From Halomonas sp. (lineage in GTDB: Bacteria; Pseudomonadota; Gammaproteobacteria; Pseudomonadales; Halomonadaceae), in NCBI RefSeq assembly GCF_017515565.1, contig NZ_JAFWFN010000083.1, forward strand, positions 62,001 through 126,000: a stretch of 64,000 nt of DNA, written 5' to 3'. Numbering within the stretch: the stretch's first letter is position 1; each line of letters begins with the position of its first letter. Shown here one piece after another: positions 1 to 64,000 of this stretch. Made by a program: the position numbers and the translations under genes. The notes under the pieces are model-generated. The model ran no database searches. It was not told the DNA's origin and worked only from the letters and a program-made list of their open reading frames with translations.

Positions 1-116
1 GAGAGGTGCACTATGGCGAGGGGCGTTCCACCGCCCGAAAAAAGCGCAACGACCCCCATGACGGGAATCAGCGTATAAAAAACGGCTAAGAGATAGTAGG
101 CGCGCGTAAGATTCAT
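1..116 (-). CDS. N-terminal part of a small membrane protein (runs off the left edge)
   Basis: The minus strand has an open frame from an ATG at 116 to the window edge, preceded by a good ribosome binding site (AAAGGAG, about 6 nt upstream). The 38 visible residues begin MNLTRAYYLLAVFYTLIPVM and are strongly hydrophobic, so this is probably the first membrane segment of an inner-membrane protein. I do not recognise the family from this fragment. It lies downstream of, and on the same strand as, the nitroreductase gene, with an 82-nt gap, so the two may be cotranscribed. Confidence 0.6.
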   Translation of the reverse strand, partial: MNLTRAYYLLAVFYTLIPVMGVVALFSGGGTPLAIVHL

Positions 117-198
117 TGATGGCTCCTTTTATAGTTTTTGGTACCGCTGTTTGCCATGCAACCCAGATAGAAATGCTCAACCTATGTCGCTTACTGCG

Positions 199-930
199 TT
201 ATTTCATTTCAAAGCCACGCTTTACCAAAAAATCACGCATATGGGGGCGTAGCTTGTCATCAAACAGTGGCTTCAAGTTATGCGACCAGTCGGTATTTTT
301 ATTGCTACTGCTCCGCGCCTGGTAGTAAGCCTGCATAGTGGAATCAAAAGCTTGAACCAGCTCGGTGTCTTCAGTGTAGTAGTCTTCTTTTAAAATCGCT
401 TCTACTGGCAGGCGCGGCTTTACTTCCGGATTGTGCGCTGGGTAGCCAAGGCACAAGCCAAATACCGGATAAACGTGCTCAGGAAGGCGCAACAAATCGC
501 TAATCTGCTGGGGGTTATTGCGAATACCGCCGATATAGCAAATACCTAGCCCTTCAGACTCCGCTGCTACCACAACATTTTGGGCTACTAAAGCGGTGTC
601 TACGGTGGCAACCAGCAATTGCTCGGTCATGCCTCGCTCAACGTTGGCTCCTGTGCGTGCTGATGCTTCCGTTGGGCGTTTCATATCGGCACAAAATACT
701 AAAAATGCCGCGCAGCTTGCGACATACCCTTGCCCACCGGCCAGCTCGGCGATCTGCTCACGGTTAGCGGCGTCTTTAACGTGAATAATGGTATAGGCTT
801 GTACGTGGCTTGAGGTCGCCGCGCTTTGGCCTGCTTGAATCAGTTCAAGCAGCAATCCATGGGGTATTTCTTGGTCGCTAAATTTACGAATAGAGCGGTG
901 GGACTGCAGTAATTTGATAACGTCGTTCAT
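199..930 (-). CDS. nfsA: Oxygen-insensitive NADPH nitroreductase (NfsA family)
   Basis: This 243-residue flavoprotein should use NADPH and bound FMN to carry out two-electron reduction of nitroaromatics and quinones in the cytosol. The N-terminus has the family signature HRSIRKF (residues 11-17), which contacts the FMN phosphate. The segments VFCADM, EQLLVATVDTALVAQN, AAESEGLGICYIGGIRNN and FGLCLGYPAHNPEVKPRLP match Escherichia coli NfsA closely in order and spacing, and the length is typical (about 240). The ATG at 930 is the natural start. No neighbour points to a dedicated pathway. I am confident of the family; the physiological substrate is not determined by the sequence. Confidence 0.93.
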   Translation of the reverse strand: MNDVIKLLQSHRSIRKFSDQEIPHGLLLELIQAGQSAATSSHVQAYTIIHVKDAANREQIAELAGGQGYVASCAAFLVFCADMKRPTEASARTGANVERGMTEQLLVATVDTALVAQNVVVAAESEGLGICYIGGIRNNPQQISDLLRLPEHVYPVFGLCLGYPAHNPEVKPRLPVEAILKEDYYTEDTELVQAFDSTMQAYYQARSSSNKNTDWSHNLKPLFDDKLRPHMRDFLVKRGFEMK

Positions 931-1190
931 AGTGCCTCACTAAGGAATAGGGTGATAACAACCAGTGGCTAGCATGGCACAGCCTCGCCATTTTTATGAA
1001 TCTTCAATGCGCGGTTTTTTTAACGGTGGCGTAAGAGGGTATTTTGATTGGGCTAGCACACAAGGCTATCTTCCAGCCATCTGGGCAACTACCTTAGTTA
1101 ATCCATGGTTTCTTAGCTAATAAGTTAACCAGCGTGCAGCTATACTATATGCAATATAAATTAATGGAATAACGTTGCCAGGAAGCCGCC

Positions 1191-1958
1191 ATGTCTAATA
1201 GCTCACACATACCGTCAGGGCAGGAATGGAATGCCAGCCACTACGAGGAAAACGCGAACTTCGTTCCTAAACAGGGAGGCGAGGTGCTAAAACTTCTTGC
1301 CCCGCAAGCGGGCCAGCGCATATTGGATCTTGGCTGTGGCGATGGTGCGTTAACCGAGCGTATTGCCCAAACGGGGGCGAATGTGTTGGGTATCGACGCG
1401 TCAGAGGAGATGGTGGACGCTGCGCGCCAGCGGGGCCTCAACGCCCGCGTGATTGATGGCCACCAACTGCCTTTTGACCATGAGTTTGACGCCGTATTCA
1501 GCAATGCAGCCTTGCACTGGATGCTAGACCCACAAAAGGTGCTCGCTGGCGTAAAGCGCGCGCTAAAACCGGGTGGGCGCTTTGTTGCGGAGTTTGGCGG
1601 CCACGGCAATATGGCGGCCATTTGCACCGCCCTTATAGCCTCGCTGCAGTTTCGCGGCATTAGTTCACACGGGCGCCACCCATGGTATTTTCCCACCACG
1701 CAAGAGTATGCCCACCTACTGCAAACCGTGGGTTTTAAGGTCGACTCTATTGAGTTGTTCCCACGCCCTACACTACTGCCTACGGGCATGGCAGGCTGGC
1801 TTAGAACCTTTGCCAACCCTTTCCTGCACAACTTAGACCAGGACCTACAAGAAGCCATTATTGATAATACGATGAATCTTCTTGCCCATAGCCTAAACGA
1901 TGGTCATGGTAACTGGACGGCTGACTATGTACGGCTGCGGGTCTCCGCACACGTGTAG
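1191..1958 (+). CDS. Class I SAM-dependent methyltransferase
   Basis: This 255-residue cytosolic protein has the Rossmann-like methyltransferase fold. Motif I is DLGCGDG (residues 46-52), followed by the acidic-loop segment GIDASEEMV at about 66-74 and the motif IV-like region FDAVFSNAALHWM. The pattern ALHWM...PGGRFVAEFGGHGN resembles the trans-aconitate methyltransferase/Methyltransf_11 group. The substrate cannot be read from the sequence. An SD-like AGGAAG precedes the ATG at 1191. The gene converges on the alcohol dehydrogenase at 2034-3095, with a shared hairpin terminator between them. Confidence 0.88.
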   Translation: MSNSSHIPSGQEWNASHYEENANFVPKQGGEVLKLLAPQAGQRILDLGCGDGALTERIAQTGANVLGIDASEEMVDAARQRGLNARVIDGHQLPFDHEFDAVFSNAALHWMLDPQKVLAGVKRALKPGGRFVAEFGGHGNMAAICTALIASLQFRGISSHGRHPWYFPTTQEYAHLLQTVGFKVDSIELFPRPTLLPTGMAGWLRTFANPFLHNLDQDLQEAIIDNTMNLLAHSLNDGHGNWTADYVRLRVSAHV

Positions 1959-1990
1959 TATCGCCTGCGCTTTACAGTGACCACATAAAA

Positions 1991-2017
1991 AAACCCACCG
2001 CTTTAGGCGGTGGGTTT
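1991..2017. terminator. Bidirectional rho-independent terminator
   Basis: A perfect 11-bp stem (AAACCCACCGC / GCGGTGGGTTT) with a 5-nt loop lies between the convergent methyltransferase and alcohol dehydrogenase genes. It has A/T runs on both sides, so it can serve either strand. Confidence 0.85.
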
Positions 2018-2033
2018 ACATTTATAGCGCTAT

Positions 2034-3095
2034 TTACACGCGGGTATCTTTCAGTGTCGCCATATCAATAACGAAGCGGTAGCGTACATCACCTTTCTCC
2101 ATACGCTCGAAGCCGTCGTTGATATTATTAATATCTAACATTTCGATATCACAGGTGATGTTTTGCTCAGCACACAGTTGGAGCAGCTCTTCGGTTTCAG
2201 CTATACCACCAATCAATGAACCCGCCACCACGCGGCGCTTAAACACCAGGTTAAACGCTTCAATCGCAGGCTCGATAGGCTCTAGCAAGCCCACTAGAAT
2301 GTGCGTGCCATCATACTTTAGTGAGGCCAAGTACGGGTTCAAGTCATGCTGCACCGGAATGGTGTCGAGCATAAAATCGAAGGAGCCTGCTACAGCCTTC
2401 ATTTGCGCTTCATCGCCGGATACCACCACATGGTCGGCACCGTTGCGCTTGGCCTCTTCTACTTTAGCGTCAGAGCGGGTAAACACGGTGACTTCAGCAC
2501 CCAGCGCTTTGGCTAGTTTGACGCCCATATGGCCAAGGCCGCCCATACCAATCACGCCCACTTTGTGGCCTTTGCCAACCTTAAAGTGCTTAAGAGGCGA
2601 ATAGGTCGTAATACCAGCACACAGAATAGGAGCGGCAGAGGCGAGATCGATGCCATCGGGCATTTTCAGCACAAAGTGTTCACTGACCACAATCGCATCA
2701 GAGTAGCCACCTTGGGTTAAGGTGCCATCCTGGCGGTCAGGACTGCCGTAGGTCATGGTGAACCCTTCCATGCAGTACTGTTCTACGCCTTCTTTACAAG
2801 CAGAGCAGGTGCGGCAGGAGTCCACCATGCAACCCACGCCGACTAAATCACCGGCTTTAAAACGCGTTACATCGCCACCAACAGCGGTCACGCGGCCAAC
2901 AATCTCGTGACCGGGTACCACCGGATACTGGCTCATTCCCCAGTCGTTACGGGCAAAGTGCAGGTCACTGTGGCAAACACCACAGTAAAGAATTTCAATA
3001 GCAACGTCGTCGGCACGTGGCTCACGACGATCAAAGGTAAACGGCGCCAGTGGTTTATCGGCGGAAAACGCCGCGTATGATTTTGCTTGGCTCAT
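2034..3095 (-). CDS. Zinc-dependent NAD(P) alcohol dehydrogenase, YahK/cinnamyl-alcohol type
   Basis: This 353-residue medium-chain dehydrogenase should interconvert aldehydes and primary alcohols with NADP(H). The catalytic zinc site is visible as C41 in YCGVCHSD with GHE at 62-64. The structural zinc lobe has the four expected cysteines C94, C97, C100 and C108. The nucleotide-binding turn is GMGGLGHMG at about 183-191. The length and the motif string match YahK/AdhC-type aldehyde reductases. An AAAGGAG ribosome binding site precedes the start. A divergently transcribed AraC regulator lies upstream, as is common for this enzyme group, so aldehyde-responsive control is plausible but inferred. 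Confidence 0.92.
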   Translation of the reverse strand: MSQAKSYAAFSADKPLAPFTFDRREPRADDVAIEILYCGVCHSDLHFARNDWGMSQYPVVPGHEIVGRVTAVGGDVTRFKAGDLVGVGCMVDSCRTCSACKEGVEQYCMEGFTMTYGSPDRQDGTLTQGGYSDAIVVSEHFVLKMPDGIDLASAAPILCAGITTYSPLKHFKVGKGHKVGVIGMGGLGHMGVKLAKALGAEVTVFTRSDAKVEEAKRNGADHVVVSGDEAQMKAVAGSFDFMLDTIPVQHDLNPYLASLKYDGTHILVGLLEPIEPAIEAFNLVFKRRVVAGSLIGGIAETEELLQLCAEQNITCDIEMLDINNINDGFERMEKGDVRYRFVIDMATLKDTRV

Positions 3096-3293
3096 AAAAA
3101 CTCCTTTTTAAAACATCCCGCGCATGCGGAAAAACATCTCTATTATTCGCTGCTTACGGTTAGATAGCGATGAGCGAAGCTACGTTTTTTTTGCTCATTT
3201 CTCTCTTTAGTTGCAATAAAATAACAATAAATAGCCAAAAAACATCATAATTGTTGATTGCTACTGACGTATCACCACAAAGGAGAACCAGCC

Positions 3294-4187
3294 ATGGCTA
3301 GCACAGCGCATACGGGCAGCGCGCTCGCTGACTTAATCAAGCCATTGGTAAACAGGAACGGGTTAAACGCGTCTCGCTTATCACGGGTGGGGGTACTCTG
3401 CCTGGGGCGTCATCAAGAGCGTACGCCACTGATGTACGATCCTAGCTTAATCATTATCGCCCAGGGCCGTAAGGTGGGTTATCTAGGCGATCGTGAGATT
3501 CATTACAACCCAGGTCACTATCTCGTGCAGACCCTTCCCATGCCTTTCGAATGCGAAACGCATGGCTCCCCTGATACGCCGTTACTTGGCATCTCAGTAA
3601 AGCTTGATCCCGCCTTACTCAGTGAAATGGTTACCTCTATGGGGGATATTGGCCTCCCCCCAACGCCCCCTAAACCCATGGCGTCTGTTGCGATGAACGA
3701 GGGCATGCAAATGGCGATGCTGCGCTTAGCACACACGCTGCACGACGACCTTGAGTGCACGATAATGGGCGATGCCCGCATCCGAGATGTGGTATTTGAA
3801 GCGCTAAAAGGGGAGCAAGGCCCAGCCCTGCGGGCACTGGTAAAAGGGCATGGTCACTACTCACGCATAGTACAGATACTATCGAAACTTCACGCGCAGT
3901 TTGCTGACGATTTTAGCGTTGAACAGCTCGCCAAGCAGGCGAATATGAGCGTATCAACGTTTCATCAGCACTTTAAACAGATTACCCGCTCATCGCCTGC
4001 CCAGTATTTAAAGCGGCTGCGCCTGATCAAAGCGCAGCAGCTCATCTTGCAAGATAGTCACAATGTGAACCAAGCTGCACTGGCAGTGGGATATCGCAGC
4101 GTGCCTCAATTCAGTCGAGACTATAAGCGCTATTTTGGCGAGTCACCGTTACAGCACAAGCGACAGGAGCAGGCGCTACGTGCATAG
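3294..4187 (+). CDS. AraC-family transcriptional regulator (cupin-type N domain)
   Basis: This 297-residue regulator has an AraC_N sensing domain in roughly the first 190 residues (the LSRVGVLCLGRHQERTPLMY and IIIAQGRKVGYLG patterns) and two C-terminal helix-turn-helix units (DDFSVEQLAKQANMSVSTFH and NQAALAVGYRSVPQFSRDYK). The frame is open further upstream, but the ATG at 3294 has a strong AAAGGAG about 7 nt before it, so I chose this start. It is divergent from the zinc alcohol dehydrogenase, with about 200 bp between the two starts, and most likely controls that gene. This class is often tied to alcohol or aldehyde dehydrogenases; the ligand is unknown. Confidence 0.88.
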   Translation: MASTAHTGSALADLIKPLVNRNGLNASRLSRVGVLCLGRHQERTPLMYDPSLIIIAQGRKVGYLGDREIHYNPGHYLVQTLPMPFECETHGSPDTPLLGISVKLDPALLSEMVTSMGDIGLPPTPPKPMASVAMNEGMQMAMLRLAHTLHDDLECTIMGDARIRDVVFEALKGEQGPALRALVKGHGHYSRIVQILSKLHAQFADDFSVEQLAKQANMSVSTFHQHFKQITRSSPAQYLKRLRLIKAQQLILQDSHNVNQAALAVGYRSVPQFSRDYKRYFGESPLQHKRQEQALRA

Positions 4188-4206
4188 GTAGTTGACCTCA
4201 GTAGGC

Positions 4207-4632
4207 TTACTTGGCAAATATCTGGCTTTTATCTTTAAATGCTTTGAACTCTAGGGCGTTACCGCAGGGGTCGAGTAGAAACATGGTTGCCTGCTCGCCT
4301 ACTTCGCCTTTAAAGCGAATGTAGGGCTCGATTACAAAATCGGTGCCTCTCTTTTCTAGGCGCTCAGCCAGGGTTTCCCACTCCTCCCACTCTAAAATCA
4401 CACCAAAGTGTGGCACCGGCACGTTATGGCCATCCACCGGGTTGGTGTGGGCACTATCTTGGCCGGGGGTTTTGGGGTGCTCGTGAATCACTAACTGGTG
4501 GCCGAAAAAGTTAAAATCAACCCAGTGGTCACTAGAGCGCCCCTCTTCAAGGCCAAAGACATCATTATAAAACGCGCGGGCAAGCGCTACATCGTAGACA
4601 GGAATCGCTAAATGGAAAGGGGAAAGGCTCAT
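4207..4632 (-). CDS. VOC (glyoxalase/bleomycin-resistance) family protein
   Basis: A 141-residue vicinal-oxygen-chelate fold protein with the paired beta-alpha-beta-beta-beta pattern: [22 protein letters not shown] at the N-terminus and a C-terminal [17 protein letters not shown] strand carrying the metal-ligand type glutamate. The open frame extends upstream, but the ATG at 4632 has an AGGAG site at proper spacing. Homologues are often annotated as lactoylglutathione-lyase-like, but the true substrate cannot be read. It is convergent with the AraC gene and divergent from the LysR gene. Confidence 0.85.
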
Positions 4633-4788
4633 GGCTGTCTCCTGTTTTAGTGCTTTTGTTAGGGATAGATAGGTGTGGGCTGGCATGCTACACAACCGCT
4701 ATGAGATTATCCTAGGCGGTGCCCTGCAAAAATAAAATCAATTGTTTTTTGATTGATTCACAAATATTACTGATGATTGAAACGGCGA

Positions 4789-5655
4789 ATGATACGAGAA
4801 CTGAAAACCCTGGTCGCCGTTGCTCAACACGGCACCTTTGCAGCAGCAGGCCAGCAGGTTGGGCTTACCCAGGCAGCGGTCAGTGCACAAATGAAGCGTT
4901 TAGAAGAAGCGCTTGGACTTACCCTATTTGAACGCAGCGGGCGTGCAGCCGTGCTTACTCAGCGGGGGCAGGAAACCCTGCTGCAGGCGCAAGCGTTGCT
5001 AGGGATGTACGCCACGTTAGGCGATTCGCCATCACATCAGGGGCTTGGTACTCGACTCACCATAGGGGCGATTGCCTCTATTCAACGCACCCTGCTGCCC
5101 GCTGTTTTAGCGCGCTTTCACCGCCGCTACCCTGAGTGTCATACGCGGCTAGTGCCGGGGCTTTCTATAGATTTAATGAATCAGGTAGACGCAGGTGAGC
5201 TGGATATGGCGGTGATTATTCGCCCTCCGTTTTCGCTGCACAGCGATTTACGCTGGACGCCTCTGGCTCACGAGCCGTTTCGCTTACTGGTGCCCCGACA
5301 GCTACAGGGCGAGGAGTGGCGAGAACTTCTCACCAACCACCCCTTCGTGCGCTACGATCGGACATCATTTGGCGGCCGTCAGGTAGATCGCTTTTTAAGG
5401 GATAACCACTGCCAAGTGCGCGATATATGCGAAGTCGATGAGCTAGATGCCATCGTGCAGCTGGTTGCCGATGGCGTGGGCGTCGCGCTTGTCCCTCAAC
5501 CCAACGCATTAAAACGCTGGCCTAAGGGGGTGCGGGCGATTGATTTAGGCGAACGCACCATACACCGCGATATAGGTTTGATTCATCGCACTAACGGGCA
5601 TTTAAGCCAGCCCGCTCGGGCATTGGCCCAATTAATTGGTACTATTGCTGCTTAA
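4789..5655 (+). CDS. LysR-type transcriptional regulator
   Basis: This 288-residue protein has the LysR winged helix-turn-helix at residues 1-60 (LKTLVAVAQHGTFAAAGQQVGLTQ, then SAQMKRLEEALGLTLFERSG) and a LysR substrate-binding domain after about residue 85. The start is uncertain: a TTG at 4777 would add four residues, but the ATG at 4789 places the helix where the family has it. The gene is divergent from the VOC protein gene and may regulate it; no LysR box was verified. Confidence 0.88.
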   Translation: MIRELKTLVAVAQHGTFAAAGQQVGLTQAAVSAQMKRLEEALGLTLFERSGRAAVLTQRGQETLLQAQALLGMYATLGDSPSHQGLGTRLTIGAIASIQRTLLPAVLARFHRRYPECHTRLVPGLSIDLMNQVDAGELDMAVIIRPPFSLHSDLRWTPLAHEPFRLLVPRQLQGEEWRELLTNHPFVRYDRTSFGGRQVDRFLRDNHCQVRDICEVDELDAIVQLVADGVGVALVPQPNALKRWPKGVRAIDLGERTIHRDIGLIHRTNGHLSQPARALAQLIGTIAA

Positions 5656-5702
5656 ACCACTAATGACCTTCATTGACTCAATCAGTACGCAGGCCACCCC
5701 CC

Positions 5703-5915
5703 ATGCAACCTAAAGACCTTGAGAAACTCGTCACCCGGACGATGCCATTTGGAAAGCACCAAGGCTGGATTATTGCCGATCTACCTGGGCCCTATCTCAA
5801 CTGGTTTGCGCGGGAGGGCTTTCCTGACGGTGAGATTGGTCACCTCCTCCACTTGATGCATGAGATTGACCATAACGGCCTCAGCGGCCTGCTTGAACCA
5901 CTGCGCCACAAATAA
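5703..5915 (+). CDS. DUF3820 family small protein
   Basis: A 70-residue protein with the family core TMPFGKHQGWIIADLPGPYLNWFAREGFPDGEIGHLL. Proteins of this family are small and cytosolic, and their function is unknown. The frame opens earlier at a TTG (5673), but the ATG at 5703 starts the recognisable domain. It follows the LysR gene by 47 nt on the same strand, so cotranscription is possible. Confidence 0.75.
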   Translation: MQPKDLEKLVTRTMPFGKHQGWIIADLPGPYLNWFAREGFPDGEIGHLLHLMHEIDHNGLSGLLEPLRHK

Positions 5916-5931
5916 TCAAGTGGCTGCTAAT

Positions 5932-6285
5932 CTAATGCCTATTGCTCAGCGCCCGATCACGTTCAACGACGTATAACGCTTGGTGTTGCTGAGCATCAGC
6001 AGGAAATCGACCTAGCGCCACGGCCTGCTCAAAAAAGCCCGCAGCGGGCAAGTGATCACCTCGGCGGCTAACCACCAACGCGGCAATCATTGGCTGCCCT
6101 GCGGCAACATCCTCTTCCATCAGCTGTTCAAGCGCTTTAGCAACACGTTGTATAGTTCTCGGTGGCGTGAGTCCTAACGCAATCGCTACTTGCTGATAAG
6201 TCATCGGCAACTCAGCGCTGGGCGTGCTGAGTAGCAGTGAGCGCACCTGGGGCGCTAAAGCGGCGTTTATATCGCGTTGGGTCAT
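5932..6285 (-). CDS. Uncharacterised small protein, possible winged-helix
   Basis: This is a 117-residue protein I do not recognise. Residues 27-60 (MTYQQVAIALGLTPPRTIQR followed by VAKALEQLMEED) read like a helix-turn-helix or winged-helix segment. The C-terminal half (AALVVSRRGDHLPAAGFFEQAVALGRF) is compact and charged. There is no signal peptide or membrane segment. The coding frame looks real: its base composition matches the neighbours and there is a clean ATG at 6285. It converges on the DUF3820 gene. Confidence 0.65.
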   Translation of the reverse strand: MTQRDINAALAPQVRSLLLSTPSAELPMTYQQVAIALGLTPPRTIQRVAKALEQLMEEDVAAGQPMIAALVVSRRGDHLPAAGFFEQAVALGRFPADAQQHQALYVVERDRALSNRH

Positions 6286-6393
6286 CGTTGTGGCGCACCC
6301 TCTTCATCAGATTAATAAGCACACCATTGAAGCGCTGGTTATGCTGAAGACATACTTTACGTATCTTAACGCGATAGACGCTAGGAAAAAGGC

Positions 6394-7164
6394 ATGGCTA
6401 AACGATTAAAAAACTCTCAACAATCCAAAGGCGGTGTGTGGCCAACGGTGTTGGCATGGGTAAGCGTTTTAACACTGTTCATTGCAGTATTGTTGATGGC
6501 TGGCGCTGGCCCAGCTTACCGCTGGCAACTCCTTGGGCTTGGCGAGGCATTCACATTACTTCGTAACGGTGTATATGCCACCGCAGGTGCGATGCTGCTA
6601 AGCTTGCTACTGCTTGTGGTGAGTGGCATCACTCGCCGCCTTGGTGCTGCTTTAGTCGCGGTGATAGTAATTGCAGCCACTCTGGCGCTGCTTTATTTAC
6701 CGTGGCAGCAGTGGCAACGCGCGCAACAGGCCCCTGTTATTCACGATATTACGACCGACTTGCAAAACCCTCCCACCTTCAACGCCTTAAGAAACGACCG
6801 CGAAGCCGCACCCAATGCGGTGGACTACCCCGGCGAAGCCACGGCCCGCCAGCAGCGGGCGGCTTATCCTAATGTGCAGCCGCTGGTGGTCGATGCTCCT
6901 GCCACTAGCGTTCTTGCGGCAGCTCAAGCAGAGGTGGAAGCATCCGAGTGGAGGATTGCGGCGATTACCGAGAACACCATTGAAGCGACCGCCACGACCT
7001 ACTGGTTTGGCTTTGAAGATGATGTGGTGATACGCCTGACCGAACAACAAGATGCTGTTCGTATTGATATGCGCTCTGCCTCTCGTCTAGGCGCCAGCGA
7101 TATTGGTACCAATGCTCAGCGAATTGAAACCTTTCTGACAGCACTGCGTGAACGCTTTGAGTAA
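6394..7164 (+). CDS. DUF1499 family membrane protein
   Basis: A 256-residue protein with three hydrophobic segments in the first 115 residues (about 15-37, 55-75 and 82-103), followed by a soluble DUF1499 domain from about residue 125. Family hallmarks include a DITTDLQNPPTF-like segment near the start of the domain and IEATATTYWFGFEDDVVIRL and DMRSASRLGASDIGTNAQRI near its end. The role of the family is unknown; the domain probably faces the periplasm. The ATG at 6394 has an AGGAAAAAGG site upstream. Confidence 0.82.
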   Translation: MAKRLKNSQQSKGGVWPTVLAWVSVLTLFIAVLLMAGAGPAYRWQLLGLGEAFTLLRNGVYATAGAMLLSLLLLVVSGITRRLGAALVAVIVIAATLALLYLPWQQWQRAQQAPVIHDITTDLQNPPTFNALRNDREAAPNAVDYPGEATARQQRAAYPNVQPLVVDAPATSVLAAAQAEVEASEWRIAAITENTIEATATTYWFGFEDDVVIRLTEQQDAVRIDMRSASRLGASDIGTNAQRIETFLTALRERFE

Positions 7165-7192
7165 ACAGCCAGGATCAGGGCAATGACGCTTC

Positions 7193-7226
7193 AAAAAAAA
7201 GCCCGTCGCTTTTAAAAGCGACGGGC
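7193..7226 (-). terminator. Rho-independent terminator of the chemoreceptor transcript
   Basis: A perfect 13-bp inverted repeat (GCCCGTCGCTTTT / AAAAGCGACGGGC, 7201-7226). On the minus strand it is followed by eight T residues, directly downstream of the chemoreceptor gene that ends at 7268. It may also stop the DUF1499 transcript from the other side. Confidence 0.85.
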
Positions 7227-7267
7227 TTGCCTGTTTACCCCCTCCCGCGAGGGTTTGAAAACGAGGG

Positions 7268-9388
7268 TTAAACGGGCGGTTGCAAGCGCGCCGCCTCTTC
7301 TGGCTGAGGCAGTGAGGCGGGCTGCTGACCCGTGCCACTTACCTGGAAGCGGCTGACCAGGGAATGCATGTCCCCTGCTCGCTCGTCCAGGGTGTGGCTT
7401 GCGCTTGTGGCTTCTTGAACCAAACGGGCATTCTGGTGCGTCACTTGATCCAATTGCGAGATCGCTTGGTTGATTTGGTCAATTCCAGCGGACTGCTCTT
7501 GAGTGGCGTCCGCAATTTCCGTCACATAGCGGGTTACTTCCGTAAGGCTATCGATAATATCCTGTAGGTGGTTGCTGGACGCTGTGACCAGTTGCTCACC
7601 TTCGTTCACTTTTTTGACGCTGTCATCCACCAAATGGCGAATTTGTGCCGCCTCTTCGGCGCTGCGCCCGGCAAGTTTGCGTACTTCTTGCGCCACAACG
7701 GCAAAACCGCGCCCCTGCTCACCGGCCCTGGCCGCTTCTACTGAGGCGTTAAGCGCCAGCAGGTTCGTTTGAAACGCAATGTCGTCGATCGCTTTAATAA
7801 TCGAGGTGATTTTTTCACTTGATTGACGGATTTCACTCATGGCTTCAGTGGTACGCTTGGCGACTTCTCCTGCCGAACGCGCCCGATTATCCACGCCACC
7901 GCTGGCCCCTTTGGCCTGTTCGGCATAGTCTGCCGTTTGCTTCACCGTCGCGGTAATCTGCTCCAGGCTTGATGCCGTTTCAGCCAGCGAGGCCGCCTGT
8001 TGGTCGGTGCGCTGAGAGAGGTTTTCGTTACCTGCCGCAATTTGGCGGCTGCTGGCAGCAATGGCCTCAGCGCTTTCACGAATTTGCGCCACCATGCTCT
8101 CAAAGGTATCCATCATGCGATTAAACGCTTGTGCAGCTTGGCCTACCTCATCATTGCGCTCTAGCGCTAAGCGCATTGAAAGATCAGCATTCTCGCCCGC
8201 AGCACCGCTGATATTCTCCATTTGCCGACGCATAGTGACCAGCGGCCCGAGCACTCGGACTAAGGTGCGCCAGCCGAATATTGCCAGAAGCGCGATCACC
8301 CCCAGCGTTACCGCCACCAGCAGTGTACGGCCCGCATTCGCCAACGTTTCGGCGTCGCTGCTTGCAGTGGCCGCCTGCGCCACAATAGACGCTTCGAGTT
8401 CACTAAGGGCAGCGCGCATATCCCGAGTTGCTTGGGAAACGCTGGTAAGAGCCGCTTGAACCTGGACGTTAAGCGCAAGCTGCTCCTGGCGCAGGGCAAA
8501 AACTGAATCAGCGTCTTCTACCATCAACCCATTGAGCGAGAGAAGCACTGCATTAAGTTCATTGATCATCTCCCGCTGTTCTACTTCAGTGCTGGGAGCT
8601 TGCGCAATAGCGGCTAACGACTGGCGGGCCAGCGACCCTTGCTGTGAAATTTCGTTGTTACGTAAATTCACTAATGCATCAACATGATTGACCTGCATCA
8701 TCTGACGCCCAAGGTCAGAAAGCATTGCCACGGCCATACGCGCATTGCCGCTAAGTCGTCCGATATCTGCCCTTGGGGCAAACATTTCGTCGAGCAACTG
8801 CGTTGGCAATGAGGTGGTGCCCTCTTCCCGCCACGCCTCCATCAGGTCGCGTAGGCGCCGTTCTTGGCGAACCTGGTCAAGCGCAGCGCGGCCAGCAATA
8901 TCGTCTGCACTTAGCATGACATTCGTAATGGCGGCTTCCATTTGACTAATCTGCGCGGCCATCTGTGTCTGTACGTTGAGGGCTTCACGGCGTGCCGCTT
9001 CTAGTGCCTCATCTCCTGCTAGCAGCGCCTGATAGTGGCTATCGAGCGCCGCTACTTGGTTGCTTTGCTCCGATTGCTCAATCAGCGACAAGCCTTCACG
9101 CGCTTGGCTAAAGCGCTCATTCAACGCGCTGCGGGGGGTTACCTCGGCCAGCGCTTCTTCGTCTTGTATCGCGAGCAAATCTGCGTGACGCTGACCAAAA
9201 GCCCCCATTGCCAACACCATGCTACGGCTAGCATCTTGCAGAGGCAGTACATCGCCGGTGATATAGCGCTGAGCATTAATAAGCCGCTGGTTTGTCGCCC
9301 AACCAGTGGCAGCAAGCACTACCGCACCCAATACCGCCGCTATAAAAAGACTAATTAACATAGCGCGGATACTTAAGGATTTTTTCAT
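7268..9388 (-). CDS. Methyl-accepting chemotaxis protein
   Basis: This 706-residue transmembrane chemoreceptor has a first membrane helix at about residues 9-31 and a large periplasmic helical sensor region of roughly 310 residues. A second membrane helix ([18 protein letters not shown]) precedes a HAMP domain and a long cytoplasmic coiled-coil signalling domain. The kinase-contact hairpin is intact ([20 protein letters not shown], then [20 protein letters not shown]). There is no C-terminal CheR/CheB tether pentapeptide. The sensor region is longer than in Tar/Tsr. The neighbouring gene encodes a periplasmic amino-acid-type binding protein on the same strand, upstream by 45 nt, which suggests that ligand-loaded binding protein is sensed by this receptor (inference). 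Confidence 0.95.
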
Positions 9389-9433
9389 TTTGCGTGTTCG
9401 CTTATGTCAGGAAATAGTGCAGTAACAGAGCTA

Positions 9434-10588
9434 TTACTGAGCAATGGTTGACCAATCCACCGGCTCAAAACGACCGTTGCGGATAATCGTCGGCCATACA
9501 GCATCGCTTGCTTGATGATCATTAGGCCCCAAGCTAAGGGCCTCGCCTAACCCTATATCCACGCTGCCCAACCCTAGCAATCCATCGATAATAGCTTCGC
9601 GGCTTGGGTTATTACCCGCCGCTTTTACACCTTCCACCAACAGCTTCGCCGCGAGGTAACCTTCCAGGGAGATAAAATCGGGTTCCGCATCTGGCTGATA
9701 CGTTGATAGTGCTTGACGATATGCTTCAACGGCTGGCAAATCCGCATCCAGGGGCGGGACAACTTGCGTCACAATGACACCTTCAGCCTGGCTACCCAAC
9801 GACGCTAGCAACGCTTGGCTTCCCACAAACGAAACATTAAGAAAGACGGCCGTAGGCAAGTCGCGCTGGGCTTCGCGTATAAAATCCGCCGCTGGGCCAT
9901 GGGTGCCTACAACAATGATCGCCCGGGGAGTAACTGGCGATTGAAGAATACTTGCTAAACCCTGGTGAATATTACGCGTTCCCCGGGTAAACCGGCCATG
10001 GGCCAACCGCGAGGTTTGCGTAAAACCATGCCCTTCAAGCGCTCGGACAGCTCCGTTGTAGCCCGCATCTCCAAAGCTATCGTTTTGCGTGAAGAAGGCG
10101 ATCTCTTCCGGCTGGATGCCCGCTTCAAGCAAGCCATCAATCATGGCAGCAGTTTCTTGTAGATAGCTTGCGCGAAAGTTAATCACATAGCGGTCGGGCG
10201 GTGAGCGGCGTAAGATTCCAGCCCCGGTAAACGCGCCGAATAGCAGTGTTTTATATTCATTATAAATAGGAATAGTAACGGCGGCGGTAGGCGTTCCAAC
10301 ATTACCAATGGCCGCAAGTATGCGCTCGTTGCCAACCAGTTGTCGGGTATGCTCGGCGGCTTGCAGGGGGTGGTATTGATCATCAAGTACCGTGAGCGTC
10401 AGCTGCTTGCCATTAACGCCACCGGATGCATTCACCTCAGAAAAGTAGGCCTCTATACCCTCCTGCATCCCTATACCCAGGGGCGCCGCGCCGCCACTGG
10501 CGGGTGCTACAATACCAAAGGTTAACTCTGCTTGAGCTAACGGAGAAAAGAGCATTCCCGCCAGTAACCATATACTTATTCGCCGCAT
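9434..10588 (-). CDS. Periplasmic branched-chain amino-acid-type substrate-binding protein
   Basis: A 384-residue type I periplasmic binding protein (LivJ-like/ANF-receptor fold) with a cleavable signal peptide (MRRISIWLLAGMLFSPLAQA, cut after residue 20). Fold markers include FGIVAPASGGAAPLGIGMQEG, ASGGVNGKQLTLTVLDDQYHP and FFTQNDSFGDAGYNGAVRAL. No permease or ATPase genes lie next to it, so it is an orphan with respect to transport. It is the first gene of an apparent two-gene unit with the chemoreceptor. Its likely job is ligand capture for chemotaxis; the ligand is unknown. Confidence 0.9.
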   Translation of the reverse strand: MRRISIWLLAGMLFSPLAQAELTFGIVAPASGGAAPLGIGMQEGIEAYFSEVNASGGVNGKQLTLTVLDDQYHPLQAAEHTRQLVGNERILAAIGNVGTPTAAVTIPIYNEYKTLLFGAFTGAGILRRSPPDRYVINFRASYLQETAAMIDGLLEAGIQPEEIAFFTQNDSFGDAGYNGAVRALEGHGFTQTSRLAHGRFTRGTRNIHQGLASILQSPVTPRAIIVVGTHGPAADFIREAQRDLPTAVFLNVSFVGSQALLASLGSQAEGVIVTQVVPPLDADLPAVEAYRQALSTYQPDAEPDFISLEGYLAAKLLVEGVKAAGNNPSREAIIDGLLGLGSVDIGLGEALSLGPNDHQASDAVWPTIIRNGRFEPVDWSTIAQ

Positions 10589-10821
10589 TGGGCCGTTCCC
10601 CTACTTTTGAATTAAGAATGTGAGCACTTCCGCCAGATTGGCCGTCTACTCTGAAGTTTGAATGAAACTTTTTTATAATGGCGGGAGAATATACGACTTA
10701 ATCTGCGTTAGCTTTAAACGCTACGTAGCAAAAAGTAATTTATTGTTCTGCGCATAGGATAAAGAATGCCATTGACTAAATGTGCTAGCCTTACTATCTA
10801 CATGTGGTATAGAGGAACTGA

Positions 10822-11235
10822 ATGCTCACTATTTCAAATAGCGTGACGCTAGCGGATTGGGAAATTGATATCAGCCAGATTCGCTCCCAAGGTGCAGGCG
10901 GTCAAAACGTCAATAAAGTCGCCTCTGCGGTTCATTTACGTTTTGATATTCAAAATTCGACCCTGCCCCCGGCGTATAAAGAACGTCTGATGGCGCTTTC
11001 TGATCAACGTATCAGCAAAGAAGGCGTGGTTATTATCAAAGCGCAGAGCTATCGCACGCTTGAGCTAAATAAAGAGGATGCATTGGCTCGCTTAAAAGTG
11101 CTGATACAAAGTGCCGCCAAGCAGCCGAAGGTGCGCCGACCTACCAAACCTACCAAAGGCTCTCAGCGTCGCCGGGTAGATCATAAAACGCGTAAGGGCA
11201 AAACCAAATCACTGCGTGGTAAAGTCCCGGTTTAA
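10822..11235 (+). CDS. arfB: Peptidyl-tRNA hydrolase ArfB (ribosome rescue, YaeJ/ICT1 family)
   Basis: A 137-residue release-factor-like protein that frees peptidyl-tRNA from ribosomes stalled on non-stop mRNA. The catalytic GGQ is at residues 26-28 within RSQGAGGQNVNKVASAVHLR. The C-terminal 35 residues are a basic, disordered tail (GSQRRRVDHKTRKGKTKS) that in this family enters the empty mRNA channel. It lacks the codon-recognition domains of RF1/RF2, and its length matches E. coli ArfB (140). A GAGGAA site precedes the start. Confidence 0.95.
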   Translation: MLTISNSVTLADWEIDISQIRSQGAGGQNVNKVASAVHLRFDIQNSTLPPAYKERLMALSDQRISKEGVVIIKAQSYRTLELNKEDALARLKVLIQSAAKQPKVRRPTKPTKGSQRRRVDHKTRKGKTKSLRGKVPV

Positions 11236-11292
11236 TGCGTTGTTTAAATTCACCATTGTCTAGGCCTCTCGTTACTCCATTGAGCATTTACC

Positions 11293-11505
11293 ATGTCGCC
11301 AGCTAGTCGCCCCCTTTCTCCTTGTATTCAAGTATGTAAGATCAAATCAGTGGCATCGCGCTACCAAGGTCTTTCCCAAGAGCTTTGCCAAGGGTGTGGA
11401 CGCACACTCGATGAGATTGCCTGCTGGGGGGCCATGACCGAGGCCGAGAAGGCCCCAGTGTGGGAAAGGCTGGAGCGCGAGGGGTACGCCAAAACATCCC
11501 GGTAA
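11293..11505 (+). CDS. DUF1289 family small protein
   Basis: A 70-residue protein with the DUF1289 cysteine pattern: CIQVCKI near the N-terminus and LCQGCGRTLDEIACW in the middle, then AEKAPVWERLE. The four cysteines look able to bind a metal ion. The family has no assigned function. It lies 57 nt downstream of arfB on the same strand and converges on the proline-racemase-like gene. Confidence 0.85.
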   Translation: MSPASRPLSPCIQVCKIKSVASRYQGLSQELCQGCGRTLDEIACWGAMTEAEKAPVWERLEREGYAKTSR

Positions 11506-11540
11506 GTTTGCTTATCGCCCTGCCGTATTGGGCAATACGC

Positions 11541-12593
11541 TTATTGCGGCGGTTTATCGTGGCGGTCGCTCAAAATATGGTGCAGTTCGCCGCAGGCCAC
11601 CATAGGGTCGTCGCAGTTAATTACTATTTTTGATTCTGCTAGCACATAGCTACGGCCTGTAATGGTATTTTCAGCCACTTGGTAAGCGCCCTCCTGGTGC
11701 GTACCGGTGAAAGTTCCAATAAACCCCGTATCACGTAGCGACACGGTTTCCAGCTTGTCGCCACTATTCAGGCGCCCTTCGTACTCCATCAGCGCAAGCC
11801 GTGCAGAGGTGCCGGTACCCGTGGTGCTTCTACAGATAACCCCAGGGTGAACGTAGGTAGTCGAACGCGAGCGAACATAGCCTTCCGCCACTTGCTCTTC
11901 TGGCCCCATAAAGTGCAAAAATGGCAGCGGCCCTACATCACCCAAGGTGTAATGGGAAAAGCCGCGCTGGGCTTTTATCGCCTCGACAATCTTATAGGCA
12001 CAGGCCGCTAGGGCCTGTTCCTCGTCTCGTACTAGCTTAAACCCTAGGGCTTTTGCATCTACCAAGGCGTAAAAACCACCGCTGTAGGCAATCGAGTAAG
12101 TAACAGGCCCGATGCCCGGCACCTGAATGGTATCGCGATGGGTATCGATGTAGCTGGGCAGGCCTTCACATGTCACAGATTCCACCACGCCGTCTCGCAC
12201 GCTGGCTTCAATTTGCACCAGCCCAGCGGGCGCTTCCAGCTTAAAACGCTGAATACCCTCTTGCTTGGGCACAATGCCCGTCTCCAGCACGGCCGTTGCG
12301 GTGCACAGGGTATTGGAGCCTGAATAAATGGGATAGCCCATCACTTCCATGATGATATAACCCGCCACTGCGTCAGGGTGGGTGGCAGGCACGAGCAGAT
12401 CGACCGACATTTCAGGGATACCGTAGGGCTCTTCCAGCAACAAGCGCCGCAAACCATCGGCGTCATCACGCAGATACTCCATCTGTTCACGAACCGAGGC
12501 GCCGGGCAGCGTATCAATACCACCGGTCACGATGCGGCTAACATCACCGCCCGCATGGGTATCTAGCAGATCAATGGTATGGAGGTGCTTCAC
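11541..12593 (-). CDS. Proline racemase superfamily protein with Ser/Thr in place of both catalytic Cys
   Basis: This 350-residue protein has the proline racemase/hydroxyproline epimerase fold throughout (DLLDTHAGGDVSRIV near the start, GDVGPLPFLHFMG, TGFIGTFTG). The catalytic positions are atypical. The usual Cys-Gly-His-Gly loop reads S91-G92-S93-N94, and the second Cys (in DRSPCGTGT) is T258 in CRSTTGTGT. Cys/Cys is typical of racemases and Cys/Thr of trans-3-hydroxyproline dehydratases; Ser/Thr fits neither. The start is the GTG at 12593, which overlaps the stop of the upstream oxidoreductase gene (GTGA), so translation is probably coupled. Racemase activity should not be assumed. Confidence 0.88.
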   Translation of the reverse strand: MKHLHTIDLLDTHAGGDVSRIVTGGIDTLPGASVREQMEYLRDDADGLRRLLLEEPYGIPEMSVDLLVPATHPDAVAGYIIMEVMGYPIYSGSNTLCTATAVLETGIVPKQEGIQRFKLEAPAGLVQIEASVRDGVVESVTCEGLPSYIDTHRDTIQVPGIGPVTYSIAYSGGFYALVDAKALGFKLVRDEEQALAACAYKIVEAIKAQRGFSHYTLGDVGPLPFLHFMGPEEQVAEGYVRSRSTTYVHPGVICRSTTGTGTSARLALMEYEGRLNSGDKLETVSLRDTGFIGTFTGTHQEGAYQVAENTITGRSYVLAESKIVINCDDPMVACGELHHILSDRHDKPPQ

Positions 12594-13771
12594 AGGCGCG
12601 GCTCCTGGTCGGTGGGTAAAGCAAATAGTGCGCCGTGAGTGGCCCACTGAGCATCAGGCACGATGACAATTTTGCCAAGGTAGTTGCTACCGCGATTAAC
12701 AAAGTAACGCTCGGCCGTGTGAAGTTCAGAGAGTTTAAAAGCGGCGTGCAGTACGGGCTTTAAATCACCGCTGCGGATCCATTCAATCAGTTGCTCCGCC
12801 TCTTCACGAGTGCCATGGGAAACGCCAAATATCTGCACTTGATAAAGGTAAATCCGCGTCCACATAATTTCGCTGATATTGCCGCCGCTAGCCCCGGCGA
12901 TGGAGAGCCGCGGATAAGTGCTCCGGCGCTGCATATCGACAATCATGGTATCGATAAACAGATCCGTCATTTCACCGCCTACTAAGTCCATCACGGCGTC
13001 AATGGGCTGCCCGTGGGTTGCGGCCAACACCCGCTCAACAAAGGTGGGTAAATCTCCACGGTCAATCACTGCTTCAGCACCTAATGCCAAGAGCGCATCG
13101 GCCTTGTCCAACTGGCTAACAGCATAAGGTATTGCCCCCACAATCCGGCACAGCTGGATTAACGCCGTGCCAACACCACCGCTGGCGCCACTGACCAACA
13201 CACGCTCACCGGCGCTGATATTGGCAGACGTCATCATATGGTAGGCCGTTTGATAAGAGCACATGCCCATCGCGGCGAGCTCAGCATCGCGCAGCGCTGG
13301 ATTAGTTACCTGATGAAACTGAACCGCCGGTACCGCGATGTACTCGGCATAGCCACCGTCAGCTCCGTGGCCATAGTAGTCAGGCGTCAGGTTAATCGTG
13401 CGGCGCTCATCGGCGTAGATATTAAAATCTAACAGACCACGCTCCCCTCTGCGTGCGCTATCCACGCCTTCACCAACTGCAACGATTCGCCCAACAACGT
13501 CTGCGCCTTGAATACGTGGAAAGGTAAGTGTCGGTGAGCCGCCCATGGCAAAAGAGGTCACTTCCTCTTTTCCTTTGGTGGGGTAAAGCCCCTCACGGGC
13601 CTTACGGTCGGTGTTATTTTTCGCCGTGGCCGTTACCCGAACCAGCACTTGGCCTGGCCCTGGCTGAGGCGTGGGTACATCTTGACGGTAGTGCAGCTTA
13701 TCAACGTCGCCGTGACCCATTAATAGCATGGCGGACATCGTCTCAGGCACAGCGTAGTCGGCTTCATCCAT
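12590..13771 (-). CDS. MDR-family zinc-binding oxidoreductase (quinone-reductase-like)
   Basis: A 393-residue medium-chain reductase with an N-terminal GroES-like domain (VRVTATAKNNTDRKAREGLY, then IQGADVVGRIVAVGEG) and a nucleotide-binding motif VLVSGASGGVGTALIQLCRI. The N-terminus lacks the full zinc-ligand set of classical alcohol dehydrogenases. The ATG at 13771 has an AAGGAA site 8 nt upstream, whereas the longer open frame has no such site. It overlaps the proline-racemase-like gene by 4 nt, so the two probably act in one pathway, perhaps imino acid or hydroxy-acid catabolism (inference). Confidence 0.87.
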   Translation of the reverse strand: MDEADYAVPETMSAMLLMGHGDVDKLHYRQDVPTPQPGPGQVLVRVTATAKNNTDRKAREGLYPTKGKEEVTSFAMGGSPTLTFPRIQGADVVGRIVAVGEGVDSARRGERGLLDFNIYADERRTINLTPDYYGHGADGGYAEYIAVPAVQFHQVTNPALRDAELAAMGMCSYQTAYHMMTSANISAGERVLVSGASGGVGTALIQLCRIVGAIPYAVSQLDKADALLALGAEAVIDRGDLPTFVERVLAATHGQPIDAVMDLVGGEMTDLFIDTMIVDMQRRSTYPRLSIAGASGGNISEIMWTRIYLYQVQIFGVSHGTREEAEQLIEWIRSGDLKPVLHAAFKLSELHTAERYFVNRGSNYLGKIVIVPDAQWATHGALFALPTDQEPRL

Positions 13772-13851
13772 GGGCTGGTTCCTTGTGATTAACAGGGTGT
13801 ATATGCCTGACAACGTAGCAAACCTGTGAGGAGTCACAAGCCATTAAACAC

Positions 13852-13884
13852 AACGGCGGCAGCGCTGAATGCGCTGCCGCCGTT
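13852..13884. terminator. Strong hairpin, probable terminator of the NnrU gene
   Basis: A perfect 14-bp stem (AACGGCGGCAGCGC / GCGCTGCCGCCGTT) with a 5-nt loop lies just past the stop of the NnrU gene (13907). In the minus direction it is followed only by GTGTTTAATG, a weak T tract, so termination may be partial. Confidence 0.6.
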
Positions 13885-13906
13885 AAAAAAACGCTCATTA
13901 TCGCTA

Positions 13907-14485
13907 TTAGCCAAATACTGGCACACCGATAAGCAGGGTATGCAAATAGAACGCAAACAGCACGTAAGCGACAACACCAATGATCACCGTGGCGATCGTT
14001 GCGGGGGTCGAAGTGGCTACAACCGCTGGCGGGTTAATACGGTCGCGCTGCTTGGCCGCTTTAAACGCCAAAATAGCCCATACCAAGAAAGCGGCAAAAA
14101 AGATGATATCGCCAAGCCGGCCGTTGACCAGCAAGTGGGCAAGCGCCCAAATTTTAACCGACAGCATCATCGGATGACCAAGCTTCGCCTTAATGGCATT
14201 GCGCGGCACATAAGCCGCTACCAGCATAATAAAGGCGGGCAGCATGAGTAGCGCTACCGCATGGCGTAACCCCACCGGTGGAAACCAGATATAGATAGGA
14301 TCAAAACGCATTTGGCCAAAGCCATAGATAGCAATGGCAAGCCCCACCAGCGATACGGCAGAGTAGGCGAGCTTCCAGTTAGTTAGGCCTAGCTTGGCTA
14401 CCTGCTGCTGGCGCCAGTTTTCCGCAAAAATACGCACAGAGTGGCTGCCAAGAAATATCAGCAGGCCAATTATCATAATGGTCAT
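13907..14485 (-). CDS. NnrU family membrane protein
   Basis: A 192-residue inner-membrane protein with five or six hydrophobic segments. It matches NnrU: LGSHSVRIFAENWRQ near the N-terminus, LKLAYSAVSLVGLAIAIYGF-like segments, HPMMLSVKIWALAHLLVNGRLGDIIFF in the middle, and a membrane helix near the C-terminus. Family members are linked to nitric oxide/denitrification and isoprenoid-related functions, and the biochemical role is unsettled. I chose the ATG at 14485 because GGGAGC precedes it at normal spacing. Confidence 0.85.
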   Translation of the reverse strand: MTIMIIGLLIFLGSHSVRIFAENWRQQQVAKLGLTNWKLAYSAVSLVGLAIAIYGFGQMRFDPIYIWFPPVGLRHAVALLMLPAFIMLVAAYVPRNAIKAKLGHPMMLSVKIWALAHLLVNGRLGDIIFFAAFLVWAILAFKAAKQRDRINPPAVVATSTPATIATVIIGVVAYVLFAFYLHTLLIGVPVFG

Positions 14486-14589
14486 GGTGTTTGCTCCCAG
14501 GTGTATGCACGTCATTAGTCGACGCAGAGAATGCCACAGTCAGGCCTAAACCACATGGGAGGGGTTCAACTTTTCGCTCGCCAAACGGC

Positions 14590-15558
14590 CTAAAACCAGT
14601 TTTTACGTTTGAAAAGCCAAATCAAACTCCCCCCAATCCCCACCATGGCACCCCATACAAAGAAGTAGCCGTACTGAAAACCCAGCTCGGGCATATATTC
14701 AAAGTTCATTCCGTAGATACCGGCAATAAACGTAAGCGGTACAAAAATGGCCGTAATTACCGTCAATACACGCATCGTAATATTAAGCTGATGCGACGAA
14801 ATCGAAATGTAGCCATTCACTAAATCGCCGCAGATGTCGTAATACATCTGAGTGAGGGTATAAAGGCGTTCAAAACGCTCGGCCACATCATTGATCGCGT
14901 AGAGGGTTTCATTCTCATCTCGCGGCAGATGCGCATAGTCGTAGGCGATCAGCTCCTGAGTAATACCCTTGTGATAACTAAAAATACGGCGCAGCTTCAC
15001 TAATCGTGAACGGTAGGTGGTTAGTTTGCGCATTAAAACGTCGTTACCGCTCTCCAGCAGCTCATCCTCTAAATCGCTTAGTTCACTCTCAAATTCAAGC
15101 AGGCTATCAATGTAAAAACCTGCAGAGGTATACATCACTCTGAGTGCAACGCGCTCGGGTGATTGCGCTAGCAACGTGCTCCCCTGTTCGTTGAAAAACC
15201 GATCAACACTAAGCGCTTCGCCTGGATGCAGAGTAATCAAGAAGCGTTCACCAATAAAAAAACAGACCTGCTGAGGCACAAAGTTGAGCTGCGCATCAAA
15301 GGAGGAAATACCACGGTAGATAATCAGCGTATGGTGTTCAAACTCTTCAATTTTAGGTGGATGCCGCTCTTTTTGAGCATCTTGGATCGCCATAGGATGG
15401 CACTCTAAACGCTCAAGTAGACCCTGCTCTCGCTGACCTGGCTCAGCTTGCATGTCTATCCAGATATGACTCCCCGGGGTTGCCTGCCACTGCTCAATTA
15501 AGTCTTCATCGCCTTCATGCACTAGCCCGTCAGGGGTGGTGAGCATACTGCGGATCAT
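14590..15558 (-). CDS. CorA-family divalent cation transporter
   Basis: A 322-residue protein with a long cytoplasmic alpha/beta funnel domain and two C-terminal membrane helices. The signature GMN selectivity motif is intact (G283-M284-N285 in IYGMNFEYMPE). The protein ends with a basic KRKNWF tail typical of CorA channels. It probably imports Mg2+ (possibly Co2+ or Ni2+). It lies 24 nt downstream of the GGDEF gene on the same strand and may be cotranscribed with it, which would also place it under the TPP riboswitch at 17104-17195. Confidence 0.92.
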   Translation of the reverse strand: MIRSMLTTPDGLVHEGDEDLIEQWQATPGSHIWIDMQAEPGQREQGLLERLECHPMAIQDAQKERHPPKIEEFEHHTLIIYRGISSFDAQLNFVPQQVCFFIGERFLITLHPGEALSVDRFFNEQGSTLLAQSPERVALRVMYTSAGFYIDSLLEFESELSDLEDELLESGNDVLMRKLTTYRSRLVKLRRIFSYHKGITQELIAYDYAHLPRDENETLYAINDVAERFERLYTLTQMYYDICGDLVNGYISISSHQLNITMRVLTVITAIFVPLTFIAGIYGMNFEYMPELGFQYGYFFVWGAMVGIGGSLIWLFKRKNWF

Positions 15559-15582
15559 AATCGTCCTTGCTGTGGGTGCTGA

Positions 15583-17010
15583 CTAAATATCAGGTGAGAT
15601 ATCAACTGGCTGGGCTAAGTGTAGCCGCCCTTTTCCTGCACGTTTGGCTTCATACATCGCGACATCTGCACGCTTGAGCAGCTCTTTTGCCGTCTCGGCG
15701 GCTTCCGGCCCAAACAGCGCTACACCAATGCTGGTGCTAACGTTAAGCGTGACTCCAGCCACTGTCAGCGGCTGCTCAATAGTACGTATCAATTTGTTCG
15801 TAAAGGTCACCAGGGCCTCGCTGGCGATCCCTTCTAGCAACAACACAAACTCATCACCAGCCCAGCGCGCCACAAAGTCTGTTTCGCGCACCGATTGTTG
15901 CAACCTAAGCGCGATATCACGCAGCAGCTCATCACCCATAGCGTGCCCGTAACGGTCATTTACCCCTTTAAAGCCATCTAAATCCATAAACAGCACGGCC
16001 AGCGGTTTGCGCGTGCGGCGCACCCTTGCCATGGCTTCTGGAAGCCGCTCATCTAGCGCGCGCCGATTGGGTAACGCGGTTAGCGCATCTTCCCGGGCTT
16101 CCTGGTTGCGCAAACGCTCTAACTGCTGGCGCTCGGTAATATCATGAATGAACAAGCTGCGTCGCTCACGGCCATTCACTGCATAGCTTTTTAGGCGGAT
16201 TTCCACAGGAAGCCATCCGCCATCCCGTCGCTTGGCTTTTCCCGTAATGGGAGATGAGGACGCCTGGGGCAGCCCTTCAGGAAACATCAGGGAGGTGACA
16301 GTACGCGCCAGCGCCTCTTTACGCTGCCAGCCAAACATCACTTCAGCCGCGTGATTCCAATCCAGAACACGGCCGATTTCATCAATACTTAGGTAGGCGT
16401 CGTAGGCTGTTTCAATCACCAGACTAAGCTCTCTGGTTCGTTGCTCTATCTGCTGCTCAAGGCTTAGATGCAGTGCCTTTAACGCGCGCTGCGAGACTTC
16501 TTTACTTTTTTTCTCGGCAATCAGCCGTTCACGCAGTTGGATTTCCCCTGTAACAATATCGGCAAGGTCTTGCATCGCTGCCTGCTCTGTCGCACTTAAG
16601 GAGCGCGGTTTGGTGTCCATGGCGCAAAGCGAACCTAATACATAACCTTGGGTAGTTTTAAGAGGAATTCCCACATAAAAGCGCAAGCCATCCGGCTGGG
16701 TCACAAAAGGGTTATTGGCAAAACGTGCGTCTAACCGAGCATCGTTCACCACTAGCGGCGCGGCCTGCACCACGGTGTAAGCGCAAAAAGCCACATCCCG
16801 CGATGTTTCCTGGATATCTAAGCCTATCTGGGATTTAAACCATTGCCGGTTAGCGTCCACTAACGTTACTGTTGCGATAGGCACGTTTAGTAGATGGGTC
16901 ACTAAACGAGTAATTCGATCAAACACCGGCTCATTGGGCGTATCTAGCAGCGCCAGCTCTTGCAGCGCTGCTAGACGGGCATCTTCATCGAACGGTAGTG
17001 GATAGCTCAT
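15583..17010 (-). CDS. GAF-PAS-GGDEF diguanylate cyclase, downstream of a TPP riboswitch
   Basis: A 475-residue cytosolic signalling protein. The GAF domain (about 20-155) has the pattern DRITRLVTHLLNVPIATVTL. A short coiled coil leads to a PAS domain (about 195-300, AYDAYLSIDEIGRVLDWNHA). The GGDEF domain covers about 310-465, with the active-site loop reading AGDEF (in RWAGDEFVLLLE), a variant usually still active, so cyclic-di-GMP synthesis is likely. I prefer the ATG at 17010 over the one at 17025 because homologues begin MSYP. The 5' leader holds a TPP riboswitch and a 12-codon ORF. The corA-like gene follows by 24 nt. Confidence 0.92.
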   Translation of the reverse strand: MSYPLPFDEDARLAALQELALLDTPNEPVFDRITRLVTHLLNVPIATVTLVDANRQWFKSQIGLDIQETSRDVAFCAYTVVQAAPLVVNDARLDARFANNPFVTQPDGLRFYVGIPLKTTQGYVLGSLCAMDTKPRSLSATEQAAMQDLADIVTGEIQLRERLIAEKKSKEVSQRALKALHLSLEQQIEQRTRELSLVIETAYDAYLSIDEIGRVLDWNHAAEVMFGWQRKEALARTVTSLMFPEGLPQASSSPITGKAKRRDGGWLPVEIRLKSYAVNGRERRSLFIHDITERQQLERLRNQEAREDALTALPNRRALDERLPEAMARVRRTRKPLAVLFMDLDGFKGVNDRYGHAMGDELLRDIALRLQQSVRETDFVARWAGDEFVLLLEGIASEALVTFTNKLIRTIEQPLTVAGVTLNVSTSIGVALFGPEAAETAKELLKRADVAMYEAKRAGKGRLHLAQPVDISPDI

Positions 17011-17065
17011 CGCTGTAGCACCCATTCGGGGAAAGGCAATACGACACCATAACGCGAAACAGCGT

Positions 17066-17104
17066 TTACTGCTTAGCTCTCTGGCTACTCGTTAGACAAG
17101 GCAT
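17066..17104 (-). CDS. Possible 12-residue leader ORF at the riboswitch 3' edge
   Basis: An ATG at 17104 sits exactly at the 3' end of the TPP aptamer and is preceded by GGAGGAA with ideal 7-nt spacing. The frame reads MPCLTSSQRAKQ and then TAA. Because the Shine-Dalgarno lies inside the conserved aptamer core, translation would be blocked when TPP is bound. It may be a true leader peptide, or the surviving 5' end of a lost thiamine gene. Confidence 0.35.
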   Translation of the reverse strand: MPCLTSSQRAKQ

Positions 17105-17195
17105 GTCGCACTTCCTCCGCCGGTATGATCCGGATCAGGTTCCAGGGTCTGCCTATGGCATTCTCAGTCCTTCAATAAGGACTCCCCTGGCGACA
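17104..17195 (-). promoter_or_regulatory. TPP (THI-element) riboswitch
   Basis: Read on the minus strand, the element shows all main TPP-aptamer landmarks in order: closing P1 TGTCGC...GCGACA, CAGGGGAGTCC, GGACTGAGAATGCC, ACCCTGGAACCTGATCCGGA, and the 3' core ACCGGCGGAGGAAG. The CTGAGA and CCTGATC boxes form the pyrimidine-binding and pyrophosphate-binding sites in known TPP aptamers. It faces the GAF-PAS-GGDEF gene, whose start lies about 80-95 nt downstream. No thi gene is present in the window. A 3'-edge GGAGG suggests control at translation initiation. Confidence 0.93.
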
Positions 17196-17242
17196 AATTC
17201 ATGAAGGCACCATCCTCGGCTAAATCAGCGACTTAGTAAACC

Positions 17243-17845
17243 CTAAGAGGCAGCAGAAACATTGCTCCGAGGAGCACGGCCCATGGCATAAAACTCGGGG
17301 TTAGGCGGTGTCCCTGCTAATGTGACCAGCCGATTGGACATGCTAAAAAAGGCGGCAATAGCGCCGATGTCCCAGCAGTCGTCAAGGGTGAAACCGACAT
17401 TCGCTAAGCGCTCCTGCCAAGCTAACGAGAACTCTCCTAACTCAATGGAACTGTACAGGGCAAAATCGAGCATCAAACGGTGGCGTTCACTTAGATCGGC
17501 CACGTGATGATTAATCGCCACGTTATCTGCAAGTAGAGGATCTTTACTATAAATACGCACTAAGGCACCGTGAGCCACCACACAATACAGGCAGCGGTTT
17601 CGAGCGCTAGTGGCTACCACAATCATCTCTTTTTCGGTTTTTGTGAGCGTATCCGATGCCCGTTCCATTAACGCATCGTGATAGGCGAAGAAAGCGCGAA
17701 ACTCATCCGGCCGATGGGCAAGCATTAAGAATACATTCGGCACAAACCCTGCCTTTTCCTGCACGTCTAAAATTGAACTGCGAATATCCTCGGGCAGCTC
17801 ATCGAGGGATTCTGGTACGGCAAAGCGACTTATTGAATCAGGCAT
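17243..17845 (-). CDS. Peroxidase-related (AhpD/carboxymuconolactone decarboxylase-like) protein
   Basis: A 200-residue AhpD-fold protein. The catalytic motif is CLYCVVAHG, giving the CxxC...H arrangement used for thiol-based peroxide reduction, and the preceding segment GFVPNVFLMLAHRPDEFRAF is typical of the uncharacterised peroxidase-related subfamily. The upstream extension of the frame lacks homology; the ATG at 17845 has an AAAGGTGAG site and begins the domain. The gene precedes the TPP riboswitch on the same strand. Its substrate and electron donor are unknown. Confidence 0.87.
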   Translation of the reverse strand: MPDSISRFAVPESLDELPEDIRSSILDVQEKAGFVPNVFLMLAHRPDEFRAFFAYHDALMERASDTLTKTEKEMIVVATSARNRCLYCVVAHGALVRIYSKDPLLADNVAINHHVADLSERHRLMLDFALYSSIELGEFSLAWQERLANVGFTLDDCWDIGAIAAFFSMSNRLVTLAGTPPNPEFYAMGRAPRSNVSAAS

Positions 17846-18047
17846 GGTCTCACCTTTGTTGTTATGGTTAAAAAGTAGGTATGGTTGTACAGTTAACAAA
17901 ATGTAATAGGCTTGGTAATTTAGTAACAAAATACTATGCAAAGTGACTATCAATCCCAGGTTTCGCTCGCCATACTTTACGCCTACTAACACATCATAAA
18001 AAACTGTGCACAGCGCACATAATACGGCTCGCTGAAAGGGAAACGCC

Positions 18048-18740
18048 ATGCAATACGCCGAAGCCAAAGAGCATACTCAGGGACGACTGCACGAACTATT
18101 TGCCGAGCCATACCGTGCTTTCGAGAATGACGCCAATGAGCGGCAAATGCACATCCGCACGATGCTGCATATGCTCCTGGCCCGCCCCATGAGCCGGGGT
18201 CAAGTAACCTTACGTGTTATCCATGGTTGGGAGAACGGCGGTTTTGAACCCGCTGACTTACAGCACGTGGATTACGCGCTTAACTCTTTGGATGACTTTC
18301 GCGCTGCCGTTAACGATTTTGACCAAGCAACCCGTCAAAATGCCCCGCTGCCCGCCGACGCTACGGCGATTCTTGCAACACCGCTGGCCGATGCCATTGC
18401 CAACGCTGAAGCCGGTGGCAACGCCTTAGCCGCGGATATCCGCGAAACCCCAGCACGCTGGCCTGCTTTTAGTGGCGGCTTAGCCCTCTATACCCTGTTT
18501 AAAATGTATCATCGCCTCGTTTACAGCGAAGATGACAACTACCGCTGCTCCCAGCTTGAAACCCCTAATGGGCTGCGTGAAATCCACGAATTTCACCTTG
18601 AAGAGGGGGAGTTTGCGCTGCTCGTCCCTTTAAGAAAGGACTTTAAAGACGCCTCTACCCTTCTAGTGCTGCATGAAAGCCAGCTAGGCCCCATCGAACA
18701 GCTCTTTGAAAAAAGCCTGCCGCTGTTTGATGATTTTTAA
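18048..18740 (+). CDS. Uncharacterised 230-residue cytosolic protein
   Basis: I do not recognise this protein. It is acidic and soluble, with no signal peptide and no membrane segment. A helical N-terminal part (about 1-130) contains a histidine-rich run (MHIRTMLHMLLARPMSRGQV), and the C-terminal part (about 140-230) is mixed. It has a plausible GAAAGGGAAA site before the ATG and codon use like its neighbours. A strong terminator follows it. It is divergent from the peroxidase-related gene. Confidence 0.7.
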   Translation: MQYAEAKEHTQGRLHELFAEPYRAFENDANERQMHIRTMLHMLLARPMSRGQVTLRVIHGWENGGFEPADLQHVDYALNSLDDFRAAVNDFDQATRQNAPLPADATAILATPLADAIANAEAGGNALAADIRETPARWPAFSGGLALYTLFKMYHRLVYSEDDNYRCSQLETPNGLREIHEFHLEEGEFALLVPLRKDFKDASTLLVLHESQLGPIEQLFEKSLPLFDDF

Positions 18741-18766
18741 GCCAAGCTAGAACAAACCTCGCGTGC

Positions 18767-18796
18767 CAACAAGCCCCGTTTAAACGGGGCTTGTTG
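18767..18796. terminator. Bidirectional terminator
   Basis: A perfect 15-bp inverted repeat (CAACAAGCCCCGTTT / AAACGGGGCTTGTTG) lies between the convergent gene at 18048-18740 and mmsA. It can stop transcription from both sides. Confidence 0.8.
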
Positions 18797-18848
18797 CGTT
18801 TATTGCCTCTCGCGTCACTGGGTTGAGTCAGTGTTAACGCGCAAAGCG

Positions 18849-20345
18849 TTAGAGCGAGATCGTGCTATTGATACCGCTTGAGACGTTTTCCGGCTCAAAC
18901 CAGCGGGCGGTGACCGTTTTAGTCTGTGTCCAGAAGGCAATGGCCTGTTTGCCGTTCGGCCCCAGATCTCCCAGCTTAGACGCCCGCGAGCCGGTAAAGC
19001 TGAAATAGGCCACCGGCACAGGAATGGGTACGTTAATCCCGATCTGTCCAACATCAATATCGGTTTCAAAGCGCCGCGCTACCCAACCGGAGTTAGTGAA
19101 AATCGAGGTGCCGTTGCCGTTGGGGTTAGCGTTAATAAACTCGATGGCTTCATCCAGCGTTTCAACACTCACTACACAAAGTACCGGCCCAAAGATTTCT
19201 TCCCGGTAGATGGTCATATCCGCCGTAACGTCAGCAAACAGTGTTGGCCCGACGAAGTTACCTTCAGCATAACCTTCCACCGTGAAGCCACGGCCATCTA
19301 CTAACAGTTTGGCACCCTCTTTTTCCCCCGCGCTAATCAGGCGCTCTACGCGCTCTTTTGCCTGGGGCGAAACCACCGGGCCTAAATCCGCATCGCGCTG
19401 GGTGCCTGGCCCTACTTTCATATTGCGGGCGCCCTCTTCAATGTCCTTCACCCATTCGCGGGCTTCACCCACCAGCACTACCACGGAGTTAGCCATACAG
19501 CGCTGGCCTGCTGCACCAAATGCTGAACCTAACAGGCTGTCAATTGCTTGACTGCGGTTGGCATCCGGCATAACGACACAGTGGTTTTTGGCACCCATCA
19601 TGGCCTGCATGCGCTTGCCTGCAGCAGCAGCACGGTTGTAGAGAAGTGAGCCTACGTGGGTCGAACCGATAAATGAGAGCGCTTTGATATCCTGGTGATC
19701 AGCGATCTGGTTGGCGACATCAGGGCCGCCATGCACAACGTTCAATATACCGGGTGGAACACCCGCCTCATGGGCAAGTTCTACCAAACGCATGGTTGAG
19801 CTTGGGTCTTGTTCGGAAGGCTTTAGAACAAAGGTATTGCCGGTGGCGATAGCCAGCGGGAACATAAAACAGGGCAACATAATCGGGAAGTTGAAGGCCG
19901 TAATACCAGCGCCAACACCAAGCGGCTGATGCATGGTGTAAACGTCAACTTCATTGGCAGCGTTTTCAGCAAGCTCGCCCAGCTGCAGCGAGGTAATCGA
20001 GCAGGCGTGCTCAACCACTTCAAGGCCACGCCCTACTTCACCTTCAGCATCGGGCAATGTTTTACCGTGCTCTTCGGTAATCAGCGCCGCCAGTTCAGCG
20101 GTGTTCTCACGAATCAGCGCCTGAAGCTTCAGCATAATGCGCATGCGCTTACCCAGCGGCACTTTACGCCACTCTTTAAACGCTGTTTTTGCGCTGGCAA
20201 TGGCGCGCTCTACTTCTTCGGCGGTACAGAAAGGTACCCGGGCAACCACTTCCTGAGTGGCGGGGTTTACTACATCGCGCCAGTCCTGGCTTTCGGATAC
20301 AACTTGCTGACCATCGATGTACATGGGTATTTCGCGTACGGACAT
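18849..20345 (-). CDS. mmsA: CoA-acylating methylmalonate-semialdehyde dehydrogenase
   Basis: A 498-residue aldehyde dehydrogenase that converts methylmalonate or malonate semialdehyde plus CoA and NAD+ to propionyl- or acetyl-CoA and CO2, in valine, inositol or beta-alanine breakdown. The family-specific catalytic segment [15 protein letters not shown] carries the nucleophilic cysteine, and [17 protein letters not shown] and [20 protein letters not shown]-like stretches match MmsA rather than other aldehyde dehydrogenases. The start at 20345 has GAGGAA upstream; a GTG 15 nt earlier is less likely. No other valine or inositol pathway gene is adjacent. Confidence 0.93.
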
Positions 20346-20576
20346 AGCACTATTCCTCACGTTTATGTTTGTTATGGGTTCTAATTAGGAGCCTCTAGGG
20401 TATATCAGCAAGTTAACGTAAACGTCAACATCGCCCTTAGTGCAGTAGCTATCTTTATTGCCACGGTAATTAGTCTTTCCCTAGCGGACATCCCATCGCT
20501 ATGCTCACGTTACAGCCAAGTGCTAGCAACGCTGCGCGTGCTGTTCCCACGGTGCGGCATCACACAAGGAGGCACC

Positions 20577-21635
20577 ATGCAGACGTTCAGCTGCCGCTGT
20601 GGCAATCCACTTTTTTATGAAAACACCCACTGCCTTGCCTGCCAATCAGAAGTGGGCTGGTGTCCTGCGTGTTCGCATATCGTGGCGTTGGAGCCTTTAA
20701 CAAATGGGGGCTACCGCTGCGCAAACCCTAGCTGCAACGCTGCGCTGATGAAGTGCCACAACTACGCAGTAGAGAATGTGTGTAACCGCATGGTGGTAAT
20801 GCATGAGGGTCACGCCGATACGCTGTGCACCTGCTGCCGCTATAACGCTGTTATCCCCGATCTTGCGATTAACGGGCACCGGGAACGCTGGGCAGCACTT
20901 GAGGCCGCTAAGCGTCGGCTATTCCACACGCTAGACCTACTTTCGCTCCCCCACGGTACGGAAGGAGAAGATATTCGTGTGCCGTTAAGCTTTTCATTTA
21001 TGGCAGACGCCCTACCCGACCAAGGCCTTTGGCGCTCAACGGCAAGCCAGGAGAAGGTATATACCGGCCATGCAAGCGGCCACATTACGATAAACGTTAA
21101 GGAAGCGGATGACGTTGAGCGCGAACGCTTGCGGGTCGATATGAACGAGTCTCACCGAACGCTAATCGGCCATTTCCGTCATGAAATTGGCCACTACTAC
21201 TGGGATTTACTGGTCAAAGAGCGCGATGAGCAGGCCTTCCGCCAGGTGTTTGGCGACCATAACTATCCCACCTACGCCGATGCGTTAGAGTATTACTACC
21301 AGCAAGGCTCACCTTCCCAATGGCAAGCTCAGTTTATTTCGGCTTACGCCGCTATGCATCCCTGGGAAGACTTCGCCGAAACATTTGCGTTTTATTTGGA
21401 TATGGTGGCTGTACTGGATACCGCACGCCACATGGGGCTTTCCCCCGCGGAGTATGACGGCACTTTGGATAGTATGTTGCAGGCCTTTCACCAAGTAGGC
21501 TTGGCGGTTAATGAGCTAAACCGCGACATGGGACTGTTGGATTTAGCACCGGGGGTGATTGCTCCTGCGGTGCGCGACAAGCTGGCGTATGTGCACACAT
21601 TAATTCAGTCCGCAAACGCCAGCCCAGCGTTTTAA
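20577..21635 (+). CDS. Zinc-ribbon putative metallopeptidase
   Basis: A 352-residue protein with an N-terminal zinc ribbon (CRCG, CLAC, CPAC and further cysteine pairs up to about residue 88) and a zincin-like motif HEIGHYYW near residues 202-209. A downstream glutamate in WEDFAETFAFYLDM could be the third zinc ligand. This arrangement matches a family annotated as zinc-binding metallopeptidase of unknown substrate. The ATG at 20577 is preceded by AAGGAGG. The gene lies beside the alpha-E/ATP-grasp/transglutaminase cluster, where this family is often found, so it may be a protease partner of that system (inference). Confidence 0.85.
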   Translation: MQTFSCRCGNPLFYENTHCLACQSEVGWCPACSHIVALEPLTNGGYRCANPSCNAALMKCHNYAVENVCNRMVVMHEGHADTLCTCCRYNAVIPDLAINGHRERWAALEAAKRRLFHTLDLLSLPHGTEGEDIRVPLSFSFMADALPDQGLWRSTASQEKVYTGHASGHITINVKEADDVERERLRVDMNESHRTLIGHFRHEIGHYYWDLLVKERDEQAFRQVFGDHNYPTYADALEYYYQQGSPSQWQAQFISAYAAMHPWEDFAETFAFYLDMVAVLDTARHMGLSPAEYDGTLDSMLQAFHQVGLAVNELNRDMGLLDLAPGVIAPAVRDKLAYVHTLIQSANASPAF

Positions 21636-21770
21636 ATGCTCTGTTTTTTTAAATGCCTGTTTTCAAAATGCTTGTTCTTAAAACACCTGCTCTACGCATA
21701 AGCCATATAGTCCAAAAGTGAATGGAGAAGGCTAGTGGCGAAAAGTGAGTAGCCAAAACACATGTAGCCA

Positions 21771-22775
21771 CTAGTCGTTATCGTTATCCCCTGCGTGGCT
21801 CTGGCTTTGGCTCTGCCATTGCGTCACTCGCGGCACCTCCTCACTGTTCACAAAGTAGGTGGCGCTGAGCGTGTCGTGAATGGTGGCGAAGCCTATTTGA
21901 AGCTCGTCAACAAAGGCATGTAGCTTGCTAGGCGAGTGAGCCAGTGCCTGAATGTCGGCGTCAACGACATCCGCCCGAACCAAGGAAACCGTTGCGGCTA
22001 CCCGGTCTAGCCTAGGCAGCAACTGCAGCTCGTGGCCCAAGGTTTCCAAACTACAGGCAATCGAGCGCGGAAAGTTAGGGTCCTGTAGCAAAAAACGCAG
22101 CACATCCGGCCCACGAACCCTTAGCCGCACCTGCTGGCGATACATCTGGTAAGCGGTGAGCGATTTCAATACGCTCATCCACTGTAGGTTTTCAAAGGGC
22201 AGCAGTTCTTCGGGGTTCTGGGGCAACAGACTTGCCGAACGAACGTCAACAATACGCGTGGTCATATCCGCCCGTTCAAGCTGGCGGCCCAGCTCGATAA
22301 AGGTACGGGCGGGGCCATGGCTTAACGTACCTTCAATCAAGCCCGTTAAGGTTTGGCAGCCGCGTATCACGTTTTTCAAAAACGTATCCCGCCGTCGGGG
22401 GCTAACGCCGCTTTCGACATGATCCGCAACATTGAGATAGAGCTGGTTGATCTCTTCCCAAATCTCCCGGGGTACCACATCCCGGGTGGTTCGTAAGTTT
22501 TCCCGAGCGCTAGCCAGAGCGGAAAGAATCGAGCTGCCGTTTTGTGCATCGGCACACAAAAAGTAAACCACGCTGCGCTCGTCAAAGCTGGTGTGACGTG
22601 CATTGAACTCTTCCAGCGTGCCGGTCATTTCGATGAGCGGCGCCCAACCAAGCGGAAGAAGGCGGGGCAAATCCAGCATTAGGTGGCTATTAACACTTAG
22701 TAGCCGGGCGGTGTCTTCGGCACGCTCGATATAGCGCGCCATCCAATAAAGGTTTTCTGCTACGCGTGACAACAT
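21771..22775 (-). CDS. Alpha-E domain protein (stand-alone)
   Basis: A 334-residue, mainly helical protein of the alpha-E (DUF403) family: it begins MLSRVAENLYWMARYIERAEDTARLL, the family's diagnostic N-terminus, and has repeated helical arginine/aspartate-rich segments. It is 4 nt downstream of the ATP-grasp gene, so the two are cotranscribed. Comparative-genomics work has linked these proteins to circularly permuted ATP-grasp ligases and transglutaminases in predicted peptide-synthesis systems, but the biochemical product is not established. Confidence 0.9.
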   Translation of the reverse strand: MLSRVAENLYWMARYIERAEDTARLLSVNSHLMLDLPRLLPLGWAPLIEMTGTLEEFNARHTSFDERSVVYFLCADAQNGSSILSALASARENLRTTRDVVPREIWEEINQLYLNVADHVESGVSPRRRDTFLKNVIRGCQTLTGLIEGTLSHGPARTFIELGRQLERADMTTRIVDVRSASLLPQNPEELLPFENLQWMSVLKSLTAYQMYRQQVRLRVRGPDVLRFLLQDPNFPRSIACSLETLGHELQLLPRLDRVAATVSLVRADVVDADIQALAHSPSKLHAFVDELQIGFATIHDTLSATYFVNSEEVPRVTQWQSQSQSHAGDNDND

Positions 22776-22779
22776 GGCG

Positions 22780-24264
22780 CTAGGCTCCTTTCAGCTCAGC
22801 GGCAGGCGCCGCGTTCTCATCGGTTTCGACTATCCAAGTGTCTTTGCTACCACCGCCCTGAGAGGAGTTCACCACTAACGAGCCTTCCACCAGCGCTACG
22901 CGGGTTAACCCCCCAGTAGTGACATGGGTTTCCGGTCCAGACAGGATAAACGGGCGAAGATCCACATGGCGCGGCTGCGGTATGCCATTGGAAAGCGTAG
23001 GGGTGGTTGATAGCGCTAACGTGGGCTGCGCCATGTAGTTACGCGGGTTGGCTTTAATCAGCCGGGCAAACTCTTCGCGGGCCTCTTTAGTGGAACGCGG
23101 GCCAATCAGCATGCCGTAACCGCCGGATTCGTTGGCAGGCTTGACCACCAGCTCATCTAAATGCTCCAGCACGTATTTGCGGTCATCTTCAAACATGCAC
23201 AGGTAGCTCGGCACGTTGGGCAGCAGCGGCTCCTGATCCAGGTAATAGCGAATAATCTCAGGCACAAAGGCATAGACAACTTTATCATCGGCGACCCCGG
23301 CCCCAGGCGCATTGGCCAGCGCCACCTTACCCGCTCGCCAGGAGCGCATTAAGCCCGCTACTCCCAGCATGGAGTCGGAATTAAACGCTTCTGGATCAAG
23401 GAACTCATCGTCTACTCGGCGGTAAATCACGTCGACGCGGCGCAATCCCTCGACGGTTCGCATGTAGACCACATCCTCATCGTCGACCAGCAGGTCGCTA
23501 CCCTGCACCAGCTCAACCCCCATTTGCTGGGCCAAATAGGCGTGCTCAAAGTAAGCCGAGTTATAGATACCGGGAGTTAATACAACCACTTGCGGGTCAT
23601 CCCCTGGGCGAGGCGACATCGCCGCCAGCATGTCGTAAAGCTGGGACACATAGTCATCCACTGGCAAAATTTTGCCCGAGGCAAACAGCTCCGGCAGTAC
23701 GCGCTTGGTCACATTACGATTCTCCAGCATGTAAGAAACACCGGAGGGAATACGCAGATTGTCTTCAAGCACATAAAGCGTGCCATCTCCGCCACGCACT
23801 AAGTCCGACCCGCAAATATGCGCCCATACCCCGTGGGGTGGATTAACGCCGACACACTGGGGCCGAAAGTTAACCGACTGGGCTAACACTTCGGCGGGTA
23901 ACACTTTGTCTTTAATTACTTTTTGGTCGTGATAAAGATCATCAATAAACAGGTTAAGCGCTTGTACTCGCTGCTTTAATCCGGCCTCTGTTTTACGCCA
24001 TTCGCTGGCGGATATAATCCTTGGCACAATATCGAACGGCCAAGCCCGATCAATCATCGCCCCTTCGGAATAAACGGTAAACGTAATTCCCATGGTACGA
24101 ATAGCAATTTCCGCTGCTGTTTTACGCTCGGCTAGCTCTTCACCGCTAAACCGCGCCAGCATATTGCACAGCTCATCTGCCGATGCACGGGGCTGCCCTG
24201 GCGCCGCTAACAGTTCATCGTAAAAGTCACGGCACACATAGTTATTCCAATTCACTTGGCTCAT
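22780..24264 (-). CDS. Circularly permuted type 2 ATP-grasp protein (stand-alone)
   Basis: A 494-residue protein of the permuted ATP-grasp family (DUF404/DUF407). Markers are the FDIVPRIISASEW block, RPQCVGVNPPHGVWAHICGSDLVR, VVVLTPGIYNSAYFEHAYLA and a C-terminal VVKPANESGGYGMLIGPRST loop likely to bind ATP. Such enzymes are predicted to make amide or peptide bonds from ATP, an amine and a carboxylate. It is the first gene of a minus-strand operon with the alpha-E protein and divergent from the transglutaminase operon. AGGAG precedes its ATG. Confidence 0.9.
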   Translation of the reverse strand: MSQVNWNNYVCRDFYDELLAAPGQPRASADELCNMLARFSGEELAERKTAAEIAIRTMGITFTVYSEGAMIDRAWPFDIVPRIISASEWRKTEAGLKQRVQALNLFIDDLYHDQKVIKDKVLPAEVLAQSVNFRPQCVGVNPPHGVWAHICGSDLVRGGDGTLYVLEDNLRIPSGVSYMLENRNVTKRVLPELFASGKILPVDDYVSQLYDMLAAMSPRPGDDPQVVVLTPGIYNSAYFEHAYLAQQMGVELVQGSDLLVDDEDVVYMRTVEGLRRVDVIYRRVDDEFLDPEAFNSDSMLGVAGLMRSWRAGKVALANAPGAGVADDKVVYAFVPEIIRYYLDQEPLLPNVPSYLCMFEDDRKYVLEHLDELVVKPANESGGYGMLIGPRSTKEAREEFARLIKANPRNYMAQPTLALSTTPTLSNGIPQPRHVDLRPFILSGPETHVTTGGLTRVALVEGSLVVNSSQGGGSKDTWIVETDENAAPAAELKGA

Positions 24265-24733
24265 GGGCGCTCTCCTAGCGCAAGGATAGAAGCGGCATCT
24301 ACATTAAACCTAGTGTAGGCCTGCCGCGCGCAATCTACGTAGCTAACGACATACATTAATCACTCGTATAGTTAACTACTCTTATAGTTAACTACACATG
24401 TATTTACGCAAAATACGTACCATCTTTCGCGTTATTTCAACGTTTAGGTAATTCATAAGAAGGCACTTAAATTTTTAGTCATTTATCAGCGCACCTTTAT
24501 GGTGATTTGCCAAAATGGCGGCTAAAAAAAGCACTATTAAAGTGCAAGCAATGCTTCGCCAAGGGTTTTAGTCGATTTTCCACACTTCTTAAACGCCTAG
24601 CGAAATATTGCAGCTGCAAAAAAGATCAACTGGAACGATACTTTTGTTACTTAACTTTTTAACTGTTGTTTTTCTTACCGATGCTGGCTAAACGTTAGAT
24701 CGGTTGAACACGGCTTATTTTAGGGGCTGCCTC
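24265..24733. other. Intergenic region between divergent ATP-grasp and transglutaminase operons
   Basis: About 470 nt without a gene. The sequence is AT-rich compared with its flanks. It holds a pair of 13-bp direct repeats (24367-24395) and must carry the promoters for both operons. No further structure was recognised. Confidence 0.7.
24367..24395. repeat. Paired 13-bp direct repeats, operator candidate
   Basis: TATAGTTAACTAC occurs at 24367-24379 and again at 24383-24395, a 16-bp period. Each copy contains the palindrome TAGTTAACTA. The placement, about 100 bp upstream of the minus-strand operon and 340 bp upstream of the plus-strand operon, fits a dimer-binding regulatory site. Confidence 0.5.
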
Positions 24734-27700
24734 ATGACCATTCGCGTTGCCTTGCATCACCGAACAACGTACCGCTTTGACCGACCCGTTAAATTATCGC
24801 CCCATGTAGTTCGCCTACGCCCCGCGCCCCACTGCCGCACGCACATCGAAGCGTATTCGCTCAATATCTCGGGGGATGACCACTTTTTAAACTGGCAACA
24901 GGATCCGTTCGGCAACTTTAATGCGCGCCTGGTTTTCCCCGAACCCCGCAAACAGCTAACCATTGCCGTCGAGCTGATTGCGCCAATGACGGTGATTAAT
25001 CCGTTTGATTTTTTTCTGGATGATATCGCCCAAAAAATCCCGTTCACCTACCCCGAAGAGCTACGAAACGAGCTAAGCCCCTATTTGGAAGTTACCGAAG
25101 CAGGCCCCCACCTGTTTGAATGGCTAAAAGAGGTTACTCAGGAGCCAACCACCGCGGTGGATTTTCTAGTGGCCCTTAATCAGCGGCTCCAGCATGACAT
25201 CAGCTATCTAGTACGTATGGAGCCAGGGGTTCAAAGCTGTGAAGAAACCTTGTCTCTTGGCAGCGGCTCCTGTCGGGATAGCGCTTGGCTATTGGTTCAG
25301 ATTCTGCGCCACTTGGGCTTAGCGGCACGCTTTGTCTCGGGCTATTTGATCCAGTTGACTCCTGATGTAAAAGCCTTAGACGGCCCGAGTGGCACCGACG
25401 TTGACTTCACCGACTTACACGCCTGGACAGAAGTATTTTTGCCCGGCGCCGGTTGGGTAGGGCTTGACCCCACCTCGGGCCTGTTTGCCGGTGAAGGGCA
25501 CATCCCACTTGCTGCCACACCCACCACCGGGAGTGCCGCTGCGATTACCGGTTTTTCGGAAAAGTGTGAGGCCACTTTTGATGTGGAGATGCGCGTGGAG
25601 CGCATCCACGAAGATCCCCGGGTCACCAAACCCTACAGTGACCACCAGTGGCAACAAATTCTGCAGCTAGGCGACCAGGTGGACAGCGAACTCAACCGCC
25701 AGGACGTACGCCTGACCATGGGCGGCGAACCTACGTTTGTGTCCGTCGATGATATGGAAAGCCCTCAGTGGAATACTGATGCCCTGGGCGAACACAAACG
25801 CGAGCGTGCCGAAGCGCTATTAACCCGCCTACAAACCGCCTATGCCCCTGGCAGCGTTATCCAACAGCAGCAGGGTAAATGGTACCCCGGCGAGCCACTG
25901 CCCCGCTGGGCACTGGCGTGCTATTGGCGCAAGGATGGCGTGGCCTTATGGCGCGACCCCAAATGGCTGGCCTGCATGGACGGTGCGCCGAAGGTAATTG
26001 TCGATGACGCCATGGCCCAGCAGTTCACGCGTGCTCTCAGCGAGCGGCTAGATGTGGCAGAGCGCCATTGGATCCCAGCCTTTGAGGACGCTTACTACTA
26101 TCTCTGGAAAGAGCAAACGCTTCCGGTAAGCGTTGACCCCCTCAGCGCCGACCTAAAAGATGATGCCGAACGCCAGCGCTTGGCCCGCTTGCTGGAACAG
26201 GACTTGGGCGCCGCAGTGGGCTATGCCCTGCCCCTGCGCCACTCCATTGCCCACAATCACCGCTGGGAGAGCGGTCGCTGGCCGCTGAAGCGCGACCATC
26301 TCTTCCTTGTTCCCGGCGACTCACCCATGGGCCTGCGCCTCCCCCTTTCCGCGCTGCCCTGGGCCGACCCGGAGGATCAACCACAGCCCCAGTCGCTGTT
26401 TGCCCCCCGGCCGGCGATCGGCGACATCCATGGCGAAGTGGCCAGACGTAACGCCGAACAGCACCTCTTCACCAGCGCCGAGCGCCTGGGCCAAAGCTTG
26501 CACCCCAGCGACAGCCACCCAGAGGGTGAAGCCGTTCAACAGCAGCCTAGCGCCGAGGGCGACCGCGAGCACAAAGTCATTCACACCAGCCTGTGCATAG
26601 AGCCAAGGGACGGGCGTTTGCATATTTTCCTGCCGCCACTTACCCAGCTTGAGCACTACCTGGACCTGCTCAGCAGTATTGAAGAGTGTGCCCGTGCCTT
26701 GAGCTGCCCGGTGATGATCGAAGGCTATGCCCCGCCCCGTGACCCACGCCTAGAAAGTTTCCAGATCACCCCTGACCCCGGTGTCATTGAGGTCAATATT
26801 ATGCCCGCTGCCAGCTGGCAAACCCTGGTAGCCCAAACCGAACGGCTCTACGACGAAGCCCGCCAAGCCCGCCTAGGCACCGAAAAGTTCATGCTGGATG
26901 GCCGTCATACCGGTACCGGCGGCGGCAACCATGTCACTCTGGGCGGCATTACCCCGGACGACTCACCGTTTCTCCGCCGCCCTGATCTACTGGCAAGCCT
27001 GGTTACCTACTGGCAGCACCACCCCAGTCTTTCGTACCTGTTCGCAGGCCTGTTTATCGGCCCCACCAGCCAAGCGCCCCGAGTGGATGAAGCCCGCCAC
27101 GAAGCACTGTATGAGCTGGAAATTGCCTTGCAACAAATGCCCGAAGGTGAGGTGGTGCAACCCTGGCTAGTAGACAGGCTGCTGCGCCACCTGCTCACCG
27201 ACTTAACCGGCAACACCCATCGCGCCGAGTTCTGCATCGACAAGCTCTATTCACCGGATAGCGATAGCGGCCGCCTGGGCCTTTTAGAGCTGAGAGGCTT
27301 TGAAATGCCGCCCCATGCCCGCATGGGGCTCATGCAGATGCTGCTGATTCGTGCGCTGGTGGCCCGCTGCTGGAAAACGCCGTATCGTGCCAAACCGATA
27401 CGCTGGGGCAGCGCCCTGCAAGACCGCTGGATGCTCCCCCACTATTTATGGGAAGACTTAAACGACGTGCTCAGTGACCTGGGCAATCATGGCTTCGATT
27501 TTGAGCTTGAGTGGTTCGCGCCGTTTTTAGAGTTCCGCTTCCCGGTTCACGGGCGGCTGAGCACGCCCATGCTAAATATTGAGCTACGCCAAGCTATTGA
27601 GCCATGGCATGTGCTGGGTGAAGAGTCCACCAATGGTGGCACCGCCCGCTATGTGGACTCATCGGTTGAACGTCTAGAGGTGAAAGTTAACGGCATGAGC

Positions 27701-28084
27701 GGCGATCGCTACTTGGTGACCTGCAACGGTCGACGAGTACCCCTTACCGCTACCGGGCGGAACGGGGAAGCCGTCGCGGGTGTGCGCTACCGCGCCTGGC
27801 AGCCGCCTTCGGCGCTACACCCGCAAATCCCCATCCATGCGCCACTGGTGTTTGACGTAATTGATACCTGGAATCAGCGTGCCGTCGCAGGCTGTACATA
27901 CCATGTGGTGCACCCCACTGGCCGTGGTTTTGACACCTTTCCTGTGAACGCCTTTGAAGCAGAGGCCCGGCGCCTGGGGAGGTTTAGCGACAGCGGACAT
28001 CGCCATGGCTTTCAAGCACCTAACGCCGAGATAGCCAACCAAGAGCTGCCTTGCACGCTAGACCTCCGCTGGAACCCACGCTAA
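24734..28084 (+). CDS. Large transglutaminase-like protein with DUF2126 domain
   Basis: A 1116-residue protein. The N-terminal 290 residues hold a bacterial transglutaminase N domain (HHRTTYRFDRPVKLSPHVVR) and a papain-like transglutaminase core with a Cys-His-Asp triad: Cys near 179 in GSGSCRDSAW, His near 227 in LHAWTEVFLPG, Asp near 244 in GLDPTSG. From about residue 310 to the end lies the DUF2126 region (LTMGGEPTFVSVDDMESPQWN, GTGGGNHVTLGG, LRGFEMPPH). I chose the ATG at 24734, which starts the domain; the frame is open from 24704. The core could act as a peptidase or amide-exchange enzyme. It is first in an operon with the fused ATP-grasp/alpha-E protein. Confidence 0.92.
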   Translation: MTIRVALHHRTTYRFDRPVKLSPHVVRLRPAPHCRTHIEAYSLNISGDDHFLNWQQDPFGNFNARLVFPEPRKQLTIAVELIAPMTVINPFDFFLDDIAQKIPFTYPEELRNELSPYLEVTEAGPHLFEWLKEVTQEPTTAVDFLVALNQRLQHDISYLVRMEPGVQSCEETLSLGSGSCRDSAWLLVQILRHLGLAARFVSGYLIQLTPDVKALDGPSGTDVDFTDLHAWTEVFLPGAGWVGLDPTSGLFAGEGHIPLAATPTTGSAAAITGFSEKCEATFDVEMRVERIHEDPRVTKPYSDHQWQQILQLGDQVDSELNRQDVRLTMGGEPTFVSVDDMESPQWNTDALGEHKRERAEALLTRLQTAYAPGSVIQQQQGKWYPGEPLPRWALACYWRKDGVALWRDPKWLACMDGAPKVIVDDAMAQQFTRALSERLDVAERHWIPAFEDAYYYLWKEQTLPVSVDPLSADLKDDAERQRLARLLEQDLGAAVGYALPLRHSIAHNHRWESGRWPLKRDHLFLVPGDSPMGLRLPLSALPWADPEDQPQPQSLFAPRPAIGDIHGEVARRNAEQHLFTSAERLGQSLHPSDSHPEGEAVQQQPSAEGDREHKVIHTSLCIEPRDGRLHIFLPPLTQLEHYLDLLSSIEECARALSCPVMIEGYAPPRDPRLESFQITPDPGVIEVNIMPAASWQTLVAQTERLYDEARQARLGTEKFMLDGRHTGTGGGNHVTLGGITPDDSPFLRRPDLLASLVTYWQHHPSLSYLFAGLFIGPTSQAPRVDEARHEALYELEIALQQMPEGEVVQPWLVDRLLRHLLTDLTGNTHRAEFCIDKLYSPDSDSGRLGLLELRGFEMPPHARMGLMQMLLIRALVARCWKTPYRAKPIRWGSALQDRWMLPHYLWEDLNDVLSDLGNHGFDFELEWFAPFLEFRFPVHGRLSTPMLNIELRQAIEPWHVLGEESTNGGTARYVDSSVERLEVKVNGMSGDRYLVTCNGRRVPLTATGRNGEAVAGVRYRAWQPPSALHPQIPIHAPLVFDVIDTWNQRAVAGCTYHVVHPTGRGFDTFPVNAFEAEARRLGRFSDSGHRHGFQAPNAEIANQELPCTLDLRWNPR

Positions 28085-28173
28085 TGGTCTTTCATATACT
28101 GGCGCTTAATACTTTCTTATCAACACGAGCTGCAGGATAATCCGCCTCTTACCTGCTTAGGACAACAAGGATC

Positions 28174-30579
28174 ATGACGGCCCCTGTCTCTCCCTCACTT
28201 ATGCGCGGCAACGCTGGGCTTGTTGAGGACTACGTTAATCAGCTAGGCAAGGGACAGCCCGGCACCTTTGATGCGCTGCTAGACCGCCAGGGCCAGCTAC
28301 GCCCTGGTTGGCAGAACCTGCTCGGCGCCCTTGAAGCGTTAGGGGCGGATGGTCGCTTTCAGCAGCATGAAGAGATCCAGCGGTTGTTGGCGGAAAACGG
28401 CGTCATCTTCAACATGCACGATGACTCCCACGGACGTGCCTGGCGCCTAGACCCCTTGCCGTGGGTAATCGATCAGGCCCAGTGGCAAACGCTGGAAATT
28501 GGCATCACCCAGCGTAGCCGCCTGCTCAATGCCCTGTATCAAGACATTTATGGCCCCCGCACGCTGTTTGACGCAGGCCTTTTGCCTACCCAGGCCATTC
28601 TTGCCTCCCCCCACTTTTTGTTGCCCTGCCACGGGTCACAGCCAAGTGACCGCCCCTCCATCAGCTTTCACGGCGTGGATGTGATTCAAGATGCGGAAGG
28701 CCAGTGGCGGGTAATAGCCGACCGCTTACAGGCGCCTTCTGGCACTGGCTTTGCGCTGGAAAACCGTATTTTAATGGCCCGTGCGCTACCCGAGATGTAC
28801 CGCAACGCGCCGTTAAAGCGGCTGGCAGGCTTTTTAGATAAGTACCACCGCACGCTAACCGCTTTGGCTTACCAGCACCGCGATAATCCAAGCGTGGTGC
28901 TGCTCACCCCTGGGCCGGGCAGCCCGCGCTACTTTGAACACGCCTACTTGGCTAATTACCTGAACATCAACCTCGCCGAAGGCCAGGACATGGTAGTGCG
29001 CGACGGCCAGCTGTGGCTGCGCACCTTAGGCGGCCTGCAGCCAGTGGATGTTGTACTGCGCCACTGCGACGACGCTTACTGCGACCCGTTAGAGCTTCGC
29101 GGTGATTCACAGCTTGGTGTACCGGGGCTGTTACAAGCCGCCCGTACCGGAGGCGTGGCTATGTCGAATGCCCTTGGGGTAGGTGTGCTTGAGCTACCGG
29201 AGCTTGCGGACTACCTGCCCGCGCTGTGTGAGCATTTATTGGGTGAGACGCTACTGCTGCCCAACGCCAACGCTGATACACGGCCTGCAACCGCACCGGT
29301 GTTTGACCACCAATTGCAGCGCTTAACCCCCACCCCGCTGAACCTGCGCTGCTTTGTTTCCCGCACACCGGCAAGCGTCAGTACGCCAGGGCAGCAGCTT
29401 AGCGACTACCATGTGATGCCCGGTGGGCTAGCTTGGGTCGGCGCGCCTGGTACGCCTTCACTCAGTAGCCCGGTGGTAAAAGATGTGTGGGTGACCGCGA
29501 CAACGCCACAGCCCCACGTAAGCCAGCTTCGGCAAGCCCGTGGCCCGGTGGTCGCTACCCGCGACGGCACCGACCTACCCAGCCGTGTTGCCGAAAGCCT
29601 ATTTTGGTTAGGGCGCTACGGTGAGCGCCTGGATGCCCGCGCACGCTTGCTGCGGGAAGCACTGATGCGTCTCATGGAGTATGACCAGGACGATATTGCC
29701 GACCAACTGCTCGACGAGCTGTTGCTAGCACTAGAGATCACCACGCTAGAGAGCGACGGTGAAAACGCCAAACCGCCACTCATTGGCTTTGCGCAAAAAC
29801 GCACCGCCTTGTTAGCCCAGTTTGGTGAGCAAGAGCCTCAGGCGCTGCAACCGCTGTTTGCCCAACTGCTGCGTAACGCCCGCAGCGTGCGTGACCACCT
29901 GGGCGATGACTCCTGGCGGGTAGCGCACCAGCTGCGCCAACAGATGAGCAGCTTAAGCCCAACCCTTGCACCTAGCGCTGCCCGGCGCGCCTGCGAGGGG
30001 CTTTCTGCCCAATTAGCAGCATTTTTTGGCCTATGCAACGAAACCATGCCCCACCACTACGGCTGGCGATTTATGGATATCGGCCGCTTTTTGGACCGAG
30101 TACTGGGGCTTTTATCGCTGCTTAAGCTCACTCTTAATTCGCCGCACTCGCCGGGGCTGGCGCTATGGGAAGTCGTGCTGGCCACCACCGATAACTTTAC
30201 CGCTTACCGAAGGCGCTACCGTAGCGAGCTGCACCCGGAAGCAATTCTCGACCTGCTGCTCTTTGATGAAACGAACCCCCGTTCGGTGGGCTATATGCTC
30301 AAACGTCTTGAGCGGCAAATGGACAAACTGCCCGGCAGCTCATCGCCTTATCGCAACGCCGAGCGGCGGCTGCTGATTCAAGCCAACGCGGCGCTGCACT
30401 TGGCGGACATCGACCGTTTGAGCCACCTTGCCGACACCCCAGGGGCGCAGGAGGCGCTGGAGCAGCTATTGGATGATTTGATTGCCCCACTAAGTGCACT
30501 CTCAAATGCCATCAGCCATAGCCACTTCAGCCATGTAGAGCGGCCGCGCCAATTAGTCAGCATGGAGCTAGACGAATGA
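28174..30579 (+). CDS. Fused circularly permuted ATP-grasp and alpha-E protein
   Basis: An 801-residue fusion. Residues 1 to about 470 are a permuted ATP-grasp domain (DPLPWVIDQAQWQTLEIGITQR, VVLLTPGPGSPRYFEHAYLAN, RHCDDAYCDPLELRGDSQLG). Residues about 475-795 are an alpha-E domain (LPSRVAESLFWLGRYGERLDARARLL). It therefore repeats in one chain what the two minus-strand genes at 21771-24264 provide separately. The ATP-grasp half lacks the long lysine-glycine loop (VVKPANESGGYG) of the stand-alone copy, so the two probably differ in activity or substrate. It overlaps the next gene by 4 nt (ATGA). Confidence 0.9.
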   Translation: MTAPVSPSLMRGNAGLVEDYVNQLGKGQPGTFDALLDRQGQLRPGWQNLLGALEALGADGRFQQHEEIQRLLAENGVIFNMHDDSHGRAWRLDPLPWVIDQAQWQTLEIGITQRSRLLNALYQDIYGPRTLFDAGLLPTQAILASPHFLLPCHGSQPSDRPSISFHGVDVIQDAEGQWRVIADRLQAPSGTGFALENRILMARALPEMYRNAPLKRLAGFLDKYHRTLTALAYQHRDNPSVVLLTPGPGSPRYFEHAYLANYLNINLAEGQDMVVRDGQLWLRTLGGLQPVDVVLRHCDDAYCDPLELRGDSQLGVPGLLQAARTGGVAMSNALGVGVLELPELADYLPALCEHLLGETLLLPNANADTRPATAPVFDHQLQRLTPTPLNLRCFVSRTPASVSTPGQQLSDYHVMPGGLAWVGAPGTPSLSSPVVKDVWVTATTPQPHVSQLRQARGPVVATRDGTDLPSRVAESLFWLGRYGERLDARARLLREALMRLMEYDQDDIADQLLDELLLALEITTLESDGENAKPPLIGFAQKRTALLAQFGEQEPQALQPLFAQLLRNARSVRDHLGDDSWRVAHQLRQQMSSLSPTLAPSAARRACEGLSAQLAAFFGLCNETMPHHYGWRFMDIGRFLDRVLGLLSLLKLTLNSPHSPGLALWEVVLATTDNFTAYRRRYRSELHPEAILDLLLFDETNPRSVGYMLKRLERQMDKLPGSSSPYRNAERRLLIQANAALHLADIDRLSHLADTPGAQEALEQLLDDLIAPLSALSNAISHSHFSHVERPRQLVSMELDE

Positions 30580-31451
30580 ACTACACCCTGCGGCATACCA
30601 CGCGCTACCACTACAGCGCACCGGTAACCCTGTGCCATAGTGAAGCCCGGGTGCTGCCGCGCAAAACCCTGCATCAGCAGTGCGGTGCATCAGATCTCAT
30701 CATTAGCCCGATGCCCCAGGTACAGGCAGAGCGGCGGGATGTGTTCGGCAATCGGGTGCTCTACTTCGCCATGGAAGAGGTTCATCAAACCCTGGATGTT
30801 ACCGTCGTCACACCGCTTAACACCCAGCCACTGGGGCCGCTGCCCGCCACCTCGCCCGCCTGGGAACAGGTCGCGGAACAGTTGCGGGGCGACAACCGTT
30901 TTGACATGCAGCTCTACCGCCTGGATTCACCGTTTATCCGCCGGAACGACGAGCTCGCCACCTTTGCCCGCAGTTGCTTCACCCCCGGCCGCCCGTTAAT
31001 AGAATCAGCGTTAGCGCTTAACCAACTGATCTACTCTTCCTTTGAGTACGACCCCAGCTTCACAACGCTAGCCACCCCGCTAAGCGACGTGCTGGCTAAC
31101 CGCCGCGGTGTCTGCCAGGACTTTGCCCATTTAGCCATTGGCGCCCTACGCTCCGTAGGCCTGGCAGCGCGCTACGTTAGCGGCTACCTGGAAACCCAGC
31201 CGCCGCCTGGCCAGCCACGTTTGATTGGCGCGGACGCCTCCCATGCCTGGCTTGCTGCCTGGATTCCTGACTGGGGATGGCTAGCGCTAGACCCAACCAA
31301 CGGTACAGTGCCCGGTGAGCAGCACCCGGTACTGGCCTGGGGTCGGGACTACGCCGACGTTGCGCCGCTAAAAGGCGTCATGAACGGCGGCGGTGACCAT
31401 CAGCTAGAGGTCGAGGTCGACGTGATGCCGCTTAATGACAGCGCGGCTTAA
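30576..31451 (+). CDS. Transglutaminase-like cysteine protease family protein
   Basis: A 291-residue protein with an N-terminal bacterial transglutaminase-associated domain (LRHTTRYHYSAPVTLCHSEAR) and a catalytic core with Cys near residue 180 (RRGVCQDFAHLAIGALRSVG), His in ASHAWLAAWIPD and Asp in ALDPTNG. It is smaller than its upstream relative and lacks DUF2126. Its start overlaps the stop of the ATP-grasp/alpha-E fusion (ATGA), so expression is coupled. Its stop overlaps the stop of the convergent TRAP permease gene by 4 nt, leaving no room for a separate terminator. Confidence 0.92.
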   Translation: MNYTLRHTTRYHYSAPVTLCHSEARVLPRKTLHQQCGASDLIISPMPQVQAERRDVFGNRVLYFAMEEVHQTLDVTVVTPLNTQPLGPLPATSPAWEQVAEQLRGDNRFDMQLYRLDSPFIRRNDELATFARSCFTPGRPLIESALALNQLIYSSFEYDPSFTTLATPLSDVLANRRGVCQDFAHLAIGALRSVGLAARYVSGYLETQPPPGQPRLIGADASHAWLAAWIPDWGWLALDPTNGTVPGEQHPVLAWGRDYADVAPLKGVMNGGGDHQLEVEVDVMPLNDSAA

Positions 31452-32713
31452 CGCTGAATAAGCCCGGTCGTTAGCCAGGGCTGCCACGCTAGTAGCACTA
31501 GCGTGACTAGCGTGGCCAGCAGAAACGGCAGCAACGCACGGAAGATTTTCAGCGGCGGCGCACCGGTCATGGAAGAGGCAATAAACAGCCCCGCGCCAAC
31601 GGGTGGGGTCAACAGTCCCATGACTAAGGTTAAACACACCACCACCCCAAACTGGTACGGGCTAATTGCAAACTGGCTTTGGGCAATGGGCATTAAAATG
31701 GGCACCACTAGAATGAGCGCGGCGATGCCGTCGATGATCATTCCTACAATGAGCAGCGCCCCAATCACCAGTAACAAGAATACAAAGGGGTCACTGGTGA
31801 ACGCGGCAATCCACGCCGCCGCCATTTGCGGCAGCCGCTCATAAACCACTACCCAACCAAACACTCCCGCGGCGGCAATCAGCATAATCACCAGCCCCGC
31901 ATTAATCGCGGTGCGGATCAGCACCTCGGGTAGTTGTTTAAAGCGCAAATCCCCGTACACAAAACGCCCCATCAATAACGCCGCAAGCGACGCCAGGGCA
32001 GCAGACTCCGTGGGGGTAGCAATACCCAGTAAAATCCCACCAATAATAATCACCGGAATAAGCAGCGCAGGCAGCCCCCATAGCGCATCGTGCAGCGCCT
32101 GGCGGCGGCTAGGCCACTCACCTTTTGGGTACTGCTGAACAAACCCCACTAAAGCGATTACCACAAAAAAACTTGCGCCTAGCAGCAACCCTGGCAATAG
32201 CCCGGCAATAAACATCTCTGCAATGGGCACCTGGGCCATCACCCCGAACAGTACAAACAGCATGGAAGGTGGAATAATCGGCGAGAGCAGCCCACCGGCG
32301 GCAGTAATCGCGGCGCTATACGGTTTGTCGTAGCCCTCCTGCTCCATGGCAGGCACCATCGCGCGGGACATAATGGCAATCTGCGAAGCGGCCGAGCCAA
32401 TAATCGCCGCCATCATCATATTGGCCACCAGGTTAATGTAGGCAAGCCCGCCACGAAAACCGCCCACCAAAATACGCGCCAGCGCAATCAGTCGCTTGGT
32501 CAGCCCGCCTTCATTCATCAGTTCTCCCGCCAGCATAAACAGCGGAATCGCGAGCAGCCCGTAGCTTTCAACGGCACTAAATAGCTGTTGCGGATAGGAA
32601 TCAAACAGCACCGTATTGTTGGAGGCCTGGATATACCACAGGGCCGTTAGTGCCAGCACCAGAGCAATAGGCACAGCCCCCAGCAACAGCAGCAAAAAAA
32701 CGATAATGGTCAT
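31448..32713 (-). CDS. TRAP transporter large permease subunit (DctM type)
   Basis: A 421-residue inner-membrane protein with about 12 hydrophobic segments and TRAP-large-subunit motifs (AIPLFMLAGELMNEGGLTKRL, SAAITAAGGLLSPIIPPSMLFVLFG, TPPVGAGLFIASSMTG). It forms the sodium-coupled channel part of a C4-dicarboxylate or organic-acid importer with the small permease and binding protein encoded upstream. The start overlaps the small-subunit stop by 4 nt. Confidence 0.95.
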   Translation of the reverse strand: MTIIVFLLLLLGAVPIALVLALTALWYIQASNNTVLFDSYPQQLFSAVESYGLLAIPLFMLAGELMNEGGLTKRLIALARILVGGFRGGLAYINLVANMMMAAIIGSAASQIAIMSRAMVPAMEQEGYDKPYSAAITAAGGLLSPIIPPSMLFVLFGVMAQVPIAEMFIAGLLPGLLLGASFFVVIALVGFVQQYPKGEWPSRRQALHDALWGLPALLIPVIIIGGILLGIATPTESAALASLAALLMGRFVYGDLRFKQLPEVLIRTAINAGLVIMLIAAAGVFGWVVVYERLPQMAAAWIAAFTSDPFVFLLLVIGALLIVGMIIDGIAALILVVPILMPIAQSQFAISPYQFGVVVCLTLVMGLLTPPVGAGLFIASSMTGAPPLKIFRALLPFLLATLVTLVLLAWQPWLTTGLIQR

Positions 32714-33246
32714 GCGCGGGCCTTAAGGGACAAAAGTGACTGCCCTAGATTGGCGAGACTATGCAGGCTAAGCGAAAGTGCAAACCACGGCACAATCAAC
32801 CATACCCAGAACTTTTTAATCCCGATCGTCGAAGTGTTCTCAGCATAAATAAAGTTGAAGGTTTGGCCCTGAAATGCGCGGGTATCAAACCCAGCCTGAG
32901 CAAGCGCAAGTGGCTGAAACCAGCGCCAGCATAGCCACACCAGCAACACAGCAAACAGCAGCACCATGGCATCAACCCAAAGCGTTATTAGCTTCCGGCC
33001 CACGGGTGGCAGCAAGTCACTCAACAGTGTTACCGCGATACCTTGGCGGCGCTTAAGCACTGCCCCGGCAATCAGAAAGGTCATCCAGATCATGGCGTAA
33101 ATCGCCAGCTCGCTTACCCAGTAAATCGGGTTTCCCAGGGCGCGAAAGGCAATATTGATGAGTATCAAACACGTTACCGCCGCTGCTAACGCAGCGGCGG
33201 TAATCTCTTCACATCGGGCAAGCCCTAAAGAAAAGCGTTGCAGCAT
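32710..33246 (-). CDS. TRAP transporter small permease subunit (DctQ type)
   Basis: A 178-residue protein with four membrane helices typical of TRAP small subunits (WVSELAIYAMIWMTFLIAGAVLKRRQGIAV is characteristic). It sits between the binding-protein and large-permease genes of the same operon, overlapping the latter by 4 nt. It is somewhat longer than usual because of an extended loop between helices 3 and 4. Confidence 0.92.
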   Translation of the reverse strand: MLQRFSLGLARCEEITAAALAAAVTCLILINIAFRALGNPIYWVSELAIYAMIWMTFLIAGAVLKRRQGIAVTLLSDLLPPVGRKLITLWVDAMVLLFAVLLVWLCWRWFQPLALAQAGFDTRAFQGQTFNFIYAENTSTIGIKKFWVWLIVPWFALSLSLHSLANLGQSLLSLKARA

Positions 33247-33272
33247 GGTGGTTAAAGGCCCTTGATAAAGTG

Positions 33273-34259
33273 CTACTCGTCACGCAGCCGGTCCGCTTCC
33301 TCGCGCAGGGTGTCGAGCATCGGTGCTTTGGGGCCCCAAACCTCTTCCCATTCGGCAATCGCCTCAGAGAAGAATTCGGCATCGGCCTCGACAATATTAA
33401 TATCCAGCGCGCGGATCTCTTCTTCCTGGGCCGCGTCCATCTCTTCAAAACCGACCAGCACGTTCTCTAGATGCTCGGCCATTGCGGTTTCAATCAGCTC
33501 TCGGTCCTCTTCGGACAACTCACGCCATACACGCCCCGACACCACGCCCACCATGGGGAACATCATGTGGTTTGAGATCAGCAGGTTTTCCGCCTGCTCG
33601 TAAAACTTCAGAATTAAAATCGAATCGAAGTCCATATCAATGGCATCAACCTGACCATTCGCCAGGGCATCGTAGACCTCTAACAGTGGCATGGGCGCAG
33701 GCGCCGCGCCTACAGCGTTGTAAAAGTCGCGAATCGGATCAAAAGGGGTAATCCGCAGACGCTGACCACGCAGATCTTCAGCACTCTCGATAGGGCTGCG
33801 GCTAAGCACTTGGCGCATACCGACCATGCCGTAGCCCATGCCCATTAACCCAACGCCCTCCGGCATTAACCCCAGCAGTTCGCCTGCAGCGTCTGAACGC
33901 AGCAGCCGCGCGGCGTGGTTCACATCATCAACCAGATAAGGGGCGTAAAGCGCGCCAAAATCGGGAATACGGTTAGAGATTTCAGCAATGGTCAAGAAGG
34001 CCATATCCAGCGCGCCGGTTTGCAGCTGCTGCACCATTTGCGCCTCATTGCCCAACTGTTGAGCGGGATAAACGCTAACGCTGTGTTCACCGCCAGAGCG
34101 CTCGTTAAGGGTTTCGGCAAAGGCTTCTGCTTCGGTAGACCACAGGTGCTGGGCGGGGGTAATTAACCCTAAGCGAAAGTCACGCGCCTGAGCACTAAAG
34201 GAAGCCGCGGCCAACGTGGCCGCTGCACAGGCAAGCGTTAGCGTTTTCATTCGATTCAT
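33273..34259 (-). CDS. TRAP transporter substrate-binding protein (DctP type)
   Basis: A 328-residue periplasmic binding protein with a signal peptide (MNRMKTLTLACAAATLAAA, cleavage near SAQA). DctP markers are AEAFAETLNERSGGEHSVSVYPAQQLGNEAQMVQQLQTGALDM in segments and LRGQRLRITPFDPIRDFYNAVGA, where the arginine at RITP usually binds the ligand carboxylate. I chose the ATG at 34259 because GAGG precedes it at 8 nt; the longer open frame has no signal peptide at its start. The substrate is unknown but likely a carboxylate. Confidence 0.93.
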   Translation of the reverse strand: MNRMKTLTLACAAATLAAASFSAQARDFRLGLITPAQHLWSTEAEAFAETLNERSGGEHSVSVYPAQQLGNEAQMVQQLQTGALDMAFLTIAEISNRIPDFGALYAPYLVDDVNHAARLLRSDAAGELLGLMPEGVGLMGMGYGMVGMRQVLSRSPIESAEDLRGQRLRITPFDPIRDFYNAVGAAPAPMPLLEVYDALANGQVDAIDMDFDSILILKFYEQAENLLISNHMMFPMVGVVSGRVWRELSEEDRELIETAMAEHLENVLVGFEEMDAAQEEEIRALDINIVEADAEFFSEAIAEWEEVWGPKAPMLDTLREEADRLRDE

Positions 34260-34468
34260 GCAAAGCCTCATTGAGTCCAGCGCAAGGTGCCTGAGCACCC
34301 TGTCATTATAATGGTATCGCTGAGAATACCGCAGTGGCGGCGTTGATGGCACCTGCTACCGTTAACGGGCTTGCAAATCTTTACCCCGCTTAACGCTGAT
34401 ATTAAAACGCGGGTGCGCTAGGCTATCGCCTATAACGATTACGCTCTTAACCACAAGGAGCTACAAAC

Positions 34469-35368
34469 ATGAGCGAACACGTATCCATTGTGATGGTGCC
34501 CGTCGATAGTTCGGAAGAAGCCACAGCGGCCACCCATCACGCCGCCCTGCTAGCCAGCCTGTTAGATGCAACATTGCAGTTGGTACATGTTCTGCCGCTC
34601 AAGCCTGCTGAGCTAAGCGACGTGCCCAGCAACCGCGATATCAGCGACGACCACGACCGCGCCCAGCAGGATGCAAAAGCCAGCGATGCGTTTCAAGCCG
34701 CCCGCTATCAGTTAGCGGCACTGCCTTTTACCCAGTCGTTGACCGTAGAAGAGACGCGCTTACACGATGATGGTTTTGTGAGCCATCCGGAACGCGTCAT
34801 TGTGGAGCACGCCCGCCAGCATCAAAAGACCTTGCTCGTGATGGGCGCTCGTCACTTGAGTGAAGTTGGCAAATGGCTAAAAGGGAGCGTGAGTAACGCA
34901 GTGGTTCACCGCGCCCGAGGGCCGGTCACGGTCATCCATGCCGATGCTGGCATTATTGAATCCGCACGGATTGGACGCATTTTATTACCGGTAGATGGCT
35001 CTTCCCACAGCGACGTGGCAGCGCAATTAGCGGGCGACCTGGCACGCAGCGGTCATATCAGCGTTGAGATGCTGTTTTGCCAACCCCCAGGGTCTCAACC
35101 CTTATTGGACAGTGGTGAGAGCGAAGAGCAACGGGTTTTTCGCAGCACCCGTGAGGCCCTGGGCGATGTGCCCGCAGGAGTGACCGAGCAGCTTTTGCAG
35201 ACTGAACACTGCGCGGAAGCCATTATTCAGCAAGCTGAAAAATGCCCCGACAGCCCCGTGATAGTGATGGGCAGACGGGGCTTGGGGTATCTTCAGGAGT
35301 CGCTATTAGGCAGCGTGAGCCAAAAAGTCATTGAGCTTGCTCCCTGCCCCGTCACGGTAGTGGCCTAG
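34469..35368 (+). CDS. Tandem universal stress protein
   Basis: A 299-residue protein made of two UspA domains (about 1-150 and 160-299). Each ends with a nucleotide-binding type motif: LVMGARHLSEVGKWLKGSVSNAVV in the first and VIVMGRRGLGYLQESLLGSVSQKVI in the second, the latter close to the ATP-binding GxxG-9x-G(S/T) pattern. AAGGAG precedes the start. It is a single-gene unit with a terminator hairpin just after the stop. Confidence 0.92.
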   Translation: MSEHVSIVMVPVDSSEEATAATHHAALLASLLDATLQLVHVLPLKPAELSDVPSNRDISDDHDRAQQDAKASDAFQAARYQLAALPFTQSLTVEETRLHDDGFVSHPERVIVEHARQHQKTLLVMGARHLSEVGKWLKGSVSNAVVHRARGPVTVIHADAGIIESARIGRILLPVDGSSHSDVAAQLAGDLARSGHISVEMLFCQPPGSQPLLDSGESEEQRVFRSTREALGDVPAGVTEQLLQTEHCAEAIIQQAEKCPDSPVIVMGRRGLGYLQESLLGSVSQKVIELAPCPVTVVA

Positions 35369-35389
35369 ATGCACAGCGCTTTACAACGC

Positions 35390-36097
35390 TTAGGCGGCTT
35401 CGTAGGCCGCCTTTAAACGATAAAACTCGTCCACGATAGCGGCCATTTCAGCGGCGTCGTAGTCGCACAGCCCGCTAACAACCAGCTTTTTGGAGCCAAC
35501 ACCCACGGCCTCACCCGCCGATTCGATGGAGAACTCCAGCAGCGCATCAGCGCGCTTGCCCTGCACATCTAAGGATGAGCAGGTTAAGGCTAAGTCTGGT
35601 GCAAAACCGTCTAAGCGTTCTAAGCAAAACCCCATACTGTCGTAGATAACCAAGGGGCGTTTAGGGTTAAACATCACCCCATGCTGTTCCATCAATGGCT
35701 TCAAATAGTGCGGGAAGTTTTTACCTGAAAACGCCACATAGCAGCGGGCAAACGCTTCAACCGCCGCCTTATCCTGGGTAACATCGCCGCGACGTACTAC
35801 CTGGAGATAACACTTGCCGCTCTCGTCCACGACGTGAATATCGCCATTTTCTACTTCATTAAACATCAGAGGTGTATCGGCACCCACCATATTGGTGAAG
35901 CGAAATTCCATTTGTCGCGACAACCCAAACTTCACCAGCACCAGCGTAAACAGCAGGTCGCCGGGTACGCAAAAACGCCGCGCATCCGGGTTATGAATCG
36001 GGTTGTAATCGCCGGCCACGCCTTTAGCGAAACGGCTGGCCTGCTCAGCGGAGATCACCACGTACTCTCCGCGCTGCGCGTAAAAATCCTTGAACAT
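35390..36097 (-). CDS. DUF3581 family protein
   Basis: A 235-residue cytosolic protein matching the gammaproteobacterial DUF3581 family (FAKGVAGDYNPIHNPDARRFCVPGDLLF near the N-terminus is distinctive). The NPIHNPD segment resembles the hotdog-fold hydratase motif of MaoC-like proteins, so an acyl-CoA-related role is conceivable, but no function is established. The gene is a single unit, divergent from the AsmA-like gene. Confidence 0.85.
   Translation of the reverse strand: MFKDFYAQRGEYVVISAEQASRFAKGVAGDYNPIHNPDARRFCVPGDLLFTLVLVKFGLSRQMEFRFTNMVGADTPLMFNEVENGDIHVVDESGKCYLQVVRRGDVTQDKAAVEAFARCYVAFSGKNFPHYLKPLMEQHGVMFNPKRPLVIYDSMGFCLERLDGFAPDLALTCSSLDVQGKRADALLEFSIESAGEAVGVGSKKLVVSGLCDYDAAEMAAIVDEFYRLKAAYEAA
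35392..35412 (+). terminator. Terminator hairpin after the universal stress gene
   Basis: A 7-bp stem (AGGCGGC / GCCGCCT) with a 7-nt loop, followed by TTT. It lies within the last codons of the convergent DUF3581 gene. Confidence 0.5.
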
Positions 36098-36204
36098 GGC
36101 TTTGCTGCCTGCCTAGCGTTGAAATCGAAAACCCATAACTGCCCCACGACGCGCATAATGCCATAAAACATGCGCCAACAGGAGTCATCTGCTAGGAAGC
36201 CCGT

Positions 36205-39156
36205 ATGACGAACAGTAAACACGCGCCGCGCCGCCTGCCGCGCCTGCTACTTATCGCCCTGCTAAGCGCCCTGCTGGTCGCCTTAACATGGCTAATAGGC
36301 AGTACATGGCTGCTTAATAGCCAGTGGCTACCCCAGCGTATTTCACAGATTGACGGTGTGGAAATCCGCTGGACAGATGCAACTAGCCTTCACCCTGGGC
36401 GCTGGGAGGTGGAAAACCTCTACCTAGCACGGGATGACAGCGCGCTCCCCATTACAGTGGAAGCCCAGCAGGCCACGCTTTCCCTCTCACTGCTGGCGCT
36501 GCTGCGTGGCGAGCTACACATACAAGCGCTGGATGCACAGGGCATTCGCCGCCTGACCGTGGGCGATATCGCCCTGGAAGCCGAAGGCCAGCTGCAGGTA
36601 AGTAATACCCAATTAAGTCGCGACGCCCTAGCGGTGCCCAATGCATCGTTGGATATCACCCAAGGGCGCTTGCTGCGCCTAAGCGACCAAGCAACGCTGG
36701 TGCGTGACATTAATCTTCAGGCCGATGCCACCCTTGAGCCGGTTGTCACAACGCAACAATCCCGAGATGAACTAACGGCTGTGCTGCTGAGCGCCCTATC
36801 GGCAGAGCTCTCCATTAATGCCCAAGCAGACGCTTGGGACGTGTTCATGCCCTATTTAGAAGCGCTGCCTTGGTTAACCCTGAACGGCCGCGGTGCCCTG
36901 GCAGGTGAGCTTAGCCTTGCGAATGGTGAATTCCTGCCCGGCAGCGACCTAACACTGGACGCCCCCGCACTGCATTTGACCGTTGACGAGCAGCGCCTGC
37001 GGCCCACTGAAGAGGATACCCGCCGCTGGCTAATTGCCGACGCCCCACCGCCACGCCATACGGCCAGCGGTGAAGGACGAGTGAGCCTATCTGTAGACGG
37101 TGATCAGCTGCACTTTTCAACACAGCTAAACGAGGTCGTACTTGCCGACACACACCCATACGCCACCGATACCCAGCTACATTTAGCCACCAGCGTGCCC
37201 AACCAACGTCTCGACCAGCTAGACCTTCCCACCGGCGTAAGCGTGGATATACAGGGAAACGTCACCCGTTTGGACATGCTGGACCGCTACCTGGCACACA
37301 CCTTTGATGGCCAAGGAATACAGCTCTCGGGGAGCGGCCATATTGAGGCCAGCGCTACCCTGCGCGATGCGCGGCCTTACCAAGCTTCACTTAAGGTTCA
37401 AGCCCCGGCGCTTGGCGCTGAGCTGCTTGATTTTTCTGCCCAGGGCGATGGCTCGCTAACGGCAGCGCTTTCCCCCGACGAAACCCTTAATGCCACGCTC
37501 GCACTCAGCGATGCCACGCTCAGCCACCGCCAACAAACCCTGTTGGCAGATGCCGACATCACGCTGGAAGCACGTAGCCCAATTGACCCAGAACACGCAC
37601 AAGAGGCAGCGACTGGCCAACTGCATTGGGAGGACGCACGCCTACCCGATATCAGCGTACTGCAACACTACTTAGATTCAGTGTTGCCTAGCCCCGCACC
37701 GCTTCAGCTACTTAGCGGCCAAGCGGCTAGCCGTGGCGAGCTTGCCTTTTCGACTGCCGAGTTAAGTGGAGAGATTCACCTAGCCGGCGAGCAATTAACC
37801 ACCCAATGGCAGCACGATGAGCGTTCCGGCACGCTTGAAAGCGATGCTCAACTAAGCCTAGTGATCCGTAGGGCAACGACAGAGGGCACCGCGCTCGATA
37901 TCAGCGGGTCGCGCCTGAGTTGGCAAATAGCCGATGCCCAAGCCCCCAGCGAGCGCTTAGAAAGCACGCTTGTGCTACGTGAAGGACGTTTCCAGAAACG
38001 CGACACCCTTAGCGGTCAATTTACGTTGGAAGGTAGCGTACAGCGGCTAGGCTTTTTAAATGCATTTCTTCCCGATGCCCACGGCCTGGCCCTTTCCGGT
38101 GACGGGCAGCTATTTGCCCAGGGGGCGTTTGGCGATAACCGCCTACTGGCCCCCACTCGCCTACGGGTGAATGCCAACCAGCTTGAAGTCGCGTTTTTAG
38201 ACTACGTCGCCACCGGGCGAGGTGAGCTAACGGCGCAACTCGACACGGCCGAGCAGGCGCAGCTTTCGCTCGGCATTCCACGCTTTTCACTTCGCCGCCA
38301 AGACGACGAGCGCCCCCACCTGGAGGGCCGTCATTTTGCACTGACCACCCAAACCGAGCGTTTTAGTGATGTACTGGCATCCCCTGAACCCCGTTACTTT
38401 ACCACCCGCATCGCCCTACCTATTACCGATGTCCCCGACTTCACCCGCTATAACCACTACCTGCCTGAAGATGCAGGGGTCGAACTACTCGGGGGCCAGG
38501 CCAGTCTCTCCAGCGAGTGGCTATTAGAGGGGTTAACCGCCCAGGGAGAGATCAACCTGCGCGCCTTTGGAGCAGAGTTGGCGCTGCTCGATCAACAGTT
38601 GCGGGGCGATGTGGCGCTACGTTTACAGCTCACCGAAGGCGACCTTGAAACGCGACGTTTTACCGCCAATGACTCTTTTTTGCGCTTGGAAAACGTATTC
38701 CGGCAAAGCAAGGCCGGTGCGCAGGATGCAGGCTGGTGGGTGCAGCTCGCCATGGACGAAGCGCAGCTTGAGTGGGATGACCCGATTCGATTAACCAGCC
38801 AGCTGCGCCTTAGCATGCGCGATTCCGGCCTGTTGGCCAGGCTGTTTCTAGCCCGCGCCCGTGAAAGTGACTGGCTAGGCCGATTGTTAAACGTGCGCCA
38901 TATTGATGGCACCGCGCAGCTAGGCATTAACGGCGAGCAGATTAGCCTACAGGATGTAACGCTCACCGGCGGCCCGCTGCTACTGCTTTCTGATGTGGTA
39001 TTGGCAGATAAAAGCGCTAATGGTGCACTGTATGCACAGTTGGGGTCTGTAGGCGTTGGCGTCGAGCTGGTCGATAGCGAACCCACCCTGCGCCTACTGC
39101 AGCCAAGGCGCTGGTTTGACCGCTGGCGGGAAGCACAGCGCTTTCCAAGGCCCTGA
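36205..39156 (+). CDS. Large AsmA/YdbH-like envelope protein
   Basis: A 983-residue protein with one N-terminal membrane anchor (residues about 13-35, LLLIALLSALLVALTWLIG) and a long, repetitive beta-rich periplasmic region. Its start (GVEIRWTDATSLHPGRWEVENLYLAR) and C-terminal dicarboxylic-type strands resemble YdbH of the AsmA-like bridge proteins, which shuttle phospholipid between inner and outer membranes. This assignment is by overall architecture; a TamB-like or other AsmA-clade identity is possible. E. coli YdbH is of similar size (about 880). No ynbE-like or ydbL-like small lipoprotein gene follows. Confidence 0.7.
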   Translation: MTNSKHAPRRLPRLLLIALLSALLVALTWLIGSTWLLNSQWLPQRISQIDGVEIRWTDATSLHPGRWEVENLYLARDDSALPITVEAQQATLSLSLLALLRGELHIQALDAQGIRRLTVGDIALEAEGQLQVSNTQLSRDALAVPNASLDITQGRLLRLSDQATLVRDINLQADATLEPVVTTQQSRDELTAVLLSALSAELSINAQADAWDVFMPYLEALPWLTLNGRGALAGELSLANGEFLPGSDLTLDAPALHLTVDEQRLRPTEEDTRRWLIADAPPPRHTASGEGRVSLSVDGDQLHFSTQLNEVVLADTHPYATDTQLHLATSVPNQRLDQLDLPTGVSVDIQGNVTRLDMLDRYLAHTFDGQGIQLSGSGHIEASATLRDARPYQASLKVQAPALGAELLDFSAQGDGSLTAALSPDETLNATLALSDATLSHRQQTLLADADITLEARSPIDPEHAQEAATGQLHWEDARLPDISVLQHYLDSVLPSPAPLQLLSGQAASRGELAFSTAELSGEIHLAGEQLTTQWQHDERSGTLESDAQLSLVIRRATTEGTALDISGSRLSWQIADAQAPSERLESTLVLREGRFQKRDTLSGQFTLEGSVQRLGFLNAFLPDAHGLALSGDGQLFAQGAFGDNRLLAPTRLRVNANQLEVAFLDYVATGRGELTAQLDTAEQAQLSLGIPRFSLRRQDDERPHLEGRHFALTTQTERFSDVLASPEPRYFTTRIALPITDVPDFTRYNHYLPEDAGVELLGGQASLSSEWLLEGLTAQGEINLRAFGAELALLDQQLRGDVALRLQLTEGDLETRRFTANDSFLRLENVFRQSKAGAQDAGWWVQLAMDEAQLEWDDPIRLTSQLRLSMRDSGLLARLFLARARESDWLGRLLNVRHIDGTAQLGINGEQISLQDVTLTGGPLLLLSDVVLADKSANGALYAQLGSVGVGVELVDSEPTLRLLQPRRWFDRWREAQRFPRP

Positions 39157-39197
39157 ATGATCAGAGCCATGGGGTATAACCCTTGAACAATCAACAA

Positions 39198-39910
39198 CTA
39201 GCGGCGGGTGCGCTCTCGTCGAATAATGCGCACCCGCTCTTTAGCTTTTTCGGGAGTGGAGAGTGGCGTGGAGGCATCGGTGGTTTTCGGCGGCAGCGTC
39301 ACCCAGGCAAATACGGGCAGCGCTAAATGCCAGTGGATGGCGGCTAACCGCAGCCCCAACGTCACCATTAGGGAAGCCGCAATGGTGGCAGTGAGCGGCG
39401 CACCCAGCGTATGCAGTGCCACATAGACAACCCCACCCGCCAAGGCGGCGGTGGCATAAATCTCTTCTCGCAGCACCATGGGCACCCGCTGTGCCAGCAC
39501 ATCACGAATCATGCCGCCTGCTACGCCGGTCATCATCCCCATTAGCACCGCCACAACGCCGGGCGACCCCAACAGCAGCGCCTTATGCGTACCTATGACG
39601 GTAAACAGCGCCAGCCCGAAGGCATCCGCCACGGGTAAAAAGCCCCGGGACAGGCGGTGGATATAGTGGAACCAACAAGCGAGACCCCTACCGTGGCTAA
39701 AATAACCCATAGGTAGGTGGGGTCCGTCACCCAGAACACAGGCCGCACGCCAAGCACTAAATCACGTAGGGTGCCGCCGCCAATGCCGGTTACCGCGGCT
39801 AATACCAGCATGCCGAACGGGTCCATCCGCGAACGGCACGCTAAGATCACCCCGGAAAGGGCAAACACAATCACCCCCGCCATATCCAACCAGTAAATAA
39901 CACCCGACAC
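39198..39910 (-). pseudogene. TRIC (UPF0126/YadS-type) cation channel gene with a frameshift
   Basis: The two halves of one trimeric intracellular cation channel family protein lie in different minus-strand frames. The first half (GTG at 39910, AAAGGAG upstream) encodes SGVIYWLDMAGVIVFALSG through [20 protein letters not shown]. The second half continues in another frame from about [13 protein letters not shown] to the stop at 39198, including [20 protein letters not shown]. Both glycine-rich GG(T/M)(L/I)RD motifs are present. One missing T near 39670-39680 (in GTTGG on the minus strand) would restore the frame. It is either a recent inactivating mutation or a sequencing error. Confidence 0.85.
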
Positions 39911-39921
39911 GCGGCTCTCCT

Positions 39922-39964
39922 TTATCACCCTCGTTAGGGGGAAATTATCACCCTCGTTAGAGGG
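39922..39964. repeat. Two near-identical 20-bp direct repeats, operator candidate
   Basis: TTATCACCCTCGTTAGNGGG occurs at 39922-39941 and 39945-39964 (23-bp period). The second copy contains the perfect palindrome ACCCTC-GTTA-GAGGGT. A shorter related piece (CACCCTCTTTAG) follows near 39990. The repeats lie just upstream of the TRIC start codon. Confidence 0.5.
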
Positions 39965-40052
39965 TAATTAGTTAAGCCGGAAGAATAGCACCCTCTTTAG
40001 CGTCTTTGTGGGTAGTTATTGATGGTGATGGCGGCAGGCGTTTAGGTACCGC

Positions 40053-40487
40053 TTAGTGACCCTGTTGCTCTAACCATTCGCGCAAGAAAGCGATTTCACT
40101 CTCTTGGGCATCAATAATTTCTTCAGCCAATTGACGGATCTCTTCGTCCTCACCGTACTCAAGAACAATTTCCGCCATGGCGATGGCGCCTTCATGGTGA
40201 GGAATCATGCCTTTGGCAAAATCCACATCCGGGTCGCCGGTAAATGACATCGACATATCTTCATGCATTCGATCGTTGGCGGCTTTATACGCCGCTACCG
40301 CCGGATTGTCGCCGTGGCCTTGGTCACTGCTACTTTGTTGCCCGTGACCTGCGTGGCCATTATCAGCGTTGTGGTGGTGGGCATAGGCCGTGGGAGCGAC
40401 CAACAACCCCGCCACTGCGCATACGCCTGCCGCCATTTTCCAGCGATTTTGTAACAGCTCAGCCATATTGGAACGATTAAGCAGCAT
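40053..40487 (-). CDS. DUF305 family exported protein
   Basis: A 144-residue exported protein with a signal peptide (about residues 1-37, ending PTAYA), a His/Gly-rich linker (HHHNADNGHAGHG) and a DUF305 domain. The domain has the metal-ligand type pattern MHEDMSMSFTGDPDVDFAKGMIPHHEGAIAMAEIVLEYG. This ferritin-like helical domain is often encoded near copper genes and is thought to bind metal. AAAGGAG precedes the ATG at 40487. It lies outside the copper island at about 50-58 kb. Confidence 0.88.
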   Translation of the reverse strand: MLLNRSNMAELLQNRWKMAAGVCAVAGLLVAPTAYAHHHNADNGHAGHGQQSSSDQGHGDNPAVAAYKAANDRMHEDMSMSFTGDPDVDFAKGMIPHHEGAIAMAEIVLEYGEDEEIRQLAEEIIDAQESEIAFLREWLEQQGH

Positions 40488-40671
40488 AGCAACTCTCCTT
40501 TAGGGAATAGCCTTTAGGGAACAGTCTATAGGCAATGGATAACGCTTAAAGAAGCCAGAATAGTTATTGGCCACAAATAAAGTGTAAAACCTACGGGCAG
40601 CCCACAGGTCAAGATGCGCTGAGTGCGTTACCCTGGTGTTAGCATCATTCATCAAAGGCATAGGAGCACGC

Positions 40672-41166
40672 ATGGACTGGAACCCTGCTTATAGCTGGTT
40701 AGTTGTCGCCCTGCTGCTGAGTTTAGCCGAGCTCAGCTCTGGCGCTATGGTGCTGCTCGCACTAGGCATCGCGGCAGCGTTTACCGCCGCCGTTGCGGCA
40801 CTTGGTTTTACGCTGCCTTGGCAGTTGATCAGCATGGCTGTTTTTGCAGGTGTGCTGGTACCCCTTGGTGTGATGGTGATTCGTCCACGCTTCACACCCA
40901 AAGGCGTCGCTTACGGCACCACCGGTACCGGCGTTGAAAAAGGTAGCCTCTACAGAACGCAACGGCGCGATTTTGATAACGCCACGGGCATCAAAGTGAA
41001 CGGCGATTTTTACCGTTTACGCGTCGTAGAAAGCGGTGAAACAGAACTGCCACCCGACACCTTGGTGGTGTTCAAACGCTTTGAAGGCACTACCGCCTTG
41101 GTTATGCTGCCACAGCCAGAAGACCTAACTCGTCAGGATGATCTTTCCCAACGCAAGGAGCCATAA
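40672..41166 (+). CDS. NfeD family membrane protein
   Basis: A 164-residue protein with two or three N-terminal membrane helices (AYSWLVVALLLSLAELSSGAMVLLALGIAAAF) and a C-terminal OB-fold NfeD domain (VEKGSLYRTQRRDFDNATGIKVNGDFYRLRVVESG). It is encoded 2 nt before an SPFH protein, the usual pairing, in which NfeD and SPFH proteins form a membrane microdomain complex. I chose the ATG at 40672, which has TAGGAG upstream. Confidence 0.9.
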   Translation: MDWNPAYSWLVVALLLSLAELSSGAMVLLALGIAAAFTAAVAALGFTLPWQLISMAVFAGVLVPLGVMVIRPRFTPKGVAYGTTGTGVEKGSLYRTQRRDFDNATGIKVNGDFYRLRVVESGETELPPDTLVVFKRFEGTTALVMLPQPEDLTRQDDLSQRKEP

Positions 41167-41168
41167 GC

Positions 41169-42239
41169 ATGAATGACCTCATGGATTTACCCATTAGCCC
41201 AGGTTTACTGATTAGCCTGATTATTGTCGTGATCGCTATCGTGATCATTTCTAAAGGGCTGGTGATTATTCGCCAATCCGAAGTAATGGTCGTGGAACGG
41301 CTCGGCTCGTTTCACCGCGTGCTGGAAAGCGGTATCAACATTATCATTCCCTTTATTGAACAGCCTCGTGCGATCACCATGATTCGCTATCGAAAAATGG
41401 GTGAGGATTATCAGCCCATTATGACCGATGAGTTCCGTATTGACCGCCGTGAAACGGTGATGGATTTTCCCGGCCAGCCCGTTGTTACTACGGATAACGT
41501 GACGGTACGGATCAACGGCGCCCTTTACTATCAAATCATCGACCCCAAGCGGGCCGTGTATGAAGTCGAAAACATGAGCCAAGCGGTAGAAGTACTCGCC
41601 AAAACCACGCTGCGTTCGGTGGTCGGTAAAATGGAGCTGGATAAGCTGTTTGAATCCCGCGCTGAGGTCAATAATGAGATACAAGCGGCCATGGAAGAGC
41701 CCGCATCTAAGTGGGGCGTCAAAATCTCCCGGGTAGAGGTACAGGATATTGCCATGCCCGACGAGGTGGAGTCAGCTATGCGCCTACAGATGGCCGCCGA
41801 GCGCAAGCGCCGCGCCACAGTAACCGAAGCCGAAGGTGAAAAATCAGCTGCCATTGCTATGGCCCAGGGCCAGCGTGAATCCTCTATTCTTAACGCCCAG
41901 GGCGACAAAGAGTCGGCCATTCTGCGCGCCCAAGGTGAGCAAGAATCCATCAAACTGGTACTCAATGCCATCGGCGACAGCGAAGAGAACAAGCGCACCG
42001 TTGTAGGTTATCTGCTGGGGCAAAGCTACATCAAAGGCTTACCCAATATGGCGAAAAACGGCGAACGTGTGTTTGTGCCTTACGAATCATCAGCGCTTCT
42101 TGGCTCAATGGGTATGTTCCGCGAAATGGCTGGTTCGCCCGAAGATACGGTTTCTAACCACCTTAAAAACCGCACCAGCAACCCAAGCGACGGCGGCTTT
42201 CGCAGCGGCATCGTAGGCGGTGCCGCTGGCGGTAATTAG
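41169..42239 (+). CDS. SPFH/Band 7 (QmcA-type) membrane protein
   Basis: A 356-residue protein with an N-terminal membrane anchor (residues about 10-30) and a Band 7 domain (IIRQSEVMVVERLGSFHRVL, VTVRINGALYYQIIDPKRAVYEV). It is followed by a glutamine/glutamate-rich helical repeat (MAQGQRESSILNAQGDKESA, then ILRAQGEQESIKLVLNAIG) and a short Gly-rich tail. It likely oligomerises into large rings with its NfeD partner. A clear terminator follows. Confidence 0.93.
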   Translation: MNDLMDLPISPGLLISLIIVVIAIVIISKGLVIIRQSEVMVVERLGSFHRVLESGINIIIPFIEQPRAITMIRYRKMGEDYQPIMTDEFRIDRRETVMDFPGQPVVTTDNVTVRINGALYYQIIDPKRAVYEVENMSQAVEVLAKTTLRSVVGKMELDKLFESRAEVNNEIQAAMEEPASKWGVKISRVEVQDIAMPDEVESAMRLQMAAERKRRATVTEAEGEKSAAIAMAQGQRESSILNAQGDKESAILRAQGEQESIKLVLNAIGDSEENKRTVVGYLLGQSYIKGLPNMAKNGERVFVPYESSALLGSMGMFREMAGSPEDTVSNHLKNRTSNPSDGGFRSGIVGGAAGGN

Positions 42240-42286
42240 ACGCTAAAAGCTGTTTTAACGAAGCAACCGTTCATAGTAGAACGCTT

Positions 42287-42316
42287 AAGCCGGGCCATAG
42301 GTGCCCGGCTTTTTTA
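42287..42316 (+). terminator. Rho-independent terminator of the NfeD-SPFH operon
   Basis: A 9-bp stem (AAGCCGGGC / GCCCGGCTT) with a 7-nt loop, followed by a run of T residues. Confidence 0.9.
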
Positions 42317-42371
42317 TTGCCTCCCCCGCTAGCTAGCCTGTAAAAATCCCTCGCCCGTAGGGTTGAGGCTA

Positions 42372-44183
42372 TCAGAAGGCTGAGGAGCCAAGCAGCAATC
42401 TAAAATCCCTTGCTGACAGCGGCTTACTAAATAAGAAGCCCTGGGCGCCATCGCACCCATGTAACTTGAGATAATCAAACTGTGCAGTTGTTTCGACACC
42501 CTTGGCAATCACACGCAAGGATAACTGCTGGCCAAAGCTGATAAGCGCCCTGGTAAAACTGGCATTTTCTAGATTATCGAGCATCTCTTGAACAAAACAG
42601 GGAGCAATATTAATCGTATCAAGGGGGAAGCGCTGCAGATGCTTTAAGCTAGTATCCCCCGCACCGAAGTCATCCATCGCGATGCGTATGCCTAACGCTC
42701 TTAACGCCGTCAGCGTCGATATTGTGACGTCATTCTGATGGTGCACAAGGCTACTTCCAGACACCTCCAATTCTAAATAACGGGCTTCCACCCCTGTTTT
42801 AGCCAAAATATCAGCAACATAGGCGGCCAAGCGCTTATCGTGTAGCTCAATGGCCGACATATTCACCGCGATAGGCACGATCTCAATACCTTCCTCTCGC
42901 CACGCCTGCAGTTGGCGACATGCCTCATGCAGCACCCAGTGCCCAATAGGGACAATAAGTCCGTGGGTTTCAGCAACGGGCAAAAACGCCGATGGTTGCA
43001 TAAGCCCCAGGGTCGGGTTTCGCCAACGCACTAAGGCTTCGGCACACATTAGCTTGCCAGTAGCGAGCTCAACCCTCGGCTGGAAATCGAGAAATAGCGC
43101 ACCGTCCTTAAGTGCCCGTTCCAGCTGCGACTCAATATGGCTACGCTGCTCTGCCAACGCATTCATGTTGTCTTTGAACAACTGATAGTGATTGCATCCG
43201 CTACTTTTTGCGTGGTACATGGCCATATCGGCATTATTGAGCAGAGTACAGGCATCGACGCCATGGTCGGGGTAAAGGCTAATGCCGATACTGGTGGTAA
43301 TGCGCAGCTCGTGGTTACCCACTCGATGCGGTTCAGCCAGCGCGTTAAGGATTTTCTGAGCAAGCGTTATGGCGTCCTGGGGCTTTTCAATTTCACTCAA
43401 CAGCACCACAAACTCATCGCCCCCTTGGCGGCATATTGTGTCCGTATCACGGACACATTTGCTAAGGCGATCAGCCACCGACTGTAACAAGCGGTCTCCC
43501 ACTGCGTGGCCAAGGGAGTCATTGATGGACTTAAAAGCATCAAGATCCAAATACATGAGGGCAACTTGGTGCTGATGGCGCTTTGCCAAGCCGATAGCCC
43601 GGGAGAGACGTTCTGAAAGCAGGATACGATTAGGCAGGCCGGTAAGAGGGTCATGCTGCGCCTGATAGGCAAGCTTAGACGACTGGGTAGGCGACTGGCA
43701 GGCATCGTGAAATACAATCACTGCCCCTTTTATATAGCCGTCTTGGTCATGGATAGGCGCCGCCGAATCTTCAATTTCAAGCTGGCTGCCATCTTGGCGA
43801 ATGAGTACGCAATCTATGGCTAAGCCAACGGTGCGGTTTTCTTCCATGGCTCGCTGCGCGGGATTCGTCGATGTTTGGAGCGTCTGCCCGTCAACAAGCA
43901 TTAAAACCTCTGCCAGGGGCTTACCCAACGCATCACAACTTGACCATCCGGTCAGGCTTTCAGCAACACGGTTCATGTAAGTGACCCGACAGGCCAAGTC
44001 AGTCGTCACTACCGCATCGCCGATTGAGTCCAGTGTTACCTGGGCCCACTCCTTAACGGCCTGTAAAGCCGCTTCGGCGTCTCGCAAACGCGCGTCGACA
44101 TGCTGTGTCTCAGCACTCCCCTCTTTCACTTTAAGATCACTTTCTAGGCAGATGCCACTCAGTGTGGTCGCTTTTGACTCCAC
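42372..44183 (-). CDS. PAS-GGDEF-EAL protein with a degenerate EAL domain
   Basis: A 603-residue cytosolic protein: a coiled N-terminus, a PAS domain (about 40-165), GGDEF (about 170-335) and EAL (about 345-595). The GGDEF site is intact (RQGGDEFVVLL), and the EAL signature itself is present (CAEALVRWRNP). Two catalytic positions of the EAL domain are changed: LKIDRSF reads INIAPCF (Lys and Asp lost), and AEGVET reads AKGVET (Glu to Lys). The usual TGYSS loop is AGDTS. It should act mainly as a cyclase, with the EAL part perhaps only binding cyclic-di-GMP. Confidence 0.92.
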   Translation of the reverse strand: MESKATTLSGICLESDLKVKEGSAETQHVDARLRDAEAALQAVKEWAQVTLDSIGDAVVTTDLACRVTYMNRVAESLTGWSSCDALGKPLAEVLMLVDGQTLQTSTNPAQRAMEENRTVGLAIDCVLIRQDGSQLEIEDSAAPIHDQDGYIKGAVIVFHDACQSPTQSSKLAYQAQHDPLTGLPNRILLSERLSRAIGLAKRHQHQVALMYLDLDAFKSINDSLGHAVGDRLLQSVADRLSKCVRDTDTICRQGGDEFVVLLSEIEKPQDAITLAQKILNALAEPHRVGNHELRITTSIGISLYPDHGVDACTLLNNADMAMYHAKSSGCNHYQLFKDNMNALAEQRSHIESQLERALKDGALFLDFQPRVELATGKLMCAEALVRWRNPTLGLMQPSAFLPVAETHGLIVPIGHWVLHEACRQLQAWREEGIEIVPIAVNMSAIELHDKRLAAYVADILAKTGVEARYLELEVSGSSLVHHQNDVTISTLTALRALGIRIAMDDFGAGDTSLKHLQRFPLDTINIAPCFVQEMLDNLENASFTRALISFGQQLSLRVIAKGVETTAQFDYLKLHGCDGAQGFLFSKPLSARDFRLLLGSSAF

Positions 44184-44759
44184 GGGCCTGCTCCTTGTTT
44201 TTAAAACCAGTATCTCTATCCATTAAGAATCTGAATGTCATTCACGCCATTCATTTACTGGTAACGGCGATGTTACCGCCGTTTTTCGACTCTAAGAGAG
44301 CCATCAGCCCTGCTTCTGTGCGCAAGCGCACATAGGGCGCATTTTTAACTGCACCCTATGAAGCATTTTGCTCGAACTACAAGAAATGAATAGCTAAAGA
44401 TTAATAAGAGGGTGGCGCTGCATTCCCTGCAGCGCACAGTGCAACTTCCTGTTTAGGCATCTCCGTTGCCTCACTGCGACTGATACTAGTAGCTAACTCG
44501 GCGGTTCACCGTGCGCTGGCGTACATGGGATGACAAACGCTTCGCTGCGTCTATCTTTTAAAAACAGCCTGCTATTGCTTAGCCCGCTAAAAAAACCGCT
44601 ATGTGCGCTAGCGTACAGTAATACCCTTTTGGCCCTTTATAATCGACGGCGGCATGCCTAATAAAGTGTGCTAGCCACATGGACATATCCAAAAGGGCAA
44701 CGTAGATCGGCAAACCGTAACCAAAACTGCGCGACGGCTCAGAATAATGGGGGTATTCA
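44184..44759. other. Intergenic region with several hairpins and palindromes
   Basis: About 575 nt without a gene, between the divergent PAS-GGDEF-EAL and first Crp-like genes. It contains a hairpin with T run (44264-44287, AACGGCG/CGCCGTT), a 7-bp GCGCTGC/GCAGCGC hairpin (44415-44435) and two related palindromes (44511-44526 and 44602-44617). A small RNA is possible but not supported by a clear promoter. Confidence 0.5.
44602..44617. promoter_or_regulatory. Palindromic site upstream of the first Crp-like gene
   Basis: TGTGCGCTAGCGTACA is a 16-bp palindrome with a single mismatched pair. A sister site with the same core lies upstream of the second Crp-like gene (45531-45544), and a weaker one lies at 44511-44526. 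Likely a regulator-binding site; the binding protein is unknown. Confidence 0.45.
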
Positions 44760-45479
44760 ATGCTTGATACGCGTGATTTTCAGCAAAACTCATTGCTTGG
44801 CATGCTGCCAGAAGAGGATCTGAATCGCCTACTACCGAATTTGGAGAAGGTGACGCTGACCTTAGGCCAGTCGCTATGTGAATCAGGCCAGCAAATGAGC
44901 CACGTCTACTTTCCGACTGACTCCATCGTCTCACTGCTGTGCGTGATGGAAAACGGGGCCTCAACAGAAATTGCCGTTGTGGGCCATGAAGGGGTCGTTG
45001 GCGTGTCGCTGTTTATGGGGGGGGAAACCACGCCTAGCCGGGCGATCGTTCAAAGCGCTGGACAGGCATACCGCCTTAAGGGCCAGTTGCTCAAAAACGA
45101 GTTTTACCGTGCCGGGCCGATGCAACGTCTACTGCTGCGTTACACGCAAGCCTTGTTAACGCAGATGGCTCAGACAGCGGTATGCAATCGCCACCACTGC
45201 GTTGATCAGCAGCTATGCCGCTGGCTGCTCCTCAGCCTTGACCGGCTACCGGGGGATAAGCTGGTCATGACCCAGGAGTTGATCGCCAATATGTTGGGTG
45301 TTCGTCGCGAGGGGGTGACCGAGGCAGCGGGCAAGCTGCAGAGGGCGGGCCTTATCTCCTATAACCGTGGGCATATTACCGTGACAGACCGGCATGCGCT
45401 GGAGTCACGTGTTTGCGAGTGTTATGCGGTGGTTAAAGACGAGTACGACCGCCTGCTCACTCACTGCGAGGTTAAGTGA
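44760..45479 (+). CDS. Crp/Fnr-family transcriptional regulator (first of a tandem pair)
   Basis: A 239-residue regulator with an N-terminal cyclic-nucleotide-binding-type beta barrel (about 15-130, SHVYFPTDSIVSLLCVMENG, VVGHEGVVGVSLFMGG) and a C-terminal winged helix (about 150-225, MTQELIANMLGVRREGVTEAAG). It has no Fnr-type N-terminal cysteines and no clear cAMP-pocket arginine, so its signal is not predictable. It is paralogous to the next gene. Confidence 0.9.
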   Translation: MLDTRDFQQNSLLGMLPEEDLNRLLPNLEKVTLTLGQSLCESGQQMSHVYFPTDSIVSLLCVMENGASTEIAVVGHEGVVGVSLFMGGETTPSRAIVQSAGQAYRLKGQLLKNEFYRAGPMQRLLLRYTQALLTQMAQTAVCNRHHCVDQQLCRWLLLSLDRLPGDKLVMTQELIANMLGVRREGVTEAAGKLQRAGLISYNRGHITVTDRHALESRVCECYAVVKDEYDRLLTHCEVK

Positions 45480-45530
45480 GTCGCTAAGCTAACGCTGTAA
45501 GTATCATCAGTAACCGCATTACCGTGCTGT

Positions 45531-45544
45531 GTACGCTAGCGTGC
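45531..45544. promoter_or_regulatory. Palindromic site upstream of the second Crp-like gene
   Basis: GTACGCTAGCGTGC shares the CGCTAGCGT core with the site at 44602-44617. It lies about 140 bp before the start at 45681, nearly the same distance as its counterpart has to the first gene. Confidence 0.45.
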
Positions 45545-45571
45545 CGACGCATGATTCACCAAATGTTAATA

Positions 45572-45611
45572 TGCAGATATAGCGCAGACATTGCATGGCG
45601 CTATATCTGCA
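45572..45611. repeat. Perfect 14-bp inverted repeat with 12-nt spacer
   Basis: TGCAGATATAGCGC (45572-45585) and its exact reverse complement (45598-45611) are separated by 12 nt. No T run follows, so it is not a classical terminator. It sits in the leader of the second Crp-like gene, 69 nt before its start. Confidence 0.8.
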
Positions 45612-45680
45612 GCAGCCGACATCGAAATGACAGTTTCCCTCATTGTGCCGTTTGCCAGGTTTTTACGACCGGAGAGGCAC

Positions 45681-46394
45681 ATGACATCTATTTTAAAAAT
45701 ACCCATTACTAATCAGTTGCTTAACGACCTTCCAGCCAGCGAACTAAACGCGTTTATGGCGGAGTGCGAAACCGTGGAGCTTGCCTTTGGTGAGGTACTG
45801 TTCCAACCCGCTGATACGGTCTCCCACGTCTATTTTCCCATCGATAGCTTTATTTCGCTCATCGCCATTATCGACGCTGATAACCGGCTAGAAGTTGCGA
45901 TGGCTGGCAAAGAGGGCATGTTAGGCACCTCGATTGTGCTAGGCGTCGATGAAGCGCCCCTACTTGCGCTAGTTCAAGGGACAGGAACCGCCCTGCGCAT
46001 CAATGCCACCCGCTTCCAGCAGCTATTAAAGAAAAGCCCGGTACTGTATCAACGGCTAAACAGTTATATTTATGTCGTAATGAACCAGCTCGCGAAGACA
46101 GCAGCCTGCAACCACTACCACCGCATTGAGGCGCGACTTGCTCGCTGGCTATTAATGACGCAGGATCGCGCCAGCTCTGATCAACTGCAGCTAACACACG
46201 ACTTTCTCGCCATGATGTTAGGCGTACGCCGTGCAGGGATTACTGTAGCTGCTATTGCCCTGCAGTCGCGCGGTTTAATTCGTTACCACCGCGGTGAAAT
46301 TACGGTAATTGACCGACCAGGCCTGATTGAAGCCTCCTGCGAGTGCTACATTGAAGATTGTGCGCTATATACCCGGATATTAACCGCTTTATAA
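45681..46394 (+). CDS. Crp/Fnr-family transcriptional regulator (second of the pair)
   Basis: A 237-residue paralogue of the preceding regulator with the same layout: a sensor barrel (SHVYFPIDSFISLIAIIDAD, MAGKEGMLGTSIVLGVD) and a C-terminal winged helix (LTHDFLAMMLGVRRAGITVAAI). The HFPIDS-like and CNHYHRIEARLARWLL segments are shared almost word for word, showing local duplication and divergence. The frame extends upstream, but the ATG at 45681 has GGAGAGG before it. Confidence 0.9.
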   Translation: MTSILKIPITNQLLNDLPASELNAFMAECETVELAFGEVLFQPADTVSHVYFPIDSFISLIAIIDADNRLEVAMAGKEGMLGTSIVLGVDEAPLLALVQGTGTALRINATRFQQLLKKSPVLYQRLNSYIYVVMNQLAKTAACNHYHRIEARLARWLLMTQDRASSDQLQLTHDFLAMMLGVRRAGITVAAIALQSRGLIRYHRGEITVIDRPGLIEASCECYIEDCALYTRILTAL

Positions 46395-46606
46395 AAGACA
46401 GTTGCCGCTCTACCTCTCTATTTTCCCTGCAACCCCCTCCCCTCCCGGCTTCCCCTATAGCGCTCTAACGACGAGCCGCTATGTACGCCACCAGACGGAT
46501 AGCCTAATCGCCCTGGCTTTATGCTACAGCTTGCTGATTCGTTCTAAATCTTAAATTCAAAGATTCACTGCAACGGATCCAACCACCAGTTATTAGGGCC
46601 GATCTC

Positions 46607-47650
46607 ATGGCACAGAAACCCAAACCCATTAATCTCGCCCTTCAGGGTGGCGGTGCACACGGTGCCTTCACGTGGGGAGTGCTTGACCGGATTCTCGAAG
46701 ATGGGCGGCTACAAATCGCTGGGATATCAGGCACCTCGGCGGGAGCGATGAACGCAGTGGCGCTGGCCGATGGTTACACTCGCGACGGCCCTGATGGCGG
46801 GCGGGAAGCGCTTGAGCAATTTTGGCGATGCATGGGCGATGGCGCCCAACAAAGCCTGCTGAAGCGCACACCTTTTGATATTTTAATAGGCAATTGGGGA
46901 CTAGAGAACAATCCCCTCTACCATGCGCTAGAAGCGCTTTCCCGCGTAGCCTCGCCCTATCAGCTTAACCCTATGAATATTAATCCGTTGCGGGATTTGG
47001 TGAAGAAGAACATCGACTTTGACAGAGTGCGCAAATGCACAGCATTCAAGCTGTATATTTCCGCCACTAACGTTGAGAGCGGCAACGTCAAAATTTTCCC
47101 CCGGGAAGAGATCACTTTAGATATGTTGATGGCTTCGGCCTGCTTACCGCATCTTTATAAAGCGGTGGAAATCGATGGTGTGCCTTACTGGGATGGCGGC
47201 TACATGGGCAACCCCTCACTGTTTCCTTTTCATGGTGAAACCGGCACCAACGATATCTTGGTGATTCAGATCAACCCCATTGAGCGCAAGGGCGCACCAC
47301 TGAACTCCCAAGATATTCAAAACCGGATGAACGAGATCAGCTTCAACAGCAGCCTGCTTAAGGAATTACGAGGAATCGACTTTGTTGACCGACTCATCCG
47401 CCAGGGCAAGCTCTCAGCAGACGAATACCACCAGGTGCGGGTGCATGTGGTGGAAAACCAGGCAGAGCTAATACCGCTGGGCGCCTCATCAAAGATGAAT
47501 GCCGAATGGACGTTTCTCACCAAGCTGCGCGATCTCGGCCGAGAGACAGTCACCCACTGGCTGGATGAAAACTTTGCCTACATCGGCGAGCGTTCAAGTG
47601 TCGATCTACGACAGATTTTCCAGGGCATTGGCGCGCAGCATCAGGGTTAG
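46607..47650 (+). CDS. Patatin-like phospholipase
   Basis: A 347-residue patatin-fold hydrolase. The oxyanion hole is GGGAHGAF (about residues 14-21), the nucleophile elbow is GTSAG in ISGTSAGAMNAVAL, and the dyad aspartate is in DGGYMGN. The N-terminus has no signal peptide, so the enzyme is cytosolic or exported by another route. Substrates are probably phospholipids or polyhydroxyalkanoate-type esters. It stands alone after the Crp-like pair. Confidence 0.92.
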   Translation: MAQKPKPINLALQGGGAHGAFTWGVLDRILEDGRLQIAGISGTSAGAMNAVALADGYTRDGPDGGREALEQFWRCMGDGAQQSLLKRTPFDILIGNWGLENNPLYHALEALSRVASPYQLNPMNINPLRDLVKKNIDFDRVRKCTAFKLYISATNVESGNVKIFPREEITLDMLMASACLPHLYKAVEIDGVPYWDGGYMGNPSLFPFHGETGTNDILVIQINPIERKGAPLNSQDIQNRMNEISFNSSLLKELRGIDFVDRLIRQGKLSADEYHQVRVHVVENQAELIPLGASSKMNAEWTFLTKLRDLGRETVTHWLDENFAYIGERSSVDLRQIFQGIGAQHQG

Positions 47651-47962
47651 GGTTTTTGCGCGGCCACCTTGCCAGACATTTGGCAGAGTACAGCCATGTA
47701 AGCGCCCACGTGATAGCGGGTGACTACGTCGAACTGGCCGCCCAATGACCTGTTGGATTCAGAAACCAGCAACAAGGGCTACGCGCACGCGATCCTTACC
47801 CCCCTACAAAAAGATCAACAGCAAATCCGCGCATCGCCAGACCTTGCGTCGTGCGGGCATTGAAGCAGCGAATTTACACAGTGCTTTTGCGGCGTTGGCA
47901 GTGACTCAAGCACTCCCCGGTGGCCATCAGGGAGACGTTACAATTTCGACTTCCATGGAGGC
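47651..47962. other. Gene-poor stretch before the PQQ-type dehydrogenase
   Basis: About 310 nt with one short open frame (47745-47966, 73 residues) that has no recognisable domain and overlaps the stop of the neighbouring gene. No transposon end or terminator was recognised. It could be decayed accessory DNA. Confidence 0.5.
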
Positions 47963-49684
47963 TTAATCGTCCTTCTTACTCAGCTCCTCGAGCAGACTGA
48001 CAATTTCGCTAACCACGAAGGGGTCACTGATTCCGGCGCCTTGCATGGATGTGCCTGGTGCCCAGCCCTCGGGGTCAGTTAGAAAGGCTTCAAGGTTATC
48101 GGACGTCCATCTCCCGCTTTTTTGCTTCAAGCCAGTTGCGGAATAGAAGTCATAATCGCTCGAGGCGATAGGTTGGCCGAATACCTTATGTAAACTGGGT
48201 GCATTAGGCTCAGCTCCGCCGATCTGCATGGGTTCGAAGGAGTGACACTGCATGCATCCATCCAGCGCTTCGCGCACTCTGCGCGCTTGCCCAGCATCGT
48301 AATCACGTTGCTCGGTAAAGCGATCAACGAAGTCGCCAAAGGTAGCACTGTCCGAAACCGTCATGTAAATCAGATAATGATCATCTGTCCAAAGCACGAG
48401 GCGACCATCACTATGTTGATGGACATGCCGCAGTCGTTTGCCAATCGAGATGGGCTCCACAAACTTGGCGCGATTATCGCGTATCCGTATTCGAAACAGG
48501 CTCTGGCTGCTCAACCCTCCCATCAACAAGTCACCATCCCAGCTATCATCGAATCCCTCGACGCGAGTCATTCCTGAGGTTGCTACCGCAGGAAGCCAGG
48601 CAAAGGTGGGGGCGGTATAGGTCTCGTGATGGCCATATGAAATCGCCATCGGCCAAGGGGTACCATCATAGGAGGTACCCAAGGTTTCCTCTGGCCAGCC
48701 ATAGTCATTCCCCTCAACGATCCGATTAAGCTCATCTCCATGTCGCGGACCATGCTCAACCGCCCATAGCTGGCCCTCACGATCCAGCGAAATTCCCTGA
48801 ATATTACGATGTCCCGAGGAGATATGCCGAGCGACGCCCGATGCCAGATCAATACTCACTACCTTGCCATAATCCATATCGGGCCGCTGGGCCACAGCTT
48901 CAGGCCCGCGAATGCCATCCCAGTGGTAATCTCCGTTGGCGGTGAAGAGCGTATAGGGAGGCGAAAAAACCATGCGGCCACCCGCCATATGAGGCTCGAT
49001 TGCACGACGCTCACGTTTCAGGGGCAAGCAAGGCTCGGAGCGGTAGAGGATATTCCAGTCCTCGGGCGCCGCCGTTAGTTGATCAATGTCGGAAATCCCC
49101 TCCGCGATGGGCAAGGTAGCAATGGCATTACGATAGCATACGGCCGCACCATCAAACTCGGTGTAGGAGACCGCTAAGCCTCTACCGACCGGCGTTTCGA
49201 AATACTGGAGATCATTGTATCGGTAGCGCCTGAATACCGGCGCATGGTTGTACTCCTCGTATTCCTCCATTTCTGAAACTTTGATGTATTCGTCAAAGCC
49301 ATTATCAGGCGTCTTGATACTGGTTTCTTGAACATCATTAGCCGAACGCGAAGCGAAGATTTTCCCCTCATGAGTGACCAACAATACCGCGTCGCCGAAT
49401 GACGTCATGCCTCCTCCCGCGCCACTACGCTCGACAGGCAGACGAACCCCATCCGCACGAAGCCTTAGGAAGGTGGTCTGAAACTCGTTCGAAAAACGTG
49501 GCTCCTCGCTCGAAAGGCTACCCTGCACCCCCCGAACGAACCGAGCAAGTTCACGCGTGCGCTCATCCAGGAACTGGTTAGGTGGCAAACGGTAGGAACT
49601 GACGACATGTCCGGCGAAGAACGCCCCTAGCCCCATAACAGCAATGGTGAGCGATAAGATGATGATAAGTAATCTTTTTCGCAT
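47963..49684 (-). CDS. Membrane-anchored PQQ-type sugar dehydrogenase with cytochrome c tail
   Basis: A 573-residue protein. An N-terminal membrane anchor (residues about 3-22) precedes a poorly known domain (about 30-180). A six-bladed propeller of the soluble aldose dehydrogenase/YliI type follows, with the active-site pattern EHGPRHGDELNRIVEGNDYGWP. Near residues 477-481 the motif CMQCH marks a C-terminal c-type heme domain. Electrons from sugar oxidation could pass from PQQ to the attached heme and on to the respiratory chain. The ATG at 49684 (AGGGA upstream) begins the anchor; the longer open frame is unlikely. No PQQ biosynthesis genes are nearby. Confidence 0.85.
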   Translation of the reverse strand: MRKRLLIIILSLTIAVMGLGAFFAGHVVSSYRLPPNQFLDERTRELARFVRGVQGSLSSEEPRFSNEFQTTFLRLRADGVRLPVERSGAGGGMTSFGDAVLLVTHEGKIFASRSANDVQETSIKTPDNGFDEYIKVSEMEEYEEYNHAPVFRRYRYNDLQYFETPVGRGLAVSYTEFDGAAVCYRNAIATLPIAEGISDIDQLTAAPEDWNILYRSEPCLPLKRERRAIEPHMAGGRMVFSPPYTLFTANGDYHWDGIRGPEAVAQRPDMDYGKVVSIDLASGVARHISSGHRNIQGISLDREGQLWAVEHGPRHGDELNRIVEGNDYGWPEETLGTSYDGTPWPMAISYGHHETYTAPTFAWLPAVATSGMTRVEGFDDSWDGDLLMGGLSSQSLFRIRIRDNRAKFVEPISIGKRLRHVHQHSDGRLVLWTDDHYLIYMTVSDSATFGDFVDRFTEQRDYDAGQARRVREALDGCMQCHSFEPMQIGGAEPNAPSLHKVFGQPIASSDYDFYSATGLKQKSGRWTSDNLEAFLTDPEGWAPGTSMQGAGISDPFVVSEIVSLLEELSKKDD

Positions 49685-50260
49685 ATCAAAATTCCCTGCT
49701 CGGAGTGAAACAACCGTTAACACAAAGAAACATTTTGAATCATTATTACACACACGCCAGAATTTGATAAACGATTTAAGCCATGTTCGGGATAGGGAAC
49801 GAGGTGGGGATAAGACTTAAGAACACTCTACTTGGCGAACTCTGTCGACTGTGCACACAAAGGGTGGTGAGCAACGCCCAGCCATCGACCAAGGGATTAC
49901 GAGTGCAACCAAACAAACGTTGGGATCGCGCCTGCAATGCGTAAACCAAACATTATCAGGGCAACACTGAGGCAAGCCGCTGAGGTACTGGCGACAATTC
50001 GGGATAACCCAGCCTTTTCAATGAGATTGCTTCACACTAACACCTACTTTCCTGACATAAGATTAATGGTAATTTGACGTGAGTTTGAAAAGCGTATTCT
50101 TCGATACGCACCCCCGGAAAAATTGCGCCATTATCTGAAGCCCTTGAATCCGCATGCTAATGTAATGGCCTTGTCCAGCCGGCTACATACTACTGTCAAC
50201 CACCGTAAGGTTATCAATGCAAAATCACAGGTCAGCGGGCAATAGAGTGATCAGGCACAC
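49685..50260. other. Non-coding boundary region at the left of the copper island
   Basis: About 575 nt without a convincing gene. It contains the tRNA-like 18-mer (49886-49903) and a small hairpin GCGTAT-TCTTCG-ATACGC (50092-50109). Composition is mixed, as expected for a junction between the chromosome and acquired DNA. Confidence 0.5.
49886..49903 (-). repeat. att-like remnant: 18-mer matching the tRNA-Met fragment
   Basis: CGACCAAGGGATTACGAG differs at one base from 58451-58468 (CGACCAAGGGATTATGAG), which is the anticodon loop and variable region of a tRNA-Met 3' remnant, in the same orientation. The match ends at that 18-mer; no T arm is present here. It may be the left core site of the copper island. 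Confidence 0.5.
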
Positions 50261-51706
50261 TCATAAGACCGGCGCAAACAAATAGGCCGCTCTAGCGGCC
50301 ACTCGATGCCAAAGCGGCTTATCGTTGATCTCTTCTGGCTGCATCTGCCGTGCCCGCGCGAAATCCGCCTTGAACATCGCATCAACCTCGGCGGCAAAGT
50401 CGGCGTCCATCACCATCGCCGTCACCTCGAAGTTGAGTCGAAAGGAGCGGTTGTCGAGGTTAACGGTACCCACTGCCGCACCGATTTCGTCAACCAAAAA
50501 GGCTTTGCCATGTAAGAAGCCCCCCTCGTAGCGATAGACCTCAACCCCCGCCTCAAGCAACGAATCGAGAAAGGCATAGGCTGCAAAGTAGGTTAGAAGG
50601 TTATCTGGACGTTCGGGAATCAGGATTTTCACCTCCACTCCACTTAACGACGCCAGTTTAAGCATCGCCAGCACCCCCTCATCGGGCACAAAGTAGGGAC
50701 TGGATATCCAGATACGCTCATGTGCGGCGTGAATTGCCTGTTGAATCATCAGACTAGCCGTCTCGAATCGGTCTGCGGGCCCACTCGGAAGAATGAGCAC
50801 CGGTGTTCCATGGCCGCTTGGAATTAGCGGTGACCAGGGAAGCTCGGGGATTTCCTCAGTCGCCCAGTGCCAATCTTCGAGAAACACCAGCTGCAGCGCC
50901 AGGGCCGCCGGCCCCTCAATCATTAGGTGGGTATCGCGCCACGGGCCGATTCGTGGGTGACCTTTCAGGTATTCATCACCCACATTGAGCCCACCGACCC
51001 AGGCCCTTTCACCATCGGCCACCACGATTTTGCGGTGGTTGCGAAAGTTTAGCTGAAAGCGATTACCCGCCCCCCGCGTAGAATGAAAGCGATGTACTCG
51101 AACACCCGCCTCTTCCAACGTCTGGAGATAGCTATTCGGCAACGCATAGCTGCCAATTTCATCATACAAAAAGAAGACCTCCACGCCTTCCCTTGCCTTC
51201 TCAATTAGCCGTGCCTGCAGCGCTAGCCCCACTTCATCAGCCCGAACGATATAAAACTGCACCAGCAGATAGCGCTCAGCGGCATCAATACCGGCAAACA
51301 AGCTCTCGAAAGTCTGCTCACCGTCGATTAGCAGCTCCACCCGGTTGCCACCGAGAAACGGCAACTTGGCCAGCTGTTCGACACCCACCAGATGCTTGTC
51401 AGCGTGTGCAGCCGAAACCCCATGAGCCCGCAGCTCGGCCAGTTTTTCAGCAAGCGCCTGCCCCAACACCGAGTTCTCGTCGCGTCGTGCAGAGACATAG
51501 CCCTGAAACTTCGTGCGGCCGAACACCCAGTAGGCTGGCACCGCCACATAGGGCAATGTGTTTAGTGAAACGATCCAAGCCACAGCCCCTTGAGAAGTAC
51601 GGCTCGACATCATCGCACCCAGTGACGATACCAACCCAAACAGATGAGCAATTCCCACCACTAGCAGTAAACGACGCCAGAATCGACTTAGCTTAACGGG
51701 CAGCAT
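50261..51706 (-). CDS. cls: Cardiolipin synthase (phospholipase D superfamily)
   Basis: A 481-residue membrane enzyme that joins two phosphatidylglycerol molecules to make cardiolipin. Two N-terminal membrane helices (about 8-55) precede two HKD motifs: HRKIVVADG (NHRK..., about residue 220) and HGKAFLVDE (about residue 395), each followed by the expected GGLNVGDEY or GTVNLDNRS stretch. It is downstream of, and overlaps by 1 nt (TGATG), the Lgt-like mini-gene, so translation is coupled; I chose this ATG over an in-frame GTG at 51742. Cardiolipin synthases often travel on copper islands. Confidence 0.92.
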   Translation of the reverse strand: MLPVKLSRFWRRLLLVVGIAHLFGLVSSLGAMMSSRTSQGAVAWIVSLNTLPYVAVPAYWVFGRTKFQGYVSARRDENSVLGQALAEKLAELRAHGVSAAHADKHLVGVEQLAKLPFLGGNRVELLIDGEQTFESLFAGIDAAERYLLVQFYIVRADEVGLALQARLIEKAREGVEVFFLYDEIGSYALPNSYLQTLEEAGVRVHRFHSTRGAGNRFQLNFRNHRKIVVADGERAWVGGLNVGDEYLKGHPRIGPWRDTHLMIEGPAALALQLVFLEDWHWATEEIPELPWSPLIPSGHGTPVLILPSGPADRFETASLMIQQAIHAAHERIWISSPYFVPDEGVLAMLKLASLSGVEVKILIPERPDNLLTYFAAYAFLDSLLEAGVEVYRYEGGFLHGKAFLVDEIGAAVGTVNLDNRSFRLNFEVTAMVMDADFAAEVDAMFKADFARARQMQPEEINDKPLWHRVAARAAYLFAPVL

Positions 51707-51828
51707 CACTGCCCCGTTTTGATAGTAAGGCGCCCAAGCCACCAGGCGGCGGCGAAGCCCACCACATATATCAGGCCGAACGGGCCGAGACCGATGGCCA
51801 CTCGATCAATCTGGGGATATTGCAGCAT
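51706..51828 (-). CDS. Lgt-like N-terminal mini-protein (40 residues)
   Basis: A 40-residue frame with a good GGGAG site begins [24 protein letters not shown] and ends [16 protein letters not shown]. This is the N-terminal membrane segment of prolipoprotein diacylglyceryl transferase (Lgt), including the YPQIDPVA and [10 protein letters not shown] signatures, but the remaining 220 or so residues and all catalytic residues are absent. It could be a decayed gene or a preserved membrane peptide. Its stop overlaps the cls start, so its translation may serve to couple cls expression. Confidence 0.75.
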
Positions 51829-51846
51829 GGGGTATCTCCCGATTCA

Positions 51847-52707
51847 TTAAAGGTGCGACCAGTCGCGCCCACCGTTATTACTGACCAGCAGTTGATTGAG
51901 GTCATCGACCGCCACCAAACGCTGGGGGTCGTGCGGGTCCAGCGCTAGATGCATCAGATAGCGCTCTTCCCAGCCACGCTTGACTACCTCCCAATCTCGG
52001 CTGCCCTCCTCAACTCTCAGCAAGCCTACCCCTATCATGAAGGCGTAAAGCTCTCCTTGGCTGGCCACCACCAGGCTTGCAGGGCGCCGCTCAGCGTATA
52101 CTTGCCGCCATCGTTTGCCTCCGTCAGGGCTCATCAATAGCCCGGTCTGGGTGGCGGCATAGAGTTGCTCGGGATCACGACTTGAGGCGGCCAGGGCAAT
52201 CAGCCCAGCCGGCGCCTGGGCGCGAATCTGCCAATTGGCACCACCATCCTGGCTGACTTGGAGCTGGCCAGCATTAGCCCCATAGAGCACATTGGGGCTG
52301 GCCTCACTGATGGTCATCTGATGAAAATCCACCGGTCCGTCAACGCCAGCGGCTAATGGTGACCAGCTGCGGCCTGAATCCCGGGACTTAACCACGCCGA
52401 GATTACCTCCCCTGGCCGGGTGGCCGCTGGCAAAGAATATCTCGGCTTCTTCTGGGTGAGGAGCAAAGCCCATGAAGTCATGGGTCTCCTCAGAAAACCG
52501 TCGGGCCATTCCATCACTATCAACGGCATAGAAGCCATGATGTGTGGCCAGCCACAGTCGTTCGCTATTCAATCCATCGACGGCCAGGCCGTGAATGTGG
52601 GTCTGTTCTCGCAGCTGCTCAAGGCTGATACTACTCGGTTCTCGGGAGCAACCTGCAAGCAGGGTAAGCATGAAGGCCACAGCGAGTGGCCAGCGATAAT
52701 AGGTCAT
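51847..52707 (-). CDS. BNR-repeat lipoprotein (F510_1955-type glycosylhydrolase-like)
   Basis: A 286-residue exported protein with a lipoprotein signal (LLAGC, lipid-carrying Cys at about residue 20). It is a beta-propeller-like protein with Asp-box/BNR repeats (SRDSGRSWSPL, SQDGGANWQI, SPDGGKRWRQVYA, SNNGGRDWSHL). Sequences of this type are annotated as F510_1955-family glycosylhydrolases and are frequent on copper and heavy-metal islands, but enzymatic activity is unproven. It lies between the multicopper oxidase and cls genes on the same strand. Confidence 0.85.
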   Translation of the reverse strand: MTYYRWPLAVAFMLTLLAGCSREPSSISLEQLREQTHIHGLAVDGLNSERLWLATHHGFYAVDSDGMARRFSEETHDFMGFAPHPEEAEIFFASGHPARGGNLGVVKSRDSGRSWSPLAAGVDGPVDFHQMTISEASPNVLYGANAGQLQVSQDGGANWQIRAQAPAGLIALAASSRDPEQLYAATQTGLLMSPDGGKRWRQVYAERRPASLVVASQGELYAFMIGVGLLRVEEGSRDWEVVKRGWEERYLMHLALDPHDPQRLVAVDDLNQLLVSNNGGRDWSHL

Positions 52708-52759
52708 GACATCACATCCTTATCAGTCGTCAGGTGGGCTAGAGCAAAACAAGGCACGT

Positions 52760-54364
52760 TCAGCTGATACGGACCGTCGCCATCATGCCTAGCTCTTCGT
52801 GTTCGATAATGTGGCAGTGAAACAGCCAATCACCGGGCTCAAGAAACACCATCCGCAGCCTGAGACGCTGGTAAGGAGCCAGATTGACGGTGTCCTTCCA
52901 GGCCAGCCAGGGCGCGTCTCGCCATTCACTGTCAGCATCGCGTGTCGCGATCACCTGAAAGTGGGTGCCATGCACATGGAAGGGGTGATCCATATGGGAG
53001 TTATTGAATACTTCCCACTCCTCCACCTCACCGACCTGGCCTTCGAACAGGACGTCGTCCATGGCAAAGGCGCGGCCGTTGATCAGAAACTCCACCCTGG
53101 GTCGAACCGCTCTTTCATCGCCGCTAGCGTGGCTCGCCCCATGCCCCTGCCCATGGGTTCCGTGATGGCTCTCACTACCGCCGTGGCCGGCATGCGGATC
53201 GCCATTCGCCGCACCGTGATCGCCATGGTCTGGCATTAGCTCGGTCAGTTCCACTTGACGTTTCACCGCTGGTTCGCCCAGAGGTTCGATATGGGACAAG
53301 GGGTCAGGTAATGCGACCGTGGGGATCACCCCAGCGTTAAGGGTATGAATCGACAATAGCGGGGCAATCTCGCCCAGGTGTGCAGGCTTATCCCCCATCC
53401 AACCACGTGTATAGGGATGACTCGCCAGCTCAAAACTGCTTTCAGATTTCTCGCTGATCCGCACTAATAGATCGACCCGCTCACCCGGGGTGAGCAGCAA
53501 CTCTTCAAGCGCTTGTGGTCTCTCGATCAGCCCGCCATCGGTACCGATCAGGGTCAATTCGTGATCTTCCAAGCGTAGCCGCAAGTAGCGACCGGCACAG
53601 GCATTGATCAGCCGCAGCCGCAGAGTAGTACCCGGTGCAACATCGAGGCGCGGCTCACGCTGGCCGTTGACCAACAGCAACTCACCCTCGCGGCCATTCA
53701 TCCAATCTTCGCTGGTATGGGGCGCCACTTCGCCGTCCATATTCAGGCGCAGGTCGCTGACCACTAGCAAATGCTCTTCCACCTCCGCGGGCAACACGTC
53801 TAACCGGGGCCTGACCAACAATGCACCCGCTAAACCATGAGCCACCTGACGAGCAGTACCTTCATGTGGGTGGGGGTGGAACCAGTGTAACCCTGCGCTC
53901 CCCCTGTGAAGGATATAACGATAATGTCGTGACTCTCCTGGTAATACGGCTTCCCAGGGTGCCCCATCTTGCGACTGGGGCACCGGCACCCCATGCCAGT
54001 GCAGCGTAGTTTCCTGCTCAAGCTCATTTATCAGCGTAATGTCTAACTCATCCCCCTCGCGCACCTCAATCAATGGCAACACTTTGCCGTTGTAGAGCCA
54101 CAACGTTGCCTCCAGCCCATCGCTCACTGGCAGCGCATGGGCAGCGGGGGCTAACACACTTTGAAAGCGCCCAACCTGATCACTCAAGTTTGCAATCCGA
54201 GGCAATGGTTGAAGGGGTTGTCCTGCAGGGATGCTAGCGTTATCTAGTAGAGCTGTTGGTGACGCCTGGGTATGCCGTCCGGCCAAAGCGTGAACCAATA
54301 GGCCAGACCCAGATAGGGCAATACCACCCAGGGTGGTGTAGCGAAGAAACTCGCGACGTTTCAT
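52760..54364 (-). CDS. Tat-exported multicopper oxidase
   Basis: A 534-residue three-domain cupredoxin oxidase that should oxidise Cu(I) to less toxic Cu(II), or phenols, in the periplasm. A twin-arginine signal is clear (KRREFLRYTTLGG). All copper-ligand blocks are present: HWHGVPVP, HWFHPHPHEG, HPFHVHGTHF and HCHIIEHEELGMM. A His-rich insert of about 35 residues (DHGDHGAANGDPHAGHGG onward, about 380-415) probably binds extra copper. Its start is preceded by GAGGAA. Confidence 0.94.
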   Translation of the reverse strand: MKRREFLRYTTLGGIALSGSGLLVHALAGRHTQASPTALLDNASIPAGQPLQPLPRIANLSDQVGRFQSVLAPAAHALPVSDGLEATLWLYNGKVLPLIEVREGDELDITLINELEQETTLHWHGVPVPQSQDGAPWEAVLPGESRHYRYILHRGSAGLHWFHPHPHEGTARQVAHGLAGALLVRPRLDVLPAEVEEHLLVVSDLRLNMDGEVAPHTSEDWMNGREGELLLVNGQREPRLDVAPGTTLRLRLINACAGRYLRLRLEDHELTLIGTDGGLIERPQALEELLLTPGERVDLLVRISEKSESSFELASHPYTRGWMGDKPAHLGEIAPLLSIHTLNAGVIPTVALPDPLSHIEPLGEPAVKRQVELTELMPDHGDHGAANGDPHAGHGGSESHHGTHGQGHGASHASGDERAVRPRVEFLINGRAFAMDDVLFEGQVGEVEEWEVFNNSHMDHPFHVHGTHFQVIATRDADSEWRDAPWLAWKDTVNLAPYQRLRLRMVFLEPGDWLFHCHIIEHEELGMMATVRIS

Positions 54365-54434
54365 GGATATTCCTCGTGATTAAAATCTTCATCTTGGCCC
54401 GCCAAAGGCGAGCTGAACGTTCAGCGATGAAGGT

Positions 54435-54773
54435 TTAAACGCGAGGAGGGCGATCAAGGAGCGTGCGCGGAGCTGGCGACCAGTTGACCAGATAACGAGG
54501 CAAGGTCGACGTGGCGGAGGTTGCGTCTTCGATAAGCAGCGCGAGATTTACCGCACACTGAGCACAGGGCATGCAGCACTCTGCCATATGAGAGGCATCG
54601 TGGTCGCCAATGCTGACAGACCCGACAACCTCGACCGCTCCACTGGCTAGATCAATGTCAGTGAACAAACAGGGTTCATCTTCATGATGATCCATCGCCA
54701 CGACCATCAATGGCTGCGCCAAGGCAAGGCTCATCAGCAAACAAACCAGCCATTTAAAAGCAGAGCAAGTCAT
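54435..54773 (-). CDS. Exported Cys/His-rich small protein, probable copper-linked
   Basis: A 112-residue protein with a signal peptide (about 1-26) followed by DHHEDEPC and the cluster HMAECCMPCAQCAVN, six Cys/His within 15 residues. The layout is like small metal-binding proteins of the DUF2946/CopL type found beside copper oxidase genes. It is the first gene of the leftward block, about 70 nt before the multicopper oxidase, and its promoter should lie between 54774 and 55059. Metal specificity is inferred from context. Confidence 0.65.
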   Translation of the reverse strand: MTCSAFKWLVCLLMSLALAQPLMVVAMDHHEDEPCLFTDIDLASGAVEVVGSVSIGDHDASHMAECCMPCAQCAVNLALLIEDATSATSTLPRYLVNWSPAPRTLLDRPPRV

Positions 54774-54881
54774 GACAAAGAGGTAATCGCTATCGGATAG
54801 AGGATCAAGAGTATTTCATGGCTTCACAGACACACGCAACCCAAGTGCAGCAGGCAGGTTCAGGTTGCCGAATCACCAAAA

Positions 54882-54895
54882 TTGACATAGATCAA
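54882..54895. promoter_or_regulatory. FNR/ANR-type box
   Basis: TTGACATAGATCAA differs at one base from the FNR/ANR consensus TTGAT-N4-ATCAA. It lies between the divergent copper operons, about 110 bp upstream of the leftward start and 165 bp upstream of the rightward start. Oxygen-responsive control is possible. Confidence 0.45.
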
Positions 54896-55022
54896 TTAAC
54901 TGCTTTGTTTCACGTTCTGATGTGCTTTAGGCATGCCTGAATGCCATATTGAGAATTGACCTAGGTGCCGCACATAACCTCAATACTTCAGACATGGGCC
55001 TTTGATATAGGCCTTCGACATT

Positions 55023-55041
55023 CAGGCCCAATATGGGCCTG
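55023..55041. promoter_or_regulatory. Palindrome in the leader of the Met-rich protein gene
   Basis: CAGGCCCA-ATA-TGGGCCTG is a perfect 8-bp inverted repeat, and a second related inverted repeat (GGCCT...AGGCC) lies just before it (about 54998-55015). The pair sits 20-60 bp upstream of the ATG at 55060 and could bind a copper-responsive regulator or fold as a leader hairpin. Confidence 0.5.
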
Positions 55042-55059
55042 TCGCTAAGGAGAACGACC

Positions 55060-55614
55060 ATGGATATTCGCAAGCACACGTTTGCCTTCGGACTTACCCT
55101 AGCACTCGCTGCCGGTGGTACCGGCGCTGCTTTCGCCCAAGGGATGATGGGTGACCAAGCGGGCCAAGGACGCTCCATGATGGGAGGAATGATGGGGGGC
55201 GGCCAAGGTGGTATGGGACCCGGCATGATGGAGGAAATGATGGGTGGCGGCATGATGCCCTGCCCGATGATGGGCGGCGCCAGCATGGGCATGATGTCAA
55301 TGCTCGATGATGACCAACGCAGCGAGATGCGTGAACTGATGCAGGAACACCGCCCCGCCCAGTTCGAACGCAAAGGCCGTCTAATGAACCTACGCGACGA
55401 CCTGATGGCGGAGATGCACGGCGATCGCCCAGACCCTGATGAGGTTCAGGCGCTACACGGACAAATGGCCGAGTTACACGGCGAGATGATGGCCGAGATG
55501 GTGCGCATGCGAAATGCCATGCATGACCTGATGAGCGACGAGCAGCGCCAGCAGCTTGAGCAGGCCACACAGGAAAGTGACGTCGATCCTGACGACCACG
55601 ACGCCCATCACTGA
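55060..55614 (+). CDS. Met-rich Spy/CpxP-like periplasmic protein
   Basis: A 184-residue exported protein with a signal peptide ending at about residue 28 (TGAAFAQ). It continues with a Met/Gly-rich stretch (GMMGDQAGQGRSMMGGMMGG and GMMEEMMGGGMMPCPMMGG, about 16 methionines in 60 residues) that likely binds Cu(I). A helical region with DDDQRSEMRELMQEH and the L-x-x-x-Q-type Spy/CpxP pattern follows, and the tail is DDHDAHH. The ATG at 55060 has AAGGAGA upstream; earlier in-frame codons are not credible. It starts the rightward copper block. Confidence 0.85.
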   Translation: MDIRKHTFAFGLTLALAAGGTGAAFAQGMMGDQAGQGRSMMGGMMGGGQGGMGPGMMEEMMGGGMMPCPMMGGASMGMMSMLDDDQRSEMRELMQEHRPAQFERKGRLMNLRDDLMAEMHGDRPDPDEVQALHGQMAELHGEMMAEMVRMRNAMHDLMSDEQRQQLEQATQESDVDPDDHDAHH

Positions 55615-55690
55615 CCGAGATGTCACTGCGTAGGCATTAGGACGGACGGCCATCCTTGGCCGTTCTCTCATCGACGCCAGCAGGAGGCAC

Positions 55691-57973
55691 ATGATGTCCG
55701 ATTCAACCCCGAACATGATCACCCTGACGGTGCCCGGCATGGGCAGCGACCACTGCGCCGGTATCGTGCGAAAAACGCTCGAACGCCTTGATGGTGTGGG
55801 CACGATCCAGACCAATATCGCCAATCATCATGTCAGTGTGACCATCGAGGCAAACGGGCCCGACGGCGACACCTTGAAGAAAGCCGTCGAGGGCGCCGGC
55901 TATGACGTGGCTGCCGTGCAGAGTGACGAGGAGGACGCCGAAAGCGACACCGAGATTGAGGAGGCCTATCTAAGCCAAGCTCGCAATCGACTGATCATCG
56001 CCGCGATCCCCACCACCCTGATCATGCTGCTAATGATTCCGCACATGTTCTGGCAACCGATTCCCGGATACCTGGCCATCGTGGCGCTGCTGGCCTTCCC
56101 GGTGGTATTCCTCTATGGCGGTATTGCCACCCACAAATCGACCTGGCGCTCGTTGAAAAACGGCACCTTTAACATGGACGTGCTGATCTCTATGGGCAGC
56201 CTACCGCCCTATCTGATTGGCCTGGTCGGCTTCGTCTACACCATGACCTCGTTCATTGAGATGGCTGCCACCATCATGACCTTCCACTTGCTGGGCCGTT
56301 ACCTGGAGGCACTAGCTAAAGGGCGCGCCTCCCAGGCTATTCGTCGCCTGATGACGCTGGGCGCCAAGACAGCGCGGGTGGAGCGCGACGGTGAAGAAAT
56401 TGAGGTGCCGGTGAAAGAGCTAGCCCCCGGTGACATCATGATCGTGCGCCCCGGCGATAAGATACCCACCGACGGCGAAGTGGTTGAGGGTGAGAGCCAT
56501 CTCGACGAATCCCTCGCTACCGGCGAGTCGATACCGGTCTACAAGAGCACCGGCGACAGCGTGATCGGCGCCACCATCAACAAGGAAGGCCGATTGCGGG
56601 TCAAGGCGACCCGCGTCGGCGGCGACACTTTTCTCTCCCAAGTGGTGCGTCTTATCGACCAGGCCCAGGGCTCACGGGTGCCCATCCAAGAATTCGCCGA
56701 CCGCATGACAGGCCGCTTCGTGCCAGCGGTACTGGCTATTTCACTGGCTAGCCTGATGGCATGGGCACTGTTTCCAGACGCTCTGCGGCCTATTTTGGAC
56801 TGGGGCGCTACCTTCCTGCCCTGGGTGAACCCCGAAGCTGCCACGCCGACACTGGCTATCTTGGCCGCCGTGGCGGTACTGGTCATCGCCTGCCCCTGCG
56901 CCCTGGGCCTTGCGACCCCCACCGCGCTGATGGTCGGCTCCGGCATCGGTGCCGAGCGCGGCATCCTGATCCGCTCCGGCGAAGCGATCCAGACCTTCAA
57001 AGACGTCAAGGTGATGGTGCTCGACAAGACCGGCACTATTACACGCGGCGAGCCCAAGCTTACCGATGCCGTCACCGCCGAAGGTGTCGAGGAAACGCGC
57101 CTGCTGACCCTCGCCGTGAGCGTAGAGAACGCCTCAGAACACCCCATCGCCCGAGCCATCGTCGAGGGTGCCAAAGAACGCGATGTGAAGCCCGGTGAGG
57201 TCAGCGAGTTCCGTTCCACCGGAGCGCGTGGCGTCTCGGGCAAGGTGGGCGATGAAACAGTGCTGATCGGCAATCGTCGACTGCTGGAAGAGGAAGGCGT
57301 GGCAGGCCTCGAGGCTCTTGATGACGCCATGAGCGAACTCGAGGGCAAGGGGCGCACCGTGGTGATCGTCGCCGCCGACGGTCAGGCCCTGGGCCTCGTG
57401 GCAGTGGCCGATACCCTCAAGGAAAAATCCGTAGAGGCCATCCGCGGCATGCATGACCTAGGCCTGCACGTGGTGATGATCACCGGCGACAACGAGCGCG
57501 CCGCCCGGGCCGTGGCTGACGAGGTAGGCATCGACGAAGTTCAGGCCGGGGTGTTGCCGGAAGGCAAGGTCGATGCCATCCGCGCGCTGCAGAAAAAGCA
57601 CGGTAACCACGTAGCCATGGTTGGCGACGGCATCAACGACGCCGCAGCGTTGAAACAAGCCAACGTTGGCATCGCTATCGGCGCGGGGGCCGACGTGGCC
57701 ATTGAGGCCGCCGATGTGACCCTGGTGCGCGGCGAACTGACCGCCGTGGTGGATGCCATGCACCTATCCCGCGCCACTTATGGAAAAATCGTCCAAAACC
57801 TGATCTGGGCCAGCGCCTATAACGTAGCGGCCATTCCCATCGCCGCGATTGGCCTGCTGCACCCAATGATCGGCGTCATCGCCATGACCGCAAGCTCTCT
57901 CTCCGTCATTGGTAACTCGCTGCTACTCAAGCGGCGCTTCGCCACAAGCAGCCCACAAGGAGACTCCAAATGA
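55691..57973 (+). CDS. copA: CopA-type heavy-metal P1B ATPase
   Basis: A 760-residue copper exporter. Eight membrane helices are expected, with the transport motif CPC at residues 401-403 (VIACPCALGLATPTAL), the phosphorylation site D445 in DKTGTITRG, the actuator GES loop, the nucleotide-binding SEHPIARAI and the hinge GDGINDAA. The N-terminal HMA domain (about residues 9-75) has lost its usual CxxC: the site reads GMGSDHC (S19, C22). The ATG is 76 nt after the Met-rich gene; the next gene overlaps the stop by 4 nt (ATGA). Confidence 0.95.
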   Translation: MMSDSTPNMITLTVPGMGSDHCAGIVRKTLERLDGVGTIQTNIANHHVSVTIEANGPDGDTLKKAVEGAGYDVAAVQSDEEDAESDTEIEEAYLSQARNRLIIAAIPTTLIMLLMIPHMFWQPIPGYLAIVALLAFPVVFLYGGIATHKSTWRSLKNGTFNMDVLISMGSLPPYLIGLVGFVYTMTSFIEMAATIMTFHLLGRYLEALAKGRASQAIRRLMTLGAKTARVERDGEEIEVPVKELAPGDIMIVRPGDKIPTDGEVVEGESHLDESLATGESIPVYKSTGDSVIGATINKEGRLRVKATRVGGDTFLSQVVRLIDQAQGSRVPIQEFADRMTGRFVPAVLAISLASLMAWALFPDALRPILDWGATFLPWVNPEAATPTLAILAAVAVLVIACPCALGLATPTALMVGSGIGAERGILIRSGEAIQTFKDVKVMVLDKTGTITRGEPKLTDAVTAEGVEETRLLTLAVSVENASEHPIARAIVEGAKERDVKPGEVSEFRSTGARGVSGKVGDETVLIGNRRLLEEEGVAGLEALDDAMSELEGKGRTVVIVAADGQALGLVAVADTLKEKSVEAIRGMHDLGLHVVMITGDNERAARAVADEVGIDEVQAGVLPEGKVDAIRALQKKHGNHVAMVGDGINDAAALKQANVGIAIGAGADVAIEAADVTLVRGELTAVVDAMHLSRATYGKIVQNLIWASAYNVAAIPIAAIGLLHPMIGVIAMTASSLSVIGNSLLLKRRFATSSPQGDSK

Positions 57974-58152
57974 ACCGCCTTCACCACTGGATGATGACGG
58001 CTTGCCTGATAATGATGGGCGTCGCCATGGTACTGCTGATGTGGCGCGCACAGCCGATCGGCGGCGGAACTTGGCTACTACTCTTACCAATGGGGCTCTG
58101 CCTAGGGCTACACCTGTTCATGCATCACCGCAGTCAGCACCACGACGAATGA
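57970..58152 (+). CDS. DUF2933 family small membrane protein
   Basis: A 60-residue protein with two hydrophobic segments (MTACLIMMGVAMVLLMW and WLLLLPMGLCLGLHLFM), ending HHRSQHHDE, the DUF2933 pattern. The His-rich tail may bind copper. It is translationally coupled to copA (ATGA overlap) and closes the rightward block. Such proteins are regularly encoded after copper or silver ATPases; their function is unknown. Confidence 0.8.
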   Translation: MNRLHHWMMTACLIMMGVAMVLLMWRAQPIGGGTWLLLLPMGLCLGLHLFMHHRSQHHDE

Positions 58153-58746
58153 GTAGACCGATATCGGCGAGGATCACTATGTTTGAGATCTCACCGCGGA
58201 TGGTCGAAGGAGTTCGAGCCACCGATGCGTGAAATAGAACAGATGGAAGTAGCGTCGGCGAGATAGCTCGGGAATACAAAAGCACGTATACCGCCGCCAG
58301 AGCCGCCGTGAGTTAGAGCACAAACCGCAATAAGAAGGAACTTCAGAAACACTATGTATGCGCTAAAGGATATGCGCTAAAAGTAAGGCGAGGAAAAACA
58401 GAGGCAGGGAAATTATTGATAATTGGTGGGCCCAGTAGGACTTGAACCTACGACCAAGGGATTATGAGAGCGTCCTGGAGCCGCTTACAGTGACTCACTA
58501 CATCATAAAGCACTGAATTTAAAGGCATAAAATACTCACTACAGCAAACTTGAGCATGGTGTGGTTGACAGTATGTTGCCACCACACACTAACGCTACCT
58601 ACTGATTACAAGAACCTCAGCTACTTACCCACATCTACCAGCTATGCCGAAACGCGCATTTTTAAGAAATTTGATTCAGAACATCCTAAATCCGAATCTT
58701 TCTTGGTAGTCTTTATTTAATGATGCTTACTTAGGATTCATGGACG
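58153..58746. other. Boundary region between copper island and prophage
   Basis: About 590 nt without a convincing gene. It carries the tRNA-Met 3' remnant (58424-58468), a GTGTGG/CCACAC inverted repeat near 58559-58587, and two copies of ACTCACTACA near 58493 and 58530 that could be integrase arm-type sites. Confidence 0.5.
58424..58468 (-). tRNA. tRNA-Met 3' remnant (CAU anticodon), attachment-site half
   Basis: On the minus strand this 45-nt piece begins at the anticodon loop CTCATAA. It continues with TCCCT, the variable region, the T arm GTAGG-TTCAAGT-CCTAC, the acceptor strand TGGGCCC and the encoded ACCA. The 5' half of the tRNA is missing: the sequence before the loop cannot form the anticodon stem. 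This is the usual product of integration into a tRNA 3' end, with the intact gene at the opposite end of the inserted DNA. Confidence 0.85.
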
Positions 58747-59055
58747 ATGAAAAAACCGACGCTGTTTGCTCTCCTGGTACTCATGCCACTTTCTTCCCAT
58801 GCTGAGCTTTTCCGCTGCGTTAGTAACGGCCACACCACCTTTCAAGACTTCCCCTGTACCGACGGTAACTCTGAAACGGTCGATACCAGTAGACTTACGA
58901 TCATTGCACCACCACCACCCAGAACGCACCCTCAACCTTCTCAGTCAGTGTCTACACCGCGCGTTCACCACATTTATGTGCCATATAGAAACCATCATCA
59001 AACTGAGCTCGAACGCCGTAATTCTAGGGTAAGGGATCGCGCTCGCTTTCGTTGA
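58747..59055 (+). CDS. DUF4124-like exported protein
   Basis: A 102-residue exported protein. A signal peptide (MKKPTLFALLVLMPLSSHA) is followed by LFRCVSNGHTTFQDFPCTDG, the DUF4124 pattern with two cysteines likely to form a disulfide. The rest is Pro/His/Arg-rich and probably disordered (PPPPRTHPQPSQSV). It lies inside the prophage side of the tRNA remnant, so it is either cargo or a remnant of an earlier insertion at the site. Confidence 0.7.
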   Translation: MKKPTLFALLVLMPLSSHAELFRCVSNGHTTFQDFPCTDGNSETVDTSRLTIIAPPPPRTHPQPSQSVSTPRVHHIYVPYRNHHQTELERRNSRVRDRARFR

Positions 59056-59238
59056 TAATTGGTAGGTGATGAGCATATTGAGCAGGCCACCAGCTATTTC
59101 CCATCTACACTCACAATGGTGAGTTCTGTCGTTGCCTGTATTCAGAAATTAGCCACCCTTTTCAGAACGGCCATCATATATTCATAATCTGCAATGGTGA
59201 GGCCTTTAGTTATTCAAGGTAAATCATTTAACAAAGCC

Positions 59239-59916
59239 TTACAAAAAATCTATACTTTTAAAAACAACAATGAAAAAACATATACACACTATTGAAACAC
59301 AAACATTCTTTTTACTTTCATACTCATTAGAAAACTCTTCAAAGCTTATGGTTTTATTTGAAAAATATGAAACCATTAAACTTAAAATATTTGTTTGTTT
59401 TGTCGAGATAATTGTTTCATCTTCTTCAGAAAGGGGCTTTAGTTTCAAGACAACATCACTAACACTTGATGAGAATTTCTCAAAAAGTTCCTTTGCTTCT
59501 TTCTCAAGCGGTTCAAAATCTCTATTTTCAAACTGGTCATTAGACAACTTCATTAGCTTATAAATAAATATGTTAAAGTTTTTCCCCACCTGCATTTTCT
59601 TTTCACTAAGCAACATCGCGTATTCTTCAATCTCATGCCTTTTAGAAGGATTGTAAAATGCTGCTTTAATAAAAGCCTCACTAGTATTCTCTATCAAAAC
59701 AAAACAACTTTCCTCAACTTCTTTTACTTTATAAAAATACTCGTCTCTTAACTGCTTTACTTGATTAACCTCCAAGGCAAGATATGACCAAGTAGCACCA
59801 ATTACCACAAGCGAAATACTAACCAAATACTCTACACTTAAACCACTACCCACTATTAAATATAAGATTATTGAAACCAAAAACCCAACAAACATATAAA
59901 CAAATGTATTTTTCAT
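59239..59916 (-). CDS. AT-rich membrane protein, prophage cargo of unknown function
   Basis: A 225-residue protein I do not recognise. Two membrane helices lie at about 5-24 and 28-46, then a long charged helical region (about 50-190, with EFFYKVKEVEES- and EPLEKEAKELFEKFSSS-like coiled stretches), and a last membrane helix at about 206-223. Base composition is far more AT-rich than the host and the phage core, a mark of recently acquired cargo. It is 7 nt downstream of a small membrane-protein gene, making a two-gene unit that reads away from the repressor. A superinfection-exclusion or anti-phage role is a reasonable guess only. Confidence 0.75.
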   Translation of the reverse strand: MKNTFVYMFVGFLVSIILYLIVGSGLSVEYLVSISLVVIGATWSYLALEVNQVKQLRDEYFYKVKEVEESCFVLIENTSEAFIKAAFYNPSKRHEIEEYAMLLSEKKMQVGKNFNIFIYKLMKLSNDQFENRDFEPLEKEAKELFEKFSSSVSDVVLKLKPLSEEDETIISTKQTNILSLMVSYFSNKTISFEEFSNEYESKKNVCVSIVCICFFIVVFKSIDFL

Positions 59917-59923
59917 AAAATTC

Positions 59924-60073
59924 TCATTTAAAATTATCTTTATTTTTTTTATTCTTCCACTTTTTTAACAACTTAGCTTCCAGCCAAATATAAAAAACAG
60001 CTATCCCAGTAAGCGGGATAACCATTTTAATTACCGTATAAAAGATTTCCTTCATTGCATCTTCAGCACCCAT
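59924..60073 (-). CDS. Small single-span membrane protein, cargo partner
   Basis: A 49-residue frame with a strong GGGAGCAGGG site starts at the ATG at 60073. It reads MGAEDAMKEIFYTVIKMVIP followed by LTGIAVFYIWLEAKLL and a Lys-rich tail (KKWKNKKNKDNFK): one membrane helix (about 10-33) and a basic cytosolic end. It is AT-rich like the 225-residue gene that follows by 7 nt. A holin-like or toxin-like role is conceivable; nothing in the sequence proves it. Confidence 0.6.
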   Translation of the reverse strand: MGAEDAMKEIFYTVIKMVIPLTGIAVFYIWLEAKLLKKWKNKKNKDNFK

Positions 60074-60138
60074 TATCCCTGCTCCCTTTTACCCACAATT
60101 CCCACCTCCCTGGAACCATCTATCCACAACCCTTTTGG

Positions 60139-60423
60139 CTAGTCGGTATCCGTTCCCGTTTTCTTAAACGTGCTCCGTGCCCTCTCTATATCGGGGCTTA
60201 CTTGGCCGCACCCTTCGTCTGTCATTCCAGTCATTAGCCAAAGCGTGTATTTCGGCCATTGCTTACAGATCGCCTCCAACATTTCTCCTTTAGGCGCTCT
60301 CCCAGCCTGCTCAATGCTTTCTACAGTTTTTTTATTAAAACCAATAAGTTGTGCAAATTCAGCGCGGCCAGACGTCTCGACCTCACGAATTTCTCGCATT
60401 TTTTGGGCTAAGTCACTGGACAT
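60139..60423 (-). CDS. Phage repressor, XRE-type helix-turn-helix
   Basis: A 94-residue DNA-binding protein with one helix-turn-helix in residues 8-55 (VETSGRAEFAQLIGFNKKTV, then ESIEQAGRAPKGEMLEAICK). The C-terminal part is short and polar. Size and divergent placement opposite the excisionase-like gene match the Pf-phage repressor C position. A perfect 16-bp palindrome lies between the two genes and is its probable operator. Confidence 0.85.
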   Translation of the reverse strand: MSSDLAQKMREIREVETSGRAEFAQLIGFNKKTVESIEQAGRAPKGEMLEAICKQWPKYTLWLMTGMTDEGCGQVSPDIERARSTFKKTGTDTD

Positions 60424-60456
60424 ATACCAACTTCTTCGTATACTAAGTTCCTAGGC

Positions 60457-60472
60457 TACCAATTAATTGGTA
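60457..60472. promoter_or_regulatory. Operator palindrome of the prophage switch
   Basis: TACCAATTAATTGGTA is a perfect 16-bp palindrome located 33 bp upstream of the repressor start and 80 bp upstream of the excisionase start. It is the natural candidate for repressor binding. Confidence 0.6.
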
Positions 60473-60552
60473 CACCCGCTCAGCAATATTAAAGCATTAA
60501 TTAAATTGCTGATTTGAAGATACCACAACATGCCACAACGAGCAGGTACAGC

Positions 60553-60762
60553 ATGGAAACGAGCAACACGCCCCACGTCTCAGCACCTCAAGTGCCCGTT
60601 ATGACGATCGAGCGTTTCTCAGAGCTTTCTGGCCTATCCCCCGACACCGTTCGCGGCCAGATGAACCAAGGGAACCTCCCCATCATCAAGGTGGGTCGTC
60701 GTCGCCTCGTGAACGTCGCGCTCTTTACCGCTGAGTGCCTGCAATCGGAGGACTGGAACTAA
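60553..60762 (+). CDS. Excisionase-like winged-helix protein
   Basis: A 69-residue protein with a MerR/AlpA-type winged helix: MTIERFSELSGLSPDTVRGQMNQG followed by PIIKVGRRRLVNVALF. It sits where Pf prophages encode their excisionase (XisF), which also activates early genes and counteracts the repressor. The frame is open from a TTG at 60514, but the ATG at 60553 has AGCAGG upstream. Its stop overlaps the next start (TAATG). Confidence 0.82.
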   Translation: METSNTPHVSAPQVPVMTIERFSELSGLSPDTVRGQMNQGNLPIIKVGRRRLVNVALFTAECLQSEDWN

Positions 60763-61430
60763 TGACCGCTCTAGCCCCTATCGTCACGCTGGCAGCCTCC
60801 TGCACTCTGCTGGAATCTGACGGCCTCACCATCGCTACTCAAAAGCTCTTGTTCGACGGTGAAAGCGCCCCTGGTGGCGTAGTTCTGCATCATCACATTG
60901 TGGCCGCTGGTGGATTCTTCTTCATCAACGTACCCGCTGAGCACATGCTCGCCTTAAACCTGGATGACAGCACTATTACCCGCGTCTCCGTTCACCATGA
61001 AGACCAGAGCTACAGCATCGTTTTCAAGCACCTGCAACACGCACTGAACTACCTCGCCAAGCACTACGGCCTCGCCCAGGCCACCCACCGCGCCCCCGCA
61101 ACTGCCGACGCCTCCCCTAGCTCCTCGGCCATTGTGGTGCCCGCGCATCTATCCACACCCCCACGGTTAACGCGCCGCCCGTTATCCACAACGGCCTTTA
61201 GCCCTATCGGAGTTATGCACATGAGTAAAAAACAGCCCATTCGCGTGTTTCTCGACCAAGAGTTACACAGCCGGTACTTGATCCAGGCAGGCACCAACGG
61301 CCTGACCCCCTCGCAGATAGGGGAACGCCTGATTGAGTTTGGCATTACCCAGCTAGAGCGCGGCGACAAAGCACCGCTGCTGCCCTCGGCGGGTGATGCC
61401 TCCCCCGCTCCCCACGGCAACGGGGCCTGA
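60762..61430 (+). CDS. Prophage protein with C-terminal ribbon-helix-helix-like segment
   Basis: A 222-residue protein in two parts. Residues 1 to about 118 form a compact unit (APGGVVLHHHIVAAGGFFFI, then HALNYLAKHYGLAQATHR) of no known family. After an Ala/Pro/Ser linker, residues about 150-200 (KKQPIRVFLDQELHSRYLIQ, then TPSQIGERLIEFGITQLERG) resemble a ribbon-helix-helix DNA-binding unit. An internal ATG at 61221 with GGAG upstream could express that second part alone (69 residues). It starts 1 nt inside the excisionase gene. It could be a replication or copy regulator; this is not established. Confidence 0.72.
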   Translation: MTALAPIVTLAASCTLLESDGLTIATQKLLFDGESAPGGVVLHHHIVAAGGFFFINVPAEHMLALNLDDSTITRVSVHHEDQSYSIVFKHLQHALNYLAKHYGLAQATHRAPATADASPSSSAIVVPAHLSTPPRLTRRPLSTTAFSPIGVMHMSKKQPIRVFLDQELHSRYLIQAGTNGLTPSQIGERLIEFGITQLERGDKAPLLPSAGDASPAPHGNGA

Positions 61431-61434
61431 TCCT

Positions 61435-61788
61435 GTGTCCCCTGCCCGTCATCCGTCGCCCTTCGGTCGCACGGTGCCCTTAGCCCGCCCCGGCACGGCT
61501 GTCATACCCGAGGCACGAGCGGTTGACAGCCGTGCCGGGGTGGGCTGCCGTGCGACGCGACAGAAGGGCCACGGAGGGCGGGTAGGGGACTCCCCCTGCC
61601 TCGATTCCCGAGCTTTGAGGGAGCGGGGCCAGCGGTGCCTCCACGGTAGGGACTTTGCACGGGCCGCGACCTACTACGCCCAGGCTGAATACCTGGCACT
61701 AGTACAAAACGGCATTACACCTGAAACCACTGAGCTAGCCATTCTCGCGGACTACTGCCTAACCCAAGCCGCCAGAACCCAACGCTAA
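61435..61788 (+). CDS. Prophage small protein of unknown function (start uncertain)
   Basis: The last 70 or so codons look like a real, helix-rich coding region (RDFARAATYYAQAEYLALVQ, then TPETTELAILADYCLTQAAR), reminiscent of a TPR pair. The N-terminal part overlaps the 112-bp hairpin at 61458-61569 and reads as low-complexity Pro/Arg sequence, so the true start probably lies after 61570 at a non-ATG codon; the GTG at 61435 is listed only as a boundary. It lies between the ribbon-helix-helix gene and the ssDNA-binding protein gene. Confidence 0.4.
   Translation: MSPARHPSPFGRTVPLARPGTAVIPEARAVDSRAGVGCRATRQKGHGGRVGDSPCLDSRALRERGQRCLHGRDFARAATYYAQAEYLALVQNGITPETTELAILADYCLTQAARTQR
61458..61569. 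repeat. Large imperfect hairpin, likely inovirus origin/packaging signal
   Basis: A 112-bp inverted repeat. The inner stem pairs 61483-61504 with 61524-61545 (22 bp, one G-T pair) around a 19-nt loop. The outer stem pairs GCCCTTCGGTCGC with GCGACAGAAGGGC, with a short bulge. GC content is very high. Filamentous phages use such intergenic hairpins as the rolling-circle origin and packaging signal, and the location before the ssDNA-binding and coat genes fits. Confidence 0.75.
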
Positions 61789-61806
61789 CGAAAAGGAACC
61801 ACGACC

Positions 61807-62145
61807 ATGATTAACACTATTCAAGCCCACGTTATCGGCGCGTCCCGCTACAAGATGGATAACGGCGTCCAGGGCGCAAAAATTTCCATTATGCAAGCAG
61901 CCTCAGCCGAGAACGAGAACGCTATCGGCAATCAGGTCAGCGTCATGACGGCACCCTATGACATTTTCGACCAGCTACACGCCGCAGCCCCGCACATGCC
62001 CTGTGCCATGGAGCTGGATATCGAACTACGCACCTCCTCCGCTGCTGCCGGTGGCAAAACCGTCCTTCACGTTATCGCCGCCCGCAAACCCAACGCCACC
62101 GGCAGCCACCAGCAGCAACCGGCTACCAACAGCGACAAAAAATAG
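61807..62145 (+). CDS. Putative ssDNA-binding protein (gene V-type)
   Basis: A 112-residue protein with a compact beta-rich N-terminal 85 residues (TIQAHVIGASRYKMDNGVQG, SVMTAPYDIFDQLHAAAPHM, CAMELDIELRTSS) and a flexible Gln/Ser/Lys tail. In Pf prophages this slot holds the ssDNA-binding protein that coats the viral strand before assembly. The assignment rests on position and fold appearance rather than on a recognised motif. AAAGGAA precedes the ATG. Confidence 0.6.
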   Translation: MINTIQAHVIGASRYKMDNGVQGAKISIMQAASAENENAIGNQVSVMTAPYDIFDQLHAAAPHMPCAMELDIELRTSSAAAGGKTVLHVIAARKPNATGSHQQQPATNSDKK

Positions 62146-62156
62146 GATTTTGAGCC

Positions 62157-62255
62157 ATGGACACTAGCGAACTCTCTGGTCTGTGGCTCCTGGTTTATTG
62201 CGTCGGCCTCGTCCTCTGCTTCGGACTTGGCGCAATAAATGGGGGCCAGCGATGA
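62157..62255 (+). CDS. pVII-like minor coat protein (32 residues)
   Basis: A 32-residue frame too short for usual gene callers: MDTSELSGLWLLVYCVGLVL then CFGLGAINGGQR, a single hydrophobic helix with a polar tail, the size and shape of filamentous-phage pVII (33 residues in M13). It overlaps the next frame by 4 nt (ATGA), inside the coat gene cluster. Confidence 0.7.
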   Translation: MDTSELSGLWLLVYCVGLVLCFGLGAINGGQR

Positions 62256-62368
62256 ACGATCCCAGCATTACGTTTGTTGTTGGTTCCCTCTTCACCTCGT
62301 ATGCCACTGGTTGGGCATTCGGACACTCAATCTTGATGTTTAAACGCTTTATGGAGTCTGTCATATGA
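62252..62368 (+). CDS. pIX-like minor coat protein (38 residues)
   Basis: A 38-residue frame: MNDPSITFVVGSLFTSYATG then WAFGHSILMFKRFMESVI, a hydrophobic helix with a basic end as in pIX-type tip proteins. It overlaps its neighbours on both sides by 4 nt (ATGA), so pVII-, pIX- and pVIII-like genes form a tightly coupled chain. Confidence 0.7.
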   Translation: MNDPSITFVVGSLFTSYATGWAFGHSILMFKRFMESVI

Positions 62369-62619
62369 CACTTAACACCATCGCACAACACGTGAAACAC
62401 GCCGCCACTACCACACGCGGCAAGATCGCTGGCGGTGCTGCTTTACTCATGGCCTCCGCTGCGGCTAATGCCCAGGCCACCGATGCCTCTTCTGCATTTT
62501 CTGAAATGCAATCGCAAGCGTCAGAAATGGCCTCTTCTGCATGGCCGGTCGTAGTAACGGTAGTGGGCGGCCTTATCGCCATCGGCCTGTTTAAGAAGTT
62601 TGCTAACAAAGCGTCTTAA
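62365..62619 (+). CDS. Major coat protein (pVIII/CoaB type)
   Basis: An 84-residue precursor. A long leader with a hydrophobic core (IAGGAALLMASAAANA) ends at about residue 38 (AQA). The 46-residue mature part has an acidic start (TDASSAFSEMQSQASEM), a hydrophobic core (WPVVVTVVGGLIAIGLF) and a basic end (KKFANKAS), the hallmark of class I and II filamentous coat proteins. It is followed by a strong terminator, as expected for the most abundant phage product. Confidence 0.93.
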   Translation: MTLNTIAQHVKHAATTTRGKIAGGAALLMASAAANAQATDASSAFSEMQSQASEMASSAWPVVVTVVGGLIAIGLFKKFANKAS

Positions 62620-62640
62620 TACCGCTAAGCAAGGGACACC

Positions 62641-62663
62641 AAGGGGCGGAAACGCCCCTTTTT
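62641..62663 (+). terminator. Terminator after the major coat gene
   Basis: An 8-bp stem (AAGGGGCG / CGCCCCTT) with a GAAA tetraloop, followed by T residues. It equals in position the central terminator of filamentous phages. Confidence 0.92.
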
Positions 62664-62679
62664 ATATAACGAGGACAAC

Positions 62680-64000
62680 ATGATTAAAAAAGCCGTTTTA
62701 TTAACTACTGTAGCGCCTTTTTTAATGGTGTTTTCTAATGGCTCTTTTTCATTTGATATATCTGATAACCCTTATTTTGCCACTATGTCTGATATTTCTG
62801 CTATGCGTGATAAGTATTCCGAGGGTAGGTGGTCTTTAAGGGGTACCAGTTCTTCTATTCGTTGTTCAAGTGACATGTTACCTAGGCGTTTTGATCAAAT
62901 GCGCCCTAACATAATTACTTCAGCGGGCACTGACAGCCAAGGGCGCTCAATGTGTTCTGTTTATGCTTATGTTGGATCTGTTCCTTCTGCTTTTTATAGC
63001 GATCCATCTATTTATAATGTTTCTAAAACTGATGAAGCATGTGCTAGTTCAGACGATTCTCAATATGCTACTACAAATTTTTCTGTTGCTAATCATTTAA
63101 TGTCTGGTGGTTCTGCTTTAACTAATGGCGGTGCATGTTCTGTTTCATTATCCGGTGTTAATGCTTGTCCGCCTTATTCCGAGAATTATTATTGTGAGTT
63201 AGATATTATTTCTGTTTCGACGGGCGAGGTTTCTAGTCCTGAAATTGGCGTCCAGGGTGGGTTGAGTTTTCAGCCTGGTATGCCTTTAGATGAATTTCCA
63301 ATTCCTGATTATTTGTCGCCTCTCCCTGGTGCTTGTTCTGACTCTGGTAATTGCGTGACTATTGGTGACACGTCTTATCTTATTGATTGGGATACTGCCC
63401 CGGATTGGTTTTCTTATGTCGATAATAACGGCAACACCGTTACTAATCCTAATGTTGGTGGCGGCTCTGGCGGCGGTGATCCTACCGACCCAACAAACCC
63501 CACCGATCCCACCGACCCAGGCGGTAACGATGGTGGCGACTCTGGTGGTAGCGATGGCGGTAACGGCTCCGGCGATGGTTCCGACGATGGCTCTGGCGGT
63601 TCCTCGGGTGGTGGTAGCTCTGGCGGTGGCTCTACCGTTCCCGATTTTGAATTTGATGAATCCGGCATTATTGAAGCGATTCGCTCATCTGGCCAATCCA
63701 ACCGTAACGCCATTGATGCCCTCTCTAATGACGTTACTGGCTCGATCAATAACCAGACTAACGAGCTCAACAGCACCATCAACACGGAAGCTTCTCGCTT
63801 AATTACCGAAACCGACCGTCAAACTGGTCGCGTCACAACTGCCATCACCTCACAAACGCAATCTGTTCAACACACCCTCGACAATCAGACTCGTAGCTTA
63901 AACAGCACCCTTGAAGGTCTTCAAAGCTCCTTAGTGGATGCTCTTGGGAACATTCAGGTTCGGTTTTCCGGTGGTGGTGGCTCCGGTGGCGGTTCATCCG
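62680..64000 (+). CDS. pIII-like adsorption protein (cut by the window end)
   Basis: At least 440 residues, open at the right edge. A signal peptide (about 1-24, MIKKAVLLTTVAPFLMVFSN) is followed by a Cys-containing domain to about residue 255. A Gly/Ser/Asp/Thr-Pro linker (DPTDPTNPTDPTDPGG, then repeated GG(S/D)) spans about 260-320. A coiled region (about 325-425, ESGIIEAIRSSGQSNRNAID, NSTINTEASRLITETDRQTG) precedes a second Gly/Ser run. This is the tip protein that binds the host pilus or receptor. The first 255 codons prefer T-ending codons, unlike the GC-rich linker. GAGG precedes the ATG. Only the beginning of the gene is visible. Confidence 0.88.
   Translation, partial: MIKKAVLLTTVAPFLMVFSNGSFSFDISDNPYFATMSDISAMRDKYSEGRWSLRGTSSSIRCSSDMLPRRFDQMRPNIITSAGTDSQGRSMCSVYAYVGSVPSAFYSDPSIYNVSKTDEACASSDDSQYATTNFSVANHLMSGGSALTNGGACSVSLSGVNACPPYSENYYCELDIISVSTGEVSSPEIGVQGGLSFQPGMPLDEFPIPDYLSPLPGACSDSGNCVTIGDTSYLIDWDTAPDWFSYVDNNGNTVTNPNVGGGSGGGDPTDPTNPTDPTDPGGNDGGDSGGSDGGNGSGDGSDDGSGGSSGGGSSGGGSTVPDFEFDESGIIEAIRSSGQSNRNAIDALSNDVTGSINNQTNELNSTINTEASRLITETDRQTGRVTTAITSQTQSVQHTLDNQTRSLNSTLEGLQSSLVDALGNIQVRFSGGGGSGGGSS

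Follow-up and report, generated by a model that had tools for sequence, protein, structure and literature searches.

Does a TPP riboswitch that stands directly in front of a diguanylate cyclase gene control this gene, or is it left over from another gene that it once served? This question is raised by a minus-strand element in the stretch of DNA analysed here (64,000 nucleotides, hereafter the window). A first-pass annotation had called the element a TPP riboswitch and had proposed a covariance search as the check. The search shows that the call is real: the model RF00059 (TPP riboswitch, THI element) is matched from end to end (model positions 1-105) by 17094-17198 of the minus strand, with 69.3 bits against a gathering threshold of 54.3 (E 1.4e-12 with 6 kb searched, and E 1.5e-11 with the whole 64-kb window searched). 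RF00059 is the sole Rfam family at gathering threshold in the 64-kb window. The paired core of the aptamer extends from U17195 to A17104, and the limits proposed beforehand, 17104-17195, are exact to the base for this part. The element resembles known TPP riboswitches in its full-length match above the gathering threshold and in its intact conserved core. Judged from its sequence, it is a genuine TPP riboswitch with an intact sensing part.

The riboswitch faces a GAF-PAS-GGDEF diguanylate cyclase gene (15583-17010, minus strand), which is followed by a CorA-type Mg2+ transporter gene (14590-15558, minus strand). Both had been named in the first-pass annotation, and the assignment is borne out by the gene order and by the Pfam matches (GGDEF with 165.7 bits, together with GAF and PAS, and CorA with 219.7 bits); the NCBIfam corA match of 195.2 bits is slightly below its cut-off of 200.75. 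The conserved start of the cyclase is the ATG at 17010, and an in-frame alternative ATG is located at 17025. The catalytic region of the cyclase, RETDFVARWAGDEF, contains the AGDEF signature and the RxxD site, a motif found in 47/47 orthologues examined, and the gene looks intact. RF00059 usually precedes a thiamine synthesis or transport gene, which is not required for membership of the aptamer family. Such a target is absent here, as the GGDEF gene comes next and a gene of the sodium:solute symporter (SSF) family has been deleted. The earlier statement that the window holds no thi gene stands for the genes beside the switch, which is the scope of the family searches. Unlike the usual TPP riboswitch, the one in the window no longer has a transport gene downstream, and the first open reading frame behind it is a 12-codon remnant.

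The origin of this arrangement becomes visible in the relatives. We searched 82 genomes of the genus, among them the window's genome (G000) and its sister (G001), and found the GGDEF orthologue (E <= 1e-150) in 47 of them, including the window's. At these 47 loci the switch, the SSF gene, the cyclase, corA and an upstream AhpD-like gene were mapped. The switch, an SSF gene of about 459 codons (SSF-1) and the cyclase occur together in 41/47, with SSF-1 located between switch and cyclase. Switch and cyclase are directly adjacent in only two genomes (2/47), G000 and G001, and the remaining four (4/47; G004, G021, G026 and G081) have the cyclase with neither the switch nor SSF-1. The aptamer landmark lies 120 nt from the cyclase ATG in both G000 and G001, and 1459-1502 nt from it in the 41 loci with the full arrangement. 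In a maximum-likelihood tree of GGDEF and CorA, built from 46 of the 47 genomes (G071 was left out, as its stretch gave no corA match), G000 and G001 (100/100) are sister to G004 and G021 (100/100), and the four are nested among full arrangements. This nesting indicates that the order switch-SSF gene-cyclase-corA is ancestral here and that the arrangement in the window is derived. A dedicated TPP-cyclase switch shared across the genus was rejected, since the switch adjoins the cyclase in just 2/47. For the first-pass annotation, a thi gene between switch and cyclase in related genomes would have spoken against control of the cyclase; such a gene is present in 41/47 if the SSF gene encodes a thiamin-compound transporter.

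Beyond the loci with a full cyclase gene, the association of switch and transporter is widespread. The SSF gene stays behind the switch in 61 orthologous loci, one of them with a broken gene (G074). In fifteen further loci the order is switch-SSF-1-corA and a full GGDEF gene is missing; one of these (G063) carries a GGDEF remnant, and a sixteenth such locus, in G073, carries a larger GGDEF fragment. Both remnants (G063, L201; G073, L200) lie between SSF-1 and corA, which suggests that the cyclase was lost separately in the two genomes. GGDEF sequence is lacking between switch-SSF-1 and corA in G006, G008, G010, G011, G012, G030, G058, G076, G077, G078, G079, G083, G089 and G101. In 10 of these 14 loci, SSF-1 is 34 nt or less from corA or overlaps it, and the TPP-switched transporter gene thus adjoins a Mg2+ channel gene. 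Decay of the switched gene is also seen elsewhere: SSF-1 is broken in G074 (L191) with the switch still in front of it, and is in pieces in G098.

Compared with intact relatives, G000 and G001 lack about 1.36 kb, comprising almost the whole SSF gene. The intact gene begins, for example, with ATGCCTTACCTAACG, whereas the junction joins ATGCCTTGTCTAACG to AGTAGCCAGAGAGCTAAGCAGTAA in G000 and ATGGCTTACCTAACG to AGTAGCCAGAGAGCCAAGCAGTGA in G001. The corresponding join in G004 and G021, which reads TAACGAGTAATCAAGG, aligns with the post-junction sequence of G000 and G001. The pentamer TAACG at the junction (17090-17094, minus strand) is found both at the 5' end of the transporter gene in relatives and at the G004/G021 join, and its presence on both sides suggests a deletion between short repeats. 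Comparison with intact orthologues further identifies the 12-codon remnant open reading frame, MPCLTSSQRAKQ followed by a stop codon (17066-17104, minus strand). It consists of the start and codons 1-5 of the SSF gene fused to sequence from the 3' end of the gene, and 55 nt separate its end from the cyclase ATG. An in-frame deletion that kept the transporter's own stop codon was considered and dropped: the post-junction sequence aligns with the 3' end of the transporter gene and the intergenic region in G072, G004 and G021, which makes the stop of the 12-codon frame fortuitous. Taken together, the comparison shows that one deletion, shared by G000 and G001 through their ancestor, removed the transporter gene.

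The lost protein, as seen in relatives, is a distant match to the SSF family. SSF-1 matches TIGR00813 with E 1.7e-13 and a score of 50.5 versus a cut-off of 184, and Pfam SSF with 22.1 versus 22.8; a search of the PDB sequences gave no match at E 0.01. Its TPP switch and its mutual exclusion with a second SSF gene (SSF-2) suggest that SSF-1 is a putative thiamin-compound transporter similar to ThiV. According to two reports, thiV, which encodes an SSF-family HMP/thiamin transporter in SAR11 and other bacteria, lies under TPP switches (PMC11452348, PMC2211319), and the intact relatives show the same combination of a TPP switch and a sodium:solute symporter gene. They differ from thiV in that their protein is a distant SSF match, likened to ThiV by family and switch, and in that the gene is deleted in the window. 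SSF-2 is 36.8% identical to SSF-1 over residues 21-402. SSF-1 occurs in 64/82 genomes, in two of them broken (G074, G098), and SSF-2 in 11/82, the SSF-2 search having given 13 matches, of which two were SSF-1 itself at 38% and were excluded. No genome has both and seven have neither, and this mutual exclusion has a Fisher P of 2e-9 with the genomes taken as independent, that is, with their kinship ignored. All four genomes G000, G001, G004 and G021 possess SSF-2. Replacement of SSF-1 by SSF-2 is the simplest account for the clade of the window, although it does not explain every loss, since G026 and G081 have neither of the two genes.

The window's genome contains five TPP switches in all. The other four are located on other contigs and precede thiM-thiE, tenA-thiC, SSF-2, and a pair formed by an SDR gene and an FMN-dependent monooxygenase gene. 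Two of them lie convergently on one contig (C38, L059), at 5611-5722 on the plus strand and 9422-9522 on the minus strand; one stands before SSF-2 and the other before the SDR gene and the monooxygenase gene, which is of the NtaA/DmoA type. This TPP-switched oxidoreductase pair may represent an undescribed step of thiamin salvage or degradation.

The anatomy of the element suggests how the ancestral switch would have acted. The ribosome-binding site of the lost transporter gene, GGAGG (17114-17118, minus strand; assigned from the sequence and from a fold with the aptamer structure enforced), lies within the conserved aptamer core at 17118-17114, and its AGG pairs with CCU in P4 of the formed aptamer. 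In intact loci the ATG of the SSF gene directly follows GCGAC, and its A is the last base of P1. Because GGAGG forms the 3' strand of P4 and the start codon begins in P1, TPP binding would hide both the ribosome-binding site and the start codon. The ancestral switch would thus have served the SSF-type (ThiV-like) gene as a translational off-switch. In the free fold GGAGG is mostly paired as well, and folding alone therefore does not show switching.

Upstream of the aptamer, a promoter-like site for the switch transcript is found at 17212-17240 on the minus strand, composed of a -35 hexamer TTTACT (17240-17235), a 17-nt spacer and a -10 hexamer GAGGAT (17217-17212). Hexamers of the TTTACT/GAGGAT type, set exactly 17 nt apart, are found in 33/63 switch loci versus a background of 0.003 per 85 nt; the pattern was composed after the loci had been inspected, and 30/63 loci do not fit it. 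The site is retained in both G000 and G001, and we infer that it has promoter activity. The bases just before P1 (17197-17196) differ from those of the relatives: ACTGTCGCC runs into P1 in 59/61 SSF-1-bearing loci, the flank is TTTGTCGCC in G000 and TATGTCGCC in G001, and the conserved flank is lost in both transporter-less genomes.

A second promoter-like block lies downstream of the switch, in front of the cyclase (17046-17075, minus strand), and consists of TAAGCA (17075-17070), 18 nt, and TATGGT (17051-17046). The TATG-type hexamer, C(G/T)nTA(T/G)GnT, is present upstream of the cyclase in 47/47 GGDEF-bearing genomes, including the four without a switch, and a second hexamer ending in GCA lies exactly 18 nt upstream of it in 45/47. 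A stricter pattern of the block occurs in 44/47, at 39-43 nt from the ATG (at 63 in two genomes), versus a background of 0.003 per 90 nt. Among the 15 switch-SSF-1-corA loci without a full GGDEF gene it is found in one, namely the one that has a GGDEF remnant. These patterns were likewise composed after inspection of the loci. From the conservation of the block in 47/47 we infer that the cyclase has a promoter of its own downstream of the switch, and if the block is a promoter, a cyclase mRNA starting near 17039 would never contain the switch. A consensus promoter scan of 16900-17400 gave no promoter, at neither the switch site nor the cyclase site, and both promoter-like sites thus rest on conservation and not on a consensus score. 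In addition, a scan between switch and cyclase gave no terminator-like site, which makes readthrough from the switch into the cyclase possible. A structure that hides the ribosome-binding site of the cyclase in one state only was considered and rejected, as this site is mostly paired in both folds. The fold energies are -77.4 kcal/mol for the free fold and -77.1 kcal/mol with the aptamer enforced, and there is no state-dependent change at the ribosome-binding site of the cyclase.

These observations are probably best accounted for by an orphaned TPP switch that is mostly a relic of the replacement of the transporter, with the cyclase mainly on its own promoter downstream. The deletion of about 1.36 kb took place in the ancestor of G000 and G001. 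This lineage could probably afford it, having already acquired a second SSF gene under a TPP switch, SSF-2, as the mutual exclusion of the two genes suggests. The deletion left a promoter-like site, the switch and the 12-codon frame upstream of the cyclase, and in the window a translational block could act only on this 12-codon remnant. Judging by the conservation of its block, the main source of cyclase expression is most likely a promoter of its own that lies downstream of the switch, in which case TPP would hardly influence the gene, if at all, except through readthrough. Decay of the orphaned switch is already visible in G001, and the sister pair G004/G021 has lost it altogether. The first-pass annotation had offered two readings: that of an orphan left by gene loss fits best, whereas control of the cyclase by TPP is disfavoured by the SSF gene standing between the two in 41/47 and by the promoter-like block that belongs to the cyclase.

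How the aptamer itself has evolved bears on whether the switch keeps any role. As near-invariant we took the 61 core columns with an identity of at least 97% across the 61 SSF-1-bearing loci. G000 breaks 0/61 of these positions and G001 breaks 3/61; of the 61 SSF-1-bearing loci, 59 are free of breaks and two have a single one, and G001 thus exceeds them all. When the cut-off is relaxed to 85-95% (67-70 columns), the breaks number two in G000 and six to eight in G001. Both changes of G000 also occur in G001 and concern the two partners of one P2 base pair, replacing C-G by U-A. The changes of the G001 aptamer include one that unpairs P1. Seven of the differences between the two aptamer cores can be assigned to the branch of G001 and none to that of G000, and three are ambiguous. 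Derived sites on the G000 branch versus the G001 branch number 65 versus 38 in the GGDEF gene and 25 versus 26 in corA; by these counts the branch of G000 is not a short one. The third-position rate on the G000 branch (57/655) predicts 5.3 breaks in 61 columns, and the observed zero has P 0.004 at this rate and P 0.066 at half of it; the three breaks of G001 match a neutral expectation of 3.4. With zero breaks in G000 and a neutral-like number in G001, the aptamer looks preserved in the lineage of the window and released in its sister. No other finding argues as strongly that the switch still has some role, but the argument comes from one branch and from an unplanned comparison.

One such role would be exaptation, in which the intact switch was recruited to the cyclase in the lineage of the window after the transporter was deleted, so that TPP tunes c-di-GMP. 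TPP would block translation of the 12-codon frame, the reduced ribosome traffic or Rho-dependent termination would lower cyclase expression, and low TPP would raise c-di-GMP synthesis. The aptamer has stayed intact since the split of G000 and G001, the promoter-like site, the ribosome-binding site and the start codon are all kept, and no terminator-like site intervenes before the cyclase ATG, 55 nt behind the stop of the short frame. We nevertheless regard this route as improbable. A separation of 55 nt is long for translational coupling, the cyclase's promoter-like block stands between switch and gene in 47/47, the same junction in G001 carries a decaying aptamer, the fold lacks a switch-dependent change at the ribosome-binding site of the cyclase, and the constraint argument concerns a single branch. 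A stand-alone role, in which the retained switch makes a short RNA or leader without a downstream target of its own, would account for a promoter-like site and an intact aptamer ahead of a 12-codon frame. It is very improbable, as no terminator-like site follows the switch and nothing else favours a function in trans.

Control at the level of the ancestral operon is a further possibility, an unlikely one, and is compatible with reading the switch as a relic. The 41 genomes with the full arrangement would co-transcribe the cyclase and corA with the TPP-repressed transporter, polarity would modulate part of the cyclase expression, and the window would show a remnant of this operon. The order is kept in 41/47, the stop of the transporter lies 44-86 nt from the cyclase ATG in 40 genomes (G074, with its broken transporter, being left out), and the gap from transporter to corA is at most 108 nt in 14/15 loci without the GGDEF gene. 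Against this, the cyclase has its own promoter-like block, adjacency alone is no proof of co-transcription, and the switch would act on the translation of the first gene and not on the transcript.

Taking the switch to be an orphaned relic, we find a parallel in print. According to one report, a yybP-ykoY riboswitch of Bordetella pertussis stands before a non-functional exporter gene, BP3410 (PMC8546581). As described there, that riboswitch likewise outlives the function of the gene it served; the broken gene is still in place there, whereas here the gene is deleted and an unrelated one has been brought next to the switch. TPP and c-di-GMP have already been linked physiologically: a study on Edwardsiella piscicida reports that TPP starvation lowers c-di-GMP (PMC9026889). 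Among titles and the beginnings of abstracts, with few subscription papers covered, no paper was found on a TPP switch acting on a cyclase gene.

Our analysis outlines a route by which a riboswitch may come to face an unrelated gene: the transporter it regulates is replaced, the transporter gene is deleted between short repeats, and the switch persists. The case also cautions that regulons can be misread from adjacency in one genome. The species of the window, its sister G001 and the switchless G004 and G021 together would provide a natural experiment on a recruited versus a decaying orphan switch. If exaptation were true, the window would hold a newly formed riboswitch regulon near its origin, with the same junction decaying in the sister species.
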